64,000 bases of DNA from NCBI RefSeq assembly GCF_003387355.1, contig NZ_QUNH01000002.1, positions 599,606 through 663,605 on the forward strand, given 5' to 3'. The notes under the pieces are model-generated. The model did not search any database. It was not told where the DNA came from and saw only the letters and a program-made list of their open reading frames with translations. The position numbers and the translations under genes were made by a program. The stretch comes from Winogradskyella sediminis (GTDB lineage Bacteria; Bacteroidota; Bacteroidia; Flavobacteriales; Flavobacteriaceae). This document shows positions 1 through 64,000 of this stretch, one piece after another (position 1 is the stretch's first letter; each line of letters opens with the position of its first letter).

Positions 1-75
1 TCAATCAAAAAACGAACAGATTTTAGCCTTGGTAAAGGTAAGTCTAAAAAAATCAAAAATCATGAACACCATTAG
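1..75 (+). CDS. C-terminal end of an upstream gene (partial)
   Basis: An open frame runs in from the left edge and ends at a TAG at 73-75. It encodes about 24 basic residues ending in KNHEHH. It overlaps the first bases of the next gene (ATG at 62), which is a common arrangement in Bacteroidota operons. The fragment is too short to assign a family. That it is a real C-terminus rather than chance is an inference from the overlap and from the absence of any other explanation for the first 60 bases. Confidence 0.35.
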   Translation, partial: SIKKRTDFSLGKGKSKKIKNHEHH

Positions 76-1615
76 AATTTTAGTTATGTGTCTGCTAACC
101 ACACTAGGTTATGCACAGAAAAAAATAAATAAAACATCGCAATCCATAAAAGTGAATAAAGAGGTCGTAGTGGATTTGAACACCAGCTATGTGGAAATAG
201 AAATAGACACCTGGAACAAAGATGTCGTTGAGGTGGAAGCTTATATCGAAGGAGATAAACTTTCGGAGGCAGAATTAAAAAAAGCCTTAGAAGCATGGAA
301 TCTTAAGGTAGAAGGCTCTTCAAATAAAGTGAGTATTTCATCTATTGGAGGTATGCGTTTGGGTGTGTTTCCGGATGCAGAATACGTTGATGTATTAAAA
401 GAATTAGAGTACCAGTTAATTGAGTTACCAGAAATGCCAGAAATGCCTGTTATGCCCATGATGCCAGAATTAGCAGAATTGCCCATGTTACCAGAAATGC
501 CAGAAATGCCTATAATGCCAAGACTACCTGAGCTACCTAAAGGTATTACGACTATAGAATTTGACTACGAAAAATACCAAAAAGAAGGAGAAGCTTATTT
601 AGCCGAATGGAGTAAAAAGTATGAAAAAAAAGGTGGTAAAGAATTTCAGAAAAAAATGGAAAACTGGGCACGAGAATTTGGAGACTCAGGTTACCAAAAA
701 AAATTAGAAAAATGGGGAGAAGAATACAGTGAGCGTTTTGAAGGTAAATGGGCAAAAGACATGGAGAAATGGGGTGAAAAATTTGGGGAAAAATACGGTA
801 AGGATTTAGAAAAATGGGGAGAAGAATTTGGAGAAAGGTTTGGAAAAGAGTGGGAAGAAAAAATGGAAGCTTGGGGAGCAAACTTAGAAAAACAAATGGA
901 TGCGCGTGCTGAATTTATGGAGAAACGAAACGAAAGCTTAGAGAAACGAGAAGAAGCTATTGCAAAACGAAATGAACATTTAGCAGATAGAAGAATGTCT
1001 ATTTTAACCAAACGATTAGAATCTGGTGAAAAGAGTAATGTTAAAAAAGTGATTAAAATTAAAATCCCTAAAAAAGCCAAACTAAAAACCAATATTAGAC
1101 ATGGTGAATTAAAAATAACCTCTGTAATTCATAATATGAAAGGTGATATTTCACATTCATTTTTAGTAGCGGAACACATTGATGGAAGCAGGACTTCCAT
1201 CAATGTATCTTATTCACCTGTGATGGTAAATACATGGAGTCTAGGTACTCTAAATCTTAATTTTGTGGATAAAGCACAAATTAAAACAGCTCAAAATTTA
1301 GTGCTCAATTCTAAATCCTCAAATGTAACAGTTGGGAATTTAAATGATACCGCTATTATTGATGGGAGTTTCGGTGACTTAACGATTTCTAATTTAAGCT
1401 CAACCTTTAAGAGTCTCAATTTGGTATTAGAAAATAGCGATGCGCTTATTAATTTACCAAAAGATGTAGATTATACCCTTTATTTTAAAGGCAACCGTTC
1501 TAAGTATAATAATAAAGTAACGACACAAAAAACACTTCACAATTATCCAGATGGCCAGAATTCTGATCGGAATATTATGGTCAATGCCAAATTTAGTGAC
1601 GTGATTATTAATTAA
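62..1615 (+). CDS. exported repeat-rich protein with Met-Pro and Trp-Gly repeats
   Basis: Function unknown. An upstream in-frame TTG at 29 exists, but the ATG at 62 starts a clean signal peptide (MNTIRILVMCLLTTLGYAQ), so I use it. The mature protein has four parts: about 100 ordinary residues; a proline-methionine tract of roughly 35 residues (about 124-159) built on MP(E/V/I) units; a charged helical stretch (about 180-320) with recurrent K-W-G-E-x-F/Y-G-E units and then K-R-N-E units, probably coiled coil; and a C-terminal part of about 190 residues rich in Ser, Asn and beta-branched residues. The last part resembles the repetitive beta sheets of DUF4097-type putative adhesins, which is a fold-level impression only. 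The preceding gene overlaps it, which suggests an operon entering from the left. The protein is probably periplasmic or surface exposed. Confidence 0.85.
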   Translation: MNTIRILVMCLLTTLGYAQKKINKTSQSIKVNKEVVVDLNTSYVEIEIDTWNKDVVEVEAYIEGDKLSEAELKKALEAWNLKVEGSSNKVSISSIGGMRLGVFPDAEYVDVLKELEYQLIELPEMPEMPVMPMMPELAELPMLPEMPEMPIMPRLPELPKGITTIEFDYEKYQKEGEAYLAEWSKKYEKKGGKEFQKKMENWAREFGDSGYQKKLEKWGEEYSERFEGKWAKDMEKWGEKFGEKYGKDLEKWGEEFGERFGKEWEEKMEAWGANLEKQMDARAEFMEKRNESLEKREEAIAKRNEHLADRRMSILTKRLESGEKSNVKKVIKIKIPKKAKLKTNIRHGELKITSVIHNMKGDISHSFLVAEHIDGSRTSINVSYSPVMVNTWSLGTLNLNFVDKAQIKTAQNLVLNSKSSNVTVGNLNDTAIIDGSFGDLTISNLSSTFKSLNLVLENSDALINLPKDVDYTLYFKGNRSKYNNKVTTQKTLHNYPDGQNSDRNIMVNAKFSDVIIN

Positions 1616-1725
1616 TACATTGGCTTTGCTCAGCAACCAATTCTAAAACTAACATTTTTAGAACCTGTTTATTCTTCCTGTTTTCCATGAGATAGATTTC
1701 CTATTTTTATGGAAATTTTGTTTTT

Positions 1726-2412
1726 ATGCTATTTTCTTCTTTTGAAAGTTTCTTGCAGTCCCTTGATGTCCATTCTTTAGTGGATCCTTCAATACCAAAA
1801 GCATCCTATATACCTTTAGATTTATCCATTAATAATACAGAATTAAAGGCTGTTAATGTTTCTGATGTGGAAGATTTAGAACGTTATATCTGGACGTCTA
1901 TAAAAACTAACAAGGCCAGAATAGCTTATGGTGGTTATCTTGAAAAACGAGGAATTTACCAACGGAGTGCGTATTTTAATCAAACACATCCTGAAACCGA
2001 ACGTAACATTCATTTAGGATTAGATCTTTGGATAGAAGCTGAAACTCCAATTTTTGCGCCTTTATCAGGAACGATTCATAGTTTTAAAAACAATACGAAT
2101 TATGGTGATTACGGACCAACTATTGTTTTGAAACATCACATTGAAGAATTTGAATTTTATACACTCTATGGTCATCTTAGTTTAGAATCTATTGAGGATT
2201 TAGAAGTTGGAGTAGAAGTGACCCAAGGTGTGCAAATCGCAACACTAGGTACTACTAAGGTTAATGGAGATTATCCTCCGCATTTACACTTTCAAATTAT
2301 AAAAGATATCCAAGAATGTGAAGGAGATTATCCTGGAGTTAGTAATCAACTCGATTTAGCCTTTTATAAAAACAACTGTCCTGATCCTAATTTGCTATTA
2401 AAACTGTATTAA
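1726..2412 (+). CDS. M23-family peptidase-like protein (LytM domain)
   Basis: The C-terminal half is a LytM/M23 metallopeptidase domain. The zinc ligands are visible: H96 and D100 in HLGLD, and H188 in the HLHF motif (H186 is the other histidine of that motif). H150 (YGH) fits the remaining conserved histidine. Family members cut peptidoglycan cross-links. No signal peptide or membrane segment is visible at the N-terminus (MLFSSFESFLQSLDVHS), which is unusual for a wall hydrolase. In Bacteroidota this domain also occurs fused to aminotransferases, so a role other than wall cleavage is possible. The gene stands alone and overlaps the convergent permease gene by four bases at the stop codons. 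Confidence 0.88.
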   Translation: MLFSSFESFLQSLDVHSLVDPSIPKASYIPLDLSINNTELKAVNVSDVEDLERYIWTSIKTNKARIAYGGYLEKRGIYQRSAYFNQTHPETERNIHLGLDLWIEAETPIFAPLSGTIHSFKNNTNYGDYGPTIVLKHHIEEFEFYTLYGHLSLESIEDLEVGVEVTQGVQIATLGTTKVNGDYPPHLHFQIIKDIQECEGDYPGVSNQLDLAFYKNNCPDPNLLLKLY

Positions 2413-3695
2413 GTTTTCTTTTTCTTTTCAGAAGTTTTATAAATCCATTCGGTAATAAAGCATAATACAATAACACCAAGAGATACAAGAACTCCAGTAA
2501 GATTCGATTGGTATTGTTGATTAATTAAAATTACTAAGGCCATCAGGCAAAGGACACAGCCACATATCGGAATTATTTTATTGCTACCTGTGTCTTTGGT
2601 GCACTTAAAACCTACCCAATTTACAATTCCAAAGATGAGAATGAACCCAACGCTTCCTGCTGTTGAAATACTTTCTAAGTCCAGAATGTTGACAAGCACT
2701 AATGTCGCTATAGCGGTAATTAATAAACCGATCGGCTGATTCCAGAGTTTAGAGGTGAAGTGATGCGGCAATTCATCATCTTCTGCAATTTCAAAATTGA
2801 CACGACTACCGCCATATAACGAGGCATTTATCGCAGAGAATGTAGAGATTAAGGCTGCGATAGTTATAATGGTGAAACCGATTTTACCAAGCATAGGTTT
2901 AGCGGCTTCTGCCAAAACATAATCTTCGGCAGTGGCAATGGTATTAAACGGAAGTGAACCTACAGTGACAATGGCAATAATGATATAAAGAACAATAACA
3001 AAAATGACAGAGTAATAATATGCTTTAGGAATGTTCTTTTCAGGATTAACAATATCTGGTGCAGCATTGGCAATCAGCTCAAAACCTTCGTAAGCTACAA
3101 AAATCACCATACCTGCTGCAAATAATTGCACAGGAGATTCCCAGTTAGAGATGGCTAATTGTGATAGATTGGGATTACCAATAAGTCCGTAAGCACCAAC
3201 GCCAATAAACCCAATTAAAATAATTAGTTTAATAATAACAGCGTAAGATTCTATTTTCCCAACAACCGCAATACTATAATAATTTATCGCTGTAGCTAGG
3301 ACGATTATGCCACTAGCGTAGATATGAAAATCGATTGTGGTATTTGAACTAATAGCTAATAGGTTAGGAGCGTATGCACCAAAAGCAGAGGCATATAACG
3401 ATAGCATAATAATATAACTCACCCAAAGTAAATTATTGATAGCTCCGCTAAAAATAGACACTCCAAACCCTTGATTTATAAATTTTACGGTACCTCCACG
3501 GTCGGGATATTTCTGTGATAATTTAGCATAACTATAGGAAGTGATTACAGCTAAAAGGCCTGCAAACAAAAAGGCAAGAGGTGTACCTCCTTGTGCAATG
3601 CTAACGGCTAAACCAAGCACAGCAAAAATGCCTCCACCGACCATACCACCAATACCTATGGAAATTGTATCTTTTAAACTAATTTTATCTGCCAT
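2409..3695 (-). CDS. APC-family amino acid permease
   Basis: A 428-residue integral membrane protein with about 12 predicted hydrophobic segments. The first carries the glycine-rich signature GGMVGGGIF typical of amino acid-polyamine-organocation transporters. The YEGFELIANAA stretch in the middle is also typical of this family. It probably imports an amino acid across the inner membrane by proton or substrate exchange; the substrate cannot be read from the sequence. The C-terminus is short, cytosolic and lysine-rich. It is followed downstream by the convergent M23 gene, and lies downstream of the small membrane protein gene at 3740 on the same strand, with a 44-base gap that would allow co-transcription. 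Confidence 0.9.
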   Translation of the reverse strand: MADKISLKDTISIGIGGMVGGGIFAVLGLAVSIAQGGTPLAFLFAGLLAVITSYSYAKLSQKYPDRGGTVKFINQGFGVSIFSGAINNLLWVSYIIMLSLYASAFGAYAPNLLAISSNTTIDFHIYASGIIVLATAINYYSIAVVGKIESYAVIIKLIILIGFIGVGAYGLIGNPNLSQLAISNWESPVQLFAAGMVIFVAYEGFELIANAAPDIVNPEKNIPKAYYYSVIFVIVLYIIIAIVTVGSLPFNTIATAEDYVLAEAAKPMLGKIGFTIITIAALISTFSAINASLYGGSRVNFEIAEDDELPHHFTSKLWNQPIGLLITAIATLVLVNILDLESISTAGSVGFILIFGIVNWVGFKCTKDTGSNKIIPICGCVLCLMALVILINQQYQSNLTGVLVSLGVIVLCFITEWIYKTSEKKKKT

Positions 3696-3739
3696 CTGTT
3701 ACAATGTAGTGAAAAAAATATAAAAACTACAGGTTGCTA

Positions 3740-4165
3740 TTACAATGCATCCGTCGTGTTTGCTTTAGCAATTATATTTGAAGTTAAGGCCAGTCCCAAA
3801 CCGAAACCTACAATAGTAAACAGACCATCGGAAATTGTAAACCACAATTCTTTAGGCAGCATTATAATATTAAAAAAGGTGGCCAAAAGCATCAAAACAC
3901 CTACAATATAGCTTGGTATTTTACTTTGTTTAGAAATTTTGGCGGCTACAAACATGCCTACTACGATGCCTGCAAAGTGAGCGATGACCACACTAACCTT
4001 CATGCCTATAGGAATGAGATTCATGTTATTGTGTAGCCAATCCATATTTAATGGGTCTGCACCATCGGGCAATGGAAAGAGGTTATGACCGATAAGGCTT
4101 TCAAAAATATAAACCGTTAGTGATGCTATAATTAATCCGACGATGGTTGCTAAAAAATGTCTCAT
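3740..4165 (-). CDS. small four-helix membrane protein, function unknown
   Basis: A 141-residue protein with four hydrophobic segments separated by short loops. It starts MRHFLATIVGLIIASLTVYIF and has a short acidic loop after the first helix. I do not recognise a named family, although similar short integral membrane proteins are frequent in Flavobacteriaceae. It lies between the S9 peptidase gene upstream and the APC permease gene downstream on the same strand. Confidence 0.8.
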   Translation of the reverse strand: MRHFLATIVGLIIASLTVYIFESLIGHNLFPLPDGADPLNMDWLHNNMNLIPIGMKVSVVIAHFAGIVVGMFVAAKISKQSKIPSYIVGVLMLLATFFNIIMLPKELWFTISDGLFTIVGFGLGLALTSNIIAKANTTDAL

Positions 4166-4221
4166 GTAATGTAGTATTTAGTATGTTAAGGTAATTAGAT
4201 ATTCCGATGTATATAATGAAA

Positions 4222-6129
4222 CTATAAGGTATCTTTTAACCACTTAAAAAATTCGTGTTGCCAAACCAACGCATTTTGAGGATTTAAAACCCAGTGATTT
4301 TCTTCAGGAAAATAGAGCAACTTACTTTTTAAACCTAGCATTTGAGCCGCTTGGTAGGCACTTAAACCTTGTTCAATAGGTACTCTGTAATCTTTTCCAC
4401 CTTGAATAATTAATATAGGAGTATTCCAATCGGCTACTTTCGTTATCGGATTAAAATCGTGATAAGATTTTTGAGCCGCCTCATTGGTAATATCCCAATA
4501 ACTACCACCAAAATCATGATTTACAAAGAATAACTCTTCAGTGGTGCCATACATAGATCTGGTATCAAAAACACCATCGTGTGAAATAAAAGTCTTAAAT
4601 CGGTTATTGTGAATACCTGCTAAATAAAACACAGAATAGCCACCAAAACTGGCACCAATAGCACCCAAGCGGTCGTTATCTACATAAGGTTCTTTTGCGA
4701 TATCATCAATAGCAGATAGGTAATCGTCCATTACTTGGCCTCCCCAATCTTTACTAATATCTTCATTCCATTTTACTCCATGTCCTGGCATACCTCGTCG
4801 GTTAGGGGCTACCACAATATAACCTTGTGAAGCCATAAGCTGAAAATTCCATCGGTAAGAATAAAACTGAGATAAAGGAGACTGAGGTCCGCCTTGAGCA
4901 TATAATAAAGTAGGATACTTCTTAGAGTCATCAAAGTTTGGAGGGAGAATAATCCAAACTAACATTTGTTGGCCATCGGTTGTGGTGACGTAACGTTTTT
5001 CCACTTTTGGTAAATCTACACTATCGTATAACGCTTTATTAATTTCAGTGCGTTGGGTAAAGGCTTTAGTCTTGAGATTAAAACTGTAAATATCCGCAGC
5101 ATGATTCATGTCGGTTCTGGTAATTACCAAAATGTTATCACTCTGAGCGACTATACTTGTAACGTCAAATTGACCTTCAGACAGTTGCTCAACAACAGGA
5201 GCTATGCGTTTTTTGCCAGGATAATTCACTTTAAAAATCTGAATAGTACCATCAACAGGAGCGGTAAAGTAAATCGTATGACCATCGTTACTCCATTTAA
5301 AACTGAAAACGGTACCATCCCATTGTTGGGTTAAATTTTGTTTAATACCATTGTTTAGAACTATAATATCGTTTTTATCACTTTCGTAACCATCGGTTTT
5401 CATTTGTAACCAAGCCAATGCTCCGTTAGCAGAAAACGCCGGACTAGTATCATACCCATGGTTGTCTTTTGTAATATTTTCAGTGGTTTTAGACGCTAAA
5501 TCGTATTTATAAATATCAGTATTAGTACTGGTTGCATAAGCTTTACCTTTTAATTTTTTACTCACGTAATAAATAGCTTTACTGTCTGGCGACCATATAT
5601 AATCTTCATCACCACCAAACGGTTGTTGTGGTGTATGATAGGGTTCATTTGGCATAATATCAATACCTGTGTCCTTATCAGCCTCAACCTTTTTATAAAA
5701 TACGTGATTAAAACTTCCGTTACTCCATGTATCCCAATGGCGGATGTCTAAATCTGAAAAAATATACACCTCAGATTTGTCTAAATCCTTATAGACATCT
5801 TCTCCTTTTATAGCCTCTACAGCAACCGATTTGTGAAATAAAGCTAATGTGCCGTCTGGCGATATGTTTTTGTCTGTAGCGGTAATATCATCCTCTTCAA
5901 TTTCTACAATAGCACCACCTTTTGCAGGCATTTTAAAGTATTTAGTGTCGTAATCATTTTCCGAAATATTTGGAGTCTTTACTTTAAAGAATAGGGTTGA
6001 GCCTTCTTGATCTAATCCTATAACACTTAGTCGCTTTACTTGCCATAAATTTTCGGGTGTCATAGTTTGTTGTGCTATCATTAAATTGTTGGTTAGGATT
6101 AAACTAAAAATTAAGTAGATACGTTTCAT
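4222..6129 (-). CDS. secreted S9 prolyl-oligopeptidase-like peptidase
   Basis: A 635-residue serine peptidase of the S9 (acylaminoacyl/dipeptidyl peptidase) type. A signal peptide (MKRIYLIFSLILTNNLMIAQ) sends it to the periplasm or outside. Residues from about 30 to 370 look like a WD40-like beta-propeller with repeated SPD and SxxG turns (ISPDG, WSPDSK, SNDGH). The alpha/beta hydrolase domain follows from about 390. The triad is visible: S494 in GASFGG, D580 in GGKDYR and H612 in ENHW. The length matches the family. It probably trims peptides from the extracellular protein-degradation pathway, and the nearby amino acid permease would fit with that, though the link is inference. Confidence 0.93.
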   Translation of the reverse strand: MKRIYLIFSLILTNNLMIAQQTMTPENLWQVKRLSVIGLDQEGSTLFFKVKTPNISENDYDTKYFKMPAKGGAIVEIEEDDITATDKNISPDGTLALFHKSVAVEAIKGEDVYKDLDKSEVYIFSDLDIRHWDTWSNGSFNHVFYKKVEADKDTGIDIMPNEPYHTPQQPFGGDEDYIWSPDSKAIYYVSKKLKGKAYATSTNTDIYKYDLASKTTENITKDNHGYDTSPAFSANGALAWLQMKTDGYESDKNDIIVLNNGIKQNLTQQWDGTVFSFKWSNDGHTIYFTAPVDGTIQIFKVNYPGKKRIAPVVEQLSEGQFDVTSIVAQSDNILVITRTDMNHAADIYSFNLKTKAFTQRTEINKALYDSVDLPKVEKRYVTTTDGQQMLVWIILPPNFDDSKKYPTLLYAQGGPQSPLSQFYSYRWNFQLMASQGYIVVAPNRRGMPGHGVKWNEDISKDWGGQVMDDYLSAIDDIAKEPYVDNDRLGAIGASFGGYSVFYLAGIHNNRFKTFISHDGVFDTRSMYGTTEELFFVNHDFGGSYWDITNEAAQKSYHDFNPITKVADWNTPILIIQGGKDYRVPIEQGLSAYQAAQMLGLKSKLLYFPEENHWVLNPQNALVWQHEFFKWLKDTL

Positions 6130-6467
6130 ATGGAAGGTTTAAAATAATCTTTTTACTAAGGATATAAGTTATAAAAATGATTCTAGTTGTGGCAACGCAC
6201 CACGAGAATGCAGACGTGTAAAGTTATGAAGATTTTTTCTCTTATTTAAGTGTCATTTTTAGAGCTCTTAAAATTGTCAGTTTGACATTTTGTACCGTGA
6301 AAAAAATCTTAATTTTTCTGAAAAATTGACAGCCAAATATTAAATTTTATTAAAATAGGTCAGCGGATTTACCCGATTTTAATTTTGGTATTTTTTTTGT
6401 TCATTTTAAGGCGAAATCAATTGAGATTTCATATTTGAAATAATGTTTAATTTAAATTTTTGTTATT
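6130..6467. other. AT-rich intergenic region before the small heat-shock gene
   Basis: This is a divergent intergenic stretch of 338 bases between the S9 peptidase gene and the Hsp20 gene, so it should hold promoters for both. It is very AT-rich. A CATATTTG at 6430-6437 is one base off the Bacteroidota -7 element, but no well-spaced -33 TTG accompanies it. No CIRCE-type inverted repeat was seen. I see no small gene here. Confidence 0.5.
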
Positions 6468-6944
6468 ATGAGCAATTTAGTCAGTGTTCCTAAAAACGGA
6501 AGGTTAGCGAACAGTAATTCAAATCAAAGCTTCCCAACATTATCTACATGGTTAGATGATATTTTTAATAGAGATTTACCCTCTGTATTTACTTCAAACT
6601 TTAATACCGGAATTACTTTACCAAAAGTAAATATTAAAGAAACGCCTGATGCTTTTGTTGTAGAAATGGCTGTTCCTGGTCTGAAGAAATCAGATTTTCA
6701 TATTGATATAGATAATCAAATGTTATCTATTTCTACAGAAACGAAGGAAGAGCATGAGGATAAAGGTGACCACTATACGCGTAGAGAATTTGGATATTCG
6801 TCCTTTAAAAGAACCTTTACGCTGCCAGAGAGTGTAAATGACGAAGATATTAATGCAACTTATAAAGAAGGCATTTTAAACATTCACTTACCTAAAAAAG
6901 AAGAGGCCAAACAAAAGCCTGCTAGAAGTATTAAGATTTCTTAA
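6468..6944 (+). CDS. Hsp20 / alpha-crystallin small heat-shock protein
   Basis: A 158-residue small heat-shock protein that binds unfolding proteins in the cytosol and holds them for refolding. The alpha-crystallin domain spans about residues 50-145. It contains the typical AVPGLKKSDF strand and loop near its start and the GILNIHLPK motif near its end. The C-terminal tail carries an I-K-I extension after KPARS, the usual oligomer-contact motif. The N-terminal arm is Ser/Asn-rich. It is a single-gene unit, because a strong hairpin terminator follows 24 bases after the stop. Confidence 0.95.
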   Translation: MSNLVSVPKNGRLANSNSNQSFPTLSTWLDDIFNRDLPSVFTSNFNTGITLPKVNIKETPDAFVVEMAVPGLKKSDFHIDIDNQMLSISTETKEEHEDKGDHYTRREFGYSSFKRTFTLPESVNDEDINATYKEGILNIHLPKKEEAKQKPARSIKIS

Positions 6945-6968
6945 TATATAGATTAATTTTTTTGATTT

Positions 6969-6996
6969 GGGGACCGAGTAATCGGTCTCCTTTATA
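6969..6996 (+). terminator. rho-independent terminator of the Hsp20 gene
   Basis: A nine-base-pair stem (6969-6977 with 6982-6990, one G-T wobble) with a GTAA loop, followed by a T-rich run. It ends the Hsp20 transcript. Confidence 0.75.
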
Positions 6997-7028
6997 TTAC
7001 TAAAAGTGTTTCACTCTTTAAATTTAGT

Positions 7029-7298
7029 ATGATGCCAAGAAAATTTAAATCTGGAGATTGGGTGAAAGTTAGAGGGAAACTTACCACTCCAAAAATGCAA
7101 GTGCTTAAATATGTTTCTAAAAAAAATCCGCTTATGGGTTGGGTAGATAACAATACTTACGTAGAATGTGTTTGGTATAAAAATGGTGAACGTAAAACTG
7201 AAGTATTTCACCAAAATAAGTTAATAAAAACAATAGATACTGGTGGTTTGTTTAAAACATTTTTAACTCCTCCTAAATTTGGTGTAAACTTAAATTAA
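7029..7298 (+). CDS. small DUF2158-like protein
   Basis: An 89-residue basic protein. The N-terminal pattern F-K-S-G-D-W-V-K-V, a central strand region and the V-E-C-V-W-Y motif resemble the small SH3-like DUF2158/YodC proteins (FxxGDxVxLxSGGPxMxV... CxWF). The classical SGGP is replaced by a longer basic loop, so the family link is tentative. Start codons ATG at 7029 and 7032 are both possible. The next gene starts five bases after the stop, which suggests an operon of two. Confidence 0.7.
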   Translation: MMPRKFKSGDWVKVRGKLTTPKMQVLKYVSKKNPLMGWVDNNTYVECVWYKNGERKTEVFHQNKLIKTIDTGGLFKTFLTPPKFGVNLN

Positions 7299-7303
7299 AA
7301 ATT

Positions 7304-7792
7304 ATGAAAACTTATTTATTAATGTTGATAACAAGCCTTTTGAGTGTGAGTTGTCACGGACAAAAAAATGAAACAAATACATCGGAAGCAACATCTGCTA
7401 AAGATAGCGTTGTAGAAGTGCCAAAAGGTACGTGGCAAGTAGATAAAACGTTTGACGAGAACGGCAATTTAATTAGATACGATAGTATTTACTCTTGGTC
7501 GTCCGATAATCAGTACAACGATTTATCTATGTCAGAGCGCGATAGTGTAATGCAGTCCTATAAATCTCGATTCTTTACACACTTTTCGCAGTTTGAAGAT
7601 GAAGGATTTGATGCCATATTTTCTCAAGATTCATTGTTTAGTCACCGTTTCTTTAATGATGATTTTTTTGGAAGTGATTTTGGATCCGATTTTATGGATA
7701 TCGATAGAATACGGCAACAAATGATGGCTAGACAAAAAGCATTTTTAGAAAAATATCAGTCAGAATTTATTAAACCAGAAGACGAGAACTAA
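7304..7792 (+). CDS. small lipoprotein, function unknown
   Basis: A 162-residue protein with a lipoprotein signal: MKTYLLMLITSLLSVSC, with a lipobox ending at Cys17. The mature part is acidic and rich in Ser, Asp and Phe (FFGSDFGSDF region), with no motif I recognise. It is probably anchored in the inner or outer membrane. It is the second gene of a probable pair with the DUF2158-like gene. A hairpin terminator overlaps the end of its reading frame. Confidence 0.75.
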   Translation: MKTYLLMLITSLLSVSCHGQKNETNTSEATSAKDSVVEVPKGTWQVDKTFDENGNLIRYDSIYSWSSDNQYNDLSMSERDSVMQSYKSRFFTHFSQFEDEGFDAIFSQDSLFSHRFFNDDFFGSDFGSDFMDIDRIRQQMMARQKAFLEKYQSEFIKPEDEN

Positions 7793-7811
7793 ATAGTTGT
7801 CGTCTTTTTTT
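7781..7811 (+). terminator. terminator overlapping the lipoprotein stop codon
   Basis: A ten-base stem with one mismatch (7781-7790 with 7795-7804) and a four-base loop, followed by seven T residues. The stop codon 7790-7792 lies inside the hairpin. Confidence 0.65.
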
Positions 7812-8298
7812 ATGCGGTAATATAAATGCCATTTTTCATTTCTTTTTCCGTAGGTTTTTCAAACCAGTGTTCCATGAAATCGAAATTTTCCTTGGTAACT
7901 TCAAATTCAAAAGTAGGACCTTTTTCGTCGTTCCTTTGCATTACTCTTTTGTATCTGGTAGCTTTAGAAATGTCTAAAAAATGAATTTTAAACGCGTAGG
8001 AATGTGTTTTGGCAAATGTTCTAAATTTTTCTCTATGCTCATATTTTGATAATCCCAAATCTAGAATGGCATCTGTGTTTACACTTTCTAATTGGTGCAC
8101 TAAGGTCATTATCATATGTTCCGCTCTGTCTATTCTTTCTAAAAACCATTCTAAGCCGTCTTCCGGCTTCTTGTCGGCAAGAAATAGCGTCTTATTCCAC
8201 TGGTCAATCGAAAAAATAATACCATTCGTTTTTTCTTTTAATGCCCTAGCGTATGTGGTTTTTCCAGAACCTGTATTTCCAACTATAAGATGTATCAA
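7810..8298 (-). CDS. P-loop ATPase / kinase-like (AAA_33 type)
   Basis: A 162-residue P-loop protein. The Walker A motif GNTGSGKTT sits at residues 7-15, right after the first strand (MIHLIV). A SIDQW motif follows at about residue 31, as in small-molecule or nucleic-acid kinases of the AAA_33/zeta-toxin-like group. An ILDLGLS segment and an arginine-rich lid (RYKRVMQRND) are also present. The substrate is unknown. It probably phosphorylates a small molecule in the cytosol. It is convergent with the lipoprotein gene, which it nearly abuts. Confidence 0.82.
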   Translation of the reverse strand: MIHLIVGNTGSGKTTYARALKEKTNGIIFSIDQWNKTLFLADKKPEDGLEWFLERIDRAEHMIMTLVHQLESVNTDAILDLGLSKYEHREKFRTFAKTHSYAFKIHFLDISKATRYKRVMQRNDEKGPTFEFEVTKENFDFMEHWFEKPTEKEMKNGIYITA

Positions 8299-8351
8299 TT
8301 TATTATGTTTAAAGGGCTGTTAAGTTTTGTTTCTATATAGTATATAAGTTG

Positions 8352-8969
8352 CTAATCATTGTTCCATAAATTAGAGGCATCATTATCGTAAGCATCCATA
8401 TACCAATCTTTGTATTCGCCTAAATGAGATCTATCATTGACGCGATCCTCATATAAGCGTTCAATAACTTTCTGGCAACTGATAGTGAATTTGGTATAAG
8501 TTCCTAGTTTGGCTTCTTTAATTTCCTTTTCAATATACAATGGATACTCAGGATGCTCTTTAATAATCTCAACTAAATGTTTTCTGCAATATACCGCAAA
8601 TCGGTTAAGGTTATCCCAATGTATTAAGAAGTCTGTGTCTTCGCCGCTAATGTCCTTTGCGGTATTAAAATTAAGTATCGAAATGCCTAAAACACATTTT
8701 AAGTCCTTAATATTACTATTCTCAATCGTTTCAAAATCGAATTGTTTGATATCGTTTTTATGATAACAAAGCGGATTTTGATTCGTTTGATATAAATGCT
8801 CATCAATTAAAGTTATTATATGGCCATAATTTCTTCTTTTTAGCTCATTAATGATTTTTCTAGCTAAAATCTTATTGGAAATTTGGGCAAGTAAAATGTT
8901 TAAATTTGAATTAATCATATTCAATTCTAACATTGATTTTAGAGCAATTAAATTATTGATTTGATCCAT
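8352..8969 (-). CDS. hypothetical protein, second gene of a pair
   Basis: A 205-residue protein I do not recognise. It is predicted helical at the N-terminus (a Leu/Asn-rich segment up to residue about 50), then carries several aromatic and charged segments, and ends in an acidic, Asn/Asp-rich tail (NDASNLWNND). It has no signal peptide or membrane segment. It starts eight bases after the stop of the Cys-motif gene at 8978 and is clearly co-transcribed with it. Scattered Cys residues (CYHKND, CRKH, CQK) have no clear metal-site spacing. Confidence 0.75.
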   Translation of the reverse strand: MDQINNLIALKSMLELNMINSNLNILLAQISNKILARKIINELKRRNYGHIITLIDEHLYQTNQNPLCYHKNDIKQFDFETIENSNIKDLKCVLGISILNFNTAKDISGEDTDFLIHWDNLNRFAVYCRKHLVEIIKEHPEYPLYIEKEIKEAKLGTYTKFTISCQKVIERLYEDRVNDRSHLGEYKDWYMDAYDNDASNLWNND

Positions 8970-8977
8970 TGTTGTGA

Positions 8978-9466
8978 TTAAAAAGGTAACCCTAAAAATT
9001 CTTCGACCTCACTAAATTTTAGATGACAGGCTTTATAATGTTTGTTATGTTCTTGAGGTATTTTAGTTTCGTGCGTATTTATGGCTACACATTGTTCTAA
9101 ATTTCTTCTTCTAATAAATTCCGCTTCTGTAGTTACTAGATAAACGTTCTTTTTGCAATCCATACAGTATTTGGCATTATCATAGTCTGTATCCACCAAA
9201 TGATTCCAATTTTTAGAGCATGGATTTTTAAAAATTAATTTTGAAATACTCTCCTTATAATTGTTGAGTAGATTGAGTAAATCAATATTATTGCCATTTT
9301 CTAATTGGCTCTTAAAGTCGGCAATTTCTTTGTCTTTAGATGCGGAAGCGATATAGAATTCGTTTAATAGTTTAATTATAACATCTGGTTGTAATTTTGA
9401 AGCGAGCAAGAGGCCTTTAACAATATTAATTTTTCTCAATAAGTTAAAGTTTTTAGTTCTGTCCAT
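8978..9466 (-). CDS. hypothetical protein with CxxxW...CxxC...C motif
   Basis: A 162-residue protein. The N-terminal half (to about residue 75) is helical. The C-terminal half contains C83-SKNW87, C101-MDC104-KKNVY and C126-VA. This pattern (Cys-x3-Trp...Tyr-Cys-x2-Cys...Val...Cys-Val-Ala) recurs in many uncharacterised bacterial proteins and probably binds zinc; that recognition is from memory. No signal peptide is seen, so it is probably cytosolic. It is the promoter-proximal member of a two-gene unit with the hypothetical gene at 8352. Confidence 0.8.
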   Translation of the reverse strand: MDRTKNFNLLRKINIVKGLLLASKLQPDVIIKLLNEFYIASASKDKEIADFKSQLENGNNIDLLNLLNNYKESISKLIFKNPCSKNWNHLVDTDYDNAKYCMDCKKNVYLVTTEAEFIRRRNLEQCVAINTHETKIPQEHNKHYKACHLKFSEVEEFLGLPF

Positions 9467-9627
9467 AGTTATACTGAGATTTTATTTAGGTTAATATACA
9501 ACCAATGGCTATTAATTGGGATACTTGGCCTTGTTGCTATGCTTGGTATTGTGTTGATAAAAACTAATGTAGTAAAAGAAATTGAACCAGAATAAAATCT
9601 TAAGGTTTTCCTGTTTTTTTATTGTTT

Positions 9628-10083
9628 TTACTCAGCTTCTAAACGCGTAATCATAGCTTTCATTTCTTTTATTTCTTTTTCCTGGGCTTTAATAATTTCA
9701 TCGGCTAGCTTTTTAACTTCCGGATCTTTTAAATCGGCATTTTTACTGGTAAGGATGGCAATGGAATGATGTGGAATCATGGCGCGCATCCATTTTACAT
9801 CATTAATAGGGATTTGTTGCCTTACTAAAAATGTAGACACACCAATGATGGCTAAACTACAGCAAACTATCGCTAGATTCTTTTTTTTATCCTTGTACAT
9901 ATTTTTCATAAAGAAAAACATAACTAAGGCCATGCCACCAACTCCGATTAACGTCATATACATTCTTGTCCAGCTAAAAAATACATGACTAAACTCATAG
10001 GTGTTAAAGTACATGATAATATACATTGAAATTGCAGAACAGGTTAACATGAGTATAAAAGTGGTGTAATTTTTCTTTTGCAT
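9628..10083 (-). CDS. DUF305-family membrane protein
   Basis: A protein of about 151 residues. I chose the start MQKKNYT (ATG at 10083) over an upstream in-frame ATG at 10104 because it leads straight into the first membrane helix. Three hydrophobic segments are followed by a C-terminal helical DUF305 domain with the signature MRAMIPHHSIAIL and a DPEVKKLADEII repeat. DUF305 proteins have a ferritin-like fold, often sit near copper and heavy-metal genes, and the His-His pair may bind metal. No metal-resistance genes are visible nearby, so its role here is open. Confidence 0.88.
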   Translation of the reverse strand: MQKKNYTTFILMLTCSAISMYIIMYFNTYEFSHVFFSWTRMYMTLIGVGGMALVMFFFMKNMYKDKKKNLAIVCCSLAIIGVSTFLVRQQIPINDVKWMRAMIPHHSIAILTSKNADLKDPEVKKLADEIIKAQEKEIKEMKAMITRLEAE

Positions 10084-10171
10084 AATAAAAGGTTTTAGTC
10101 GCATGTAATGGTCTTGTGTAAGATTTCGATGCGTGTTAAAACATTAAAGTTAGCAAATAAATTACGGATAG

Positions 10172-10237
10172 AAAGTCTTCGAGGACTTTTGTAAATCGGC
10201 TAGAACTAGCAATGAATTATACACTGTGTTGGCAGTA
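10172..10237. repeat. structured intergenic element ending in GTTGGCAGTA
   Basis: Between the DUF6090 stop and the DUF305 start lie two small hairpins: AAAGTC/GACTTT (10172-10177 with 10184-10189) and GCTAG/CTAGC (10199-10203 with 10206-10210). They are followed by GTTGGCAGTA at 10228-10237. The last ten bases are the exact reverse complement of 11569-11578 on the other side of the two-gene unit. The element may be a recombination or cassette boundary. Confidence 0.5.
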
Positions 10238-10238
10238 G

Positions 10239-11002
10239 TTATTTATTCTTTGTATTTATTTTTAAATCAATCTCATTTATTAAATCCTTTATATTTTTTT
10301 GCAACTCTAACAATACACTTCTAGAAAAATCAATTTGCATAGACATTTGGATTAAACTACTAATTGTTTTTTCGTCATTATTAAGACCAACTACATATTC
10401 TTGGTTCTGTAACTCAAAATCTAGTCCTGTAAGATTTTTAAGAGACCAATTACTTATTGTTTTGGAATAATATATTCTTTAAATTGTCTCGTTTTATTTT
10501 TAGCCACCTCCATTGCGCCTAAATTTTTAGAGGTGCTTAAATAATATTGGGTTAAGAGATTTTTTAACTCTCTTTTTTTTATCAGTTCTATGTTTCCAGA
10601 ATAAATCAAATTATTATAACCAGCACTTTTAGAAATAAACTCTCTAATTTCAAAAATGATACCCGTTGTAAAATATTTTAAAAGTTTATTCCTATTTTCT
10701 TTTGAAGGTTTATTTTCAGAGATAATTTGTAAAATATTATAAATTTCTATTTTCTTGGCTTTATGAAATTTTGAAATTTCATTAATTTGAATTGAGTCAG
10801 CTACTAAATTCTCTCTAATTTCAGATAGTAAAATTATTTCTTTTTTAGAGTTTTGGTATGAATTATTAATTTTATTAATCCATAGTGCAATTAAAATACC
10901 AATTACTACAAGAACAATCTCTCCAATTGCATATATAAAATATTTACGAAATCTATTTTCTTTTATTATTTTTTTGCGGAATGTTCTAAAAATTTTAGCC
11001 AT
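10239..11002 (-). pseudogene. DUF6090-family membrane protein, frameshifted
   Basis: The intact frame starts at 11002 and stops at 10454 after 182 residues. It has the DUF6090 hallmarks: basic N-terminus, then one membrane helix (AIGEIVLVVIGILIALWIN), then a helical periplasmic domain. DUF6090 proteins usually have about 250 residues. The missing end is present in another frame of the same strand: from about 10478 down to a TAA at 10239-10241 it reads NWSLKNLTGLDFELQNQEYV and continues helical. That is the expected DUF6090 C-terminus. Rejoining the frames gives about 254 residues. The shift lies between 10456 and 10478, near a run of four A on the coding strand, and fits loss of one base. It may be a real mutation or a sequencing error. 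Confidence 0.75.
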
Positions 11003-11028
11003 TTTTTAAGTTGTTAATATTTAAAAAC

Positions 11029-11538
11029 TTAAAATTTATATTTAAAATACAATCCTGTTTCTAATATCGCACCAGGTGATTCGCTATTGAAAGTTGAAAT
11101 AATCCTAAATCCATATTCATAATCATCAGTTTGAGAAATAAATGCTCTAACTCCTAAATCCATACCAAATCCACTGCCATCATCTAAATTTAATTTATCA
11201 TCGAAGTCCATATAAGAAAAACCCATTATTGAGGCTATTCCAAATTTTGAATCTTCTGAATTAAATCTATAATCAACGTTAAAATAATATTTACCGACAT
11301 TGTAATCGTCATTAATCAAATCACTGTCAATTGTTCCATTTAAAAATCCTAGTATTAAATTTATTTTATTTGTTGCTTGGTATCCAATTCCAACACCATA
11401 TGCTAATTCTGCGTCGTTTTTAATTAATAGTGACGTTCCGTGAATTTCAGCATTAAATTTTGATTGAGCGACAATTGTCATTGGTAAGACTAATAAAATT
11501 ACTAAAAGTATTTTTTTTATTTTCATTTTCATTTTCAT
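11029..11538 (-). CDS. outer-membrane beta-barrel protein (porin-like)
   Basis: A small outer-membrane beta-barrel protein of about 170 residues. A signal peptide is visible (KKILLVILLVLPMTIVAQ). Alternating hydrophobic strands follow (YGVGIGYQATNKINLILGF, YYFNVDYRF, FGIASIMGFSYMDF), and the protein ends in the typical aromatic strand LYFKYKF. I moved the start to one of three in-frame ATGs (11538, 11532 or 11526). The frame is open further up to a TTG at 11577, but that codon lies inside the inverted repeat and gives a poor leader. The DUF6090 gene follows on the same strand after 26 bases, so the two are probably a unit. Confidence 0.82.
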   Translation of the reverse strand: MKMKMKIKKILLVILLVLPMTIVAQSKFNAEIHGTSLLIKNDAELAYGVGIGYQATNKINLILGFLNGTIDSDLINDDYNVGKYYFNVDYRFNSEDSKFGIASIMGFSYMDFDDKLNLDDGSGFGMDLGVRAFISQTDDYEYGFRIISTFNSESPGAILETGLYFKYKF

Positions 11539-11568
11539 TTTTATTTTATGGTTAATATTGAGTTTAAT

Positions 11569-11760
11569 TACTGCCAACGTCTATATACCACCAATATTAT
11601 CGTTATTAACCCTTTTAGTTATCCTGATAACTACTGTGATGTTTTGGCATATACGCAATGCATAAAACTAAGTAATTTTACACTAAGTTTTGTACGTAAC
11701 TTTACGTATATGGCTTAAATATAAGTGCGTTATGGCTATGGTATATACGGTTTGCCGTAA
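11569..11760. repeat. inverted-repeat-bounded intergenic element
   Basis: The stretch is bounded by an imperfect inverted repeat of about 21 bases: 11569-11589 (begins TACTGCCAAC, ends TATATACC) and 11740-11760 (begins GGTATATA, ends GCCGTAA). The left ten bases also match 10228-10237 in reverse orientation. No gene is seen inside. It resembles a folded recombination site or a small mobile noncoding element. Confidence 0.5.
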
Positions 11761-11807
11761 AGTCCTTAAAAAAAAAGGCTAATGTTAGGTACACAAACGT
11801 TTAAATT

Positions 11808-12482
11808 TTAATCGGCTGCTATAGGCGAAATCATAATATGGGCTCTATGTGTCCCAGGATTCATAATCCAAGGATGGTTAGAAGCGGCTGGTGCTTCTGG
11901 CAAGCCTGTAGATTCGGCTGTAGCCCAAGGTAAATACACTACATATCTCAGTTTGGCATCTGCTACGTTTGCGGTTTCAGGATTGTACAGTGTTTTTGGT
12001 CCGGAATAAATATGCAATGTCGCACCTGTGGGAATGTGGAGCTGTTCGGCTTTCACTTCTGCTTCACGAATGTCAAAAATCTCTTGGTGCGTTTTACCTT
12101 CGGCTTTTAAAGCGCGTCCTCTTGCCATAAATGGATCGAGGTCTTTTTGATAGCATGCGGCACTAAAGCCTTCTTTATTTGGGTTGTCTACAAGTACAAT
12201 AAATTCGTTGCTACCTTCTTTAAAGGTTACAAATTCTCCTTTCATGTTATAGCCTATAACTTTGCATTCTCCTCTGCTGGCTTCGGGAGCTGCCAATAAT
12301 GCGGTAGCGATTAAGGCTTCGTCAGAGTTAATAAGCTGTAAAGCTTTATCTGTTTCGGTTGGTTGCTGTGCTGATGTGGTTTGCGCGGCATCAGAAGTTT
12401 TAGTGGTTGTTTTGGTTTTGTCTGAAGTGTTACAAGAAAGTAACAGTGCTGCAAAAATAAAGGTGGTGATAATGTGTTTCAT
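11808..12482 (-). CDS. lipoprotein, function unknown
   Basis: A 224-residue protein with a lipoprotein signal: MKHIITTFIFAALLLSC, lipobox LLSC with Cys17 as the lipidated residue. A Thr/Lys/Gln-rich linker to about residue 45 follows. The globular part contains several conserved-looking segments (GECKVIGYNMKGEF, FSAACYQKDLDPFMARG, HPWIMNPGTHRAHIMI), but I know no family name. The final segment mentions several His residues that could bind a ligand. Monocistronic by its surroundings, since terminator-like and repeat structures lie on both sides. Confidence 0.8.
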   Translation of the reverse strand: MKHIITTFIFAALLLSCNTSDKTKTTTKTSDAAQTTSAQQPTETDKALQLINSDEALIATALLAAPEASRGECKVIGYNMKGEFVTFKEGSNEFIVLVDNPNKEGFSAACYQKDLDPFMARGRALKAEGKTHQEIFDIREAEVKAEQLHIPTGATLHIYSGPKTLYNPETANVADAKLRYVVYLPWATAESTGLPEAPAASNHPWIMNPGTHRAHIMISPIAAD

Positions 12483-12589
12483 ATTAGATGGTTGAGTTGA
12501 ATGGTGGTTTTTAAAGTTACTAAAATCTATTGAGAATTAGGAATTTATGTACGCAAGATATTTTGGGTTCTTATGCTTTTAAAATATAC

Positions 12590-12699
12590 CGTCAGTTCGA
12601 GTGGTTTGCAACGTAAGTGCAAATTGTATAGAGCACCTTGGTTACTGTAATTACTTCTCGATAGATGCCAATGAAAAGGTTGGCACACTCCAAGTGACG
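12590..12699. repeat. extragenic palindromic repeat, flavobacterial type
   Basis: CGTCAGTTCGAGTG at 12590-12603 pairs with CACTCCAAGTGACG at 12686-12699 (12 of 14 positions). Between them TTGTATAGAGCA and TTCTCGATAGA face each other. This matches a dispersed intergenic palindrome type that I remember from Flavobacteriaceae genomes. A relative of its right arm occurs twice at 38779-38880. Confidence 0.55.
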
Positions 12700-12711
12700 T
12701 TGGGACGAATC

Positions 12712-12745
12712 AAAAAAAATCCTGATGCGTACATCAGGATTTTTT
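12712..12745 (-). terminator. rho-independent terminator of secA
   Basis: A perfect stem of up to 14 base pairs (12714-12727 with 12732-12745), with a CGTA loop and a GC-containing core CCTGATG/CATCAGG. A run of A on the plus strand gives a U run in the secA transcript. Confidence 0.8.
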
Positions 12746-12797
12746 GAAATTATATTTTAGGTCTTTCTATATCATTCCTACATTTAAAGGAATCAAT

Positions 12798-15700
12798 TTA
12801 GTCATTTACTAAAACCCATTCACCTTTATCGATTAAAGGAATGGCTTGTTTGTATTTTACATCTTTGGTTTCACCACTCATTACATTCTTAATCGTCACT
12901 TTATCGTTTCGTCCAATTTTTGGTTGGTCTCTTACAATCGTTTCTACCACTTGCTGTTGTTGGCGCGATGCACCTTCACCAGCTTGTCTGCTTTGAGACG
13001 CACGTTCATCTAAATTTTGAATCTCATCTTTTTGAGTTTCCAATTTTTCTTGCTTACGAGCTCTAGCTTCTTGAATGTTATGTGCGGTTTCTTGTGGAAT
13101 TTCACCTTTAAATAAGAATGAAATCACATCTTTATTCACTTGGTCAATCATTGCTTTAAACAGCTCAAAAGACTCAAATTTATAAATTAATAACGGATCC
13201 TTTTGCTCGTGTACGGCTAATTGTACAGACTGTTTTAATTCATCCATTTTACGTAAATGTACTTTCCAAGCATCATCTACAATGGCCAAGGTAATGTTCT
13301 TTTCAAAATCATTAATGAGTTGTGTACCTTTGGTTTGGTAAGCTTTCTCTAAGTCGGTAACAACTTGTAGATTTTTTACTCCATCTGTAAATGGCACTAC
13401 AATACGCTTAAACTTGTCGCGTTGGGTATCATAAACATTTTCAATTACAGGAAAAGCTAAATCTGCAGCACGTTGCATTTTTTCTCTATAATGTTGAAAA
13501 GCGGCTTTATAAATGATACCTGCAATTTCTGAAGCATTCTTTTTACCAAATTCAGCTTCGGTAATAGGCGATTCCATTGAGAAATAACGGATCAATTCAA
13601 ACTCGAAGTTTTTATAATCGTTAGCTAGTTTATTTGTTTCAGCAATACCTTCAGAAGTATCAAAAATCATGTTTGCTAAATCAACTCTTAAACGTTCTCC
13701 ATGTAAAGCATTACGACGACGTTTGTAGATGACTTCACGTTGCGCATTCATAACATCATCATATTCTAATAAACGCTTACGAACTCCGAAGTTATTTTCT
13801 TCAACTTTTTTCTGTGCACGCTCAATAGATTTTGAAATCATACCGTGTTGTATCACTTCTCCTTCTTTTAAGCCCATTCTGTCCATCATCTTAGCAATAC
13901 GTTCCGAACCAAATAAACGCATTAAATTATCTTCTAAAGACACGTAGAATTGCGAACTTCCTGGATCTCCCTGACGACCAGCTCTACCTCGTAACTGTCT
14001 GTCTACACGGCGCGAATCGTGACGCTCAGTACCTACAATGGCTAATCCACCAGCTGCTTTTACTTCGTCACTTAACTTAATATCGGTACCACGACCAGCC
14101 ATGTTGGTAGCGATGGTGACTTGCCCAGCATTACCTGCTTGTGCTACAATATCGGCTTCTTTTTTATGTTGCTTGGCATTTAAAACATTATGATTTATTT
14201 TACGAATGCTTAACATTTTGCCTAAAAGCTCTGAAATCTCTACATTAGTTGTACCAATAAGTACAGGTCTACCTGCATTAGATAAGCTTACCACTTCATC
14301 AATAACAGCGTTGTATTTTTCACGTTTTGTTTTGTAAACTAAATCATCCCTATCATCTCTAGCGATTGGTCTGTTAGTAGGAATTTCTACAACATCTAAT
14401 TTATAAATTTCCCAGAATTCCCCTGCTTCCGTTACCGCAGTACCTGTCATACCAGACAGTTTACGATACATTCTAAAGTAATTTTGAAGGGTTACGGTTG
14501 CAAAGGTTTGTGTCGCTGCTTCAATTTTCACATTTTCTTTAGCTTCAATCGCTTGGTGTAAGCCATCTGAATAACGACGACCATCCATAATACGACCAGT
14601 TTGCTCATCGACAATCATAACTTTGTTGTCCATAACAACATATTGATTGTCTTTTTCAAATAAAGCGTAGGCTTTAAGTAATTGATTTAAGGTATGAATA
14701 CGTTCTGACTTAATTCCGAAATCTCTAAATAATTCTTCTTTAAGATTGGCTTCTTCTTCAGACGATAAGCCCATCGCTTCAATTTTAGCGATTTCCGTTC
14801 CCATTTCTGGCATCACGAAAAAGTTAGGATCATCTTTACCAGAAAGAAACTCTACACCTTTGTCAGATAATTCAACTTGATTATTTTTTTCATCAATAAC
14901 ATAATAGAGTTCTGCATCTACTTTAGGCATTTCTCTATTATTGTCTTGCATGTAGAAGTTTTCGGTTTTTTGCAATAACTGCTTAATACCTTCTTCAGAT
15001 AAAAATTTAATTAAAGCCTTGTTTTTAGGAATACCTCTGTAAGCTCTTAATAATTGGAAACCACCTTCTTTAGTGTCGCCTGCTGCAATTAATTTTTTTG
15101 CTTCGGCTAATACTCCAATTAAATATTTGCGTTGTACTTCTTCAATTTGTTGTACCTTAGGTTTCAGCGCATCGAACTCGTGTTCATCACCTCTTGGCAC
15201 AGGACCAGAAATAATTAAAGGAGTACGTGCATCATCTACTAATACAGAATCGACCTCATCTACAATAGCATAATGATGCGGACGCTGCACTAAATCGTCT
15301 GGCGAATGTGCCATATTATCACGTAAGTAATCAAAGCCAAATTCGTTGTTAGTACCGTAAGTAATGTCTGCGTTATACGCTTTACGACGTGCATCAGAAT
15401 TTGGTTGGTGGTAATCGATACAGTCGATACTCATACCATGAAACTGAAAGATTGGTGCCATCCAAGCACTATCTCGTTTGGCTAAGTAATCATTGACCGT
15501 TACGAGGTGCACACCTTTGCCTGCTAAAGCATTTAAATACACAGGAAGTGTTGCCACTAAGGTTTTACCTTCACCAGTTTGCATCTCGGCAATTTTACCT
15601 TGGTGCATGGCGATACCACCAATAAGCTGAACGTCGTAGTGAATCATGTCCCAAGTAATAGGTTTACCAGCAGCATCCCATGAGTTAGCCCAAATGGCTT

Positions 15701-16157
15701 GGTCTCCTTCTAAAGTTACATAATCGTGCTCACCAGAAATTTCACGGTCAAAAGCATTTGCAGTTACCGGAATTTGTGTGTTGTGCACAAAACGTTTTGC
15801 GGTTTCTTTAACCACAGCAAAAGCCTCAGGTAGAATGTCGTTTAAAACACCTTCGGTAACCTCATAGATTTCGTCATCGATTTTATCGACTTCAAGATAC
15901 ATATCTTCACGTTCATCAATATCTTCGGTCACTTGGGCTTTAGCTAAAATATCGTCTTTTTTAGTTTGAAGCGGTAATCTTGCTTCGGCAATTTTAGCTT
16001 TAAATTCAGCTGTTTTTGCCCTTAATTCGTCATGAGATAAAGCTTCTAAAGCTTTTTCAAACGTTTTTATTTTCTCAACAATAGGTTTAATGGCACTAAC
16101 GTCTTGTTTGGATTTATCTCCAACAAAAACTTTAAGTACTTTATCTAAAAAAGTCAT
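12798..16157 (-). CDS. secA: preprotein translocase ATPase SecA
   Basis: SecA drives unfolded secretory proteins through the SecYEG channel. The 1119-residue length is normal for Bacteroidota, longer than the enterobacterial enzyme because of insertions. Walker A is at about 192-199 (MQTGEGKT), the DEVD Walker B box at 300-303, and VDDARTPLIISG follows it. The helicase C-terminal part has the NMAGRGTDI motif and the arginine-rich segment RRVDRQLRGRAGRQGD. The protein ends with a KYKQAIPLIDKGEWVLV motif and lacks the Cys-rich zinc motif found at the end of proteobacterial SecA. The start ATG at 16157 fits the family N-terminus (MTFLDKVLKVFVGDK). It is followed by a strong terminator. Confidence 0.98.
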   Translation of the reverse strand: MTFLDKVLKVFVGDKSKQDVSAIKPIVEKIKTFEKALEALSHDELRAKTAEFKAKIAEARLPLQTKKDDILAKAQVTEDIDEREDMYLEVDKIDDEIYEVTEGVLNDILPEAFAVVKETAKRFVHNTQIPVTANAFDREISGEHDYVTLEGDQAIWANSWDAAGKPITWDMIHYDVQLIGGIAMHQGKIAEMQTGEGKTLVATLPVYLNALAGKGVHLVTVNDYLAKRDSAWMAPIFQFHGMSIDCIDYHQPNSDARRKAYNADITYGTNNEFGFDYLRDNMAHSPDDLVQRPHHYAIVDEVDSVLVDDARTPLIISGPVPRGDEHEFDALKPKVQQIEEVQRKYLIGVLAEAKKLIAAGDTKEGGFQLLRAYRGIPKNKALIKFLSEEGIKQLLQKTENFYMQDNNREMPKVDAELYYVIDEKNNQVELSDKGVEFLSGKDDPNFFVMPEMGTEIAKIEAMGLSSEEEANLKEELFRDFGIKSERIHTLNQLLKAYALFEKDNQYVVMDNKVMIVDEQTGRIMDGRRYSDGLHQAIEAKENVKIEAATQTFATVTLQNYFRMYRKLSGMTGTAVTEAGEFWEIYKLDVVEIPTNRPIARDDRDDLVYKTKREKYNAVIDEVVSLSNAGRPVLIGTTNVEISELLGKMLSIRKINHNVLNAKQHKKEADIVAQAGNAGQVTIATNMAGRGTDIKLSDEVKAAGGLAIVGTERHDSRRVDRQLRGRAGRQGDPGSSQFYVSLEDNLMRLFGSERIAKMMDRMGLKEGEVIQHGMISKSIERAQKKVEENNFGVRKRLLEYDDVMNAQREVIYKRRRNALHGERLRVDLANMIFDTSEGIAETNKLANDYKNFEFELIRYFSMESPITEAEFGKKNASEIAGIIYKAAFQHYREKMQRAADLAFPVIENVYDTQRDKFKRIVVPFTDGVKNLQVVTDLEKAYQTKGTQLINDFEKNITLAIVDDAWKVHLRKMDELKQSVQLAVHEQKDPLLIYKFESFELFKAMIDQVNKDVISFLFKGEIPQETAHNIQEARARKQEKLETQKDEIQNLDERASQSRQAGEGASRQQQQVVETIVRDQPKIGRNDKVTIKNVMSGETKDVKYKQAIPLIDKGEWVLVND

Positions 16158-16263
16158 AGTATAATGTTTGTAACAGATTGATTTTTATCAATCTTTTATT
16201 TGTTAATTTCAGTTAGTTTTGGTGTTTCTAATTTAAGAAAAACACCGCTAATGAGCTACGCTC

Positions 16264-16303
16264 AGTATCTTTAACAAAAGCTTGCGCTTTTATGGAAGAT
16301 ACT
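16264..16303. repeat. two-tiered hairpin in the secA upstream region
   Basis: AGTATCTT (16264-16271) pairs perfectly with AAGATACT (16296-16303), and inside it AAAAGC (16276-16281) pairs with GCTTTT (16286-16291) around a TTGC loop. There is no U run on either side, so it is not a plain terminator. It may be a dispersed extragenic repeat or a structured secA leader. Confidence 0.5.
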
Positions 16304-16433
16304 TGCTCCTTAGGGATAATATAAACGGTTTTAATTCATCACTATTAGATGATTAAATTCTTATGTTTTAGTTCTGAGTGACAGCAACGTGTTTATTAAA
16401 CGTTGATTTCAGCTCAAAAAAGCATCCGAAAAT

Positions 16434-16475
16434 AAAAAAAGTCTCTTAGTTAAGTATAACGCAAGAGACTTTTTT
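16434..16475 (-). terminator. terminator of the DUF2795 gene
   Basis: GTCTCTT (16441-16447) pairs with AAGAGAC (16463-16469), extended by A/T pairs on the outside and GTTA/TAAC inside. A and T runs flank both arms, so it can work in both directions. Confidence 0.75.
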
Positions 16476-16491
16476 GTGATAATTTTATATG

Positions 16492-16713
16492 TTAATATTC
16501 ATCCTCATTCCAGAGGTAATCTTCATCAGTTGGATAATCTGGCCAAATTTCTTCAATAGAGTCATAAGAATCTCCTTCATCTTCTATCGCTTGTAAATTT
16601 TCAACAACTTCCAAAGGTGCTCCTGTTCTAATCGCGTAGTCAATAAGCTCGTCTTTGGTTGCTGGCCAAGGTGCATCACTTAAATAAGATGCTAATTCTA
16701 ATGTCCAATACAT
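16492..16713 (-). CDS. DUF2795 domain protein
   Basis: A 73-residue acidic protein starting MYWTLELASYLSDAPWPATK. This fits the DUF2795 family, small soluble proteins of unknown function widespread in bacteria. The helical core contains the ELIDYAIRTGAPLEVVENLQ segment, and the tail is rich in Asp, Glu and Tyr (EDYLWNEDEY). It stands alone between its own promoter and terminator, which is consistent with steady independent expression. Confidence 0.9.
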   Translation of the reverse strand: MYWTLELASYLSDAPWPATKDELIDYAIRTGAPLEVVENLQAIEDEGDSYDSIEEIWPDYPTDEDYLWNEDEY

Positions 16714-17094
16714 AATTGCGTGTGTAATTTAATTTTTGCAAAAATAATTTTTTAGTTGAACAATCCAAGAAAAAATTAAATTAAATAGCTTTTAGCTATA
16801 ATAAATTAATTAATCGGTCTCGCTTAACATTTATTTTAATGTGTTTTGAGTTACTCAAAGGACATCAATAAATGTTTAATCATTAATATAAAGAACGTAT
16901 AATCTTTAAGGTTTGTTTCGGATTAATTTTTGCAATTTTTAATCCTTACTTTCAAAATAATCTGTGTGTCCATTCGAATGAATATTATGATTTATTAAAC
17001 ATAAAATTTGTATCGAAAATCGAATTTGTACTTGAAACGCTGTTCTCTATACATGCCGACAAAAAAAGTCGAAATATTTGAACTGACGTTTTAA
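16714..17094. other. intergenic region upstream of the DUF2795 gene
   Basis: These 381 bases are AT-rich. The DUF2795 promoter (16739-16768) is at the left end. A short CGAC/GTCG pair around a run of A (17057-17071) lies near the end of the adenosyltransferase gene but is too weak to call a terminator. I see no gene in the rest. Confidence 0.5.
16739..16768 (-). promoter_or_regulatory. Bacteroidota-type promoter of the DUF2795 gene
   Basis: On the minus strand a -33 TTG (16766-16768) is followed after exactly 19 bases by TATTTTTG (16739-16746), a perfect match to TAnnTTTG. The start codon at 16713 lies about 20 bases beyond the expected transcription start. Confidence 0.65.
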
Positions 17095-17670
17095 TTAAGA
17101 ATCTTTATTCGGAATCCATTTTATTTCTTCAGCATGTAAGTCATGTGACAACTTCCGTGCCAACACAAAAAGGTAGTCAGATAGTCTATTAATGTACATT
17201 AAAGTTTCGGGTTGAAACGGTTCTAAGTCATTAAGGTGCGAGGCTAAACGCTCGGCTCTACGGCACACGGTACGTGCAATGTGACAGAATGACACCGTTT
17301 GATGTCCGCCAGGCAACACAAAATGCGTCATAGGAGGTAAGCTGTCTTCCATAAGGTCCATTTCTTTTTCAAGTTTCTCTATATCTTCGTTAGAAATCTT
17401 CGGAATATTTAATCGGGCTTTACCATTTTTCAATAGAGCCTTTTCAGGATCTGTAGCTAAAATAGCACCAACAGTAAATAACCGATCTTGAATATGCATT
17501 AAGGTGTTTTTGTACAATTGATTAATGTCTTGATCTCTAATTAAGCCAATATGCGAGTTAAGCTCGTCTATGGTTCCGTAGCTTTCAATTCTTATATGGT
17601 GCTTAGGAACACGTGTACCACCGAAAAGTGCTGTGGTTCCTTTATCTCCTGTTTTGGTATATACTTTCAT
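17095..17670 (-). CDS. cob(I)alamin adenosyltransferase, PduO type
   Basis: A 191-residue enzyme that transfers the adenosyl group of ATP to cob(I)alamin, making coenzyme B12. The start is set at the ATG at 17670 (MKVYTKTGDKGTT), the normal family N-terminus; a GTG at 17676 would add two residues. The ATP-binding N-terminal motif TKTGDKGTTALFGG, the SYGTIDELNSHIG segment and the conserved CRRAERL motif near residue 140 are visible. A TAACTTTG on the minus strand (17676-17683) would place the transcription start at or next to the ATG, so the message may be leaderless. No B12 riboswitch was seen. Confidence 0.95.
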   Translation of the reverse strand: MKVYTKTGDKGTTALFGGTRVPKHHIRIESYGTIDELNSHIGLIRDQDINQLYKNTLMHIQDRLFTVGAILATDPEKALLKNGKARLNIPKISNEDIEKLEKEMDLMEDSLPPMTHFVLPGGHQTVSFCHIARTVCRRAERLASHLNDLEPFQPETLMYINRLSDYLFVLARKLSHDLHAEEIKWIPNKDS

Positions 17671-18023
17671 GTTCACAAAGTTAAGTGTTATGAGATAAAA
17701 GTGATGCGGGAAATTTGGAAATTTTGAGAGTCAAGAGTCAAGAGTCAAGAGTCAAGAGTCAAGAATAAAGAAAATAGAGAAAAGCGTTTAGAGGATTTAG
17801 TTGAGGATTGATTATGTTGAGTTAAGAGACAAGAATTGATGGTTGGTGGTTGATAGTTTTTGGTCTTAGGAAATAGACAGGATGTAGGAATCAAGAGCTA
17901 AGATACAAGAGAATAAAAGATTGATTAATAGTATAAGATAAAAGTTTTAATTGCGGAATAACTATGTTAACTAACAACTAACAACTAACAACTAACAACT
18001 AACAACTAACAACTAACAACTAA
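17671..18023. other. intergenic stretch with heptamer repeats
   Basis: These 353 bases lie between the LolD-like gene and the adenosyltransferase gene on the minus strand. They carry two heptamer tandem arrays (17728-17762 and 17969-18024) and low-complexity, purine-rich sequence between them. No gene is seen. Confidence 0.6.
17728..17762. repeat. five tandem copies of the heptamer GAGTCAA
   Basis: Five perfect 7-base units run head to tail (TTGACTC on the minus strand), followed by a degenerate sixth unit. The array lies 58 bases upstream of the adenosyltransferase start codon. Confidence 0.85.
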
Positions 18024-18024
18024 C
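17969..18024. repeat. eight tandem copies of the heptamer AACTAAC
   Basis: Eight near-perfect 7-base units (the first degenerate by one base pair at its edge) run up to the TAG stop codon of the LolD-like gene. In the direction of that gene they read as repeats of TTGTTAG directly after the stop. Confidence 0.85.
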
Positions 18025-18713
18025 TACTGATTAAACGTATCACTCTCAATAATACCATCACGTAATCGAATTACACGTTTTGCATGTGCTGCGATATCTT
18101 CTTCGTGAGTGACCATAATTACCGTGTTTCCTGAAGCGTGAATTTGATCGAATAGTGCCATGATTTCGGTACCTGTTTTTGAATCTAAATTACCAGTAGG
18201 TTCATCGGCTAAGATGATGGAAGGTTTATTAACTAAGGCTCTTCCTACCGCAACACGTTGCCGTTGACCACCAGAAAGTTGATTGGGTTTGTGGTCCATA
18301 CGGTCTGCTAAACCCACATCGGTAAGTACTTCTGTGGCACGTGAAATACGTTCTTTTTTAGAAGCACCTGCGTATACCATTGGCAATGCAACATTGTCTA
18401 AGGCTGTGGTTCTAGGAAGTAAGTTAAATGTTTGAAATACAAAACCAATTTCTGTGTTTCTGATGTCGGCGAGTTCATCGTCAGACATTTGGCTAACATC
18501 ATTTCCATTTAAATTGTAAGAGCCTGCTGTAGGTGTATCTAGGCAGCCTAATAAATTCATTAATGTTGATTTTCCTGAACCCGATGGTCCCATAATAGCA
18601 ACATATTCGCCACGCTTAATATCTAAATCGATGCCTTTGAGCACATGAACGATTTCTTGTCCGAGTTTAAAATCTCTAATAATATTTCTAATTTCAATGA
18701 CGTTGGCACTCAT
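18024..18713 (-). CDS. ABC transporter ATPase, LolD/MacB type
   Basis: A 229-residue ATP-binding subunit of a type VII (MacB/LolCDE-like) ABC system. Walker A is at 42-50 (GPSGSGKST), the signature LSGGQ at 146-150, and the Walker B and catalytic Glu at about 166-171 (ILADEPTG); H203 is the switch histidine. Proteins of this group energise lipoprotein release or export of peptides and drugs. No permease gene adjoins it in this window, so its partner is elsewhere. The stop codon merges with an array of heptamer repeats. Confidence 0.93.
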
Positions 18714-18800
18714 AAATAAATGATGTTGTGGCTTAAATCTTTTGCAAGATATAAGAATTAAAAAACGATTCTCAAATAAGACGTTAAAGTTGTCCCTTTG

Positions 18801-19571
18801 TTACATTCTAATTTTAAAATGTTCTTTTGCTTGTTCTCTTCTAAAAAACACAAATCCTAAATGAAAAGTATCTACCGTAACCGTCACAGAATGATGGTTT
18901 TTAATATATGTCCAAGCTTCAGTCATTTCTTTAGACCAATAAATGTCGTCAAAAACAAAAACAGAATCATTATGTGCTTTGGGTAAAAGGGTTTCGAAAT
19001 ATGTAATAGTGGCTTCTTTGTTATGGTGACCATCAAAAAAAACAAGATCATAGCGGTCTTCTTTTAATTCAGGAATCGATTTAGAAAAATCACCCACTAA
19101 AAATTTGATATTTTCAATATGGTGTTGTTTAAGTTTCGATTTTGAAAAAGCAGCAGTATTTGAGCAACCTTCAATAGTGGTGATTTTAGCATTACGATCA
19201 GCTAAGGCTAATGCATAAGTTCCCATACCTAAAGAGGTGCCGAGTTCCAGTCCCTTTTTAATCGTAAAATATGTTGAAACGCGGTATAGTAACTTAGCAT
19301 CTTTAATAGAACTACTAGATACTTTTGCCATCTTACTAACCGCTCTCTGTTGGGCATCTAAAGTTTTAGAGCCTTCGCCTAGGTCTGTAATTTGTAATAT
19401 TGTTTTTGAGTTGCTTAACTCGCTTTTATACCGTTTAAGTTTTGCATAGGCCTCATGTGTTGTTTTATCATAAAGACATTTGGTGACAAAGTGATAAACA
19501 AAAGGAGAGTGCACACCATGTTGGTTGGTGGCACGTAAGAGAAATTTTATATATGCTTTAATTTGGTACAC
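18801..19571 (-). CDS. class I SAM-dependent methyltransferase
   Basis: A 256-residue soluble protein with a Rossmann-like methyltransferase core. Motif I is ELGTSLGMGT at 109-118; a conserved acidic residue after the second strand (E134 in TIEG) should bind the ribose of SAM; and DLVFFDGHH at about 175-183 resembles the metal-binding DxxHH-like turn of O-methyltransferases. The N-terminal 90 residues (HGVHSPFVYHFV) are typical of a Bacteroidota subgroup. The acceptor is unknown. It stands between the LolD-like and ABC-F genes on the same strand. Confidence 0.88.
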   Translation of the reverse strand: MYQIKAYIKFLLRATNQHGVHSPFVYHFVTKCLYDKTTHEAYAKLKRYKSELSNSKTILQITDLGEGSKTLDAQQRAVSKMAKVSSSSIKDAKLLYRVSTYFTIKKGLELGTSLGMGTYALALADRNAKITTIEGCSNTAAFSKSKLKQHHIENIKFLVGDFSKSIPELKEDRYDLVFFDGHHNKEATITYFETLLPKAHNDSVFVFDDIYWSKEMTEAWTYIKNHHSVTVTVDTFHLGFVFFRREQAKEHFKIRM

Positions 19572-19643
19572 GTTTTAGTTTCAAAATTACAAACTTTCGA
19601 AATTAGAATGTTTTACAGTTTATAACGATTTCATCTTGTAAGT

Positions 19644-21506
19644 TTACCCTTCTAATTTTTCAGCTAACTCAAACCAACGCATTTCTTTTTCTTCAATGTT
19701 ATCAATAATAACTTGCAGTTGTTCTGAAAGTTTGTTGATTTCATCTTGACTTAAATCAGGATTCAAAAACTTTTCTTCTAATGCCATTTTATCGAGTTCT
19801 AAAGCTCTTATTTTTGAAGTTAAATTTTTATACTCTTTTTGTTCGTTGTAGTTGAGTTTATTAACCTCGTTTTGTTTTTCGGCTTTTGTGTTATCCGTTT
19901 TTTCTACGATCTCTATTTGCTTAGGTTGACTACTGTCATAAGCTCTGAAATCTGAATAATTACCAGGGAAATCATCGACAACACCTTGACCTCTAAATAC
20001 AAATAAATGATCGACTATTTTATCCATAAAATAACGGTCGTGAGAGACCACCAATAGTACACCAGGAAAATCCATTAAGAAATCTTCAAGAACATTTAGG
20101 GTAACAATATCTAAATCGTTTGTTGGTTCATCTAAGATTAATACGTTAGGGTTTTGAATTAAAACGGTGCATAAATACAATCGTTTTTGTTCGCCACCAC
20201 TGAGTTTTTCAACAAAATCCCATTGTTTTTTTTTATCGAATAAAAACTTCTCTAGCAGTTGTTGTGCGCTAATTTGTCTTCCTTTGGCTAATGGAATATA
20301 CTCGCCAAACTCTTTAATAACGTCGATCACTTTTTGGTTAGGCTTGGCTTTAATACCACCTTGAGTGTAATAGCCAATTTTAACAGTTTCGCCTATTACA
20401 ACTTTTCCGTTATCTGGTTGTGTGGTTTGGGTGAGTAGGTTTAAGAATGTAGACTTGCCTGTTCCGTTTTTTCCAATAATACCAATACGTTCGCCTTTTT
20501 TAAAGGTGTATTCAAAACCGTCTAATATTGTTTTATCTTTAAACGCTTTAGAGACGTTATGAAATTCTATGATTTTGCTTCCCAACCGTTCCATATTAAT
20601 GTCTAATTCAATGGTGTGGTCGTTACGACGTTGGTGAGCTTTAGATTTTATTTCCGAAAAGTCATCAATTCTACTTTTGGATTTTGTGGTACGTGCTTTA
20701 GGTTGGCGACGCATCCAATTGAGTTCTTTTTTATACAGCTGTTTTGCTTTGCCAACTTCTGTCGCTTGATTTTCTATTCGCGCTTCTTTCTTTTCTAAAT
20801 AGTAAGAGTAATTACCTTTATAGGTAAACAGTTCGCCATGATCTAATTCTATAATTTCGTTACAAACACGTTCTAAAAAGTAGCGGTCGTGTGTAACCAT
20901 AAACAAGGTTTGTTGTGTTTTTGCGAAATAGTCTTCTAACCATTCTATCATTTCTAAGTCGAGGTGGTTAGTTGGTTCATCAAGAATTAAAATATCTGGT
21001 TGACTTAGAAGTGCTTGAGCTAACGCTAAACGTTTTTTTTGTCCACCTGACAATGTGCCTACTTTTAAAGTTAGGTCATCGAGTTTTAGTTGCGATAGTG
21101 TTTGTTGGTATTGTGTTTCAAACTCCCAAGCATTATGACGATCCATAGCTTCAAAAGCATTTTGGTAAGCATCGACATCTTCTGGGTTTTTTAATGCCGC
21201 TTCATAAGCTTCAATAATTTTTAAAACAGGAATATCGGAGGCTAGAATAGTTTCTTCAAGCGAACGTTTAGGATCTAAATCTGGTTCTTGGTCTAAGAAG
21301 GCTAAGCGCAGTCCTTTTCTAATGACGATTTGGCCATCATCAGGTGCTTCTTTTCCTGCTAAAATTTTTAAAATTGAGGTTTTTCCACTTCCATTTTTGG
21401 CTACAAAAGCAATTTTTTGATCTTTATGGATGCTGAACGACAAATCTTTAAAGAGTACAAGCTCTCCAAAAGATTTTGAGATATTTTCTACGTTGAGATA
21501 ATTCAA
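19644..21506 (-). CDS. ABC-F family ATPase, Uup-like
   Basis: A 620-residue soluble protein with two ABC ATPase domains and no membrane part. The first Walker A is at about 37-44 (KNGSGKTS) with the signature LSGGQKKRLAL; the second Walker A is GKNGTGKST with signature LSGGEQKRLYL. Both Walker B boxes read LILDEPTN(H/D)LD, the ABC-F form. The linker between them is basic (RRQPKARTTKSKSR), and the last 80 residues form a coiled coil, as in Uup. The family acts on the ribosome; Uup-type members are linked to ribosome and DNA-transposition phenotypes. The promoter is not clear. Confidence 0.92.
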   Translation of the reverse strand: MNYLNVENISKSFGELVLFKDLSFSIHKDQKIAFVAKNGSGKTSILKILAGKEAPDDGQIVIRKGLRLAFLDQEPDLDPKRSLEETILASDIPVLKIIEAYEAALKNPEDVDAYQNAFEAMDRHNAWEFETQYQQTLSQLKLDDLTLKVGTLSGGQKKRLALAQALLSQPDILILDEPTNHLDLEMIEWLEDYFAKTQQTLFMVTHDRYFLERVCNEIIELDHGELFTYKGNYSYYLEKKEARIENQATEVGKAKQLYKKELNWMRRQPKARTTKSKSRIDDFSEIKSKAHQRRNDHTIELDINMERLGSKIIEFHNVSKAFKDKTILDGFEYTFKKGERIGIIGKNGTGKSTFLNLLTQTTQPDNGKVVIGETVKIGYYTQGGIKAKPNQKVIDVIKEFGEYIPLAKGRQISAQQLLEKFLFDKKKQWDFVEKLSGGEQKRLYLCTVLIQNPNVLILDEPTNDLDIVTLNVLEDFLMDFPGVLLVVSHDRYFMDKIVDHLFVFRGQGVVDDFPGNYSDFRAYDSSQPKQIEIVEKTDNTKAEKQNEVNKLNYNEQKEYKNLTSKIRALELDKMALEEKFLNPDLSQDEINKLSEQLQVIIDNIEEKEMRWFELAEKLEG

Positions 21507-21556
21507 ACTGTGTTTTTTTACAAAGAACGGAAATAAACCAAAAAGAATCGTATTAG

Positions 21557-21587
21557 TTTTGATATTAGTGTTGATACATTATATTTG
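21557..21587 (+). promoter_or_regulatory. Bacteroidota promoter at the head of the polysaccharide locus
   Basis: TTTTG at 21557-21561 is followed after 18 bases by TATATTTG at 21580-21587, a perfect TAnnTTTG. The expected start of transcription is about 16 bases before the ATG at 21610, so the longer reading frame from 21559 is not the coding start. Confidence 0.65.
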
Positions 21588-21609
21588 TGTTCAAAGATCT
21601 ATTGAATTT

Positions 21610-22410
21610 ATGAAGCGTATAAAGCTTTTAATTTTTGTATTAAGTTGTATTATTGTATCGTCTTGCATCCCTCATAAAGACACTGTTTACCTTCAGATTA
21701 AGGATGGCGCTTTAAACGATACTATTCCTAATAATCTTGTTGAAATTCAGAAGCCTTATCGTGTTCAGGTAAATGATATTCTGAATATTCGTGTAAAAGC
21801 ACTCGACCAAGAAACCGTATCTATTCTGAATCCTACAGGTGAAGGCAACTTAAATGCTAGTAGTGCAGAGCGCGCTTTTTTTGATGGTTTTACTGTAGAT
21901 GTGCATGGTAATGTTCGAATACCAACACTAGGTTATATTAATGTTTTAGGTTTCACAACTGAAGAGATTGAGAAAAAAATAGAAGCACAGCTTTTAGAAG
22001 AACAATTTAAGGAAACGGCTAATATTTTTGTGACTGTGAAACTAGCAGGATTAAGATATACAGCTAGTGGTGAGATCGGTAGTCCTGGAAGCCAAGTCTT
22101 ATTTACTGAACGTGTTAATGTCTTTGAAGCTATTGCTAATGCTGGTGAAATTCCTTTAACCGGTAACAAAAAAGACGTGAAAATTATTAGGCAATATCCG
22201 CAAGGGCAAAAAATACATAGTTTAGATTTAACAGATATAAAGGTCATGCAATCACCTTATTATTATATTCAGCCTAATGATATTATCTACGTAGAGCCAT
22301 TAAAACAGAAGTCTATAGGTACAGGAGAGACTGCACTTTCTAGTATTACTGCGATTGCATCTATTGTTTCTCTTATTTCTACTGCAGTTTTGCTATCTAC
22401 TAGACTATAA
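21610..22410 (+). CDS. polysaccharide export lipoprotein, Wza-like
   Basis: A 266-residue outer-membrane lipoprotein of the polysaccharide biosynthesis/export (Wza) family. It forms the secretin-like channel by which the glycan leaves the cell. The start is the ATG at 21610, after the promoter. The signal peptide (MKRIKLLIFVLSCIIVSSC) has a lipobox ending at Cys19. The Poly_export domain starts at YRVQVNDILNIRVKA, and the SLBB-like beta-grasp domain follows, with the TASGEIGSPGSQ segment. The C-terminal helix (SSITAIASIVSLISTAVLL) can span the outer membrane. Six bases separate it from the kinase gene, so they are co-transcribed. Confidence 0.93.
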   Translation: MKRIKLLIFVLSCIIVSSCIPHKDTVYLQIKDGALNDTIPNNLVEIQKPYRVQVNDILNIRVKALDQETVSILNPTGEGNLNASSAERAFFDGFTVDVHGNVRIPTLGYINVLGFTTEEIEKKIEAQLLEEQFKETANIFVTVKLAGLRYTASGEIGSPGSQVLFTERVNVFEAIANAGEIPLTGNKKDVKIIRQYPQGQKIHSLDLTDIKVMQSPYYYIQPNDIIYVEPLKQKSIGTGETALSSITAIASIVSLISTAVLLSTRL

Positions 22411-22416
22411 TTACTT

Positions 22417-24897
22417 ATGACAGATTACGACGAAATAGAAGATCAAGATTCTCAAAGTATCAGTTTTGATTTTAGAGGTTATCTTTTTAAGGTTTTAAAC
22501 CTATGGAAATTTGTGTTGATTAGCATTGGTGCTGCGATGTTAATCGCTTACTTTATTAATGTTAGAAAGCAAAATGTTTATCGTTTAGAATCTTTAATTT
22601 CCATCGAAAACGATCAGAACCCTTTTTTTACAGCGAATACAAGTATCTCTTTTAATTGGGGAGGAACATCTGGAAAAGTAGGCAAAATTATGACCGCTAT
22701 TAAAACGCGTACTCATAATGAAATCGTAGTAGATTCACTTCAATATTATATGAATTACCTGGAAGAAGGTAAGTACAGGAAAATAGATATATATAAAAGT
22801 GCACCTTTTGAATTTATTATTGATAAATCTAAACCTCAGGTTCTTAATTACCCGGTTGGTATTCGGTTTTTAAGTGCTGATGAGTTTGAGATCTTTACAG
22901 AGTTTGAAGGCTCAATAGCTTCTGCACAAAGGTTTGGAGATAAATCTAAAACTAAGGTTGAAATGCCGAGCGGTGTTTTTTCTCAACGGTTTAAAAATAA
23001 AGATACTATTAGTTTGCCTTTTTTGAATGGGCAAATAGTTGTTAAACCTTCTCATAAGATTAAATCTGGAGCAGAATATTTTCTTCAGTTTAGTGATTTC
23101 GATGGGGTTGTAAATGGATTTAAATCTAAAGTAGAGATTACTCCAGTAGGGACTTCCGCAGGTTCAATTTTGAATTTACAGTTGATTGGTCATAATAAAG
23201 CTAAAATTGTCGATTTTCTAAATGCGACTTCTGAAATTTTGAGTAAAACCGAGTTGAAACGGAAAAACTTATATGCTACTAATACTATAAAATTTATTGA
23301 TAGTAGTTTAGCTGCTGTAAACGTAAATCTCGATGATTATACGGATGAAATGAATTCCTTTAGAAGAGACAACAAAGTGTTTGATGTGAGTTCTGAAATT
23401 TCTCAAATATCAGAAGAGTTACGTCAATTTGAGCTAGAGAAGAGGAATGAAGACACTAAGCTAGAATATTTAAATAATCTTGAACTTTATCTAAATACGA
23501 AGACAAATTACACTAATATAGCTGCACCTACAAGTGTGGGTATCGAAGAAGGAAATGTGCTCAGCGGAGTTTCAAAGATTGTTGCATTGGCGGCAGAACG
23601 TCAAAATTTAGAGTACACCACGAAAGAGGGATCGGATCTTTTTAAAGAGTTGGATCGCCGTATTGATTCTGAGAAAAATGTATTGCTAGAAACTATAGAC
23701 GCTACTAGAGAGACTATTGGAGTAAGAATAAGAACTTTGAATAATAATATTGCGACTTTAGAATCTAAATTGAGCGGATTGCCTGAAGATGAACAACAGT
23801 TTTTAAGGATTCAGCGAAAATTAGATCTCAGTCAGGAAGCTTATGATATTTACTTAGCGAAACGTAGTGAGGCTGCAATTGTCAAAGCAGCGAACATTTC
23901 AGATATCACTATTATAGATGAAGCGAAGGATATTGGAGGCGGACTAATAGGACCTAATAAAAGTCTTAATTATATGATGGCTTTAATGTTAGGCTTCTTT
24001 ATACCTATGCTATTAATTTTTATCGTTTATCTATTAGACAATACTATTCATGGGTCTGATGAGATTGCTCGATTGTCTAAAATTCCGATATTAGGATTAG
24101 TTGGTAAATACCGTTATAAAAATAATTTAGTGGCGTTTGAAAAGCCTAAATCTGCCGTTGCAGAATCGTTTAGAGCTATACGGTCAAGTTTGCAATTTAT
24201 ATTTAAAAATAAGAAAACGGAAGCGGGTGGTGCAGATACTTTAATGATTACCTCTTCTGTAAGTGGTGAAGGAAAGACATTTACATCTATTAATATTGCG
24301 ACTGTTTATGCACTTTCAGGTAAAAAGACCATATTATTAGGATTAGATTTACGTAAGCCAAAAATCTTTGATGATTTTAATATTACTAATGAGAAAGGTG
24401 TAGTTAATTATTTAATAGGGGATGATGAATTTGAGGATATCGTTACTCATACCCATATTGAGAATTTAGATATTATCCCTTCAGGACCTATTCCTCCTAA
24501 CCCTTCTGAATTATTAATGAGTGGTAATTTAAAAGCATTAATTAATAAGCTAAAGCTAGAATACGATATCATTATTTTAGATACTCCTCCTTTAGGTTTA
24601 GTAACGGATGCATTAGAGCTTACACAGTATGCGGATGCTACTATTTTTATGGTTCGCTTAGATTATACCAAGAAAGGTATGCTTCAATTGGTAAACGCTA
24701 AGCAACGTACGGGTGAGCTGAAAAATGTTAATTATGTCCTTAATTTTTACAGGCATAAAAACAATAGTAATTATGGGTATGGCTACGGTTATGGTTACGG
24801 TTATGGCTACGGCTATGGCGTCTATGGTAATGCTTATCACGAAAAAGATAATCAGTCTATATTTAAGAAAATTAAAGCTTTTTTAAGAAGGTTTTAA
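22417..24897 (+). CDS. polysaccharide co-polymerase and tyrosine autokinase, Wzc-like
   Basis: An 826-residue inner-membrane protein that controls chain length and couples synthesis to Wza. There are two membrane segments (about residues 31-50 and 519-540) with a periplasmic Wzz-type domain and coiled coil between them. The cytosolic BY-kinase domain carries Walker A at about 616-621 (SGEGKT), Walker A' at D644 (LLGLDLR) and Walker B at D722 (IIILDTPP). The C-terminus has a tail of eight Tyr-Gly repeats (Y786-Y800) plus Y803 and Y807. These are likely autophosphorylation sites, as in Wzc, although the regularity is unusual. The DNA there is a 6-base tandem repeat. Confidence 0.94.
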   Translation: MTDYDEIEDQDSQSISFDFRGYLFKVLNLWKFVLISIGAAMLIAYFINVRKQNVYRLESLISIENDQNPFFTANTSISFNWGGTSGKVGKIMTAIKTRTHNEIVVDSLQYYMNYLEEGKYRKIDIYKSAPFEFIIDKSKPQVLNYPVGIRFLSADEFEIFTEFEGSIASAQRFGDKSKTKVEMPSGVFSQRFKNKDTISLPFLNGQIVVKPSHKIKSGAEYFLQFSDFDGVVNGFKSKVEITPVGTSAGSILNLQLIGHNKAKIVDFLNATSEILSKTELKRKNLYATNTIKFIDSSLAAVNVNLDDYTDEMNSFRRDNKVFDVSSEISQISEELRQFELEKRNEDTKLEYLNNLELYLNTKTNYTNIAAPTSVGIEEGNVLSGVSKIVALAAERQNLEYTTKEGSDLFKELDRRIDSEKNVLLETIDATRETIGVRIRTLNNNIATLESKLSGLPEDEQQFLRIQRKLDLSQEAYDIYLAKRSEAAIVKAANISDITIIDEAKDIGGGLIGPNKSLNYMMALMLGFFIPMLLIFIVYLLDNTIHGSDEIARLSKIPILGLVGKYRYKNNLVAFEKPKSAVAESFRAIRSSLQFIFKNKKTEAGGADTLMITSSVSGEGKTFTSINIATVYALSGKKTILLGLDLRKPKIFDDFNITNEKGVVNYLIGDDEFEDIVTHTHIENLDIIPSGPIPPNPSELLMSGNLKALINKLKLEYDIIILDTPPLGLVTDALELTQYADATIFMVRLDYTKKGMLQLVNAKQRTGELKNVNYVLNFYRHKNNSNYGYGYGYGYGYGYGYGVYGNAYHEKDNQSIFKKIKAFLRRF

Positions 24898-25050
24898 TTT
24901 TAGCTATTAGACTTTGCTTATTAGCTGTTAAGTGGGTGGGCTTGGTTGTGAGTGTTTTAACTTAAATTATAATACTAAAAACGTAATCAATTTCTTTTTT
25001 CAGTCATGGATTGCGCCATTAGATTTAAGGTGTTTTTTAACTACATATGA

Positions 25051-25641
25051 ATGATAAGTAAAAGTCAGCTTCGTTTTAAACGTATATTTGATGTTGTTCT
25101 GGTTGTGCTATGCTTACCTTTACTCTTTATTCCTATTTTATTATTAGTCCTTATTGCTACAATAGATACCAAAACCTGGGGCATCTATTCTCAACTTCGG
25201 GTTGGACAATATGGAAAACTTTTTAAGATATATAAAATTAGAACTTTAGCTGATGGTGAACACCAATTAGGAGGACTGATTAATCATGCCACTTGCATTG
25301 GTCGTTTTTTAAGACGTAGTAAGTTAAATGAGTTACCGCAATTATATAATGTCTTTATTGGTGATATGAGTCTTGTAGGTCCGAGGCCTGATCTGCCTGG
25401 TTTTGCAGATACATTAAATGGAAAGAATCGTATAATTTTAATGGTTAAGCCAGGGATTACAGGACCAGCCTCCATAAAATATAGGGATGAAGAAGCGCTT
25501 TTGGCACAACAAAAAGATCCTGAGCATTATAATAGAGCGATTATTTGGGTAGATAAAGTAAAAATCAATAAAAAGTATGTTGAAAATTACAGTTTTTACT
25601 TAGATTTGACACTGATTTTAAAATCCTTAATACATAAATGA
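25051..25641 (+). CDS. small initiating sugar-phosphate transferase (bacterial sugar transferase)
   Basis: A 196-residue membrane enzyme of the PglC/WbaP catalytic type. It transfers a sugar-1-phosphate onto undecaprenyl phosphate and starts the repeat unit. One re-entrant hydrophobic segment (about residues 13-37) is followed by the catalytic region: KIYKIRTL, RRSKLNELPQLYNVF and GDMSLVGPRPDLP. No N-terminal membrane domain is present, so it is the minimal form. A second, full-length enzyme of this class is encoded at 61584. It overlaps the dehydrogenase gene by four bases, which indicates tight coupling. Confidence 0.92.
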   Translation: MISKSQLRFKRIFDVVLVVLCLPLLFIPILLLVLIATIDTKTWGIYSQLRVGQYGKLFKIYKIRTLADGEHQLGGLINHATCIGRFLRRSKLNELPQLYNVFIGDMSLVGPRPDLPGFADTLNGKNRIILMVKPGITGPASIKYRDEEALLAQQKDPEHYNRAIIWVDKVKINKKYVENYSFYLDLTLILKSLIHK

Positions 25642-26933
25642 ATCATTCAGAAGATAAAATCGCCATTATTGGCTTAGGATATGTTGGTTTGCCTCTCGCC
25701 GTGGAATTTGCAAAACAATATTTTGTTGTTGGTTTTGATATCAACAAGCAGCGCATCAGTGAATTAAATAAAGGTGATGATAGAACCTTAGAGGTTGAAA
25801 ATGATCATTTGCAATCTGTTTTAACTACAGATTTGAATGCTAGTAAAGGTTTATATATTACAGATGATTTAGAGGCTTTGGCTGTGACCAATTATTATAT
25901 TATAACGGTACCAACACCTACCGATGCGTTAAATAAGCCTGTATTTACACCGTTGATAAAGGCTAGTGAAACTGTAGGTAAAGTATTGTCTAAAAACGAT
26001 ATCGTTGTTTATGAATCTACTGTTTACCCAGGTGCTACAGAGGATATATGCATTCCAGTATTAGAACAAACGTCAGGATTGGTTTATAATACCGATTTTT
26101 TTGCAGGCTATTCTCCAGAACGCATCAACCCAGGTGATAAGCTACATACGGTGACAAAAATATTAAAAGTTACTTCTGGTTCTACACCAGAAATAGCCGT
26201 TAAAGTAGATGAACTTTATAAAAAAGTAATTACGGCAGGGACCCATATGGCTCCGTCGATAAAGGTAGCGGAAGCAGCTAAAGTTATTGAAAATTCTCAA
26301 CGCGATATCAATATTGCTTTTGTCAACGAGTTGTCAAAGATATTCAGGCTTTTAGATATCGATACCAAGGCTGTATTAGAAGCCGCAGGAACCAAATGGA
26401 ATTTCTTAAAGTTTTCTCCAGGTTTAGTAGGAGGGCACTGTATAGGAGTTGACCCTTATTATTTAGCTCAAAAAGCTATTGAATCTGGTTACGATCCAGA
26501 AATTATATTAGCAGGTCGTAAAATGAATGACAGTATGGGGAGTTATGTTGCTACCGAAACTGTGAAGATGATGATTAGAAAAGGTGCTACAATAAAAGGT
26601 TCTAAAGCCCTTGTTTTAGGAATTACTTTCAAAGAAAACTGTCCAGATATTAGAAACTCTAGGGTTATTGATATTATTGAGGAATTAGAGACCTATCATG
26701 TTAATGTAGATGTTTATGATCCTTGGGCTTCAAAAGAAGAAGTTAAACATGAATATGGCTTCGATTTAATCACAAATTTTGATGATTTAGATGCTGATTA
26801 TGATGCTGTTATTTTAGCGGTATCACACCAAGAGTTCTTAAAGTTAGATATTAGTCAATTAAAATCACAAACAGGTGTTGTATTCGATGTTAAGTCGTTA
26901 CTTCCAATAGATACCGTAGACGCGAGATTATAA
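25638..26933 (+). CDS. nucleotide-sugar dehydrogenase, TviB/WbpO-like
   Basis: A 431-residue NAD-dependent UDP-sugar 6-dehydrogenase that oxidises the C6 hydroxyl to a carboxylate in two steps. The N-terminal dinucleotide motif is IIGLGYVGLP, and the catalytic cysteine C268 lies in GGHCIGVDPYYL. The C-terminal domain ends with a VKSLL motif. Of this family, the Vi-antigen dehydrogenase TviB and WbpO act on UDP-GlcNAc or UDP-GalNAc; the tight pairing with a WbpP/TviC-like epimerase makes UDP-GlcNAcA and UDP-GalNAcA the probable products. The substrate is inferred from context. It overlaps its neighbours by four bases and one base. Confidence 0.93.
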   Translation: MNHSEDKIAIIGLGYVGLPLAVEFAKQYFVVGFDINKQRISELNKGDDRTLEVENDHLQSVLTTDLNASKGLYITDDLEALAVTNYYIITVPTPTDALNKPVFTPLIKASETVGKVLSKNDIVVYESTVYPGATEDICIPVLEQTSGLVYNTDFFAGYSPERINPGDKLHTVTKILKVTSGSTPEIAVKVDELYKKVITAGTHMAPSIKVAEAAKVIENSQRDINIAFVNELSKIFRLLDIDTKAVLEAAGTKWNFLKFSPGLVGGHCIGVDPYYLAQKAIESGYDPEIILAGRKMNDSMGSYVATETVKMMIRKGATIKGSKALVLGITFKENCPDIRNSRVIDIIEELETYHVNVDVYDPWASKEEVKHEYGFDLITNFDDLDADYDAVILAVSHQEFLKLDISQLKSQTGVVFDVKSLLPIDTVDARL

Positions 26934-27907
26934 TGTATTCAAACCCACACCATACCACCGATTTATCGTCATTAAGTTTTTTAATCACAGGAGGAGGAGG
27001 CTTTATAGGTTCTAACCTCGTGGAGTATTTGTTAAAGTACAACGCAAAAAAAGTTAGAGTCTTAGATAATTTTTCTAATGGACATCGTGAAAACTTAACG
27101 GAATTTATGAATCATCCTGCCTTTGAATTAATAGAAGGTGATATTCGTGATTTAGACACTTGTAAGCAAGCGATGGAAGGTATGGATTATGTCTCTCACC
27201 AAGCGGCTTTGGGCTCAGTACCGCGTTCCATTAACGATCCAGCAACGACAAACGAAGTTAATATTTCTGGGTTTTTAAATATGATGATTGCCTTGAAAGA
27301 TAGTTCAACCGTAAAACGTATGGTATACGCTGCTTCAAGTTCTACGTATGGAGATAGCAAAGCCTTACCAAAAGTAGAAGATACCATAGGAAAACCTTTA
27401 TCGCCTTATGCTGTTACTAAATACGTCAATGAATTATATGCTGATGTTTTTGGAACTACTTATGATACCGATGTTATTGGTTTGAGATATTTTAATGTTT
27501 TTGGGCCTAAGCAAAGTCCAGATGGTGCTTATGCCGCTGTGATTCCTTTATTTATGCAAGCATTGAAGGATCAAAAATCGCCCAAAATTAATGGTGATGG
27601 TGAGCAAACTCGAGATTTTACGTTTATAGATAATGTAGTGCAAGCCAATGTTAAAGGTTTTTTTGCATCTAAGGAGGCTAAAAATGAAGTTTTCAATGTG
27701 GCCTGTGGAGAACGTATCACTATAAATTATTTATGGGAATCCTTGCGCATTGCTGCTGATTCTGAATTAAAAGCAGCATACGGTCCAACGAGGCAAGGTG
27801 ATGTAAGAGACTCCTTAGCTAATATTTCTAAAGCAGAAAACTTGTTGGGTTACAAACCACAATATACGGTACGCGAGGGATTGAAAATTACCTGGGATAA
27901 CTTCTAA
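26933..27907 (+). CDS. UDP-N-acetylglucosamine 4-epimerase, TviC/WbpP-like
   Basis: A 324-residue short-chain dehydrogenase of the extended type that interconverts the C4 configuration of UDP-hexosamines or hexosaminuronates. The NAD-binding motif GGGGFIGS is at 20-27, the catalytic Ser lies in the YAASSSTYG segment (135-137), and Y159-x3-K163 is the active-site pair. GSVPRSINDP is characteristic of the WbpP/TviC group. It directly follows the dehydrogenase and supplies or consumes its product. The preceding gene overlaps by one base. Confidence 0.9.
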   Translation: MYSNPHHTTDLSSLSFLITGGGGFIGSNLVEYLLKYNAKKVRVLDNFSNGHRENLTEFMNHPAFELIEGDIRDLDTCKQAMEGMDYVSHQAALGSVPRSINDPATTNEVNISGFLNMMIALKDSSTVKRMVYAASSSTYGDSKALPKVEDTIGKPLSPYAVTKYVNELYADVFGTTYDTDVIGLRYFNVFGPKQSPDGAYAAVIPLFMQALKDQKSPKINGDGEQTRDFTFIDNVVQANVKGFFASKEAKNEVFNVACGERITINYLWESLRIAADSELKAAYGPTRQGDVRDSLANISKAENLLGYKPQYTVREGLKITWDNF

Positions 27908-27985
27908 GTGCATGTTTATACAGTTTTTATCCCCTGAATTCTTATATAATGAATTGCCTTCATTTAGCAATAATCTTAAAAGAAA

Positions 27986-28016
27986 AGTGACTTTAATTAC
28001 GTGTAATTAAGGTTCA
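27986..28016 (+). terminator. stem-loop between the precursor genes and the ABC exporter
   Basis: AGTGA (27986-27990) and TTTAATTAC (27992-28000) face GTAATTAA (28003-28010) and TCACT with small bulges, giving a long hairpin with a GT loop. There is no strong U run. It may terminate or attenuate transcription within the 216-base gap between 27907 and 28124. Confidence 0.45.
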
Positions 28017-28123
28017 CTAATTTAATTTCATTTTACATCAAAAGTTAATGTTATTATTCTTTTGAGCGTCTTTCAGTTTGTTATTGTTATTAGTATATTA
28101 GCCGTTTAAAAATACAAGGGACA

Positions 28124-28987
28124 TTGAGTAAAAAGGATGATGATATATGGTTATATACCATATCTTCTAAACGTAAATTAATAGATTTTAATTTCAAAGA
28201 AATTTGGAGATATCGGGATTTACTAATATTGTTTGTAAAACGAGATGTTGTTACCGTATATAAGCAAACCGTTTTAGGGCCACTATGGTATCTTATACAG
28301 CCCTTATTTACTGCACTTACTTTTACACTTATTTTTAATAAGGTTGCTAATATTGAAACAGGTACTGTACCTCCCTTTTTATTTAATTTAGCAGGCGTTA
28401 CTATTTGGAATTATTTTAGTACTTGTTTGAGTTCAACCAGTGACACCTTTAAGAGCAATGCTGCCATTTTCGGAAAAGTCTACTTTCCACGCATTATTGT
28501 TCCTTTATCTATTATACTGTCTAATTTGATGAAATTCGGGATTCAGCTATTGATATTCATTGCTTTTTGTATTTATTATTATCTTAACGGTGCTGAAATT
28601 AACATTAAAAGTAGTATTCTGTTTTTTCCTTTCATAGTACTATTAATGGGCTTATTAGGCTTAGGCCTGGGCATGATTATTTCTAGTTTAGTGACTAAAT
28701 ATCGTGACTTAAAATTCCTAGTTAGTTTTGGTATACAGTTATTAATGTATGTGTCTGCAGTCATGTATCCGTTAGCTTTAATGCGAGAGAAATTACCAGC
28801 TATTGCTTGGGTGGTTGAGTATAACCCCCTGGCATATGTTATTGAAACTGCACGGTATATGTTGTTAGGTACAGGTGATTTTAGCTGGTTTGGTATTTTG
28901 TATACGGTTATAGTAACATTGGTGATATTAATGTTGGGAATTGTTATTTTTAATAGAACGGAGAAGACGTTTATTGATACGGTTTAA
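28124..28987 (+). CDS. ABC exporter permease, Wzm/TagG-like
   Basis: A 287-residue inner-membrane protein with six predicted membrane segments, of the ABC-2 polysaccharide exporter type. It starts at a TTG (28124) with an AAGGGA stretch upstream that may act as a ribosome site. The N-terminus (FNFKEIWRYRDLLILFVKRD) and the cytosolic VKRDVVTVYKQTVLGPLWY loop are characteristic of O-antigen and capsule exporters. Together with the ATPase at 29049 it exports a lipid-linked glycan across the inner membrane. A hairpin-containing gap precedes it, so it may start a second transcript. Confidence 0.92.
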   Translation: MSKKDDDIWLYTISSKRKLIDFNFKEIWRYRDLLILFVKRDVVTVYKQTVLGPLWYLIQPLFTALTFTLIFNKVANIETGTVPPFLFNLAGVTIWNYFSTCLSSTSDTFKSNAAIFGKVYFPRIIVPLSIILSNLMKFGIQLLIFIAFCIYYYLNGAEINIKSSILFFPFIVLLMGLLGLGLGMIISSLVTKYRDLKFLVSFGIQLLMYVSAVMYPLALMREKLPAIAWVVEYNPLAYVIETARYMLLGTGDFSWFGILYTVIVTLVILMLGIVIFNRTEKTFIDTV

Positions 28988-29048
28988 AGATTAGATACTA
29001 GGTTAGGTATAGAATTAAAGACTAAAGAAAAGAGAATATAGAACATTC

Positions 29049-30296
29049 ATGGTAATATTAAAAGCCGAAAATATTAGTAAACAATACCGTCTAGGATTAG
29101 TGGGTACTGGGACTATCAGTCACGATCTAAACCGTTGGTGGGCTGGTATTAGAGGGAAAGAAGATCCATATTTAAAAGTTGGTGCTGTCAATGATCGTAG
29201 TACTAAAGCTGATAGTGATTATGTTTGGGCTTTACAGGATATAAATTTTGAAGTACAACAAGGAGAAGTCCTTGGTATTATTGGTAAAAATGGTGCTGGG
29301 AAAAGCACACTATTAAAAATATTATCTCGTGTTACCATACCTACAACTGGTGAGATAAAAACTAAGGGTCGTATTGCGTCTTTGTTAGAAGTGGGTACAG
29401 GGTTTCATCCTGAGTTAACTGGTAAAGAAAATATTTATTTGAATGGGGCTATTTTGGGTATGACCAAAGCCGAAATCAAAGCCAAAGAAACCGAGATTAT
29501 AGAATTTTCTGGTTGTGAACGTTATGTAGATACCCCAGTAAAACGCTATTCTTCTGGTATGCGAGTCCGTTTGGCTTTTGCTGTAGCCGCTTTTTTAGAG
29601 CCTGATATTTTGGTGATTGACGAGGTTCTAGCGGTTGGTGATGCAGAGTTTCAGAAAAAGGCCATAGGTAAGATGCAGGATATTTCTAAAGGAGATGGCA
29701 GAACAGTTTTGTTTGTGAGCCATAATATGGCAGCTGTAAAGAGCTTGTGTACACGGGCCATTGTCTTGGAACATGGCACTACTGTTTTTGAAGGAGAAAC
29801 TGATGAAGCTGTCGATTTTTATTTAAAGGAAAGAAAAATCTCAGACAAAATTGATTACAGTAGATTATCTTCTTCAAATATAGAAATTAAGTCTATTAAT
29901 GTTTTTGCAAAAAGCAAGAGTGTGGGTCAACCAATTTACATGGATGATGATGTTATAGTTAAGGTAGATTTTTTTAAAAAAAGCAATGATAATATTGGTT
30001 TAAATATTAGAATAAAAGATGACTCAGAAAATTTTCTTTTTACTCATGGTAGTTTAAATGATATAGATAATAGTAAAGATATTGGAGAGTTATCTTATTT
30101 AATAGAAATACCTAAACATATACTTAATCAAGGAGAGTTTTTATTGGATTTTGGATGTGTCATCGGTAAATCTTTTCACTTTATTGAAGAAAATATACTT
30201 TCATTTGTTATTTACCCTGAGAATAAGGAACTTGGAAGTTATATGGGTAAATCTAAAGGTGTTTTCAAATTAAAGTTAAATTGGGAAAAATGTTAA
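29049..30296 (+). CDS. ABC exporter ATPase with Wzt-type C-terminal domain
   Basis: A 415-residue ATP-binding subunit. Walker A is at 79-87 (GKNGAGKST), the signature YSSGMRVRL at about 167-175, and Walker B with catalytic E192 (ILVIDEVLAVGD). The N-terminal 60 residues include the extra loop of the TagH/Wzt group. From about residue 265 a C-terminal beta-sandwich like the carbohydrate-binding domain of Wzt follows, which in the O9a system recognises the capped chain end. That implies export of a finished, terminally modified chain. The C-terminal part is more AT-rich than the ATPase part, as is common in these variable domains. Confidence 0.92.
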   Translation: MVILKAENISKQYRLGLVGTGTISHDLNRWWAGIRGKEDPYLKVGAVNDRSTKADSDYVWALQDINFEVQQGEVLGIIGKNGAGKSTLLKILSRVTIPTTGEIKTKGRIASLLEVGTGFHPELTGKENIYLNGAILGMTKAEIKAKETEIIEFSGCERYVDTPVKRYSSGMRVRLAFAVAAFLEPDILVIDEVLAVGDAEFQKKAIGKMQDISKGDGRTVLFVSHNMAAVKSLCTRAIVLEHGTTVFEGETDEAVDFYLKERKISDKIDYSRLSSSNIEIKSINVFAKSKSVGQPIYMDDDVIVKVDFFKKSNDNIGLNIRIKDDSENFLFTHGSLNDIDNSKDIGELSYLIEIPKHILNQGEFLLDFGCVIGKSFHFIEENILSFVIYPENKELGSYMGKSKGVFKLKLNWEKC

Positions 30297-31132
30297 CATT
30301 TGGCAGGCTAAAACCTAAATTTATGATTTTGGGTGTTCAGAAAGGTGGTACAACATCTTTACATGAATATCTAATACAGCATCCATGTATATTAGGTCCT
30401 AAAAAGAAGGAGTTGCATTTTTTTGATTCTTTTCAGCCTTTAAATATAGACGATTATCATAAAAACTTTCCGTTTAAATTAGTTACTAATAAAATTACTT
30501 TTGAATCAACACCGCGTTATATATATTATCCTAACGTAGCAAAAAAAATTTATGACTACAATCCTAATATGAAATTTATTGTAGTATTGAGAGATCCTGT
30601 GAAAAGAGCATATTCTGCTTGGAATATGTATAAGCAAATGGGCGAGAGTGAAAGAATGATAAATTTTTTCAAAAAAAATGAAAAAAAGTCTCCAAAAGAA
30701 ATATTTTTCTCATTATTATACAGAAAAGAGACATTTCCGAGTTTTTTAGAAATGGCTAATTATGAGTTAGATAATGAATTAAACATTGATTTTATTGAGC
30801 CTTCTATTATAAGAAGAGGTTATTACAAAAAGCAAATAGACACATATTTAGAGTACTTTAATCTTGAAAATTTTTTGTTTATTGATTCTTCAAGTTTAAA
30901 AAATGATACCTTGGAAGTGTTGAATACAATAGCTACATTTTTAAATATTTCAAACTTTAAAAGTTTAGATTTAGATTTAGAGATGAAGCATCAAAGAGTG
31001 TATTCGGAGCCGTTGAATGTTAAGATATACGATGAGTTGTTACTGCATTTTCAAAACAAAAATAAAGGGTTAGAAGAATTGGTAAATCTTAAATTTGAAT
31101 GGATGCGCAATAAAGTGAGTAGAAATGTTTAG
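30290..31132 (+). CDS. carbohydrate sulfotransferase (NST/HS2-type P-loop)
   Basis: A 280-residue PAPS-dependent sulfotransferase. The 5'-phosphosulfate loop is FMILGVQKGGTTSL near the N-terminus, and the 3'-phosphate site is VVLRDPVKRAYSAW. The KELHFFD segment is typical of the heparan/glycan N- and O-sulfotransferase group. It is expected in the cytosol, adding sulfate to the growing glycan. I place the start at the ATG at 30290; a TTG at 30281 would add three residues. It overlaps the Wzt-like gene by seven bases and the next sulfotransferase gene by eight. Confidence 0.88.
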   Translation: MLTFGRLKPKFMILGVQKGGTTSLHEYLIQHPCILGPKKKELHFFDSFQPLNIDDYHKNFPFKLVTNKITFESTPRYIYYPNVAKKIYDYNPNMKFIVVLRDPVKRAYSAWNMYKQMGESERMINFFKKNEKKSPKEIFFSLLYRKETFPSFLEMANYELDNELNIDFIEPSIIRRGYYKKQIDTYLEYFNLENFLFIDSSSLKNDTLEVLNTIATFLNISNFKSLDLDLEMKHQRVYSEPLNVKIYDELLLHFQNKNKGLEELVNLKFEWMRNKVSRNV

Positions 31133-31763
31133 AAAGAATAGAGAGAAAATATTTTGTATAGGCTTCAATAAAACTGGAACGACAACAATTGAAAAAGTTC
31201 TTAGAGATTTTAATATGAAGTTAGGGGATCAAGCTGAGGCAGAAAGGTTAATGCCACAATGGTGTGAACGTGACTTTAATTCTATTGTAAATTACGCAAA
31301 AAGTGCAACTGCTTTTCAAGATATTCCTTTTTCGTTACCTTATACATTTATAGCATTGGATCAAAATTTTCCAAATGCAAAATTTATACTTACTGTTAGA
31401 GATAACGATGATCAATGGTATAATTCAATCGTTAAATTTCATACTAAGCTATGGTCGGTTGGTGATAATCCGCCAACGGTTCATGAACTTAAAAATGCCA
31501 CATATCGCTATAAAGGCTTAGCTTACGACTATATTAAACACGTTTTTAATACACCTGATGATGATATGTATAATAAAACATTACTTATTAAAAAGTACAC
31601 GGCTCATAATGATTTTGCTATAGATTATTTTAGGGTAAAATCAGATAAGCTTATTGTTATTAATGCATCAAAGAAAAAAGACTATTTTAGATTGTGTAAC
31701 TTTTTGAAAAAGGAACCTTTATATGATGATTTTCCTTGGGAAAACAAAACAGCTGAAATATAA
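31125..31763 (+). CDS. sulfotransferase-family protein (P-loop, GFNKTGTTT)
   Basis: A 212-residue protein with the P-loop GFNKTGTTTI right after the first strand, and a conserved RDNDDQWYNSIV segment resembling the 3'-phosphate site of another sulfotransferase group (similar to Sulfotransfer_4). Sequence similarity to its upstream neighbour is limited to the P-loop, so it is not a simple duplicate. The substrate is unknown; the cluster context points to glycan sulfation. Eight bases overlap the previous gene, and nine bases separate it from the aminotransferase gene. Confidence 0.82.
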   Translation: MFRKNREKIFCIGFNKTGTTTIEKVLRDFNMKLGDQAEAERLMPQWCERDFNSIVNYAKSATAFQDIPFSLPYTFIALDQNFPNAKFILTVRDNDDQWYNSIVKFHTKLWSVGDNPPTVHELKNATYRYKGLAYDYIKHVFNTPDDDMYNKTLLIKKYTAHNDFAIDYFRVKSDKLIVINASKKKDYFRLCNFLKKEPLYDDFPWENKTAEI

Positions 31764-31771
31764 AAGAATTA

Positions 31772-32845
31772 ATGATAAACGTCACCAAAACATTTTTACC
31801 GGCACAAGACGAGTACCAAGCCATTTTAAAAAAAGCATGGGGTACGGGTTGGATGACTAATAGAGGGGTTTTGGTAAAGGAGTTGGAAACAAAATTACAA
31901 TCCTATTTAGACACTCCAAATATTATTGCTATGACTAATGGGACTTTGCCTTTACAAATAGCAATAAAGGCATTAGGGCTACACGGTGAAATTATAACGA
32001 CACCTTTTAGTTATGTCGCGACAACTAGTAGTATCGTTTGGGAAGGTTGCACTCCTGTATTTATAGATATAAATCCAAAGTATTTAACTATTGATGAAAC
32101 TAAGATTGAAGCGGCAATTACATCTAAAACGACAGCCATTTTAGCAACTCATGTTTTTGGTAATCCTTGTAATGTTGAAGCTATAGCAAAAATAGCAGAA
32201 CACTATAATTTAAAAGTTATATATGACGCTGCCCATTGTTTTGGGGTCACTTATAAAGGACAATCTCTTTTTAATTATGGGGATGTCAGCACCTGTAGTT
32301 TTCATGCTACTAAGTTGTTTCATACTGGAGAAGGAGGTGCTCTGTTTTGTAAACCACAGTATTTTGAAGCCATGTATTCTCATCATAATTTTGGTCATGA
32401 TGGGCCAGAAGCTTTTCAAAGTTTAGGGATTAATGCTAAAATGAGTGAGCCACAGGCGGCTATGGGTTTGGCAATATTGCCCTATATGACAAAAATTATA
32501 AAAGAACGCAAGCAAATAGTTCATGCTTATAATCAAGCCTTTGGGACAACAAGGTTGAAATCGCTAAAAATTAGAGTCCAAACCAATTGGAACTATAGCT
32601 ACTATCCTGTGATTTTTGAAAATGAGAGTCAGTTGTTACATGTAAAAGAAGCATTAGAATCTCATTCTATTTATCCAAGACGTTATTTTTATCCCTCTTT
32701 GAATACACTTCCATATATTAAGCCATGTAGCTTAGCTGTTTCGGAATCTATAGCTTCTACAGTTTTATGCTTGCCTTTATTTGCTGGTTTAGCAACTGAG
32801 AATTTAAACCAAATTATTAATATCGTGAAAGAAAAGTTACTATGA
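31772..32845 (+). CDS. DegT/DnrJ/EryC1 sugar aminotransferase
   Basis: A 357-residue PLP enzyme that aminates a keto-sugar nucleotide. The PLP lysine is K181 (in SFHATKLFHTGEGG), with D152 and H155 (YDAAHCFG) as partners. The WMTNRG N-terminal loop is that of the family. It overlaps the NeuD/PglD-like acetyltransferase by four bases; such pairs (PglE/PglD, FdtB/FdtC) make N-acetylated amino sugars. The dehydratase that would make the keto-sugar substrate is not in this window. It is either encoded elsewhere or shared with another pathway. Confidence 0.92.
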   Translation: MINVTKTFLPAQDEYQAILKKAWGTGWMTNRGVLVKELETKLQSYLDTPNIIAMTNGTLPLQIAIKALGLHGEIITTPFSYVATTSSIVWEGCTPVFIDINPKYLTIDETKIEAAITSKTTAILATHVFGNPCNVEAIAKIAEHYNLKVIYDAAHCFGVTYKGQSLFNYGDVSTCSFHATKLFHTGEGGALFCKPQYFEAMYSHHNFGHDGPEAFQSLGINAKMSEPQAAMGLAILPYMTKIIKERKQIVHAYNQAFGTTRLKSLKIRVQTNWNYSYYPVIFENESQLLHVKEALESHSIYPRRYFYPSLNTLPYIKPCSLAVSESIASTVLCLPLFAGLATENLNQIINIVKEKLL

Positions 32846-33492
32846 TCATAGTCGGAGCTAAAGGTTTTGCTAAAGAGCTATTGCAAATTGTATCTATAGA
32901 TATGGGCTTGCTAGATGATGATATTGTATTTTTTGATAATATAAGTAGTGATTTGCCTTCAAAACTATATAATAGATTTCGGATATTAACTTCTTTTAAA
33001 GAGGTCGAAATCTATTTGTTAAAATCAGAAGATAAATCTTTTGTTTTGGGGTTGGGAAATCCATTATTAAGGAAAAAATTATTTAAACAATTTATGCAAT
33101 TAGGAGCACAACCAATTTCAATTATTTCGAAAAATGCCGAAATTGGTAATTTTGAGGTTAATATAAAAGTTGGGGCTACTATTCTGTCAGGTGTAAAAAT
33201 ATCTAATTCTGTGAATATAGGTATAGGTTGCTTAATTTACTATAATTCAATTATTACACATGATTGTATTATCGGAGACTTTGTAGAAATATCGCCTAAT
33301 GTAAACATACTTGGTAGAAGTAATATTGGGGATAATTCATCTTTAGGTGCATCTTCTGTAATTTTACCAGATATTACCATTGGTAATAATGTAATAGTTG
33401 GTGCTGGTACTGTTGTTCTTAACGATGTCCCAAATAATAGTACGACAGTAGGTGTGCCAGGTAGAATTATTTCAAAAGAGAATAAAATATGA
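32842..33492 (+). CDS. sugar O/N-acetyltransferase, NeuD/PglD-like
   Basis: A 216-residue left-handed beta-helix acyltransferase. The N-terminal 70 residues form the small Rossmann-like sugar-nucleotide-binding domain (MIIVGAKGFAKELLQIV). Hexapeptide repeats follow from about 100 to 195, with the active-site HDC motif (IITHDCIIGD) and the closing GAGTVVLNDVP. It overlaps both neighbours by four bases. It probably acetylates the amine made by the aminotransferase, as PglD does, with acetyl-CoA as donor. Confidence 0.9.
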   Translation: MIIVGAKGFAKELLQIVSIDMGLLDDDIVFFDNISSDLPSKLYNRFRILTSFKEVEIYLLKSEDKSFVLGLGNPLLRKKLFKQFMQLGAQPISIISKNAEIGNFEVNIKVGATILSGVKISNSVNIGIGCLIYYNSIITHDCIIGDFVEISPNVNILGRSNIGDNSSLGASSVILPDITIGNNVIVGAGTVVLNDVPNNSTTVGVPGRIISKENKI

Positions 33493-34397
33493 TGGTTTCG
33501 ATATGCATGATTACTTATGGTCATGAAAGATATATTTTACAAGCAATAACAAGTATATTAAACCAAAAATGTAATTTTGAATTTGAAATAATACTTTCAA
33601 ATGATTGTTCGCCAGATAACACCGATTCAATAGTTTTCGATTTTATCAAAGAAGAAAATCTATCAAATAAGATTAAATATTTTAGTCATAAGCAAAATTT
33701 AGGTATTACACCCAATTTTGTTTTTGCGCTTCAGAAATGCAAAGCTAAATACATAGCAATTTGTGAAGGCGATGATTATTGGACAGATCCTTTAAAATTA
33801 CAAAAGCAAGTAGATTTTTTAGAACAAAATAACAATTTTTCAGGAGTGGCTACTAATTCGCTAGTAAAGTATGAAGGTTCCACCAAAGAGCATTTGTTTA
33901 GGAAAAAACTTAAGTCTAATCTACAAACGAATGACTTGCTAGAATCAAGACATTTTCATACTGCAACGTTTCTATTTAGAAAAACAGCGTTTAGAAATGA
34001 TTTCCCAAAGCAAGTATTATCAGCAGATAGAACCTTGTTTTTATTAGTGTCTTGTTTTGGTTCTATTAAGTTATTAGATGATGTTACTGCCGTGTATAGA
34101 AAAAATGACGGTGGTATTTCTCGACAGGTTACGTCTGAGCAAATGATATTAGACTATAATATTGCTAAATATATTAAAACGTATAATACAGATTTTAACA
34201 TTTATAGATTAAAAAGTTTTATTTCTAAAACGGTAGTAGACTATTCTCATAAAATATATCTCATTGATTTTTTGAGGGCTTCTAGTTATTTAGTTTATTA
34301 TAATTTTATGATGAAGAACGGTTTTCGAAACAAAATAAGCTCAATAAAGTCTAGTTTTAAGTTTCTATTAAAAAAAATGAATAAAGTTAGATTTTAA
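33489..34397 (+). CDS. glycosyltransferase family 2
   Basis: A 302-residue GT-A fold glycosyltransferase. The N-terminal motif SICMITYGHERYI, the SNDCSPDNT segment and the metal-binding EGDDYW motif are visible, as is the later LSADRTL segment. It probably adds a sugar from a nucleotide donor to the lipid-linked glycan on the cytosolic face. Start codons ATG 33489 and 33492 are both possible. It overlaps the acetyltransferase by four bases, and a decayed gene begins directly after its stop. Confidence 0.88.
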   Translation: MMVSICMITYGHERYILQAITSILNQKCNFEFEIILSNDCSPDNTDSIVFDFIKEENLSNKIKYFSHKQNLGITPNFVFALQKCKAKYIAICEGDDYWTDPLKLQKQVDFLEQNNNFSGVATNSLVKYEGSTKEHLFRKKLKSNLQTNDLLESRHFHTATFLFRKTAFRNDFPKQVLSADRTLFLLVSCFGSIKLLDDVTAVYRKNDGGISRQVTSEQMILDYNIAKYIKTYNTDFNIYRLKSFISKTVVDYSHKIYLIDFLRASSYLVYYNFMMKNGFRNKISSIKSSFKFLLKKMNKVRF

Positions 34398-34714
34398 ATG
34401 AAATTAAAATACAGAATTAAGCTTCGATTACTTGTTTTTTTTAATCATTTTATATTTTTGATAAATTTATGAATCAAAGGCTTTTAGTGATTAAAATGGA
34501 GCGAATTTCTAAAAGTTTCAGTGTAGCAATAGTTTATCTTTTTGGACAAAAAATAGAGTTGAGTAGAGCTAATGAGGCTAGTTCAAAAACTATTAATAAA
34601 GTATATGTAGATTTTAAAAATAACATAAAGCTGCCAAAGGAATATGTGAGTAAATTATATAATTCTGATTATATAAACCATTTCTATACAGAGATAAATA
34701 GATTAAAAAATTAA
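34398..34714 (+). pseudogene. decayed gene remnant, possibly a sulfotransferase
   Basis: Immediately after the GT2 stop an ATG (34398) opens a frame of 24 residues (MKLKYRIKLRLLVFFNHFIF and a few more) that ends at 34472. It overlaps a second frame from 34469 to 34714 in another register (81 residues). The second piece ends LPKEYVSKLYNSDYINHFYT and then a short basic tail. That looks like the C-terminal end of capsular sulfotransferase-like proteins (FYT near the end), while the first piece looks like a gene start. I read this as one gene with an internal deletion and a frameshift. The family assignment is tentative, and the downstream piece could be a real small gene. Confidence 0.45.
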
Positions 34715-34735
34715 TGGCTTAAAAATTAAAAAACC

Positions 34736-35659
34736 TTGATTTATATTGTAATTGTAACCTACAACGGCATGCAATGGCTAGAAAAGTGTTTAAAAAGTTG
34801 CACTAACTATCCTGTAATTGTAATAGATAATGCCTCAACAGATGGTACCGTTTCTTTTATTGAAACGAATTTTCCTAATGTGGTCTTATTTAAACAAACT
34901 AAAAACTTAGGCTTTGGTCAAGCAAATAATTTAGGTATTCGTTATGCTTTAGACCAAGGAGCGGAGCATGTGTTTTTACTAAATCAAGATGCTTATTTGA
35001 TGGATTCTGTTTTGGATGATTTGGTAGATTTTCAAAAAGAGTTACCTGAATATGGCGTATTAAGTCCTATACATATTACAGGAGATCAGAAAAAACTAGA
35101 TAAAAACTTTTCTAACTTTATGCTCAAAGAATATACAGGTCAGTTTTATTCTGATTTTGTACTTGGCAATACTTTAGCGGAAGTATACGCTGTGCCTTTT
35201 GTAAACGCAGCAGCGTGGTTAATTTCTAGAAAATGTTTAGAAACCGTAGGAGGTTTTGATCCTTTGTTTTTTCATTATGGAGAAGATGATAATTATTGTC
35301 AACGTGTGCTATATCATGGTTTTAAAATAGGGGTACTTCCTAAACCTTATATTATCCATGACCGCGGGAATAGGAAAATAGAAAAACCAGAAGTGTTTAG
35401 TGATGCCTATTATAAAAATAAAGAAAAGTCATATAAGGTTAAGTTAGGTGACATTAACCATGATAACGTTATAAACAGTCATTTAAGAAAACTTAAACGT
35501 CGAGTTTTAAAACTTCAATTACAATTGAAATTTACAAGATCTGTAGCCTTTAAAAAGGAGTTGAGTATTTTACAACATTTAGCCCCTAAAATTGAAGAGA
35601 GTAGAAGGGTTAATAAAACGCAAGGACTTCACTATATATATGAAATACAAGAAGAGTAA
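34736..35659 (+). CDS. glycosyltransferase family 2, rhamnosyltransferase-like
   Basis: A 307-residue GT-A glycosyltransferase starting at a TTG (34736; MIYIVIVTYNG). VIDNASTDGT and the LNQDAYL motif (in place of DxD) are characteristic of dTDP-rhamnosyl and related transferases. The segment FFHYGEDDNYCQRVLYHGF is the usual catalytic-loop signature. Only its neighbours suggest the sugar. It ends just before a terminator shared with the convergent hypothetical gene. Confidence 0.88.
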   Translation: MIYIVIVTYNGMQWLEKCLKSCTNYPVIVIDNASTDGTVSFIETNFPNVVLFKQTKNLGFGQANNLGIRYALDQGAEHVFLLNQDAYLMDSVLDDLVDFQKELPEYGVLSPIHITGDQKKLDKNFSNFMLKEYTGQFYSDFVLGNTLAEVYAVPFVNAAAWLISRKCLETVGGFDPLFFHYGEDDNYCQRVLYHGFKIGVLPKPYIIHDRGNRKIEKPEVFSDAYYKNKEKSYKVKLGDINHDNVINSHLRKLKRRVLKLQLQLKFTRSVAFKKELSILQHLAPKIEESRRVNKTQGLHYIYEIQEE

Positions 35660-35690
35660 CACTTCATTGAATTTTTAAGTAAAACTAAAA

Positions 35691-35716
35691 CGGACGCCAG
35701 AAGCGTCCGCTTTTTT
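35691..35716 (+). terminator. bidirectional terminator
   Basis: CGGACGC (35691-35697) pairs perfectly with GCGTCCG (35703-35709) around a CAGAA loop, with a T run on the plus side and A-rich sequence before it. It can end both the GT2 gene and the convergent hypothetical gene. Confidence 0.8.
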
Positions 35717-35734
35717 AATTCACAGATTACACTG

Positions 35735-36484
35735 TTATAAAACTTCCAAGATTTGCAAGGCATTGAATGTTCCGTTTTTAAGCGGATATTGCAAATTGTT
35801 GATCTCTTGGAAGAAGGCTACTTTTAGCAAGTAAAAGTTTTGACCTGTTCCTGTTGCAGGAGTTGCAGGAGTCAAAGTTACTGTGGCAGTCGTACCATTT
35901 ATAGCTAAGTTTTCTATATTACTGATTTGCATATCTGCTTCTTGCATTGCAAAATCTAAATTAAGAAAACCAGCCGTAAATTCCACGTGTGTGGCACCCT
36001 CAGGTACCGCTAATTGCTGGATTGGCATAAAGTTGTTAATAATGACTTCGCCTGTAGCTGTATCTAAACTATATTCAGAACGTAATACTTCGGAAAGGGG
36101 AGCTTTTCTATTGAAATTAAATCCTTTAAGTGGTATTTTTCCTTCTGGAGTTAGTATGCCTGTTGCTACATTTCGTTGGCCTCTTGCTGAGGTTAGGTCG
36201 AAATTTTTAACTTGGGTCATTACCTGTGTCACTCGCGAGGCTAGTTTATTGTCTTTAGCATTAGCGACGAGGTCTATTATTGCGCGTCTCAGTATTTTAC
36301 CACTCGTTGCACAAGACCCAAATTCGCTGTTGTTTTCTCGCGTTCTCTCAAATGCCGGATCGGATTTTAGTCGTGCTTTATCTAAGCTCGATTTGGATCT
36401 GATTCCGTATCCGTCTTCTGTTTTGTAAAAGTTCACATCATCAATGGATCCTCTTACTTTGAATAGGCTTTTATATTTTGCCAT
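35735..36484 (-). CDS. conserved Bacteroidota hypothetical protein (RTRENNSEFG type)
   Basis: A 249-residue soluble protein. I use the ATG at 36484 (MAKYKSLFKVRGSIDDVNF); the longer frame starts at a non-AUG site upstream. Segments include NFYKTEDGYGIRSKS, FERTRENNSEFGSC, TSARGQRNV and YPLKNGTFNALQIL. From memory, this pattern recurs in many Flavobacteria and relatives, with no known function; I know no domain name. It lies inside the polysaccharide locus, opposite in direction, with a 7-base inverted repeat just upstream and a divergent small gene beyond. It is not an obvious glycan enzyme. Confidence 0.8.
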   Translation of the reverse strand: MAKYKSLFKVRGSIDDVNFYKTEDGYGIRSKSSLDKARLKSDPAFERTRENNSEFGSCATSGKILRRAIIDLVANAKDNKLASRVTQVMTQVKNFDLTSARGQRNVATGILTPEGKIPLKGFNFNRKAPLSEVLRSEYSLDTATGEVIINNFMPIQQLAVPEGATHVEFTAGFLNLDFAMQEADMQISNIENLAINGTTATVTLTPATPATGTGQNFYLLKVAFFQEINNLQYPLKNGTFNALQILEVL

Positions 36485-36499
36485 AATCTTAAAATTTAT

Positions 36500-36527
36500 G
36501 TAGACCATTTACAGTTTTAAGGTCTAC
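36500..36527. promoter_or_regulatory. inverted repeat upstream of the hypothetical gene
   Basis: GTAGACC (36500-36506) and GGTCTAC (36521-36527) are perfect inverted copies 14 bases apart, ending 16 bases before the start codon at 36484. It may be an operator or a hairpin in the leader of that gene. Confidence 0.45.
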
Positions 36528-37266
36528 TTGTTAGACTTAAATTTTATGTACAACAGCTTTTCTAAAAGGTGCACTTAAGCATGAGCTCCTGCTTAAAAAT
36601 TTCTAATTGAATTAACTGTGGTTACATTTATATGGCTAAATTAAAATGGATTTTAGAGTGCCGTTTTTGTTTCGGTTGATTTAGGGTATTCTTATATAAA
36701 TTAAGTTATAATTTTTATTAAATGTTGTTAATCAGTTTTTTGTGTTTTATTGATGCTATTTTGTAGTTGTCGTGTTTTTTTATGTATTTAGTGGTTATTT
36801 GCCCTTATTGTATATTTTAATGTGTTTTAGATGTCGAAGTTAGGTAGGGAGTTAGTACGGAGTATGTACGGAGTTAGTACGAAGTATCTTTGAGGTTAGA
36901 TAAGTGGGAAAAGAGTGTTGAGGATAGAGGATAGACTTTAGCTTGTTGAATTTGGATTTTTAATATCGTTATTTGCTTTACACTACCATTTTGTAATATT
37001 GAGCAGCACTAAACTGTAAGGCGTGAGGTTTATTTGTAAACATTTTACCGATATTTTCGTTGCGTTGTTATGGGATTTTTCGGCGCTTTATAGGGGGATT
37101 TACAAATTTTTGAATCACTATTTATGTTAATAAGTTTGTTTTAAAAAGTTAAGAATTTCAATTAATTTGCAATCAGAGAACTGATTATCAAAATATTAAA
37201 AATGAAAAAATATGGAAACTAACATTAAGAAGTTACGAAAGAGACGAATTAATAGTTTAACAACAA
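36528..37266. other. 739-base noncoding stretch between divergent genes
   Basis: No convincing gene is seen in either direction. The stretch is AT-rich and contains an 11-base tandem repeat (36849-36881), a short low-complexity heptamer pair near 36922, and a candidate weak promoter (TTTG at 37135-37138 and TTAATTTG at 37162-37169). A 26-codon frame with basic residues (37212-37292) overlaps the next gene start. A structured RNA could be hidden here. Confidence 0.5.
36849..36881. repeat. three 11-base repeats GAGTTAGTACG
   Basis: Three head-to-tail units of 11 bases (the middle one is GAGTATGTACG), followed by a truncated fourth. It lies in the noncoding region between the two hypothetical genes. 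Confidence 0.7.
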
Positions 37267-37524
37267 ATGAAACAACTATGTATATATCCTAAGGAAGTCG
37301 CAACCATTACAGGCAAGTCCCAAACTACTGCACAGACATTGGTACGCACTATAAAAGATGCGCTTGAGAAAGAGAAGCATCAGGTTTTAACTATACGTGA
37401 GTTTTGTGATTATATGGGTATACCCTTTGAAGATGTTTTTAATATGATTAATAATATAAAAACACAGGAAGATCGGCAAGCTTCGTTACTATCTAGTAAC
37501 GACTTTAGACAAGAAAGTGCTTAA
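37267..37524 (+). CDS. small DNA-binding-like hypothetical protein
   Basis: An 85-residue protein starting MKQLCIYPKEVATITGKSQT. The N-terminal half resembles a helix-turn-helix (KEVATITGKSQTTAQTLVRTIKDAL), and the rest is a second helical unit with a CDYMGIPFEDV segment. From memory, small proteins of this pattern are common in Flavobacteriaceae and uncharacterised. It is divergent from the hypothetical gene at 35735 across the noncoding stretch, so it may regulate that gene or its own promoter. Confidence 0.7.
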   Translation: MKQLCIYPKEVATITGKSQTTAQTLVRTIKDALEKEKHQVLTIREFCDYMGIPFEDVFNMINNIKTQEDRQASLLSSNDFRQESA

Positions 37525-37715
37525 GTTCTTTGTGGTTATGCTGACCACTTCTCTTCCATATGATTGATAACTGAGCAATTGATTTTCTTATCCTTATTAA
37601 CAAGGTCTAATGTATTTGACTTTTTTTTAAAATAACGTCTATTAACCTCTCTCTTTTACTTTTTTAGACTTGGTTTTCAACTGACTTTGTATCTTAGTGG
37701 CGTAATTTTTTTACT

Positions 37716-38663
37716 ATGCCAAAACAACCACTTATTTCTATTATCATACCCACATTCAATCGGGCTCATATAATCGGAGAAACATTAGATTCCATAATAG
37801 AGCAAACCTACCCAAATTGGGAATGTATTGTTGTAGATGATGGAAGTACGGACCATACCGACCAACTATTGGCTAACTATTGCAAGCAAGATTCTAGAAT
37901 TCAATACCACCATAGACCTAAAAATCGACTAAAAGGAGGGAATACCTGTCGGAATTATGGATATGAATTAAGTAAAGGGGAATTAATAAATTGGTTTGAT
38001 AGTGATGATTTATATCTGCCTGATGCACTTAAAACCATTAGCTCTGCTTTTGAAACTGGCACCGATGTTGTTATAAGTCCGATGGCTCGATTTGACGGAG
38101 AGACCAAGCACTATTTAGGAGTGAATACGATAGAGAAAGCACCTTTAATTCCTGCTTACTTAGTAGGAGAGGTTGCTTTTTATACTGATGGTCCTACCTG
38201 GAAACGTCGTTTTTTAGCGCAGCAAGACTTATTATTTGATGAAGGTTTACCCATAATACAGGATTGGGATTTTAATTTGCGTATGTTATATCAAAATCCA
38301 AATATTACGTTTCTAAAAAAAGCTCAAATAAACTATCGCGTTCATAATCAGTCGTTACAAAAGCAATTATCTAAGTTAGATTTGATGTTAATTGCTGAAG
38401 ATTTTAAAACAAGATTTAAGCATTTAGACTTGTTGGCACAGCATTACCCAGAGGGTGTGCCTGTTTTAAAACAGTTTATTTTAGAGCGCCGTAAACATTT
38501 TGTGAAATTAGCCTACATGCGACAGGATGACTCTAGGTTTGTATTGGCAAAGGACTTAGTTGATAGTCAGAAAGTGCGTAGAGATTATATAGGTGTTATT
38601 AAAACGTTTTTGGGTATGTGGTCTTATAAATGCTTTGGAAGAGGGTATTGGTTTTTTAGATAG
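37716..38663 (+). CDS. glycosyltransferase family 2
   Basis: A 315-residue GT-A glycosyltransferase. ISIIIPTFNRAHIIGETLDS and the DDGSTDHT segment form the nucleotide-binding half, and NWFDSDDLYLP carries the metal-binding DxD-like site. Its first 100 residues are close to those of the gene at 39988, while the rest is different. A possible promoter lies upstream (TTG at 37670-37672, 17 bases, TATCTTAG at 37690-37697). It follows the inserted hypothetical pair. Confidence 0.9.
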   Translation: MPKQPLISIIIPTFNRAHIIGETLDSIIEQTYPNWECIVVDDGSTDHTDQLLANYCKQDSRIQYHHRPKNRLKGGNTCRNYGYELSKGELINWFDSDDLYLPDALKTISSAFETGTDVVISPMARFDGETKHYLGVNTIEKAPLIPAYLVGEVAFYTDGPTWKRRFLAQQDLLFDEGLPIIQDWDFNLRMLYQNPNITFLKKAQINYRVHNQSLQKQLSKLDLMLIAEDFKTRFKHLDLLAQHYPEGVPVLKQFILERRKHFVKLAYMRQDDSRFVLAKDLVDSQKVRRDYIGVIKTFLGMWSYKCFGRGYWFFR

Positions 38664-38990
38664 TTTTTAGAGGATAGGTTTTTATCATTTTGAAAACTGT
38701 GAGAAGTTTCATAGTATTTGTATAGTTATAAGATTCCTCGTCGCTATGCTCTGTCGGAATGACAAAAGGGGGCTTTTTGATAGAACTTTGTTTTCCTGGG
38801 TTACACAAAGTCACTCGAAGTGACGTGCTTCTCGATACAACTTTGTTTCTCTAGGCTACACAAAGTCACTCGAAGTGACGTTTGTTTATGGAAATTTTGT
38901 TGTTATTTTGGTAATGGTATTAAGGGATTCCTTGTGCTAGTTCTGTCAGAATGACAACAGTGTGTTTTATTAGAGTTTCTTATATTTTTA
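38664..38990. other. intergenic stretch with dispersed repeats
   Basis: These 327 bases between convergent genes carry a tandem pair of repeats (38779-38880). I see no gene and no strong terminator hairpin. Confidence 0.55.
38779..38880. repeat. two 47-base direct repeats of a flavobacterial extragenic element
   Basis: Copy one is 38779-38825 and copy two 38834-38880. They share an AACTTTGTTT core, TACACAAAGTCACTCGAAG and a final TGACG, with several differences in the middle. CACTCGAAGTGACG resembles the right arm of the palindrome at 12590-12699. Confidence 0.8.
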
Positions 38991-39836
38991 TTATAATGTA
39001 TTTTCAATAGATTGTTGTAAATAAGGACCAGCTAGTGCCATGTCTCTTTCTGTTACCGTTTGTCTTTTTTTGCTTTTTCTTTGTATGCCTTCGGTTAGAT
39101 TATTTGTAACTTCTTCTGAGTGCTCGAGGTTTAAGAAGGAAAAGATACTTTCAATTTCTATCTTAGGATTTTCTAAGAAGGATTGATAAGATAAGCTATA
39201 ATATTTATCCTTTGATAGATGTTTAAAAAAGGTTTCTGAATACTCAAGAGAATACCTCCATTCTAATAAACCTTTCTCATAATTAGATAAAGAACTGGTG
39301 TCAATTTCTAATGGAGCCGCTAATTGATTAATTAAATTCCATTTTACACTGTTTTTACCAAACCAAGAACCGTAATCTGCTTTTTTTTCAATAGACTTTG
39401 CAACCTCTATGCCGTTCCTTTGCAAGTAAATATATTTAGCATCGGGAAACGCATTATTAATGAATTCTAATCTAAAATTATTGATTGGTAGTTTTTCTAA
39501 AAGAATGTCACCTTTATTTATAACTTGTTCCTTAAAAAACAAATGTTTGAGTCGTTTAGTTTGCTTTGGTTTTATATCTGTTTTTGTTGTAATTAATTTA
39601 GGGGAAACTGTTTTATTAGACCAAATATTAAACTCAGGATATGCTTTGTGCCATAAATCTCGTCGTTCATTTAAGTAGGTTATAGATTGATGCTTGCCTA
39701 TAGTTGTTCCTAAAATAGTGGTTCCAGAACGACCACACCCAATTAAAAACACGGGTTGTAGGGATTTTCCTTTTTTTAAAGTGATGAACTTATAGTGATT
39801 TATAATTTTTTTTGCAAAATGTTTAATGGCCTTCAT
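38991..39836 (-). CDS. sulfotransferase-family protein (GCGRSGTT P-loop)
   Basis: A 281-residue P-loop sulfotransferase on the minus strand, opposite to the cluster direction. The phosphosulfate-binding loop is FLIGCGRSGTTILG near the N-terminus; the 3'-phosphate site is the segment YIYLQRNGIEVAKS. It belongs to the GRSGT group (Sulfotransfer_3-like), different from the other three in this locus. The gene is flanked by repeats (38779-38880) on one side and an AT-rich gap on the other, so it may have been inserted. The donor and acceptor are not readable from sequence. Confidence 0.85.
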   Translation of the reverse strand: MKAIKHFAKKIINHYKFITLKKGKSLQPVFLIGCGRSGTTILGTTIGKHQSITYLNERRDLWHKAYPEFNIWSNKTVSPKLITTKTDIKPKQTKRLKHLFFKEQVINKGDILLEKLPINNFRLEFINNAFPDAKYIYLQRNGIEVAKSIEKKADYGSWFGKNSVKWNLINQLAAPLEIDTSSLSNYEKGLLEWRYSLEYSETFFKHLSKDKYYSLSYQSFLENPKIEIESIFSFLNLEHSEEVTNNLTEGIQRKSKKRQTVTERDMALAGPYLQQSIENTL

Positions 39837-39987
39837 TAAAAAAAATAGTGTCTTAAAAATACATGGTTAACATCGAGTAGCGAAAATAACAATTTTAATT
39901 GTCTTGAAACTAAAACCTATAGTTTTCAACTTCCAACTACCAACAAAATTACTATCTTAGCCCATAGCTATTAAAACCTTTGTTTTT

Positions 39988-40929
39988 ATGACCAAATCAC
40001 CTTTGGTATCTATCATTATTCCTACCTATAATCGTGCCCATTTAATTAGTGAGACTTTAGATTCTGTGTTGGCACAGACCTACCAGAACTGGGAGTGTAT
40101 TGTGGTGGATGATGGGAGTACGGATGGCACAGATCAACTTATGGCTAGTTATTGTGCGAAAGATTCACGGTTTCATTATCATCATAGACCAGACGATCGC
40201 TTGCCGGGAGGGAATGCGGCTCGTAATTATGGGTTTGAGGTGAGTAAAGGGGAGTATGTTCAGTGGTTTGATAGTGATGATTTGATGGTTTCTAATAGGA
40301 TTAATAGTTACATAGAAGCATTTAATAAAAACAATGTAGATTTTGTAATTAGTAAGAGTAAATTTTTTAATTATAGAAATGATAATAAAAGTTATTCGTT
40401 TAAAAATTCAGAAATTTCTTTTTTAAGTTTTTCTATAGGTAATGTAAGTTGGATAACAAATGATTTTATTGTTAGTAAAAGGGTTGTCAAAAAAATTAAA
40501 TTTAACGAATCATTAAAAGCTGGTCAAGAATATAATTTTATTTGTAAGTTGTTGTTAATTTCAGAAAAATCATTTTTTATTAATGAATTTCTAACTTTAA
40601 GGAGATATCACAACGAGTCAATTCAAGGTGAGAGGAATTTAAATAAATTTCATAATTTGAATATGAGGTTTTATGCATATTGGTCTAATTACTTAGATAT
40701 AAAAGATTTGGCTAAGATGAGTTGCTTTGATAAATTTGCGCTCCAAACTTGTTCAAGTGCATTTTTGATGTCTAAAAATAAAATAAAATTACCTCGACAT
40801 TTTTATACCGAAATTGTAAAAGTATTTGGTTATAATAGTTTCTTTTTATTTTTAGCGATTATTTCTAATAAATTTTTTAATAAATATCATAAGCCTTATC
40901 TCATTTTTAAAAAAAGAGTACATGATTAA
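39988..40929 (+). CDS. glycosyltransferase family 2, probable mosaic
   Basis: A 313-residue GT-A glycosyltransferase. The N-terminal 100 residues (VSIIIPTYNRAHLISETLDS, DDGSTDGT and VQWFDSDDL) are close to the gene at 37716, with a different start context. The rest (from about residue 105) is different and clearly more AT-rich: the DNA changes from GC-mixed to AT-rich near 40290. It probably arose by recombination within a family of genes. The upstream TATCTTAG (39953-39960) and TTTTCAACT segments also resemble those before 37716. Eight bases overlap the next GT4 gene. Confidence 0.88.
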   Translation: MTKSPLVSIIIPTYNRAHLISETLDSVLAQTYQNWECIVVDDGSTDGTDQLMASYCAKDSRFHYHHRPDDRLPGGNAARNYGFEVSKGEYVQWFDSDDLMVSNRINSYIEAFNKNNVDFVISKSKFFNYRNDNKSYSFKNSEISFLSFSIGNVSWITNDFIVSKRVVKKIKFNESLKAGQEYNFICKLLLISEKSFFINEFLTLRRYHNESIQGERNLNKFHNLNMRFYAYWSNYLDIKDLAKMSCFDKFALQTCSSAFLMSKNKIKLPRHFYTEIVKVFGYNSFFLFLAIISNKFFNKYHKPYLIFKKRVHD

Positions 40930-42022
40930 AATATTTCAGGTTTTAGATGAATACCCAGTGTTTTACCAGCCATACATTCCGCCAATTTTGGATGCTCTTA
41001 AAACAGACAAAAATATAGATTCGAAAATAGTTGCTTTTAAGCAATTAAAAGGAGACAAAGCAGACGTAGTAATACCAAAACATAAGTGGAGATCTAAAAA
41101 AGAATTTTTTTCTAACTTATTTAGATCTAAATCTTTCAATTATTTAGAAAATCTTTCACTAAAAAAAAAAGTAGATATTGTTCATTTACAACATTCTTTT
41201 TTGTTTCCTAAGATTATTAATCTATTGCGATTACCACAATCTGAACGTCCTAAAATAGTTATAACGCTGAGAGGTGGAGAGTCTTACGTTAAGCCTTGGG
41301 TTTATAAAAAGTGGCAAGAGTTTTATAGCCGATATGCAGATAAAATTGATGCATTTATTGTAATGAGTCAACATCAAAAGAGTTATTTAACAAAATGGGA
41401 CGTACCACAAGATAAGATTCATGTAATACCTATTTCATTACGATTAAAAACAAGAAGTATTCCAAAACATTCTAACCTTGATTCATTAGAATTGATTTCT
41501 GTATTTCGTTTATGTTGGGAAAAAAATATTGATGGGCATTTGCGAATTATAAAAAAATTAAAAGATAGAGGTTTTAAAGTCAGATATAATATTTATGGGG
41601 ACGGTCCTGAGCGAGGAAAATTATTATATTTAATCGATGCCATGGATTTAAGTGATTGTGTGTTTTATAAAGGGGAATTACAACACAAAGATTTGATGAA
41701 AGTGATGAAAAAGGCAGATGTAATTTTACAATTAAGTTTGTCTGAGTCTTTAGGTATGTCTGTTATAGAAGCTCAGTCTTTAGGTGTACCTGCAGTGGTT
41801 TCTAATAGTGGAGGTTTGCAGGAAGTAATTAAGAGCGGTAAAACAGGATATTGCGTATCTGTTCAAAAAGAAGAGGAAATCGTAGAAGGTATTTTGAATA
41901 TTTGGGAAGACAAAAAAATGTATTATGAGTTTTCTAGAGATGCGATAAAATATGCGAATGATTGTTTTGCACCAGACCTTGAAGTAGAAAGACTAAAATC
42001 ATTATACAGAAATTTAAAATAG
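40922..42022 (+). CDS. glycosyltransferase family 4
   Basis: A 366-residue GT-B glycosyltransferase. The C-terminal GT4 domain has the ESLGMSVIEAQSLGVPAVVSN segment with the conserved Glu residues of the E-x7-E motif, and the nucleotide-binding GDGPERGK. The N-terminal domain has the VITLRGGE segment. It overlaps the GT2 gene upstream by eight bases. It adds a sugar to the glycan in the cytosol; the sugar is not predictable. Confidence 0.9.
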   Translation: MIKIFQVLDEYPVFYQPYIPPILDALKTDKNIDSKIVAFKQLKGDKADVVIPKHKWRSKKEFFSNLFRSKSFNYLENLSLKKKVDIVHLQHSFLFPKIINLLRLPQSERPKIVITLRGGESYVKPWVYKKWQEFYSRYADKIDAFIVMSQHQKSYLTKWDVPQDKIHVIPISLRLKTRSIPKHSNLDSLELISVFRLCWEKNIDGHLRIIKKLKDRGFKVRYNIYGDGPERGKLLYLIDAMDLSDCVFYKGELQHKDLMKVMKKADVILQLSLSESLGMSVIEAQSLGVPAVVSNSGGLQEVIKSGKTGYCVSVQKEEEIVEGILNIWEDKKMYYEFSRDAIKYANDCFAPDLEVERLKSLYRNLK

Positions 42023-42086
42023 ACAGCTATTTTGTTGAATTAATACACTAAAATATTAATATTGCAACATGTAATCAGAAAAATCA

Positions 42087-43100
42087 ATGCAGAAAATGGA
42101 GAAGCATTTGGTATCAGTAATCATACCAACTTATAATAATCCTAAACAGCTAAAAAGAGCTGTAATGTCTGTATTTAATCAAAAATATAAAAAGTTAGAG
42201 ATTATTATTATTGATGACGGTTCTTCTGTAGATTATTCTTCAGTAATAGCAGAATTAGAAACGATTACAGCTTTTCCTCTTTACTATTTTAAAAAAGAAA
42301 ATGAGGGGCCAGGCTTGGCTAGACAGTTTGGTTTAAATCGTGCATCTGGTGTCTTTTTTCAATATCTTGATTCAGATGATGAGTTGCTTTCTCATAAAAT
42401 TGAAAATCAAGTAAAAATTTTAGAAAAAAGAAAAGAAGTAGTAATGGTATATGGTTTAACGATGGTTAATCATAATGAAAATCACATTCATAGAGCTAAA
42501 AATAAAAAAAAAGAAAATGATAATTTAATGATTAGTGTACTTGAAGTGCGTAAGTGGCATACTTCTTCTTGTTTGTGGAGATATGATAAACATAAATCTT
42601 GTTGGAGTAACCTTTTTAATGGTGAAGATGTTTTGCATGATTTTACTATAGCATTACAAGAAAATCAGGATGTAGTTTTTGTACCAGATATTGTTTTAAA
42701 TATTAACATTGAAAACGAAGCTAATAGATTATCAAATGCTGGTGCAGATATTACGAAAAGGAAAAGACTAATTGAAAATGGATTAAGTCTTAATTTTTCA
42801 ATGTACAATATTTTAAAAGAAAAAAAATTAATTAAAGAAAAATTGATAGCGGAACCATTGGCTGAACGATTTTATCATGCTGCAATGAAGACGTCAATAT
42901 ATGGGGATAAGAAGAATAGTCTAAAATTAATTAAAATGACTTATAAAATATCATTCTCTAAAATAAAAAAAATGGAGTGCTTTGTTCTTTATTGTATAGT
43001 GATATCTCCAATAAAGAATAAAAGAAAAGTGTTTCAATTAGTTTATAAGCTTAGAAGACGTTTTTTAAGTTCTGACTTACATCAGTTTAGGTTCGTGTAG
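42087..43100 (+). CDS. glycosyltransferase family 2
   Basis: A 337-residue GT-A glycosyltransferase. VSVIIPTYNNPKQL, IIIDDGSSVDYS, the acceptor-facing NEGPGLARQFG segment and the metal-binding LDSDDE are visible. The C-terminal part is Lys-rich and AT-rich, like the GT4 gene before it, suggesting that 40290-43100 was acquired as a block. ATG codons at 42087 and 42096 are both possible starts. Confidence 0.9.
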   Translation: MQKMEKHLVSVIIPTYNNPKQLKRAVMSVFNQKYKKLEIIIIDDGSSVDYSSVIAELETITAFPLYYFKKENEGPGLARQFGLNRASGVFFQYLDSDDELLSHKIENQVKILEKRKEVVMVYGLTMVNHNENHIHRAKNKKKENDNLMISVLEVRKWHTSSCLWRYDKHKSCWSNLFNGEDVLHDFTIALQENQDVVFVPDIVLNINIENEANRLSNAGADITKRKRLIENGLSLNFSMYNILKEKKLIKEKLIAEPLAERFYHAAMKTSIYGDKKNSLKLIKMTYKISFSKIKKMECFVLYCIVISPIKNKRKVFQLVYKLRRRFLSSDLHQFRFV

Positions 43101-43210
43101 TTAATTGAGTTAATTGTTTTTTTTTATAAAAGTGTTTATTGTTGTCTCTTAAATTGAATCAAAGTTTAATTGGATTTTTATAAATAACTCTAAATAGAAT
43201 TAAGATTATA

Positions 43211-44407
43211 TTGAAACCACCACATAAAATAGCCATTTACACAGGTCTTATTCCGAATACGACCTTTATAGAAACGCTCATTGCTGGAGTGGCTAAAGAG
43301 CATAACGTCTTACTTTTTGGTACGGTTAAAAAAAAGACACGTTATGCTTCTAAGCGTATTACAATTATAGATACGCCCACGTCGTTATACAGAAACATAC
43401 CTTTAACACTTTGGCGCGCTCTAAAATTAGGAATAAAGCACCCAAAGCGGTTATCATTAGCTGTAAAAGAAGCGAAAACCTATCCTACAACGTATATCAA
43501 ATGGCTTCGGTTTTCACGATTTGTTCCTGTATTATTGTGTGCGCCAGATATCTTTCATTTGCAATGGACGAGCCGTGTAGATCGTTGGTTGTTTTTAAAA
43601 TCGGCTTATCCTTGTCATATTATAGTGAGTTTGTTAGGCTCTCAAGCAGCTATTTTACCTTATATTAATCCCGAGGTATTTAGCAGGTACCAACGTTGCC
43701 TTCCTAAAGTAGATGCTATACATGCTATATCTGAACATTTAGGGAGTCAGGCTACAAATTTTAATGTTCGTTCTGAGCGTGTTCATGTGATTCCGACCAA
43801 TATACCAGAAGTAGCTTTCTCTTATTATAAACCTTTTGAAGAACGAGATGCTCAACCGTTTCAGTTGGTGTCTGTAGGGCGGCACCATTGGGTAAAAGGG
43901 TATCGTTATGGTATACAAGCGGTACAGCAGCTTGTTCAGTCTGGTATAAACGTTCATTACACTATTATTGCTTCAGGAAGCATACCCGAAGCTCTCTTAT
44001 TTCAGGTCAACCAATTAGGATTACAAGATTATATAACTTTCAAACCCGGTTTACCTCAAACCACATTATTTGAGCACTTGCAAACGTATGATGCTTTGTT
44101 ATTGCCAAGTTTAAGTGAAGGTATTGCCAATGTGGTCCTGGAAGCCATGGCTATTGGTGTCCCTGTAATTTCTACAAATTGTGGAGGTATGGCAGAAGTG
44201 GTGATTCCTGATAAAACGGGTTGGTTGGTCCCTGTTAGAGATGCTAAAGCCTTAGCTGATGCTGTGATTAATTGCATGGAAGTTACCGAGGAAGATAAGC
44301 GTCTTATGGTACAGCAAGCTTTCGATTTTGTAAACAATCGTTATCATGAAAAGCATAGTATAGCCCAGATGTTGCGGCTTTATGAGGAATTAGGTAATAG
44401 GTATTAG
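43211..44407 (+). CDS. glycosyltransferase family 4, member of a tandem pair
   Basis: A 398-residue GT-B enzyme starting at a TTG (43211; MKPPHKIAIYTGLIP). The GT4 signature is SEGIANVVLEAMAIGVPVIS with the following NCGGMAEVV. It is a paralogue of the next gene (44526): the N-terminal IPxTTFIE segment and the whole C-terminal signature match. Its stop codon falls inside a heptamer repeat tract. Confidence 0.9.
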   Translation: MKPPHKIAIYTGLIPNTTFIETLIAGVAKEHNVLLFGTVKKKTRYASKRITIIDTPTSLYRNIPLTLWRALKLGIKHPKRLSLAVKEAKTYPTTYIKWLRFSRFVPVLLCAPDIFHLQWTSRVDRWLFLKSAYPCHIIVSLLGSQAAILPYINPEVFSRYQRCLPKVDAIHAISEHLGSQATNFNVRSERVHVIPTNIPEVAFSYYKPFEERDAQPFQLVSVGRHHWVKGYRYGIQAVQQLVQSGINVHYTIIASGSIPEALLFQVNQLGLQDYITFKPGLPQTTLFEHLQTYDALLLPSLSEGIANVVLEAMAIGVPVISTNCGGMAEVVIPDKTGWLVPVRDAKALADAVINCMEVTEEDKRLMVQQAFDFVNNRYHEKHSIAQMLRLYEELGNRY

Positions 44408-44455
44408 GGATTGGGGATTAGGTAATAGGGATTAGGTGTTGGGTGTTTGGGGATT
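44393..44455. repeat. nine heptamers of GGTAATA/GGGATTA type
   Basis: Nine 7-base units (GGTAATA, GGTATTA, GGGATTG, GGGATTA and so on) begin in the last codons of the GT4 gene, run through its TAG stop and continue downstream on the coding strand. Confidence 0.75.
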
Positions 44456-44525
44456 GGTTTCTGAGTTCTAATGTTTATAACTTACCTTTGTCCGCGTTAG
44501 TGTTATTTGAACCAATTACTAAACT

Positions 44526-45719
44526 ATGGGTAACCGACTTAAAATAGCTGTTTTTTCAGGAACCATACCGAGTACCACCTTTATAGAGCATTTAATTAAA
44601 GGCGTGTCTCAAACTCATGAGGTGTACTTATTTGGGGTTCAAACTAATCCTGTGGCGTATGAATCTGATCGTATTGCAGTCTATAACACTCCAAAATCTC
44701 ATATAAAGAATGCCGTTGTCAGTAGTTATAGACTAATGCAATTGGTTATTAAATCGCCAAAAGATGCGGTGAAATTATATCGACATACCTCTCAATTTAA
44801 TAAACGCTATGATCGCTGGATTCGGTTTACAAAACTGTTGCCAATGGTCTTATATAAGCCTGATGTATTGCATGTTCAGTGGGCTAAAGATATCGCGTTC
44901 TACAAGGTGTTACAAGATTTATTTGGAGTTCCGATTGTCGTGAGTTTGCGTGGTGCTCATATTAATTATACGCCTATAGTCGATTTGCAAATTGCAACAA
45001 TTTATAAACAGGAATTCCCCAAAATAATAGCCTTCCACGCCGTTTCTAAGGCTATTGGAGAAGAGGCTAAGCGATATGGTGCTTCAGCTGGTGCAATTCA
45101 AATTATTCATTCTCCTATTCCGTCTTTCTTTTTTGAGCATTATAAGCCCTGCATAACGGTACAAGACAAAACTATACGATTGGTTTCTGTTGGGCGTTTT
45201 CATTGGAAGAAAAATTATGAATCCGCGTTACATACCATAGCCATTTTAAAGCATAAAGGCTATCGTATTCACTATACTATTATAGGACCAGACGAGTTTA
45301 CAGAAGCGCTATTATTTCAATGCCATCAGCTCAATTTAGTTGAAGACGTTACTTTGGTTGGATCGATGTCCCAATCGGAATTAATTCCGTTTTTACAGCA
45401 ATTTCACGGCATGTTGCTACCAAGTGTAGAAGAAGGTATTGCTAATGTTGTATTAGAAGCTATGGCGATTGGCTTACCTGTTGTGTCTACAGATTGCGGT
45501 GGGATGGCAGAAGTGGTAATTCCTAAAGAGACGGGTTGGTTGGTGCCCGTTAGAGATGCAGAAGCGATGGCTGACGCTGTGATAGATTTAAGTATAACTT
45601 CCAAATTAGAATTGCATACGATAACAAAACGTGCCCACCAGTTTGTAAAGCGGGAGTTTAATGCTGAGGATAGCATTTCTAAATTTATGAGAATGTATGA
45701 AGGGGTTGTTGGTGGTTGA
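44526..45719 (+). CDS. glycosyltransferase family 4, tandem paralogue
   Basis: A 397-residue GT-B enzyme. IAVFSGTIPSTTFIE at the N-terminus, VSVGRFHWKKN at the linker and SVEEGIANVVLEAMAIGLPV at the C-terminus match the gene at 43211 closely, so the two arose by duplication. Different middle parts may mean different acceptors. TACCTTTG at 44483-44490 is a possible -7 element, although its -33 element is poorly placed. Confidence 0.9.
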   Translation: MGNRLKIAVFSGTIPSTTFIEHLIKGVSQTHEVYLFGVQTNPVAYESDRIAVYNTPKSHIKNAVVSSYRLMQLVIKSPKDAVKLYRHTSQFNKRYDRWIRFTKLLPMVLYKPDVLHVQWAKDIAFYKVLQDLFGVPIVVSLRGAHINYTPIVDLQIATIYKQEFPKIIAFHAVSKAIGEEAKRYGASAGAIQIIHSPIPSFFFEHYKPCITVQDKTIRLVSVGRFHWKKNYESALHTIAILKHKGYRIHYTIIGPDEFTEALLFQCHQLNLVEDVTLVGSMSQSELIPFLQQFHGMLLPSVEEGIANVVLEAMAIGLPVVSTDCGGMAEVVIPKETGWLVPVRDAEAMADAVIDLSITSKLELHTITKRAHQFVKREFNAEDSISKFMRMYEGVVGG

Positions 45720-45840
45720 AACTGAACTCGAAGTTGAAGTTGAACTCGAAATTGAATAAAAACCTTCCTGCTTTTTATTTTTTTGATGAAATCAAATTAC
45801 CCTTCCTTTGAAATTATTATATTCGTCGTGCTATTAGACT

Positions 45841-47241
45841 ATGAAAACAATCACCACACCAATAATTCCTATTGTACCCACATATGCTAAGGTAAACGCA
45901 CCACATGAATTGCATTTAGAGGCTATTTGTGTTTTTGCAGCGATTGGTTTTTTTTTAGATACAGATACCTATTGGAAAGATGAGGTTGTGTTGCGACCTG
46001 GATGTCAACATACCATTTCAGATGATGGTTATCTCTTGGAAAGTATTCCTTGGTTCGAATGGCATTATACACCCGATAAAACCCGTGATTTCGACGCGAC
46101 TTTACAAGACTTTACAACACTGTTCGAATCTATTATAGAAGAACAAACGGTTGGAAAAAAAGTGATTTTACCTTTGTCTGGTGGTTTAGATAGCAGAACA
46201 CAAGCCGCAGCGTTACAACATTTAAAAGCATCGGTGACTAGTTATAGTTACGATTTTCAAGGAGGCTATAAAGAAACTGAAATTGCAAAATCTATTGCTG
46301 AAGTTTGTGATTTCGACTTTACAGCCTATACCATTCCTAAAGGTTATTTATGGGATGTGTTAGAGGATTTAGCGACATTGAATCGTTGTGAATCTGATTT
46401 TACGGCACCACGACAAATGGCCATAGTTGACGAGTTTGAGACTATGGGTGAGGTGTTTTCATTAGGGCATTGGGGAGATGTGTTGTTTGATGATATGGGA
46501 GTTAGAGACGATTTGCCATTGAAAGATCAGGTTAAGGTGCTTCAAAAAAAACTGATTAAAAAAGGAGGTAGAGCATTAGCGAACCAACTTTGGAGTTATT
46601 GGAATTTAGCAGGAGATTTTGACGCTTATTTTGAAACGCGCATTACTTCACTACTTTCTGCTATAAAAATTCCTAATAATGCTAATGCACGTATTCGTGC
46701 TTTTAAAAGTATGTATTGGGCACCACGTTGGACCTCTGTAAATTTAGCCGTGTTTGCTAGTAAACATCCTGTAACTTTACCATATTACGATAAACGTATG
46801 TGCGAATTTATATGTACGGTTCCTGAAAGCTTTTTGGCCAAACGTCAGTTGCAAATTGGGTATATAAAAAAGCGCGCTCCTAAGCTTGCAAAAATTACTT
46901 GGCAAGAGCAAAGGCCATTTAATCTTTATACCTATCCAAAAAATAAAACACCTTATAATTTGCCTTATCGTACGATTAATAAATTGGAAAGAGTTTTTCA
47001 GGAAGTTTTAGGAAAGAAGTATATAGAACGCAATTGGGAATTGCAATTTTTAGGAGATGATAATCAAAAGAAATTAGAAGCGTATGTATATAACACTGAA
47101 TTTAATTCTTGGATTTCTAAGTCTATAGTAGATCAGTGTTACAACGCTTTTAAAAGTGGTTATACTGTCGAGAAATCTCATGCCATGAATATGTTTTTAG
47201 TTTTTGCCGTACATCAACACTTAAACAAGAGGCATGCATAA
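45841..47241 (+). CDS. asparagine-synthase-like amidotransferase, no active GATase
   Basis: A 466-residue protein with the asparagine synthase C-terminal (PP-loop ATPase) domain: PLSGGLDSR at about 111-119, the adenylation motif. The N-terminal 90 residues resemble a degenerate glutamine-amidotransferase half but start MKTIT instead of the required MC, so it cannot use glutamine in the normal way. In polysaccharide loci such proteins may amidate a uronic acid or act on another acyl group with ammonia or an unknown donor. That role is inferred from the cluster, which makes uronic acids. It overlaps the acyltransferase gene by eight bases. Confidence 0.85.
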   Translation: MKTITTPIIPIVPTYAKVNAPHELHLEAICVFAAIGFFLDTDTYWKDEVVLRPGCQHTISDDGYLLESIPWFEWHYTPDKTRDFDATLQDFTTLFESIIEEQTVGKKVILPLSGGLDSRTQAAALQHLKASVTSYSYDFQGGYKETEIAKSIAEVCDFDFTAYTIPKGYLWDVLEDLATLNRCESDFTAPRQMAIVDEFETMGEVFSLGHWGDVLFDDMGVRDDLPLKDQVKVLQKKLIKKGGRALANQLWSYWNLAGDFDAYFETRITSLLSAIKIPNNANARIRAFKSMYWAPRWTSVNLAVFASKHPVTLPYYDKRMCEFICTVPESFLAKRQLQIGYIKKRAPKLAKITWQEQRPFNLYTYPKNKTPYNLPYRTINKLERVFQEVLGKKYIERNWELQFLGDDNQKKLEAYVYNTEFNSWISKSIVDQCYNAFKSGYTVEKSHAMNMFLVFAVHQHLNKRHA

Positions 47242-47830
47242 ATTGAGACTTATTTTTTCAAAACGATTCTTTTTCATCCTCTATAAAAAAATACAGTTGC
47301 GTCATATGTATAACAAGTATGTAGAGCATAATAGATTAATACATGAAGATATTGAGACCAGTTTTTTAAAACGAGGATGCACCGCTAAGGACACTTCAAT
47401 AAAAACAAAGTTTAATCACTTAATGTTATATTACCCTGAGTTTGCTGTTATTTTCTTTTGGAGAATAGGTGTTTCAAAAACGAAGTGGTTAAAAATGTTT
47501 TCTAAAGATTATAACTTTAAAATATTTAAAAGCACTAATATTAAGGGAGGTTTATTTTGCTTTCACCCGTACGCTTCGGTAATTAATGCCAAATCTATTG
47601 GTCGAAATTTTGAATTTAGAAATGGCCTAACAATAGGCAATAAGTCTAATGATAATTCATACTTACCTGTTATAGGTAATAACGTTACGGTAGGTGCACA
47701 AGTTGTTATCATAGGAGATATAGAAATAGGCGATAATGTTGTTATTGGAGCAGGATCGGTTGTTGTAAAATCTTTTCCTTCAAATTGTGTCATAGCAGGT
47801 AATCCTGCAAAAATAATAAAGACTTTATAG
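47234..47830 (+). CDS. serine-acetyltransferase-like LbH acyltransferase
   Basis: A 198-residue acyltransferase. The N-terminal half is a basic helical domain; the C-terminal half (from about 110) is hexapeptide-repeat beta-helix with IGNNVTVGAQVVI, IGDIEIGDNVVIGAGSVVVK and FPSNCVIAGNPAKI. This resembles the CysE/serine O-acetyltransferase group often found in polysaccharide clusters, where it acylates a sugar or an amino acid substituent. It is translationally coupled to the asparagine-synthase-like gene, so the two may act on the same substituent. Confidence 0.85.
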   Translation: MHKLRLIFSKRFFFILYKKIQLRHMYNKYVEHNRLIHEDIETSFLKRGCTAKDTSIKTKFNHLMLYYPEFAVIFFWRIGVSKTKWLKMFSKDYNFKIFKSTNIKGGLFCFHPYASVINAKSIGRNFEFRNGLTIGNKSNDNSYLPVIGNNVTVGAQVVIIGDIEIGDNVVIGAGSVVVKSFPSNCVIAGNPAKIIKTL

Positions 47831-47845
47831 GATTTAGGTGATTGT

Positions 47846-48937
47846 ATGAGTAAGAAAATAAAAATTTTATATACTATACCCAATTTTGATAGAGCTGGAA
47901 GTGGTAAGGTTGTTTATGATTTGGTAAAGGGGTTGGATAAGACAAAGTTTGCTCCTGAAATTTGTGTATTTCATACCAGAGGTGCTTTCTATTCAGAAGT
48001 CGAAGCCTTAGGTGTTCCTATTCATGTTTTCAAATTTGAAGCAACGTATAAACCTATAACTACCTTTGTTTTTAGAGTTTTTAAGATCGCACGCTTTTTT
48101 AAAACACAGCAGTTTGATTTGATACATTCTTGGCATTATACCTCTGATTTTTCTGAGCCTTTAGCCGCGAGACTAGCAGGTATACCTTACGTATACACAA
48201 AAAAAGCGATGGGATGGGGAAATAAAGCGTGGAAAATACGGACGTATCTCAGTACAAAGGTCATAGCGATTAATACAGATATGATGACTGAGTTTTTCTA
48301 TAATATGAAAACAAAGGTTGTTCAATTGCCTTTAGGGGTTGATACTGAAATTTATAAGCCTTTAAAAGCAGATGTTAGTTTAAAAAAGCAATTGGGAATT
48401 CAAGAGCTGGATTTTGTTATTGTCAGTGTGGTGAACATGGTGCCAGTTAAAGGCATAGAATTATTACTTGAAGCCGTAAATCAAATAAGCTCAAGCTCTT
48501 CTATCAAAGTATTGATAGTAGGACATAATGAGAGTGATTATGCCAAAGGATTAATGCAAAAATATGGAAGTCATCGTTTTGTTTTTGTCGGTAAACAGTT
48601 AGATGTTAAACCCTATATTGCTTTAGCAGATGTTTTTGTTATCCCAACTAAAGATGAAGGCAGACGAGAAGGTATGCCAGTGGCTCCGTTAGAGGCTATG
48701 GCCATGGGAATACCGGTAATCGGCGCCAATATTTCTGGGATAAAAGATATTCTTCAAGATTTTCCCGAGCTTTTATTTAAGCCTTCTCATACTGAAGACC
48801 TAAAACAAAAGATCGAATACTTTATGGCGAATCGCCCTATATATAAGAACAAATTAGTAGCGTTAATTCATGAAAAATATAATTTGTCTAAATTTATTAA
48901 TGATAGAGAGCAATTTTATAAATCGATATTAAAATGA
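47846..48937 (+). CDS. glycosyltransferase family 4
   Basis: A 363-residue GT-B enzyme. The segments LYTIPNFDRAGSGKVVYDL and HSWHYTSDF lie in the acceptor domain, and the GT4 signature EGRREGMPVAPLEAMAMGIPVIG in the donor domain is preceded by the PTKDEG loop. The next gene overlaps by four bases, which indicates translational coupling with a sulfotransferase. Confidence 0.9.
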   Translation: MSKKIKILYTIPNFDRAGSGKVVYDLVKGLDKTKFAPEICVFHTRGAFYSEVEALGVPIHVFKFEATYKPITTFVFRVFKIARFFKTQQFDLIHSWHYTSDFSEPLAARLAGIPYVYTKKAMGWGNKAWKIRTYLSTKVIAINTDMMTEFFYNMKTKVVQLPLGVDTEIYKPLKADVSLKKQLGIQELDFVIVSVVNMVPVKGIELLLEAVNQISSSSSIKVLIVGHNESDYAKGLMQKYGSHRFVFVGKQLDVKPYIALADVFVIPTKDEGRREGMPVAPLEAMAMGIPVIGANISGIKDILQDFPELLFKPSHTEDLKQKIEYFMANRPIYKNKLVALIHEKYNLSKFINDREQFYKSILK

Positions 48938-49734
48938 TTTCTAAAATAATCAATAGCTATACTTATAAAAAGTATCATCGGAAAATTAAATATTTTTTAG
49001 CGAGCAGGTATTATAATAATTCAAAGTATTTACCTGAAGGCATTGATCGTGTTTATCATATTCATATTCGTAAATCTGCAGGTACCTCTGTGAATAGCGC
49101 CTTTTGGAATTTAGGTGATTTAACTTTAAAAAAAATAGGAAGAGAGCCATTAGTATTATCAAAAAAATATTCATTTGTATGCTTTAATAAAGAGCTTATT
49201 GAAGCCGGACATTACTTATATGCTAGTGCACATTTTGCGCAATGGGAATTAAATTTAAAACCAAATACCTTTACCTTTACCGTACTACGAGAGCCTTATA
49301 GTCGATTAGTGTCATTATATAAATATTACACTTGGGTAGAACAAGTTGATGAACAAACAGGGTATAATTTAGATACCTCATATTATGTTTTAAAAGCTCA
49401 AAGCCATTTGTTAGGAAAATCATTTAAAGACTTCGTAGACGTACTCAGCGATAAATATCTTACTAATCAATTGTATACTTTTAGTAAAACATTAGATGTT
49501 AATGATGCTTTATCTAATATCTCCAAAGTGGATCGTGTTTATTTTCAAGATAATTTTAGTTATGCGATTAGTGATTTGGAGGCCAGTTTAGGATTACCAT
49601 TACAAGTTAAAAATGAGCGAAATTTTGGGAAGATTGCTATACATATCTCAGAAGAAGAAAAGCACCATGCGTTAAGCAAACTAAAAGATGAAATTGAATT
49701 TTATCAATTGGCTTTAGAAAAATATAAAAAATAG
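48934..49734 (+). CDS. sulfotransferase family 2 (carbohydrate type)
   Basis: A 266-residue protein with the chondroitin/dermatan-type P-loop: the HIHIRKSAGTSV segment for the phosphosulfate and FTVLREPYSRLVSLY for the 3'-phosphate site. It differs from the three other sulfotransferases in the locus. It overlaps the upstream GT4 gene by four bases and is followed after one base by another GT4 gene, which suggests that the sulfated residue is the one added by one of these enzymes. Confidence 0.88.
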   Translation: MISKIINSYTYKKYHRKIKYFLASRYYNNSKYLPEGIDRVYHIHIRKSAGTSVNSAFWNLGDLTLKKIGREPLVLSKKYSFVCFNKELIEAGHYLYASAHFAQWELNLKPNTFTFTVLREPYSRLVSLYKYYTWVEQVDEQTGYNLDTSYYVLKAQSHLLGKSFKDFVDVLSDKYLTNQLYTFSKTLDVNDALSNISKVDRVYFQDNFSYAISDLEASLGLPLQVKNERNFGKIAIHISEEEKHHALSKLKDEIEFYQLALEKYKK

Positions 49735-49735
49735 T

Positions 49736-50899
49736 ATGCATATAGGCCTTATATTATCGCAACCACCAGGCTATTCCGAGACCTTTTTTAAGTCAAAAAT
49801 TAAAGGTTTGCAAGCCTCAGGGTATCGGGTGAGCTTATATGTTCAGAAAACTGACTCGACATTTAAAACTTGTAAAGTATATAAGTTACCTAAAGTGTAT
49901 AAAAATACATTGTTTCAATTATTTGCTTTATTTTGGGTGTTATTAAGATTAATGCCTTATGCCAGGCGAGTGATACGGTTTGTGCGCTTAGAACAGGAAC
50001 ATCAACGTGAAAACACCCAAATTCTAAAGAATATCTATATCAATGCCAATTTATTGAAGTCAAACGTGGACTGGCTGCATTTTGGATTTGCGACTTTGGT
50101 ATTACAGCGCGAGCATGTGGCTAAAGCCATAGGTGCAAAAATGGCAGTGAGTTTAAGAGGGTTTGATATTGATGTTTACCCCATGAAACATCCTAATTGT
50201 TATGCGACATTGTGGCAAAACGTAGATAAAGTGCATGCGATTTCTAAATACACGTTGAATCAAGGGTATTATCATGGACTACCCGAGACTGTTGCTTCAA
50301 CGATTATTACTCCCGCTGTTAAGTGGGTTAATACAGAACAAAGGAATGCATCTAAGACTACCAAAATTATAACTGTAGGTCGTTTGCATTGGATGAAAGG
50401 GTACTTGGATATTTTGGAGGCGTTATCCCTTTTGAAAACTACAAGTGATAATTTCCATTATCAAATTATAGGCATAGGACCTGAAGAAGAAGCTATAAAG
50501 TTTACGATACACCAATTAGGGCTGCAAAATCATGTAACGTTACTTGGACAGCAATCACATGATTCAGTATTTAAATATATTGAGCAAGCCGAGGTGTATT
50601 TACAATATAGTCATTCAGAAGGCTTTTGTAATGCGGTATTAGAAGCTCAGGCTTTAGGGAAATTATGTGTTGTGTCAGATGGAGGAGGCTTGCCAGAAAA
50701 TATTATTGATGGCGAAACAGGTTGGGTGGTGCCAAAGCGACAGCCCAAATTATTAGCAAAAACTCTAGAATCTGTTATAGCGCTAGATGCTACTGTTAAA
50801 AGTCAATTTTCTAAACAAGCAAAGGCACGTGTTCAACACCAATTTACATTAGAACAACAACGGGCTAAATTTGTGGAGTTCTATAAGACTAAATATTAA
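49736..50899 (+). CDS. glycosyltransferase family 4
   Basis: A 387-residue GT-B enzyme. GLILSQPPGYSETFFKSK at the N-terminus, VGRLHWMKGY at the start of the donor domain, and SEGFCNAVLEAQALGKLCV with the following GGGLPENI in the nucleotide-sugar site are typical of GT4. Its N-terminal region shows AVSLRGFDIDVYP, common in exopolysaccharide enzymes. It is the last enzyme before the O-acyltransferase pair. Confidence 0.9.
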   Translation: MHIGLILSQPPGYSETFFKSKIKGLQASGYRVSLYVQKTDSTFKTCKVYKLPKVYKNTLFQLFALFWVLLRLMPYARRVIRFVRLEQEHQRENTQILKNIYINANLLKSNVDWLHFGFATLVLQREHVAKAIGAKMAVSLRGFDIDVYPMKHPNCYATLWQNVDKVHAISKYTLNQGYYHGLPETVASTIITPAVKWVNTEQRNASKTTKIITVGRLHWMKGYLDILEALSLLKTTSDNFHYQIIGIGPEEEAIKFTIHQLGLQNHVTLLGQQSHDSVFKYIEQAEVYLQYSHSEGFCNAVLEAQALGKLCVVSDGGGLPENIIDGETGWVVPKRQPKLLAKTLESVIALDATVKSQFSKQAKARVQHQFTLEQQRAKFVEFYKTKY

Positions 50900-50942
50900 T
50901 ATTAAAACGTGAATTAATGATTCTACAAAATAATAGATTAGC

Positions 50943-52373
50943 GTGATTTTTAACTCATTAGATTTTGCAATCTTCTTACCCATCGTCTTTTTTTTATATT
51001 GGTTTGTTTGTAATAAAACCGTTGCTAGACAAAATGTTTTGGTTGTCGTTGCTAGTTATGTGTTTTATGGCTGGTGGGATTATCGGTTTTTAGCATTGAT
51101 ATTATTTAGTACTATAGTAGATTTTGGTATAGGCCGACTGCTATTGAGGACTGATGTTCAAAAAAAAAGGAAATTACTATTGGGGATTAGTATTTCAATA
51201 AATTTAGGTTTGCTAGGCTTTTTTAAGTATTATAATTTTTTTGCAGATAGTTTTGTTGATGTTTTTAGGTTTTTTGGTCAGACAATTCAAGCTAATACAT
51301 TAGATATTATTTTACCTGTAGGTATCAGTTTTTATACATTTCAAACGCTTAGTTATACCATTGATGTTTATCGGAAAAAATTAGAGCCGACCTCGAATTT
51401 TATTGAGTTTGCAGCTTTTGTAAGCTTTTTTCCTCAATTGGTGGCAGGACCTATAGAGCGTGCTACCAATTTGTTGCCACAGTTTAGACAAAAAAGAGTG
51501 TTTAAGTATGCAGAAGCTATGGATGGTGTATATCTTGTAATTTGGGGCTTGTTTAAAAAAGTGGTTATTGCAGATAATTGTGCGTTTTTTGTCAACCAAA
51601 TTTTTAATACGCCAGGGCAATTTTCATCTTTAGAGTTGTTTTTGGGAGCAGTGTTATTTGGGTTTCAAATTTATGGTGATTTTTCTGGTTATTCAGATAT
51701 TGCTATAGGGACTTCTCGATTATTTGGTCTTAAATTACTTACTAATTTTAGGTTTCCCTATTTTTCAAGAGATATAGCTGAGTTTTGGCGACGTTGGCAT
51801 ATTTCATTATCAAATTGGTTTCGGGATTATTTGTATATTCCATTCGGAGGGTCTAGAGGTTCTAAGGGTGAACAAATACGGAATGTTTTTATTATTTTTT
51901 TAGTTAGTGGTTTGTGGCATGGGGCAAATTGGACCTATGTTATTTGGGGTGGTATACACGCCATATTATTCTTGCCATTAATATTATTTAATGCACATAA
52001 AAAATATTTGGTGAAAACAAAGATGACAAGTGCTCAAATTCCTTTTATGCTACTAACTTTTATAATGGTAACTATAGCATGGATTTATTTTAGGTCTGAT
52101 ACGGTTGACATAGCCAACGCATATTTGGGGTCTTTGTTTTATAATTTAGATGTGTTTTCGTTGGATTTATTTTATAACAGCTCCAAGTCTTTATTGTTTA
52201 GTGTTATCAGTTTTACAGGCATATTAATTCTATTAATCATGGAATTTCTTAATGCCAAAAAAGGTCATGAAGAGGTAAGGTTATCTTTTACAACAGCTTT
52301 AGGGGTTATGATAATTATAGTGTTTATGGGCACTTTTAAAAACCCTCAGGATTTTATATACTTTCAATTTTAA
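50943..52373 (+). CDS. MBOAT-family O-acyltransferase (AlgI-like)
   Basis: A 476-residue integral membrane enzyme with about 11 predicted membrane segments. It moves acyl groups, usually acetyl, across the inner membrane. The conserved catalytic histidine is H326 in GLWHGANW; the FWRRWHISLSNWFRDY segment and the VAGPIERATN segment are hallmarks of the family. Start at GTG 50943. It is followed after two bases by an SGNH-like periplasmic partner; such AlgI/AlgJ-type pairs O-acetylate secreted polysaccharides. A second Met is available in the first few residues only far downstream. Confidence 0.92.
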   Translation: MIFNSLDFAIFLPIVFFLYWFVCNKTVARQNVLVVVASYVFYGWWDYRFLALILFSTIVDFGIGRLLLRTDVQKKRKLLLGISISINLGLLGFFKYYNFFADSFVDVFRFFGQTIQANTLDIILPVGISFYTFQTLSYTIDVYRKKLEPTSNFIEFAAFVSFFPQLVAGPIERATNLLPQFRQKRVFKYAEAMDGVYLVIWGLFKKVVIADNCAFFVNQIFNTPGQFSSLELFLGAVLFGFQIYGDFSGYSDIAIGTSRLFGLKLLTNFRFPYFSRDIAEFWRRWHISLSNWFRDYLYIPFGGSRGSKGEQIRNVFIIFLVSGLWHGANWTYVIWGGIHAILFLPLILFNAHKKYLVKTKMTSAQIPFMLLTFIMVTIAWIYFRSDTVDIANAYLGSLFYNLDVFSLDLFYNSSKSLLFSVISFTGILILLIMEFLNAKKGHEEVRLSFTTALGVMIIIVFMGTFKNPQDFIYFQF

Positions 52374-52375
52374 CT

Positions 52376-53269
52376 ATGAAAAAGTTTATTAAAAAAACGA
52401 GTGTGCTTTTGGTTTTGTTATTGGTTGTTACTCAATTAGTTTCTTTCTTTAGTTTGTATATTCTAAGGCAATCAACTTTTTATAAACCTAATTTTTTGGT
52501 CAATGGCTTAAAGCGTGATAATTATGACTATGTTATTTTAGGTGCGAGTACAGGGTTAACGACTTTAGATTCAAAGTTAATCGATTCAATTACGAATTTA
52601 CAAGGGGTAAATCTTTCAATGGACGATACAAACTTAGCAAGTCATTATCTTATGTTAAAGCATTTTATAGCAGAAGGCAAAACCTTAAAATATTGTATTA
52701 TAGCGCCGAGTAATATGAGTTATAATGTAAGCCAGACGCCTCTAAGTAATAATGACTATCGGTTTTTAATGTACATTAACCGAGACTATGTTTTGGATCA
52801 TTATAGTCATTTTAAAAGTGACACTGCTAAGCGGCTTTATTATTCAAAATGGTTTCCATTTCTAGGCCTTTCGTATTATAATACGGAGCTTTTTTATCCT
52901 TCGTTAATAAGCGCTATAAAACCTCATAAAAGGAATCGTTTTGATGACCTCGGAAATTATAGTTATCCAACACATAAAAACAGAATGACTAAAGTTAAAA
53001 AAAAGGAGGCCATTGTTGTAAGTTTTGAATCAGATTATTTAAAAAAGATAAAGTTATTATGTGATGCATATCAAATTAAATTGATATGTTATCTTTCACC
53101 AACAGAAAGTCAACCTATAGACGTCTATTCTAAAGATTATTTGTTTATTAATCATAGTAATCTTATTAAAAATAGTGATTTATTTTATGATGATATTCAT
53201 GTTAATGGTAAAGGAAGACAAGTTGCTAGTGAAGCATTTTCTAAGGTGTTTATGGATATTGTAGAATAA
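52376..53269 (+). CDS. SGNH-like periplasmic acyltransferase partner (AlgJ/AlgX-like role)
   Basis: A 297-residue protein with an N-terminal membrane anchor (about residues 7-30). The Ser of the GAST segment (VILGASTGLTTLDS, near residue 57) takes the place of the GDS-motif nucleophile. The YDDIHVNGKG segment near the end fits the catalytic Asp-x-x-His of SGNH hydrolases. It follows the MBOAT gene by two bases, so it probably transfers the acyl group onto the glycan in the periplasm. Sequence similarity to AlgJ itself is weak; the role is inferred from the pairing and the SGNH features. Confidence 0.75.
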   Translation: MKKFIKKTSVLLVLLLVVTQLVSFFSLYILRQSTFYKPNFLVNGLKRDNYDYVILGASTGLTTLDSKLIDSITNLQGVNLSMDDTNLASHYLMLKHFIAEGKTLKYCIIAPSNMSYNVSQTPLSNNDYRFLMYINRDYVLDHYSHFKSDTAKRLYYSKWFPFLGLSYYNTELFYPSLISAIKPHKRNRFDDLGNYSYPTHKNRMTKVKKKEAIVVSFESDYLKKIKLLCDAYQIKLICYLSPTESQPIDVYSKDYLFINHSNLIKNSDLFYDDIHVNGKGRQVASEAFSKVFMDIVE

Positions 53270-53348
53270 AACGATTGGAAATGCTATTCTTTATAATACC
53301 GTTGAATTTTGTATATGGTTATTTAATATTAAGAAGAAATTTAAAATA

Positions 53349-54104
53349 ATGACATGTAAAGCAAAAGATATAGTAATACTGATGACAGGTACTATTTATC
53401 CGAATAGTTTTGAAACTTTAGTTTTAAAACAACCAGAAGAGCGTAAAAACCAATATGTTGAAGCAATTTCTTATTATTTGAAAGAAACTGATTTAAAAAT
53501 TATTTTTGTTGAAAATTCAGGTGTTTCATTGGCTAAAAAGTTTGAAACTTATAAAAAAAGAGTAGAATTTTTAACTTTTACGGCTTTGCCAGATATACCT
53601 GATAAAGGTAAAGGGGCAAAAGAATTAGAGATTATTAATTATGCATTTGATAATTCAATATTTATAAAAAAAACAAGTGCTATTATTAAAGTAACGGGTC
53701 GGTTAAAAGTTTTAAATATTAATAAATTGACTAATAATTTTTTGCTAATTAATAGACGTCAAAAAAAACTACTTAATTGTAATATTTATAAGACGAAACG
53801 GATGGATTCACGTTGTTTTATTTTTACTAAAGATTTTTGGTTGTATTTAAAACAAGCAGGAATATCAATTGATTTAAAATATTCATTTGAAGAAGCAGTA
53901 TGGGATTCATGTCTAGCCTATCTTGGAGAAAGTGGAGTGTATAAACAGTTTAGAATTCCTCTAAGTATAAGTGGTGTAAGTGGAGGTTTTGGAACCTCCT
54001 ATGACGATAATTTATTAACAGCATATGTAAAAAAAATAAGACATTATTTACGGGTTCGTTCTAATTATTTAAAAATAAATCAACTCATTAAAACGAAGCC
54101 TTAA
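53349..54104 (+). CDS. probable glycosyltransferase, unclassified
   Basis: A 251-residue AT-rich gene. The protein has a conserved-looking N-terminal strand (DIVILMTGTIYP), a KGKGAKELEIINYAF segment and IIKVTGRLKVLNIN. This pattern (KxTGR followed by a turn) occurs in several uncharacterised capsular glycosyltransferase-like proteins. No DxD motif is certain. I do not know the family name; assignment as a glycosyltransferase rests on the KTGR-like segment and the neighbours. It lies in a compact run with the GT4 gene at 54118. Confidence 0.6.
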   Translation: MTCKAKDIVILMTGTIYPNSFETLVLKQPEERKNQYVEAISYYLKETDLKIIFVENSGVSLAKKFETYKKRVEFLTFTALPDIPDKGKGAKELEIINYAFDNSIFIKKTSAIIKVTGRLKVLNINKLTNNFLLINRRQKKLLNCNIYKTKRMDSRCFIFTKDFWLYLKQAGISIDLKYSFEEAVWDSCLAYLGESGVYKQFRIPLSISGVSGGFGTSYDDNLLTAYVKKIRHYLRVRSNYLKINQLIKTKP

Positions 54105-54117
54105 AAGATTATAACTT

Positions 54118-55164
54118 GTGAAAATAATAATTTTAAATACTTATAATAAAAGTTATTTATCTGATTTCTTTGTGGAGTTTGGAAAACAACTTTCAAGTAG
54201 TGGGCACGAGGTTGTTATTGTTTCGTTGAAAGGTGTTACTGCTTCCCGTGCTATAAATAGTCGTTTTGAAATTAAAATTTTTAAGAAAAGGAACAAGTTT
54301 TCTAATTATATTACTATCTATAAAGTGCTTAAAAAAGAAAAGCCAGATGTTGTGATTTCTAATTTTAGTTATGTGAACCCTGCTGTGTTGGCTTCAAAGT
54401 TGTTAAGTGTTTCTCATAATATAATATGGTTTCATACGCTTAAAAGTCAAATGAATTTTAAAGCTTCTAATATTTATATTAAGTCTAAGTTTATGGATTT
54501 GGCATCTTGTATTATTACTAATTCAAAAGAATTAAAAGATGAGGTTACCAACAGCTATAAACAGACTAAAAATAAGGTGTATAACTTACCTTTTACTACG
54601 ACCGTTAATATAGTTGATGTAAAGTCTATAGAATTAGTAAAGGAGAAAGGGAAACTTTATTTAGGTTGCCCTGGACGCATCCATCCTGATAAAAATCAAG
54701 GCTTACTTATAGAATTACTTTCTGTATTGAAAGCTAAAAATATAGTATTGGTATTTGCAGGTTCTTCTACTGAACGTATAATAGAAACTCATGAGCTTTA
54801 TGCTACTTATGAGAGACAAATAATGTTATTAGGGACTTTGTCAAAATCAGAAATGGTTGATTTTTATAATAAAATGGACGTTATTATTTTACCTAGCTTT
54901 AATGAAGCTTTTGGTTTGGTTTTTATTGAAGCATTAGCAATGGGGAGTACTACATTAGTATCTTCACGTTTTGGTGCTTTACATTATATAAAAGAGGATG
55001 TGTCCTCTTTAGTTTTTAATCCCTATGATGTTACTGATTTAAAGTACAAATTAGAAACAGCTTTAAGAGACAAAAAAACAGCGAAATATTATCAAAGTCT
55101 GTATGCTAATAATTTCTCGATGAATGAGATTGTACAGCGATTTTTAGACTTGCTTAATAAGTGA
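54118..55164 (+). CDS. glycosyltransferase family 4
   Basis: A 348-residue GT-B enzyme starting at GTG 54118. The GT4 signature is NEAFGLVFIEALAMGSTTLVS; the donor-domain GCPGRIHPDKNQ segment binds the nucleotide. The gene is AT-rich and clusters with the preceding probable glycosyltransferase. A Met start is not available nearby, so GTG is likely. Confidence 0.88.
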   Translation: MKIIILNTYNKSYLSDFFVEFGKQLSSSGHEVVIVSLKGVTASRAINSRFEIKIFKKRNKFSNYITIYKVLKKEKPDVVISNFSYVNPAVLASKLLSVSHNIIWFHTLKSQMNFKASNIYIKSKFMDLASCIITNSKELKDEVTNSYKQTKNKVYNLPFTTTVNIVDVKSIELVKEKGKLYLGCPGRIHPDKNQGLLIELLSVLKAKNIVLVFAGSSTERIIETHELYATYERQIMLLGTLSKSEMVDFYNKMDVIILPSFNEAFGLVFIEALAMGSTTLVSSRFGALHYIKEDVSSLVFNPYDVTDLKYKLETALRDKKTAKYYQSLYANNFSMNEIVQRFLDLLNK

Positions 55165-55249
55165 TAGTATAATTTTGTACATTATAGCTTATATAAGCCT
55201 ATAAGATAAATAATGTTATTATTTTTAGAACCTTAATAAACAACGATAC

Positions 55250-56584
55250 GTGTTATTTATCTTTCTTAAATATTTACAGCCCACGCATTATTTTCAGTTA
55301 TTTCGAACCGATGGCCGCTCAATGTTTCCAAAAGGAGATGAATTACCGGATTCTGTAGTGTCTCAGTTGGATGTAGATACAGGTTATTTTAGTGTATTGG
55401 CTCGGTCTTACGATTTGTCATGGCAAGCGGTGCAGTGTGGTTATATTGGGCTGTGTGAAACTTATACTCAATTTGAGGATTTACCCGTAATAGATAATTA
55501 TAGATTTGCTCGAAAATATTTTAGTTCATTTTGGGTCTTTTATGTTTTAGTTATTAGACTTTTAAGTTTTTATAACCCTATAACAGAGGTTCTCGGATGG
55601 TGGAAGACTCGTAAGGTTTCACGAAGTACTTATTTGAAAATGCCACTAGTAAATGAAGTGTATGCTACTTTTGAATCCGAATTGATAAAAAAGAAGCCCT
55701 TAGTGAGTGTGATTATCCCTACTTTAAATCGTTATCCGTATTTAAAGGACGTATTACATGATTTGGAGCACCAAGCTTACACGCATTTTGAGGTTATTAT
55801 TATTGATCAATCCCTGCCATTTCGAGCTGAGTTTTATACTGATTTTCAATTAGAGCTTCAGGTTGTGCATCAAGAAGAAAAAGCCTTATGGTTAGCTAGA
55901 AATCGGGCCGTAAAAATGGCAAAAGGCGAGTATATCCTATTGTTTGATGACGATAGCCGTGTCGATAAAAATTGGATTAGTGAACACTTAAAAGGCTTAG
56001 ATTTTTTTAAGGCAGATTTGTCTTCGGGAGTTTCTATTTCTGAAGTAGGAGCTCCTACACCAGCACATTATGCTTATTTTAAAATTAGTGATCAATTAGA
56101 TACGGGAAATGTTTTGTTAAAAAAGGATGTTTTTGAAGCAATTGGTCTCTTCGATAGGCAATTTGAAAAACAACGCATGGGTGATGGTGAATTTGGTTTA
56201 CGGTCGTATTTAGCAGGCTACTTAAATATTTCGCATCCCTATGCCAAACGCTTACATTTAAAAGTGGGAAGTGGAGGTTTACGAGATATGGGCAGTTGGG
56301 ATGCTTTTAGAACAAATTCGTTATTTGAACCACGTCCAGTACCTAGTGTATTGTACTACTTTAGACGGTATTGGGGGAATTCTGCAGCGCGCTGGTCTAT
56401 GTTGCGAACAGTGCCATTATCGATAATGCCGTACCGGTTTAAGGGCTCTAAACCGATGATGCTTTTAGGAGGTATGGTCTCCATATTTATTTTGCCTATG
56501 GTGGTCTTTCAGGTGCTAAAATCTTGGCGTTTGGCTAATAAGAAATTAAGAAAAGGGGCTTTGATTGCTAAGTTAGAGGAGTAG
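55250..56584 (+). CDS. glycosyltransferase family 2 with long N-terminal extension
   Basis: A 444-residue protein. The first 150 residues form an unusual N-terminal domain of unknown role (FRTDGRSMFPKGDELPDSV and a Trp-rich segment); the GT-A core starts at about 150 (VSVIIPTLNRYPYL). The metal-binding motif is LFDDDSRVD, followed by QRMGDGEFGLRSY. There is a possible C-terminal membrane segment (about 415-430), so the enzyme may be membrane attached. Start GTG 55250 is inferred; an internal Met (about residue 25) is an alternative. The stop codon begins a heptamer tract. Confidence 0.85.
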   Translation: MLFIFLKYLQPTHYFQLFRTDGRSMFPKGDELPDSVVSQLDVDTGYFSVLARSYDLSWQAVQCGYIGLCETYTQFEDLPVIDNYRFARKYFSSFWVFYVLVIRLLSFYNPITEVLGWWKTRKVSRSTYLKMPLVNEVYATFESELIKKKPLVSVIIPTLNRYPYLKDVLHDLEHQAYTHFEVIIIDQSLPFRAEFYTDFQLELQVVHQEEKALWLARNRAVKMAKGEYILLFDDDSRVDKNWISEHLKGLDFFKADLSSGVSISEVGAPTPAHYAYFKISDQLDTGNVLLKKDVFEAIGLFDRQFEKQRMGDGEFGLRSYLAGYLNISHPYAKRLHLKVGSGGLRDMGSWDAFRTNSLFEPRPVPSVLYYFRRYWGNSAARWSMLRTVPLSIMPYRFKGSKPMMLLGGMVSIFILPMVVFQVLKSWRLANKKLRKGALIAKLEE

Positions 56585-56618
56585 GTAGTAGGGATTAGGG
56601 ATGAGGGTTTGGAGGTTT
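56584..56618. repeat. five heptamers of GGGATTA type at a stop codon
   Basis: Units GGTAGTA, GGGATTA, GGGATGA, GGGTTTG and GAGGTTT follow directly on the TAG stop of the GT2 gene, on its coding strand. Confidence 0.65.
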
Positions 56619-56660
56619 GTAGCATTTTGTAAACGTATAATAGTATATAAATAAAATAGA

Positions 56661-57779
56661 TTGACTAAAAAGATTTTAATAGTTACTTCGGAGTTTCCGC
56701 CCCAACCTGGTGGTATTGGAGATCATGCTTATAATATGGCACTTCATTTAAGTAGGGAGAGTTATGATGTTACTGTCATTGCGGATCAACGCTCTTTAGA
56801 TGGGAAGGAAGAAGCTGATTTTGATGCGTCTTTACCTTTTAAGATGTTACGTGTTACTATAAGTACTCCTCGCTTTAAGATGTATAATAGGAGGCTGAGA
56901 TTTTTAAGAAAGGCAATTACTTCAGCAGACTTGGTTATTGCTTCAGGAAAATTTTCGTTGTGGAGTGTTGCTCTTTTAAGTCGAGGAGCATCGTGCACAA
57001 GTTTGGCAGTAATACATGGGTCTGAAGTTAACTTTTCTAATTCATTATTAAAATATAGTATTAACAAGTCTTTGCAACAATTTGATAAGATTATAGCTGT
57101 TTCACAATTTACAAAATCATTAATTCCTACATCAATTCAGAAAAAAACGGTGGTTATTCCTAATGGTTTTAATCCGAATAAGTGGAACATTGAAACGACT
57201 ATGGGCAAAGCGTTAAAAGGGACTCCAAAATTGATTACAGTAGGCCATGTCAGTGAACGAAAAGGACAACACGAAGTGATTAAACTTTTACCAAAATTAG
57301 TAAAGCGTTATCCCGATATAGCCTACCACTGTATCGGTTTGCCAACAGAGCAAAAAGCATGTGTTTTGTTAGCGGAACAGTTAGGAGTTGCAAATCATGT
57401 TGTTTTTCATGGTCGCGTCAATAATGCTGTTTTAAAATCGGCGTTAGAGGCTAGTGACGTTTTTGTGATGTTAAGTACAGTAACCACCACGGGAGATGTT
57501 GAAGGATTTGGCATTGCCTTGTTGGAAGCGAATGCTTTGGGGATTCCGACTATAGGAGCAAAAGGTTGTGGTATTGAAGATGCCATAAAAGAAGGTGAAT
57601 CTGGATTTTTGGTTACCTTAGGGGATGAAGTTGCTGTTGAAGCCGCCTTAAACCGTTTATTATGCTCAAAATCTAAGTACTCCGAAATGTCGAAAATATG
57701 GGCAAATCAACACGAATGGGATGTTATAATTAAAAAATATATTATAGAAATTGAACACTCCATTATAAATTCTAAATAG
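56661..57779 (+). CDS. glycosyltransferase family 4
   Basis: A 372-residue GT-B enzyme starting at TTG 56661. The glycine-rich acceptor-domain segment SEFPPQPGGIGDHAYNMALHL is characteristic of a subgroup of GT4 (exopolysaccharide glycosyltransferases); VGHVSERKGQHEVIKLLPKL and EGFGIALLEANALGIPTIG cover the donor domain and the conserved E-x7-E motif. A 189-base gap with a perfect palindrome follows. Confidence 0.9.
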   Translation: MTKKILIVTSEFPPQPGGIGDHAYNMALHLSRESYDVTVIADQRSLDGKEEADFDASLPFKMLRVTISTPRFKMYNRRLRFLRKAITSADLVIASGKFSLWSVALLSRGASCTSLAVIHGSEVNFSNSLLKYSINKSLQQFDKIIAVSQFTKSLIPTSIQKKTVVIPNGFNPNKWNIETTMGKALKGTPKLITVGHVSERKGQHEVIKLLPKLVKRYPDIAYHCIGLPTEQKACVLLAEQLGVANHVVFHGRVNNAVLKSALEASDVFVMLSTVTTTGDVEGFGIALLEANALGIPTIGAKGCGIEDAIKEGESGFLVTLGDEVAVEAALNRLLCSKSKYSEMSKIWANQHEWDVIIKKYIIEIEHSIINSK

Positions 57780-57841
57780 ATTAAACTGTATAAAGATGTT
57801 ATTTAAATATTTAGCGATTTTAAAATGTATCTGACACCTTG

Positions 57842-57856
57842 GTTATCAGTGATAAC
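57842..57856. promoter_or_regulatory. perfect GTTATCA/TGATAAC palindrome
   Basis: Two inverted 7-base arms around one G. It lies in the gap before the GT4 gene at 57969. It is a candidate operator, with no known matching regulator. Confidence 0.35.
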
Positions 57857-57968
57857 TTCTTATTTTTGAAGCCAATTTTATAGTATCAACCGTTATACAT
57901 ATTTGAAATACTAAAATCATAAAAAGTAGAACGGTATATTTTTTTATTTAAAACACTAAAGAACACTT

Positions 57969-59096
57969 ATGAAATTAGTAATCATTTCTCACACCGAGCA
58001 CTATCAAAAGAGTGATGGTACTATAGTTGGTTGGGGGCCTACGGTTACTGAAATTAATCATCTTACAGGTGTTTTTGAAGAGGTCGTTCATTTAGGCATG
58101 CTATACCCTGGTGAACCACCTGCAAGTGCATTACCCTATACGAGTTCAAAGATAAGATTTGTTAATATTCCGACTGTTGGTGGTGCTGGTTTAAGGAATA
58201 AATTAAAAATAATAACATCGGCTCCAAAAACCATACAATTAGTTCGGCATTTTGTTAACACTTCGGATTATTTTCAATTGCGAACGCCAACGGGAATTGG
58301 GGTCTATTTAATACCTTATTTAACTTGGTTTATAAAAACACCTGGCTGGTTTAAATATGCAGGGAATTGGCAACAATCATCAGCTCCCTTAGGCTATGCT
58401 TTTCAGCGTTGGTTTTTGAAGAGACAATCGCGAACCGTTACCATTAATGGATCTTGGGACGACCAACCACAACATTGCGAAACTTTTGAAAATCCTTGTT
58501 TAACTAAAGCGGATTTGGACTTAGGCAAAGCCATTATGACCGAAAAACGATTAGTACAACCAATTAACCTCTGTTATGTTGGGAGATTAGAAACCCCAAA
58601 AGGAGTTAGACGTATTATCGAGGCAGTAACCGCATTACAACTTGAAGATAAAGCAAAGCTAGGTACTATTCATCTTGTTGGGGATGGACTTGAACGACAA
58701 GATTTTGAGTCACTAGCAGCATTAAGTGGAGTACACTTTAAGTTTCATGGGTTCTTGGCACGTCCCTCTGTTTTTGAAATTTATAAAAAGTGTCATGGCT
58801 TTTTAATGCCAACTACGGCATCAGAAGGCTTTCCGAAAGTATTGGCAGAGGCGATGAATTTTGGGTGTATCCCAATCGTTTCAAACATATCTTCTATTGG
58901 ACAATATATTAAAACTAATGAGACTGGTTTTGAATTGTTAGATATGAATACAGATACGCTTAGCGCCTGTATTATTGATTTAGTAAATCTGTCTAAACCT
59001 GATTATTTACGGTTAGTATCTAATGGGCAGGAGGTTGTAAAGCGATTTACGTTTACATACTATAATGATCATATCGAACAGGCTATTTTAAATTAA
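57969..59096 (+). CDS. glycosyltransferase family 4
   Basis: A 375-residue GT-B enzyme. The N-terminal segment MKLVIISHTEHYQKSDGTIVG and VGWGPTVTEINHL are typical of a flavobacterial GT4 subgroup. The donor domain shows LCYVGRLETPKGVRRI and the signature SEGFPKVLAEAMNFGCIPIVS. It is followed after four bases by the Wzy/ligase-like gene, so it is co-transcribed with it. Confidence 0.9.
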   Translation: MKLVIISHTEHYQKSDGTIVGWGPTVTEINHLTGVFEEVVHLGMLYPGEPPASALPYTSSKIRFVNIPTVGGAGLRNKLKIITSAPKTIQLVRHFVNTSDYFQLRTPTGIGVYLIPYLTWFIKTPGWFKYAGNWQQSSAPLGYAFQRWFLKRQSRTVTINGSWDDQPQHCETFENPCLTKADLDLGKAIMTEKRLVQPINLCYVGRLETPKGVRRIIEAVTALQLEDKAKLGTIHLVGDGLERQDFESLAALSGVHFKFHGFLARPSVFEIYKKCHGFLMPTTASEGFPKVLAEAMNFGCIPIVSNISSIGQYIKTNETGFELLDMNTDTLSACIIDLVNLSKPDYLRLVSNGQEVVKRFTFTYYNDHIEQAILN

Positions 59097-59100
59097 GAAC

Positions 59101-60483
59101 ATGGGCGTAGCTATAAAACATAAACGATATGATGATAACTTTATACCACTTCTGATTGGACATGTATTATTAGGTGTGGCTATTTATTTCTTTGAAGTTA
59201 TAGCACGTGTTTATTTTTTAGGAGTATTATTTTATTTTTTGTGGCACATTATTACCAGAGCCAATAAAGATAAAACGATGTATGTGTTGTTAGGATGTGC
59301 CTACATTGCAGGAGGCGAAGTCTTTTTACGGATGACGAAAGGCTATTTTTTTTATGAAACAGGCAAGTACTTTGTATTATTATTGATGCTCATGGGGATA
59401 TTTTATAAAGGCGTTTCAGGTAAAGCTTATCCGTATTTTTTATACCTTATATTATTAGTTCCTGCAGTTATAGTTGCTTCTATAACCTTGACTTATGATG
59501 CTAATTTTAGAACAAATGTAACGTTTGTACTTGCAGGTCCTGTAACCCTGGGTATAGCTGCATTATTTTGCTATGATAAAAAATTAACTCAACAGCAAAT
59601 CTTAAAGGTGTTGCAATATTTAGTTTTACCGATTATCTCTATGACGGTATATTTGTTTTTGTACAACCCCTCAATAAGAGAAACGATATCGAATACGGCG
59701 TCTAATTCAGCTACGTCAGGTGGGTTTGGACCCAACCAAGTATCTACGGCTTTAGGGATGGGCATGTTAGTGATGGTGGTGCGTATTTATATGCAATCAC
59801 CAAGTTTCTTTTTAAGAATTTTAAATATTGGGATTTTTGCAGCTATTAGTTTTCGCGCGATTGTTACGTTTAGTCGTGGAGGAGTGTTTGCCGCGATTAT
59901 TTGTGTCTTAGCATTTTTAGGGATTTTATTTTTGAAATCTAATTATAAGGTTAAAAATCAAATTATTGGTTCTACCATTGTGTTTTTATTAGCTATAGGT
60001 TTTACATGGATGTTAGCCTCAGTTCAAACTAGTGGTATGTTAGATAAACGTTATGCGAATGAGGATTCTTTAGGCCGAGAAAAAGGAGATGTTAGCACAG
60101 GAAGAGGGGAGCTGTTTATGCAGGAAATGGATGGGTTTTTACAAGATCCTATATTTGGTATTGGGGCCAGTAGAACTAAAGATATTCGTGTTAAAGAAAC
60201 GGGTGAACATTTGCCGACGCATAATGAGGTAGGTCGTTTGTTAGGAGAACATGGCATGTTTGGGATTATGATATTACTGATATTAATTATAAAACCTCTG
60301 GTGTACCGCGCAACCAACTCTAGAAGTTACTTTTTTTATGCCTTTTTGTGTTTCTGGTTTGCGACCATTAACCATTCCGCTATGCGGATAGCTGCTCCTT
60401 CACTGTTTTATGCATTAGCCTTATTAGATATTACAAATGTTAAGAAAAAAAATACTATACATAGGAAACAACTTACACAATAA
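59101..60483 (+). CDS. O-antigen ligase/polymerase (Wzy-like)
   Basis: A 460-residue integral membrane protein with about 11 membrane segments and one large periplasmic loop. The loop holds the Wzy_C/O-antigen-ligase signature: STGRGELF, then the DPIFGIGASRTK segment and the THNEVGRLLGEHG motif with its catalytic-type histidine. It polymerises repeat units in the periplasm or ligates the finished glycan. Distinguishing the two is not possible from sequence. It overlaps the next GT4 gene by 47 bases. Confidence 0.88.
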   Translation: MGVAIKHKRYDDNFIPLLIGHVLLGVAIYFFEVIARVYFLGVLFYFLWHIITRANKDKTMYVLLGCAYIAGGEVFLRMTKGYFFYETGKYFVLLLMLMGIFYKGVSGKAYPYFLYLILLVPAVIVASITLTYDANFRTNVTFVLAGPVTLGIAALFCYDKKLTQQQILKVLQYLVLPIISMTVYLFLYNPSIRETISNTASNSATSGGFGPNQVSTALGMGMLVMVVRIYMQSPSFFLRILNIGIFAAISFRAIVTFSRGGVFAAIICVLAFLGILFLKSNYKVKNQIIGSTIVFLLAIGFTWMLASVQTSGMLDKRYANEDSLGREKGDVSTGRGELFMQEMDGFLQDPIFGIGASRTKDIRVKETGEHLPTHNEVGRLLGEHGMFGIMILLILIIKPLVYRATNSRSYFFYAFLCFWFATINHSAMRIAAPSLFYALALLDITNVKKKNTIHRKQLTQ

Positions 60484-61468
60484 TAAAACTAATCCTTCGT
60501 CTATTCAAGTGGTAGGTAAACAGTTAGAGGGTGAAGGGTATGACATGTTGTATAGCTCTAGCCAGAATTATAAAGTTTTAAGATTGTTAAATATGTTATA
60601 TACATGTTTAAAATATAGAAAAAGCGTTGATAAAGTTATCATTGATACTTATAGCACTAGTAACTTTTACTATGCAGTACTAGTAGCGCAATTATGTCAA
60701 ATTTTACGTATACCTTATATTTTAAATCTTAATGGTGGAAATTTACCTTCACGATTACAGAAAAATCCTAAGTTATGTAAGAGAACTTTTAAGCAAGCTC
60801 AGGCATTAATTTCACCTTCATTATATTTGAAGGAGGCTTTTTGTAATTATGGATATGCAGATGTTATATATATACCAAATGCCTTGAATTTAGGTAATTA
60901 TAACTTTAAGATCCGACCAATCACAGACATTAATTTGTTTTGGCTACGTTCCTTTAATAAAATTTATAACCCATGCTTGGCTATAGATATACTGTATGAA
61001 CTGCAACAACAAGGTTATAACACTAGTTTATGCATGGTAGGTCCTGATAGTGACGGTTCACTAGCTAAAGTTATGGAACGTGCTAAATCATTAGATGTTG
61101 CAGTTAATATACCCGGGAAATTAAAAAAACCGGAATGGATTCATCTTGCCAAAAGTTATAATGTTTTCATAAATACTACAAATTTTGATAATATGCCAGT
61201 TAGTGTCATTGAAGCCATGGCTATAGGCTTGCCTATAGTGTCTACGAATGTTGGAGGAATGCCATTTCTTATTGAAGATGGCGTTGATGGTATTTTGGTA
61301 CCTCCAAATAATTCAAAAGCGTTTGTAGATGCTATTAAAAAAATATATTCTCACCCGAAAGCCACTGAAAAAATGGTAGTTAATGCACGTAAGAAAGTAG
61401 AACAATTTGATTGGATGCTTTTAAAAGAGCGATGGCACAATGTATTAAGTGACGTGGAAGTAAGCTAG
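60437..61468 (+). CDS. glycosyltransferase family 4
   Basis: A 343-residue GT-B enzyme. It starts at ATG 60437 (MLRKKILYIGNNLHNNKTNP) within the end of the Wzy-like gene, a 47-base overlap in a different frame; the strong GT4 N-terminus supports this start over later Mets. NLNGGNLPSRL, FINTTNFDNMPVSVIEAMAIGLPIVS and GGMPFLIEDG are the family segments. It is the last glycosyltransferase of the locus. Confidence 0.88.
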   Translation: MLRKKILYIGNNLHNNKTNPSSIQVVGKQLEGEGYDMLYSSSQNYKVLRLLNMLYTCLKYRKSVDKVIIDTYSTSNFYYAVLVAQLCQILRIPYILNLNGGNLPSRLQKNPKLCKRTFKQAQALISPSLYLKEAFCNYGYADVIYIPNALNLGNYNFKIRPITDINLFWLRSFNKIYNPCLAIDILYELQQQGYNTSLCMVGPDSDGSLAKVMERAKSLDVAVNIPGKLKKPEWIHLAKSYNVFINTTNFDNMPVSVIEAMAIGLPIVSTNVGGMPFLIEDGVDGILVPPNNSKAFVDAIKKIYSHPKATEKMVVNARKKVEQFDWMLLKERWHNVLSDVEVS

Positions 61469-61583
61469 AATATTATTTTTAATACATCAAGCCTAGGTCT
61501 CTATAACTTATTATGTCTTTTGTATAATTAAATCACAAAAATCGTTTGAACTTCTTATATTTACGGCACTATTTACTCTTAAA

Positions 61584-62978
61584 ATGACGAAAAAAAAAGG
61601 CATTCATTTCGAAATTTCAGAACGTAAGATTCTTCTTAGGGTTCTAGATTTACTAATGGTATTCTTAGGCGTCTATATTTTAAGTCTATTTTTTCATTTT
61701 GAATATATCGAAATGCGTATTGAAAATAGTGTAGCTATACTGCTGTTAGGCATTTACGTGATGCTATTTGGAACTATTTTTGAACTCTATGATCTTCAAA
61801 AAGCGAGTCGTTTTGATAGTACCTTTAAAAATGTCATTTTAACCGCTTCCACAGTGGTGCTATTTTATTTATTGACTCCCATTTTATCACCAGTACTGCC
61901 CAATGAGCGCATGCAGATACTGTACCTATATTTAGCAATCATTCTGTCTATTTTATTATGGAGACTGATTTATGTTAATTTAATAGAGTCTCCGAGATTT
62001 TATAAACGCGTTCTCTTAGTTGGTGAAATATCTAATATTGAAGGTTTAGTAAAAGCTTTAAATACCTCAGATCCTAATTATAAAATTGTAGGTTTTATTA
62101 ATAGTGAAGCTTCTTCAGTTGAGGCCATAAAATATAAAGGGCTTCCAGAGTTTGAGGCTAACGACTTTTTAGAGACCATTAAAAAGGAAAAAATTTCTGA
62201 AATCTTAGTGGCTAGTTTTAATTCGGAAGCGATAATGTCCGAAGTTTATCACGATTTAATTACATTATTAGAGCGTGGTTTTAAAATAAGGGATTATACT
62301 CAGGTTTATGAAGAATTACTACATAAAGTGCCCATTCAATTTGTAGGAAAAGATTTCTATAAGTATTTTCCTTTCAGTCGCAGTAATGAGAATAAGTTGT
62401 ACATATTTATACAGCGTGCCTTCGATATTATTTTTGCTATTATCGGTTTATTATTCGGAATACTATTATTGCCGTTTATACTCATTGGTAACTCAATTGG
62501 AAATAAAGGCCCTTTATTTTATACACAAGAGCGCGTGGGTAAAAATGGAGTGCCTTTTAATATTTTAAAACTAAGAAGCATGGTGGTTAATGCCGAAGCT
62601 GAAGGTGTTAAATGGGCGAAAAAAAATGACTCAAGGATTACTGCTTTTGGTATGTTTCTTAGACGTTCTCGCCTCGATGAAATTCCACAATTTTATAATG
62701 TTTTAAAAGGTGAAATGAGTGTTATAGGACCGCGTCCTGAACGTCCTTTCTTTGTAAACGAGTTAGCTCGAATTATTCCGTTTTACGAAACTAGACATAT
62801 GATAAATCCTGGCTTAACTGGTTGGGCTCAAGTTAAAACACGCTACGGTTCTTCTGTAGATGATAGCTTAACTAAACTTCAGTACGACTTGTTTTATATC
62901 AAACACCGCAGTGTGTTTTTAGATTTTAACATTTTTATTAAGACCTTGAGTACAATACTTTATTACAGAGGGCAGTAG
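61584..62978 (+). CDS. polyprenyl glycosylphosphotransferase, WcaJ-like (full length)
   Basis: A 464-residue enzyme that initiates glycan assembly by loading a sugar phosphate on undecaprenyl phosphate. Four membrane helices in the first 130 residues and a CoA-binding-like cytosolic domain (about 135-265) precede the fifth membrane segment and the catalytic domain (ILKLRSM, RRSRLDEIPQFYNV and VIGPRPERPFF). It closes the locus, while a minimal form of the same enzyme class opens it (25051). Flavobacterial loci often put this gene at one end. Two initiators imply two glycans, or one that can be started in two ways. Confidence 0.94.
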   Translation: MTKKKGIHFEISERKILLRVLDLLMVFLGVYILSLFFHFEYIEMRIENSVAILLLGIYVMLFGTIFELYDLQKASRFDSTFKNVILTASTVVLFYLLTPILSPVLPNERMQILYLYLAIILSILLWRLIYVNLIESPRFYKRVLLVGEISNIEGLVKALNTSDPNYKIVGFINSEASSVEAIKYKGLPEFEANDFLETIKKEKISEILVASFNSEAIMSEVYHDLITLLERGFKIRDYTQVYEELLHKVPIQFVGKDFYKYFPFSRSNENKLYIFIQRAFDIIFAIIGLLFGILLLPFILIGNSIGNKGPLFYTQERVGKNGVPFNILKLRSMVVNAEAEGVKWAKKNDSRITAFGMFLRRSRLDEIPQFYNVLKGEMSVIGPRPERPFFVNELARIIPFYETRHMINPGLTGWAQVKTRYGSSVDDSLTKLQYDLFYIKHRSVFLDFNIFIKTLSTILYYRGQ

Positions 62979-63011
62979 GGTTAGGTGTTAGGTATGAGGT
63001 ATTAGGTTGGG
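62977..63011. repeat. five heptamers of GGTATTA type at a stop codon
   Basis: AGGGTTA, GGTGTTA, GGTATGA, GGTATTA and GGTTGGG follow on the TAG stop of the glycosylphosphotransferase gene on its coding strand. Confidence 0.65.
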
Positions 63012-63087
63012 TTTAAAAAGTGTTTTTGTAAATGAGATCCATTAGCGAAAACATGTCTACTTTTCTCTTAATGCTAAAGTCAGAGGT

Positions 63088-64000
63088 TTAATGGCTTGAA
63101 TCTTTATTAAACCATTTTATTAAGAAAAGGTATCTTATGACCAGTGCTATGAGTAACGGTATCAATGCTATTGTGAACACTTGAATACCACCAATCCAGT
63201 GAAATACTAGGAGTGCGAGCATAATAACTAAAAATTTGAGGAAACGTATTATCCTATTTTTAAACATTGGTTTTAATAGCAATATAAATACAATACTATT
63301 TAATGGAAAAGCCCACAATAAGTTGTAATTATGAGCGGTTGCCGAATGGTCTGTTCCAAACCATAAAAACAAGATGAGCACACCGATGAATCCTGTAATA
63401 CCGAATAGAAAAAGGTCTAACCATTTACTTCGTGTGTTGTTTTTATAATCCTTATAAGTTATATACATTATAATAATGCTTAACAGTCCAACGATAATCA
63501 ACGGACTAAATAAAATAAGTGCATCTGAATTATTTTCCTTTTTCTGATATAAAACAGTCGATTTAGTTACTAATTTTTCCGAAGCATTTTTTTGTGCCGT
63601 CTCAAAAAAATCATGAATGTATTTGGGTAAAAACATATATTCAGAAGAAGATGCTTGTTTGTCAATAACAGCACCAAGCGCTATGTCAATACCAAAACTA
63701 CCCCAAGTATTTAGGCCTACATGCTCATGTATAAGATCCCTAAATGTTTTAGGCTCTATGACATCTGGTTGAATAAAAGTTATCTTTTTCGTTGTATTTA
63801 ATTGCGTTACATCTCTAATTCTAGTTGCACAATTATCATAGAAAAAATCGTATAAATAGCGTCGGTTTTCTGGTTTATAGTTATTTTCTAAATAGTTAAA
63901 TAAGTCTTGCTTTTCTTTATTTGAAAGATTTAGAACCTGCTCTTGTATTGTGCGGTTAGCGCTAGTGTAAGCATAATAAAAACGATCGAAATTATGTCTG
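63088..64000 (-). CDS. Lnb/DUF4105 periplasmic-domain membrane protein (partial)
   Basis: The frame is open from the window edge (63999) down to 63088, so the start lies beyond the window and the Met at 63636 is internal. The visible 304 residues begin with RHNFDRFYYAYTSANRTIQE and contain YDFFYDNCATRIRDV, the characteristic Cys motif of the DUF4105/Lnb N-terminal periplasmic domain. A hydrophobic region with about five membrane segments follows (starting near LILFSPLIIVGLL), ending in a short basic tail. Lnb-type proteins act on lipoproteins (N-acylation), which is known from Gram-positive Lnb; whether the Bacteroidota members do so is not established. It is not part of the polysaccharide locus. 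Confidence 0.85.
   Translation of the reverse strand, partial: RHNFDRFYYAYTSANRTIQEQVLNLSNKEKQDLFNYLENNYKPENRRYLYDFFYDNCATRIRDVTQLNTTKKITFIQPDVIEPKTFRDLIHEHVGLNTWGSFGIDIALGAVIDKQASSSEYMFLPKYIHDFFETAQKNASEKLVTKSTVLYQKKENNSDALILFSPLIIVGLLSIIIMYITYKDYKNNTRSKWLDLFLFGITGFIGVLILFLWFGTDHSATAHNYNLLWAFPLNSIVFILLLKPMFKNRIIRFLKFLVIMLALLVFHWIGGIQVFTIALIPLLIALVIRYLFLIKWFNKDSSH

Follow-up and report, generated by a model that had tools for sequence, protein, structure and literature searches.

Why are two adjacent genes in Winogradskyella sediminis, one for a beta-barrel protein and one for a DUF6090 protein, bracketed by the two halves of an inverted repeat? In the window, the whole stretch of 64,000 nucleotides that was analysed, GTTGGCAGTA occurs twice, at 10228-10237 on the plus strand and at 11569-11578 on the minus strand, where 0.08 occurrences are expected and none of 100 shuffles reaches two. 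The first-pass annotation had described a perfect 10-base inverted repeat around the two genes, a reading that it would have given up if the match were common by chance. Both copies do flank the pair, and chance does not account for the match. The repeat extends to 14 nt with one mismatch (10228-10241 and 11565-11578). The textbook example of gene stockpiling is the integron, and the pair is very probably a cassette of an integron-type system with a tyrosine recombinase other than IntI. The anatomy of this system is that of an integron, but its enzyme does not fit the definition.

The cassette unit is placed at 10109-11577 on the minus strand, running from TT at the 5' boundary up to the base that precedes the mutated R' cut point, by analogy with 101 units of the same genome and by homology with a relative. 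The other features of the locus lie on the minus strand as well. The cassette 5' end, G|TTGGCAGTA (11565-11578), is the R' box that completes the site in the circular form. The 3' arm, TACTGCCAAC (10228-10241), is the R'' box. It is the complement of the 5' end of the same cassette, apart from an A.C opposition at position 11; GTTGGCAGTA and TACTGCCAAC are one instance of a cassette-specific pair of matched ends. The beta-barrel gene (11029-11526) has a weak OMP_b-brl match below the Pfam cut-off. The DUF6090 gene (10454-11002) is broken and encodes 182 aa, whereas the homologous cassette of a relative, G019, has a frame of 254 aa; in G019 the interrupted frame is that of the beta-barrel gene and not that of DUF6090.

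Downstream of the minus-strand DUF6090 gene lies a site of 118 nt (10110-10227), between AAC and the mutated R' box. Small hairpins had been noticed beside this left copy of the repeat; a folded element is present, but it is one 118-nt repeated site and not several hairpins. As an attC-like site (L'', variable top, L') it is supported by matches to the R1 model, by nhmmer and by its repeats in the genome, with a covariance-model match at 10105-10234 (102.6 bits, E 2.3e-20), and it ends in ATT, not GTT. The only other R1 match in the window, 44841-44915, was taken as chance (E 0.47). The imperfect repeat reported on the right-hand side (11569-11589 and 11740-11760) was found to be the foot of a longer folded region, a second attC-like region at 11569-11762 that precedes the cassette and belongs to a different site subtype. 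Its predicted DNA fold is -24.3 for the top and -23.5 for the bottom strand, without a shuffle control. When the 59 other genomes of the genus were searched with a 197-nt query (11572-11768), 4 gave partial matches of 74-77%. The window pair is a decayed, isolated and stray cassette of a large movable set. The copy is probably inert because ATT replaces the usual GTT at its far boundary and because its DUF6090 gene is broken.

The 118-nt palindromic stretch has at least 40 copies in the genome (40 of the 81 first-look candidates scored). Searches with iterated profiles in nhmmer (E <= 0.01) found 128 copies, a number that includes partial ones, in 303 kb of the organism's own contigs; copies are present in 22 of the 33 stretches that make up this sequence. 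These stretches were chosen mainly for known matches or as small contigs, and since most were fetched for having matches the density of sites is not a genome average. Within every stretch the orientation of the sites is uniform, with the exception of a single copy on C18, and consecutive sites are spaced 0.3-2 kb apart, mostly with one gene between them. Published attC sites are 57-142 nt long, have AAC and GTT ends and show end pairing of 9-11 nt for most cassettes, according to passages of PMC2727003. The bounds and the size are met here: 97 of 101 units have both boundary trinucleotides, and from AAC to GTT 95 of the 101 measure 112-126 nt, two measure 107 and 139 nt and four measure 182-187 nt. 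The longest open reading frame is co-oriented with the site in 89 of the 101 units, opposite in 4 and absent (below 40 aa) in 8. It starts at a median of 28 nt from the cassette 5' end (quartiles 19-110), and a second frame of at least 60 aa is present in 21 of the 89 co-oriented units. Tandem cassettes with mostly one co-oriented gene each, as expected of an integron, are therefore present. At four places (C2:1-160, C18:1-160, the end of C12 and the C2:1206000 region) a stretch of about 27 nt, TAAATTTAATGAATTGTAAACTTAAGA, precedes sites without an R'' box; it could mark the end of an array or a point where insertion is preferred.

The ends of the cassettes follow a rule. Read as its reverse complement, the 5' end of a cassette (G|TT+N7) matches the 3' end of the same cassette, letters 4-10 after GTT being compared with the letters before AAC. 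In the 102 cassettes shorter than 3.5 kb, from 104 intervals, the mean match is 6.32 of 7; at least 6 positions match in 90 cassettes and fewer in 12, one of which has none. When the 3' ends are dealt to other cassettes the mean is 2.65 and 3% reach 6 or more, and the two arms that flank one linear site have a mean match of 2.98 (117 sites). Chains in 12 IntI stretches of the same phylum, taken for a comparison of end-repeat length, were barely, if at all, longer than in shuffled sequence and offer no contrast either way. Because the 5' end pairs with the 3' end of the same cassette, the full palindrome exists only in the circular cassette, and the complete attC of an integron likewise exists only in the circle. 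Letters 4-9 match in 89-98% of cassettes and letter 10 in 68%, which meets the published end pairing. In 83 of 97 cassettes the top strand has A opposite C (A.C) at position 11, and pairing resumes at positions 12-14 (87, 90 and 85%, versus 61, 47 and 51% when shuffled).

The same kind of opposition is found in the other arm of the site. The L-arm has A.C at two positions, in 95 of 95 and in 88 of 95 sites, and among the top-strand non-Watson-Crick oppositions at positions 4-14 of the R-arm there are 105 A.C versus 8 G.T, the rest being other mismatches. In 46 sites both sides of the L-arm have changed in 8 of 13 pairs, with a covariation score of 0.293 versus 0.059 when shuffled; none of 500 shuffles scored as high, and slid versions of the structure scored at most 0.090. 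The tested structure had itself been built on this alignment, which biases the test towards it. The mean predicted DNA fold of circular sites is -22.0 for the top and -26.6 for the bottom strand, that of linear sites -17.8 and -20.9 and that of mononucleotide-shuffled sequence -9.8 (means from the 95 of 101 units of standard size), and on the top strand the circular form lies below the linear form in 87 of the 95. Stems and covariation are thus supported and the bottom strand is the more stable in prediction; mismatches are seen, but single extrahelical bases not clearly. Top-strand A.C oppositions are G.T wobbles on the bottom strand, which therefore has the better predicted fold and probably serves as the substrate.

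Which enzyme would act on these sites? A tyrosine recombinase of 401 aa is encoded in the same genome on contig C3 (423300-424505), after a yebC-like gene that was named by eye. The sequence TATATAACACG|TTGGCATTAAT, 27 nt past its stop codon, is the start of a first cassette whose 3' end is AATGCCAAC. A homologue was found in 59 of the 99 genomes searched, the own genome included, and the loci of 34 relatives were taken. Where relatives have the attI-like junction, it lies 27-125 nt after the stop. Counting the own locus, 24 of 35 loci have, no more than 300 nt past the recombinase stop, the start of a GTT cassette whose ends match; of the other 11, 6 have less than 500 nt of contig left and 5 lack a matched first cassette. 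The position expected of attI, beside the recombinase gene, is thus found in 24 of the 29 testable loci, on the evidence of position only. In a control on random windows of these loci, from which the arrays were not excluded, 112 of 700 gave a match as well (16%). R237, K262, H326, R329, H352 and Y361 are invariant in 26 aligned recombinases, and we take these to be the catalytic residues. No Pfam family matched the N-terminal ~100 residues, and no relative of P0001 was found in viral_contigs. In one relative (G072, locus L112) a member of the recombinase family has no detectable array behind it; another use or a lost array is possible.

The segment that sets IntI apart is missing from this enzyme. 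In the passages concerned, PMC2727003 describes an additional segment that IntI requires for activity, PMC9668308 treats an IntI-specific additional domain as defining and required, and PMC8138268 reports incomplete conservation of the insertion in its integron-like subgroup. The recombinase does not have the insertion of about 42 residues that defines integron integrases. It matches the integron-integrase model TIGR02249 in two pieces with 196.6 bits (cut-off 265), and between the matched stretches, where the gap corresponds to the IntI-specific segment, IntI4 has 63 residues and the recombinase 20. The distance from KGxKDR to HxLRH is 64 aa in nearly all relatives with the motif pattern, a few having 63 or 67. 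Of 12 IntI references, 11 have 106 aa and one lacks the motif; four named loci also have 106 aa, and XerC/D rows have 71-73 aa. In a tree of 73 rows IntI (9 rows) and Xer (12 rows) each form a clade at 100/100, and the recombinase falls outside both. Thirty-eight rows, all from Bacteroidota except one without a named phylum, group together at 90/93; support for this clade is moderate, and an array has not been shown for each row. Four patescibacterial recombinases without the IntI insertion (L186, L187, L190 and L205) branch, with weak support, nearer to IntI than the Bacteroidota enzymes do.

Predicted structure leaves room for a distant relationship. The AlphaFold model of the homologue from Algibacter onchidii (mean pLDDT 82.5, pTM 0.55) has IntI4 and archaeal Xer chains as its best Foldseek matches. 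At the top of the VIA-align results are the archaeal Xer 4a8e (Z 23.5, rmsd 8.5, 255 residues aligned), XerA 5hxy (Z 20.8, rmsd 14.4, 241 aligned) and DNA-bound IntI4, 2a3v (Z 19.1, rmsd 4.0, 250 aligned). Because the closest solved folds include the IntI4-DNA structure besides archaeal Xer, the enzyme may, as far as a predicted model can tell, be a remote IntI cousin rather than an unrelated enzyme.

The sites meet most published attC criteria (PMC2727003, in the passages cited above) and a true IntI occurs over cut-off in 84 of 296 genomes of the phylum, and it could be argued that the clusters are relics of ordinary integrons, once moved by an IntI that has since been lost from the genome. 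This is very unlikely. No IntI over cut-off was found in the own genome, and among the 85 genomes of the phylum with an IntI match at E <= 1e-60, 84 are related at the level of the phylum and one at that of the class; none belongs to the own family. The 20 genomes listed as having no IntI match are all the own genome or members of the own genus or family; a further 191 lie beyond that listing. The arrays, moreover, start directly behind a dedicated recombinase that is not IntI in 24 of the 29 testable loci.

Xer-dependent modules at dif-like sites are known from other bacteria. Could the host XerC/XerD move the cassettes at sites of this kind? The core of the recombinase does resemble XerA, with 218.5 bits against the NCBIfam model NF040815, whose cut-off of 220 is not reached, and the host has Xer-like genes of its own (L052 and L055, our naming). 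The recombinase scores far lower than required for XerC (184.4 bits, cut-off 335.2) or XerD (183.1 bits, cut-off 329.6), however, and the enzyme beside the arrays lies outside the XerC/D clade. Nor are the sites short and dif-like: they are long palindromes that fold and whose arms are specific to the cassette. A role for XerC/XerD is accordingly given very little credence, and an integron-type system with its own recombinase remains the preferred reading.

Within such a system, the two genes of the window need not have formed one circular unit; the ends might be remnants of two cassettes. That the upstream site belongs to another subtype and that one boundary carries a mutation speak for this. 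Against it, the same two genes are found together elsewhere in G019 with 85% identity over 1309 nt, with a near-identical 3' end and between decayed sites, which makes two remnants a highly improbable origin for the pair and a single cassette the better account.

The first-pass annotation would also have been refuted by flanks that were fixed around the same two genes in all relatives, and this is not what is found. In most relatives' lipoprotein loci secA and the neighbouring lipoprotein gene are adjacent. Across the lipoprotein gene from secA, in the 8-12 kb taken from 11 relatives, the number of sites varies from 0 (five relatives, including G019) to 11 (G035), and no match to the beta-barrel or DUF6090 proteins was found there at E 1e-8 in any of the 11. 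One of the partial matches to the longer right-hand subtype, in G014, lies at most 6 kb from the same lipoprotein gene. A literal empty site of the window cassette was not found; the locus is instead variable among relatives. A mobile gene cassette with folded recombination sites, and not a transposon, had been proposed, and more than 100 site copies, cassette-specific ends and the presence of the pair at another locus in another species support this, with recombination inferred and not demonstrated. The proposal needs correction in that what was seen as a repeat forms the R''/R' arm of an integron-type site, with letters that vary between cassettes, the recombinase is on another contig and the window copy looks inactive.

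Like cassettes are found in unlike surroundings. Among the 101 own units there are four pairs of like cassettes with different neighbours, in which the similarity starts at CG|TT. A cassette of 713 nt is 100% identical in G041, with exact boundaries, although the recombinase of that relative is only 53% identical. One cassette type of about 850 nt (own C8) is 89-91% identical in four relatives, and in G000 (the own genome), G055 and G052 an attI-like stretch in common is followed by different first cassettes. With one genome per species in the sample, gain or loss at the level of strains is not visible. In two of the four relatives (L148 and L135) both ends of the ~850-nt cassette have changed together (GTTGTAAGTA.. 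to GTTGTGGTTA..), with a body about 90% identical to C8, a case of compensatory evolution at the ends; by inference, mutual correction of the two arms within a hairpin would produce such a matched change. A dispersed MITE- or REP-like repeat or a terminator, with the bracketing as a by-product, would have numerous, palindromic and intergenic copies as seen here, but hardly the end rule in 102 cassettes, the order site-gene-site-gene in one orientation or exact-ended units in new contexts, and the Rfam search of the window locus gave no match; the transposon, MITE and terminator readings were rejected.

The cassettes carry diverse genes. Among the matches listed for the 88 cassette proteins scanned are acetyltransferases, ParE and YoeB toxins, a restriction enzyme, and Abi-type and other candidate defence proteins. 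An rve domain, the core of transposases, occurs in one of the 88 proteins; an array may thus harbour an insertion sequence.

How does this system compare with those already known? It resembles the chromosomal integrons or superintegrons of the Vibrio type (IntI, attI, attC) in its one-orientation single-gene cassettes, AAC/GTT ends and end pairing of about 10 nt, in the L stem, spacer and variable top of its sites, in the attI-like point beside the recombinase gene and in cassettes common to several species. It differs from IntI integrons in that the recombinase lies outside the IntI clade, has a spacing of 64 instead of 106 aa and an extra N-terminal part, is encoded in the same direction as the array, and goes with fixed A.C oppositions instead of clear single extrahelical bases. 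The window cassette, C2:804000 and the clusters at the secA locus of relatives are like CALIN or isolated attC sites, with no recombinase of the family noted in the stretches read; unlike CALIN, clusters of the window type belong to the site family of a recombinase that is not IntI. With the XerA-type archaeal recombinases the enzyme shares the core spacing and its best NCBIfam score, but it differs from them in having folded-site arrays, an attI-like junction, an extra N-terminal part and a place in a clade with other Bacteroidota enzymes. The passages and section 7 of PMC8138268 make no link between the integron-like simple tyrosine recombinases and cassette arrays. Integrons as such have been reported in the phylum: intI genes in the Bacteroidetes/Chlorobi group (in part of PMC2426708), integrons in Bacteroidota (in passages of PMC8618304) and a complete integron in Salinibacter (in a passage of PMC9024848). 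For Flavobacteriaceae no description of a system such as this one was found in open-licence PMC papers, judged by titles and the starts of abstracts among the matches listed.

The sequences themselves show the arrays, the end rule, covariation in the stems, the recurrence of identical, exactly bounded cassettes in new contexts, an attI-like junction and the lack of the IntI insertion. In the mechanism proposed from them, a recombinase with a XerA/IntI-like core, no IntI insertion and an extra N-terminal part of about 100 residues would cut at G|TT. Circular cassettes would be inserted at the attI-like junction behind the recombinase's own gene, and exchange between attC-like sites would build arrays of mostly single-gene cassettes. 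The full site in the circle would consist of an R stem of about 10 bp, the conserved A.C opposition, further pairs, a spacer, the L stem and a variable top, and the putative substrate would be the bottom strand, with G.T wobbles in place of A.C. It is an inference that this recombinase does the cutting, as are the cut point, the use of a single-stranded bottom strand and ongoing exchange. Recombination itself is inferred, no circle, cleavage or exchange having been observed.

A wider reading is that the Bacteroidota hold a second, separately evolved class of integron, in which a recombinase without the IntI domain works on folded single-stranded sites, the fixed A.C (top) or G.T (bottom) oppositions rather than IntI pockets pick the bottom strand, and correction of mismatches in the hairpin keeps the ends matched. 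Whether this is right we regard as evenly balanced. What looks like the gene-cassette economy of integrons is in any case found across a large family, beside an enzyme that lacks a domain held to be required. It can be inferred that surveys calling complete integrons by an IntI profile (IntegronFinder, as described in part of PMC9668308) would not count the system as one. A large and little-examined pool of cassettes, including toxin, restriction and candidate defence genes, would be exposed, and the question of which part of IntI is needed for using folded DNA becomes directly testable.

With no more than 11 candidates scored in any genome and a threshold of E <= 1e-6, the R1 site model, built from 46 aligned sites, matches 247 of 299 genomes of the family and 202 of 236 genera. 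For the recombinase family, with a threshold of E <= 1e-90 and up to 6 candidates scored in each genome, the counts are 180 of the 299 genomes and 145 of the 236 genera. Since genomes with sites outnumber those with the recombinase, some may use another enzyme or hold relics. More distant relatives have the same end rule with other sites, such as the ~55-nt sites of Rufibacter. In Rufibacter sp. SYSU D00344 (L161:10944-17972) a chain of 14 cassettes, whose very short sites mostly measure about 55 nt from AAC to GTT, lies behind a recombinase frame of 489 aa with the 64-aa spacing, and several of these cassettes also have the position-11 opposition. No match to the site was found in phage records. 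Sites are present on five plasmid records, and the system also rides on plasmids. Four site places are found on CP116298.1 and two on CP116296.1, both from Tenacibaculum finnmarkense, and ten on NZ_AP025294.1 from Persicobacter.
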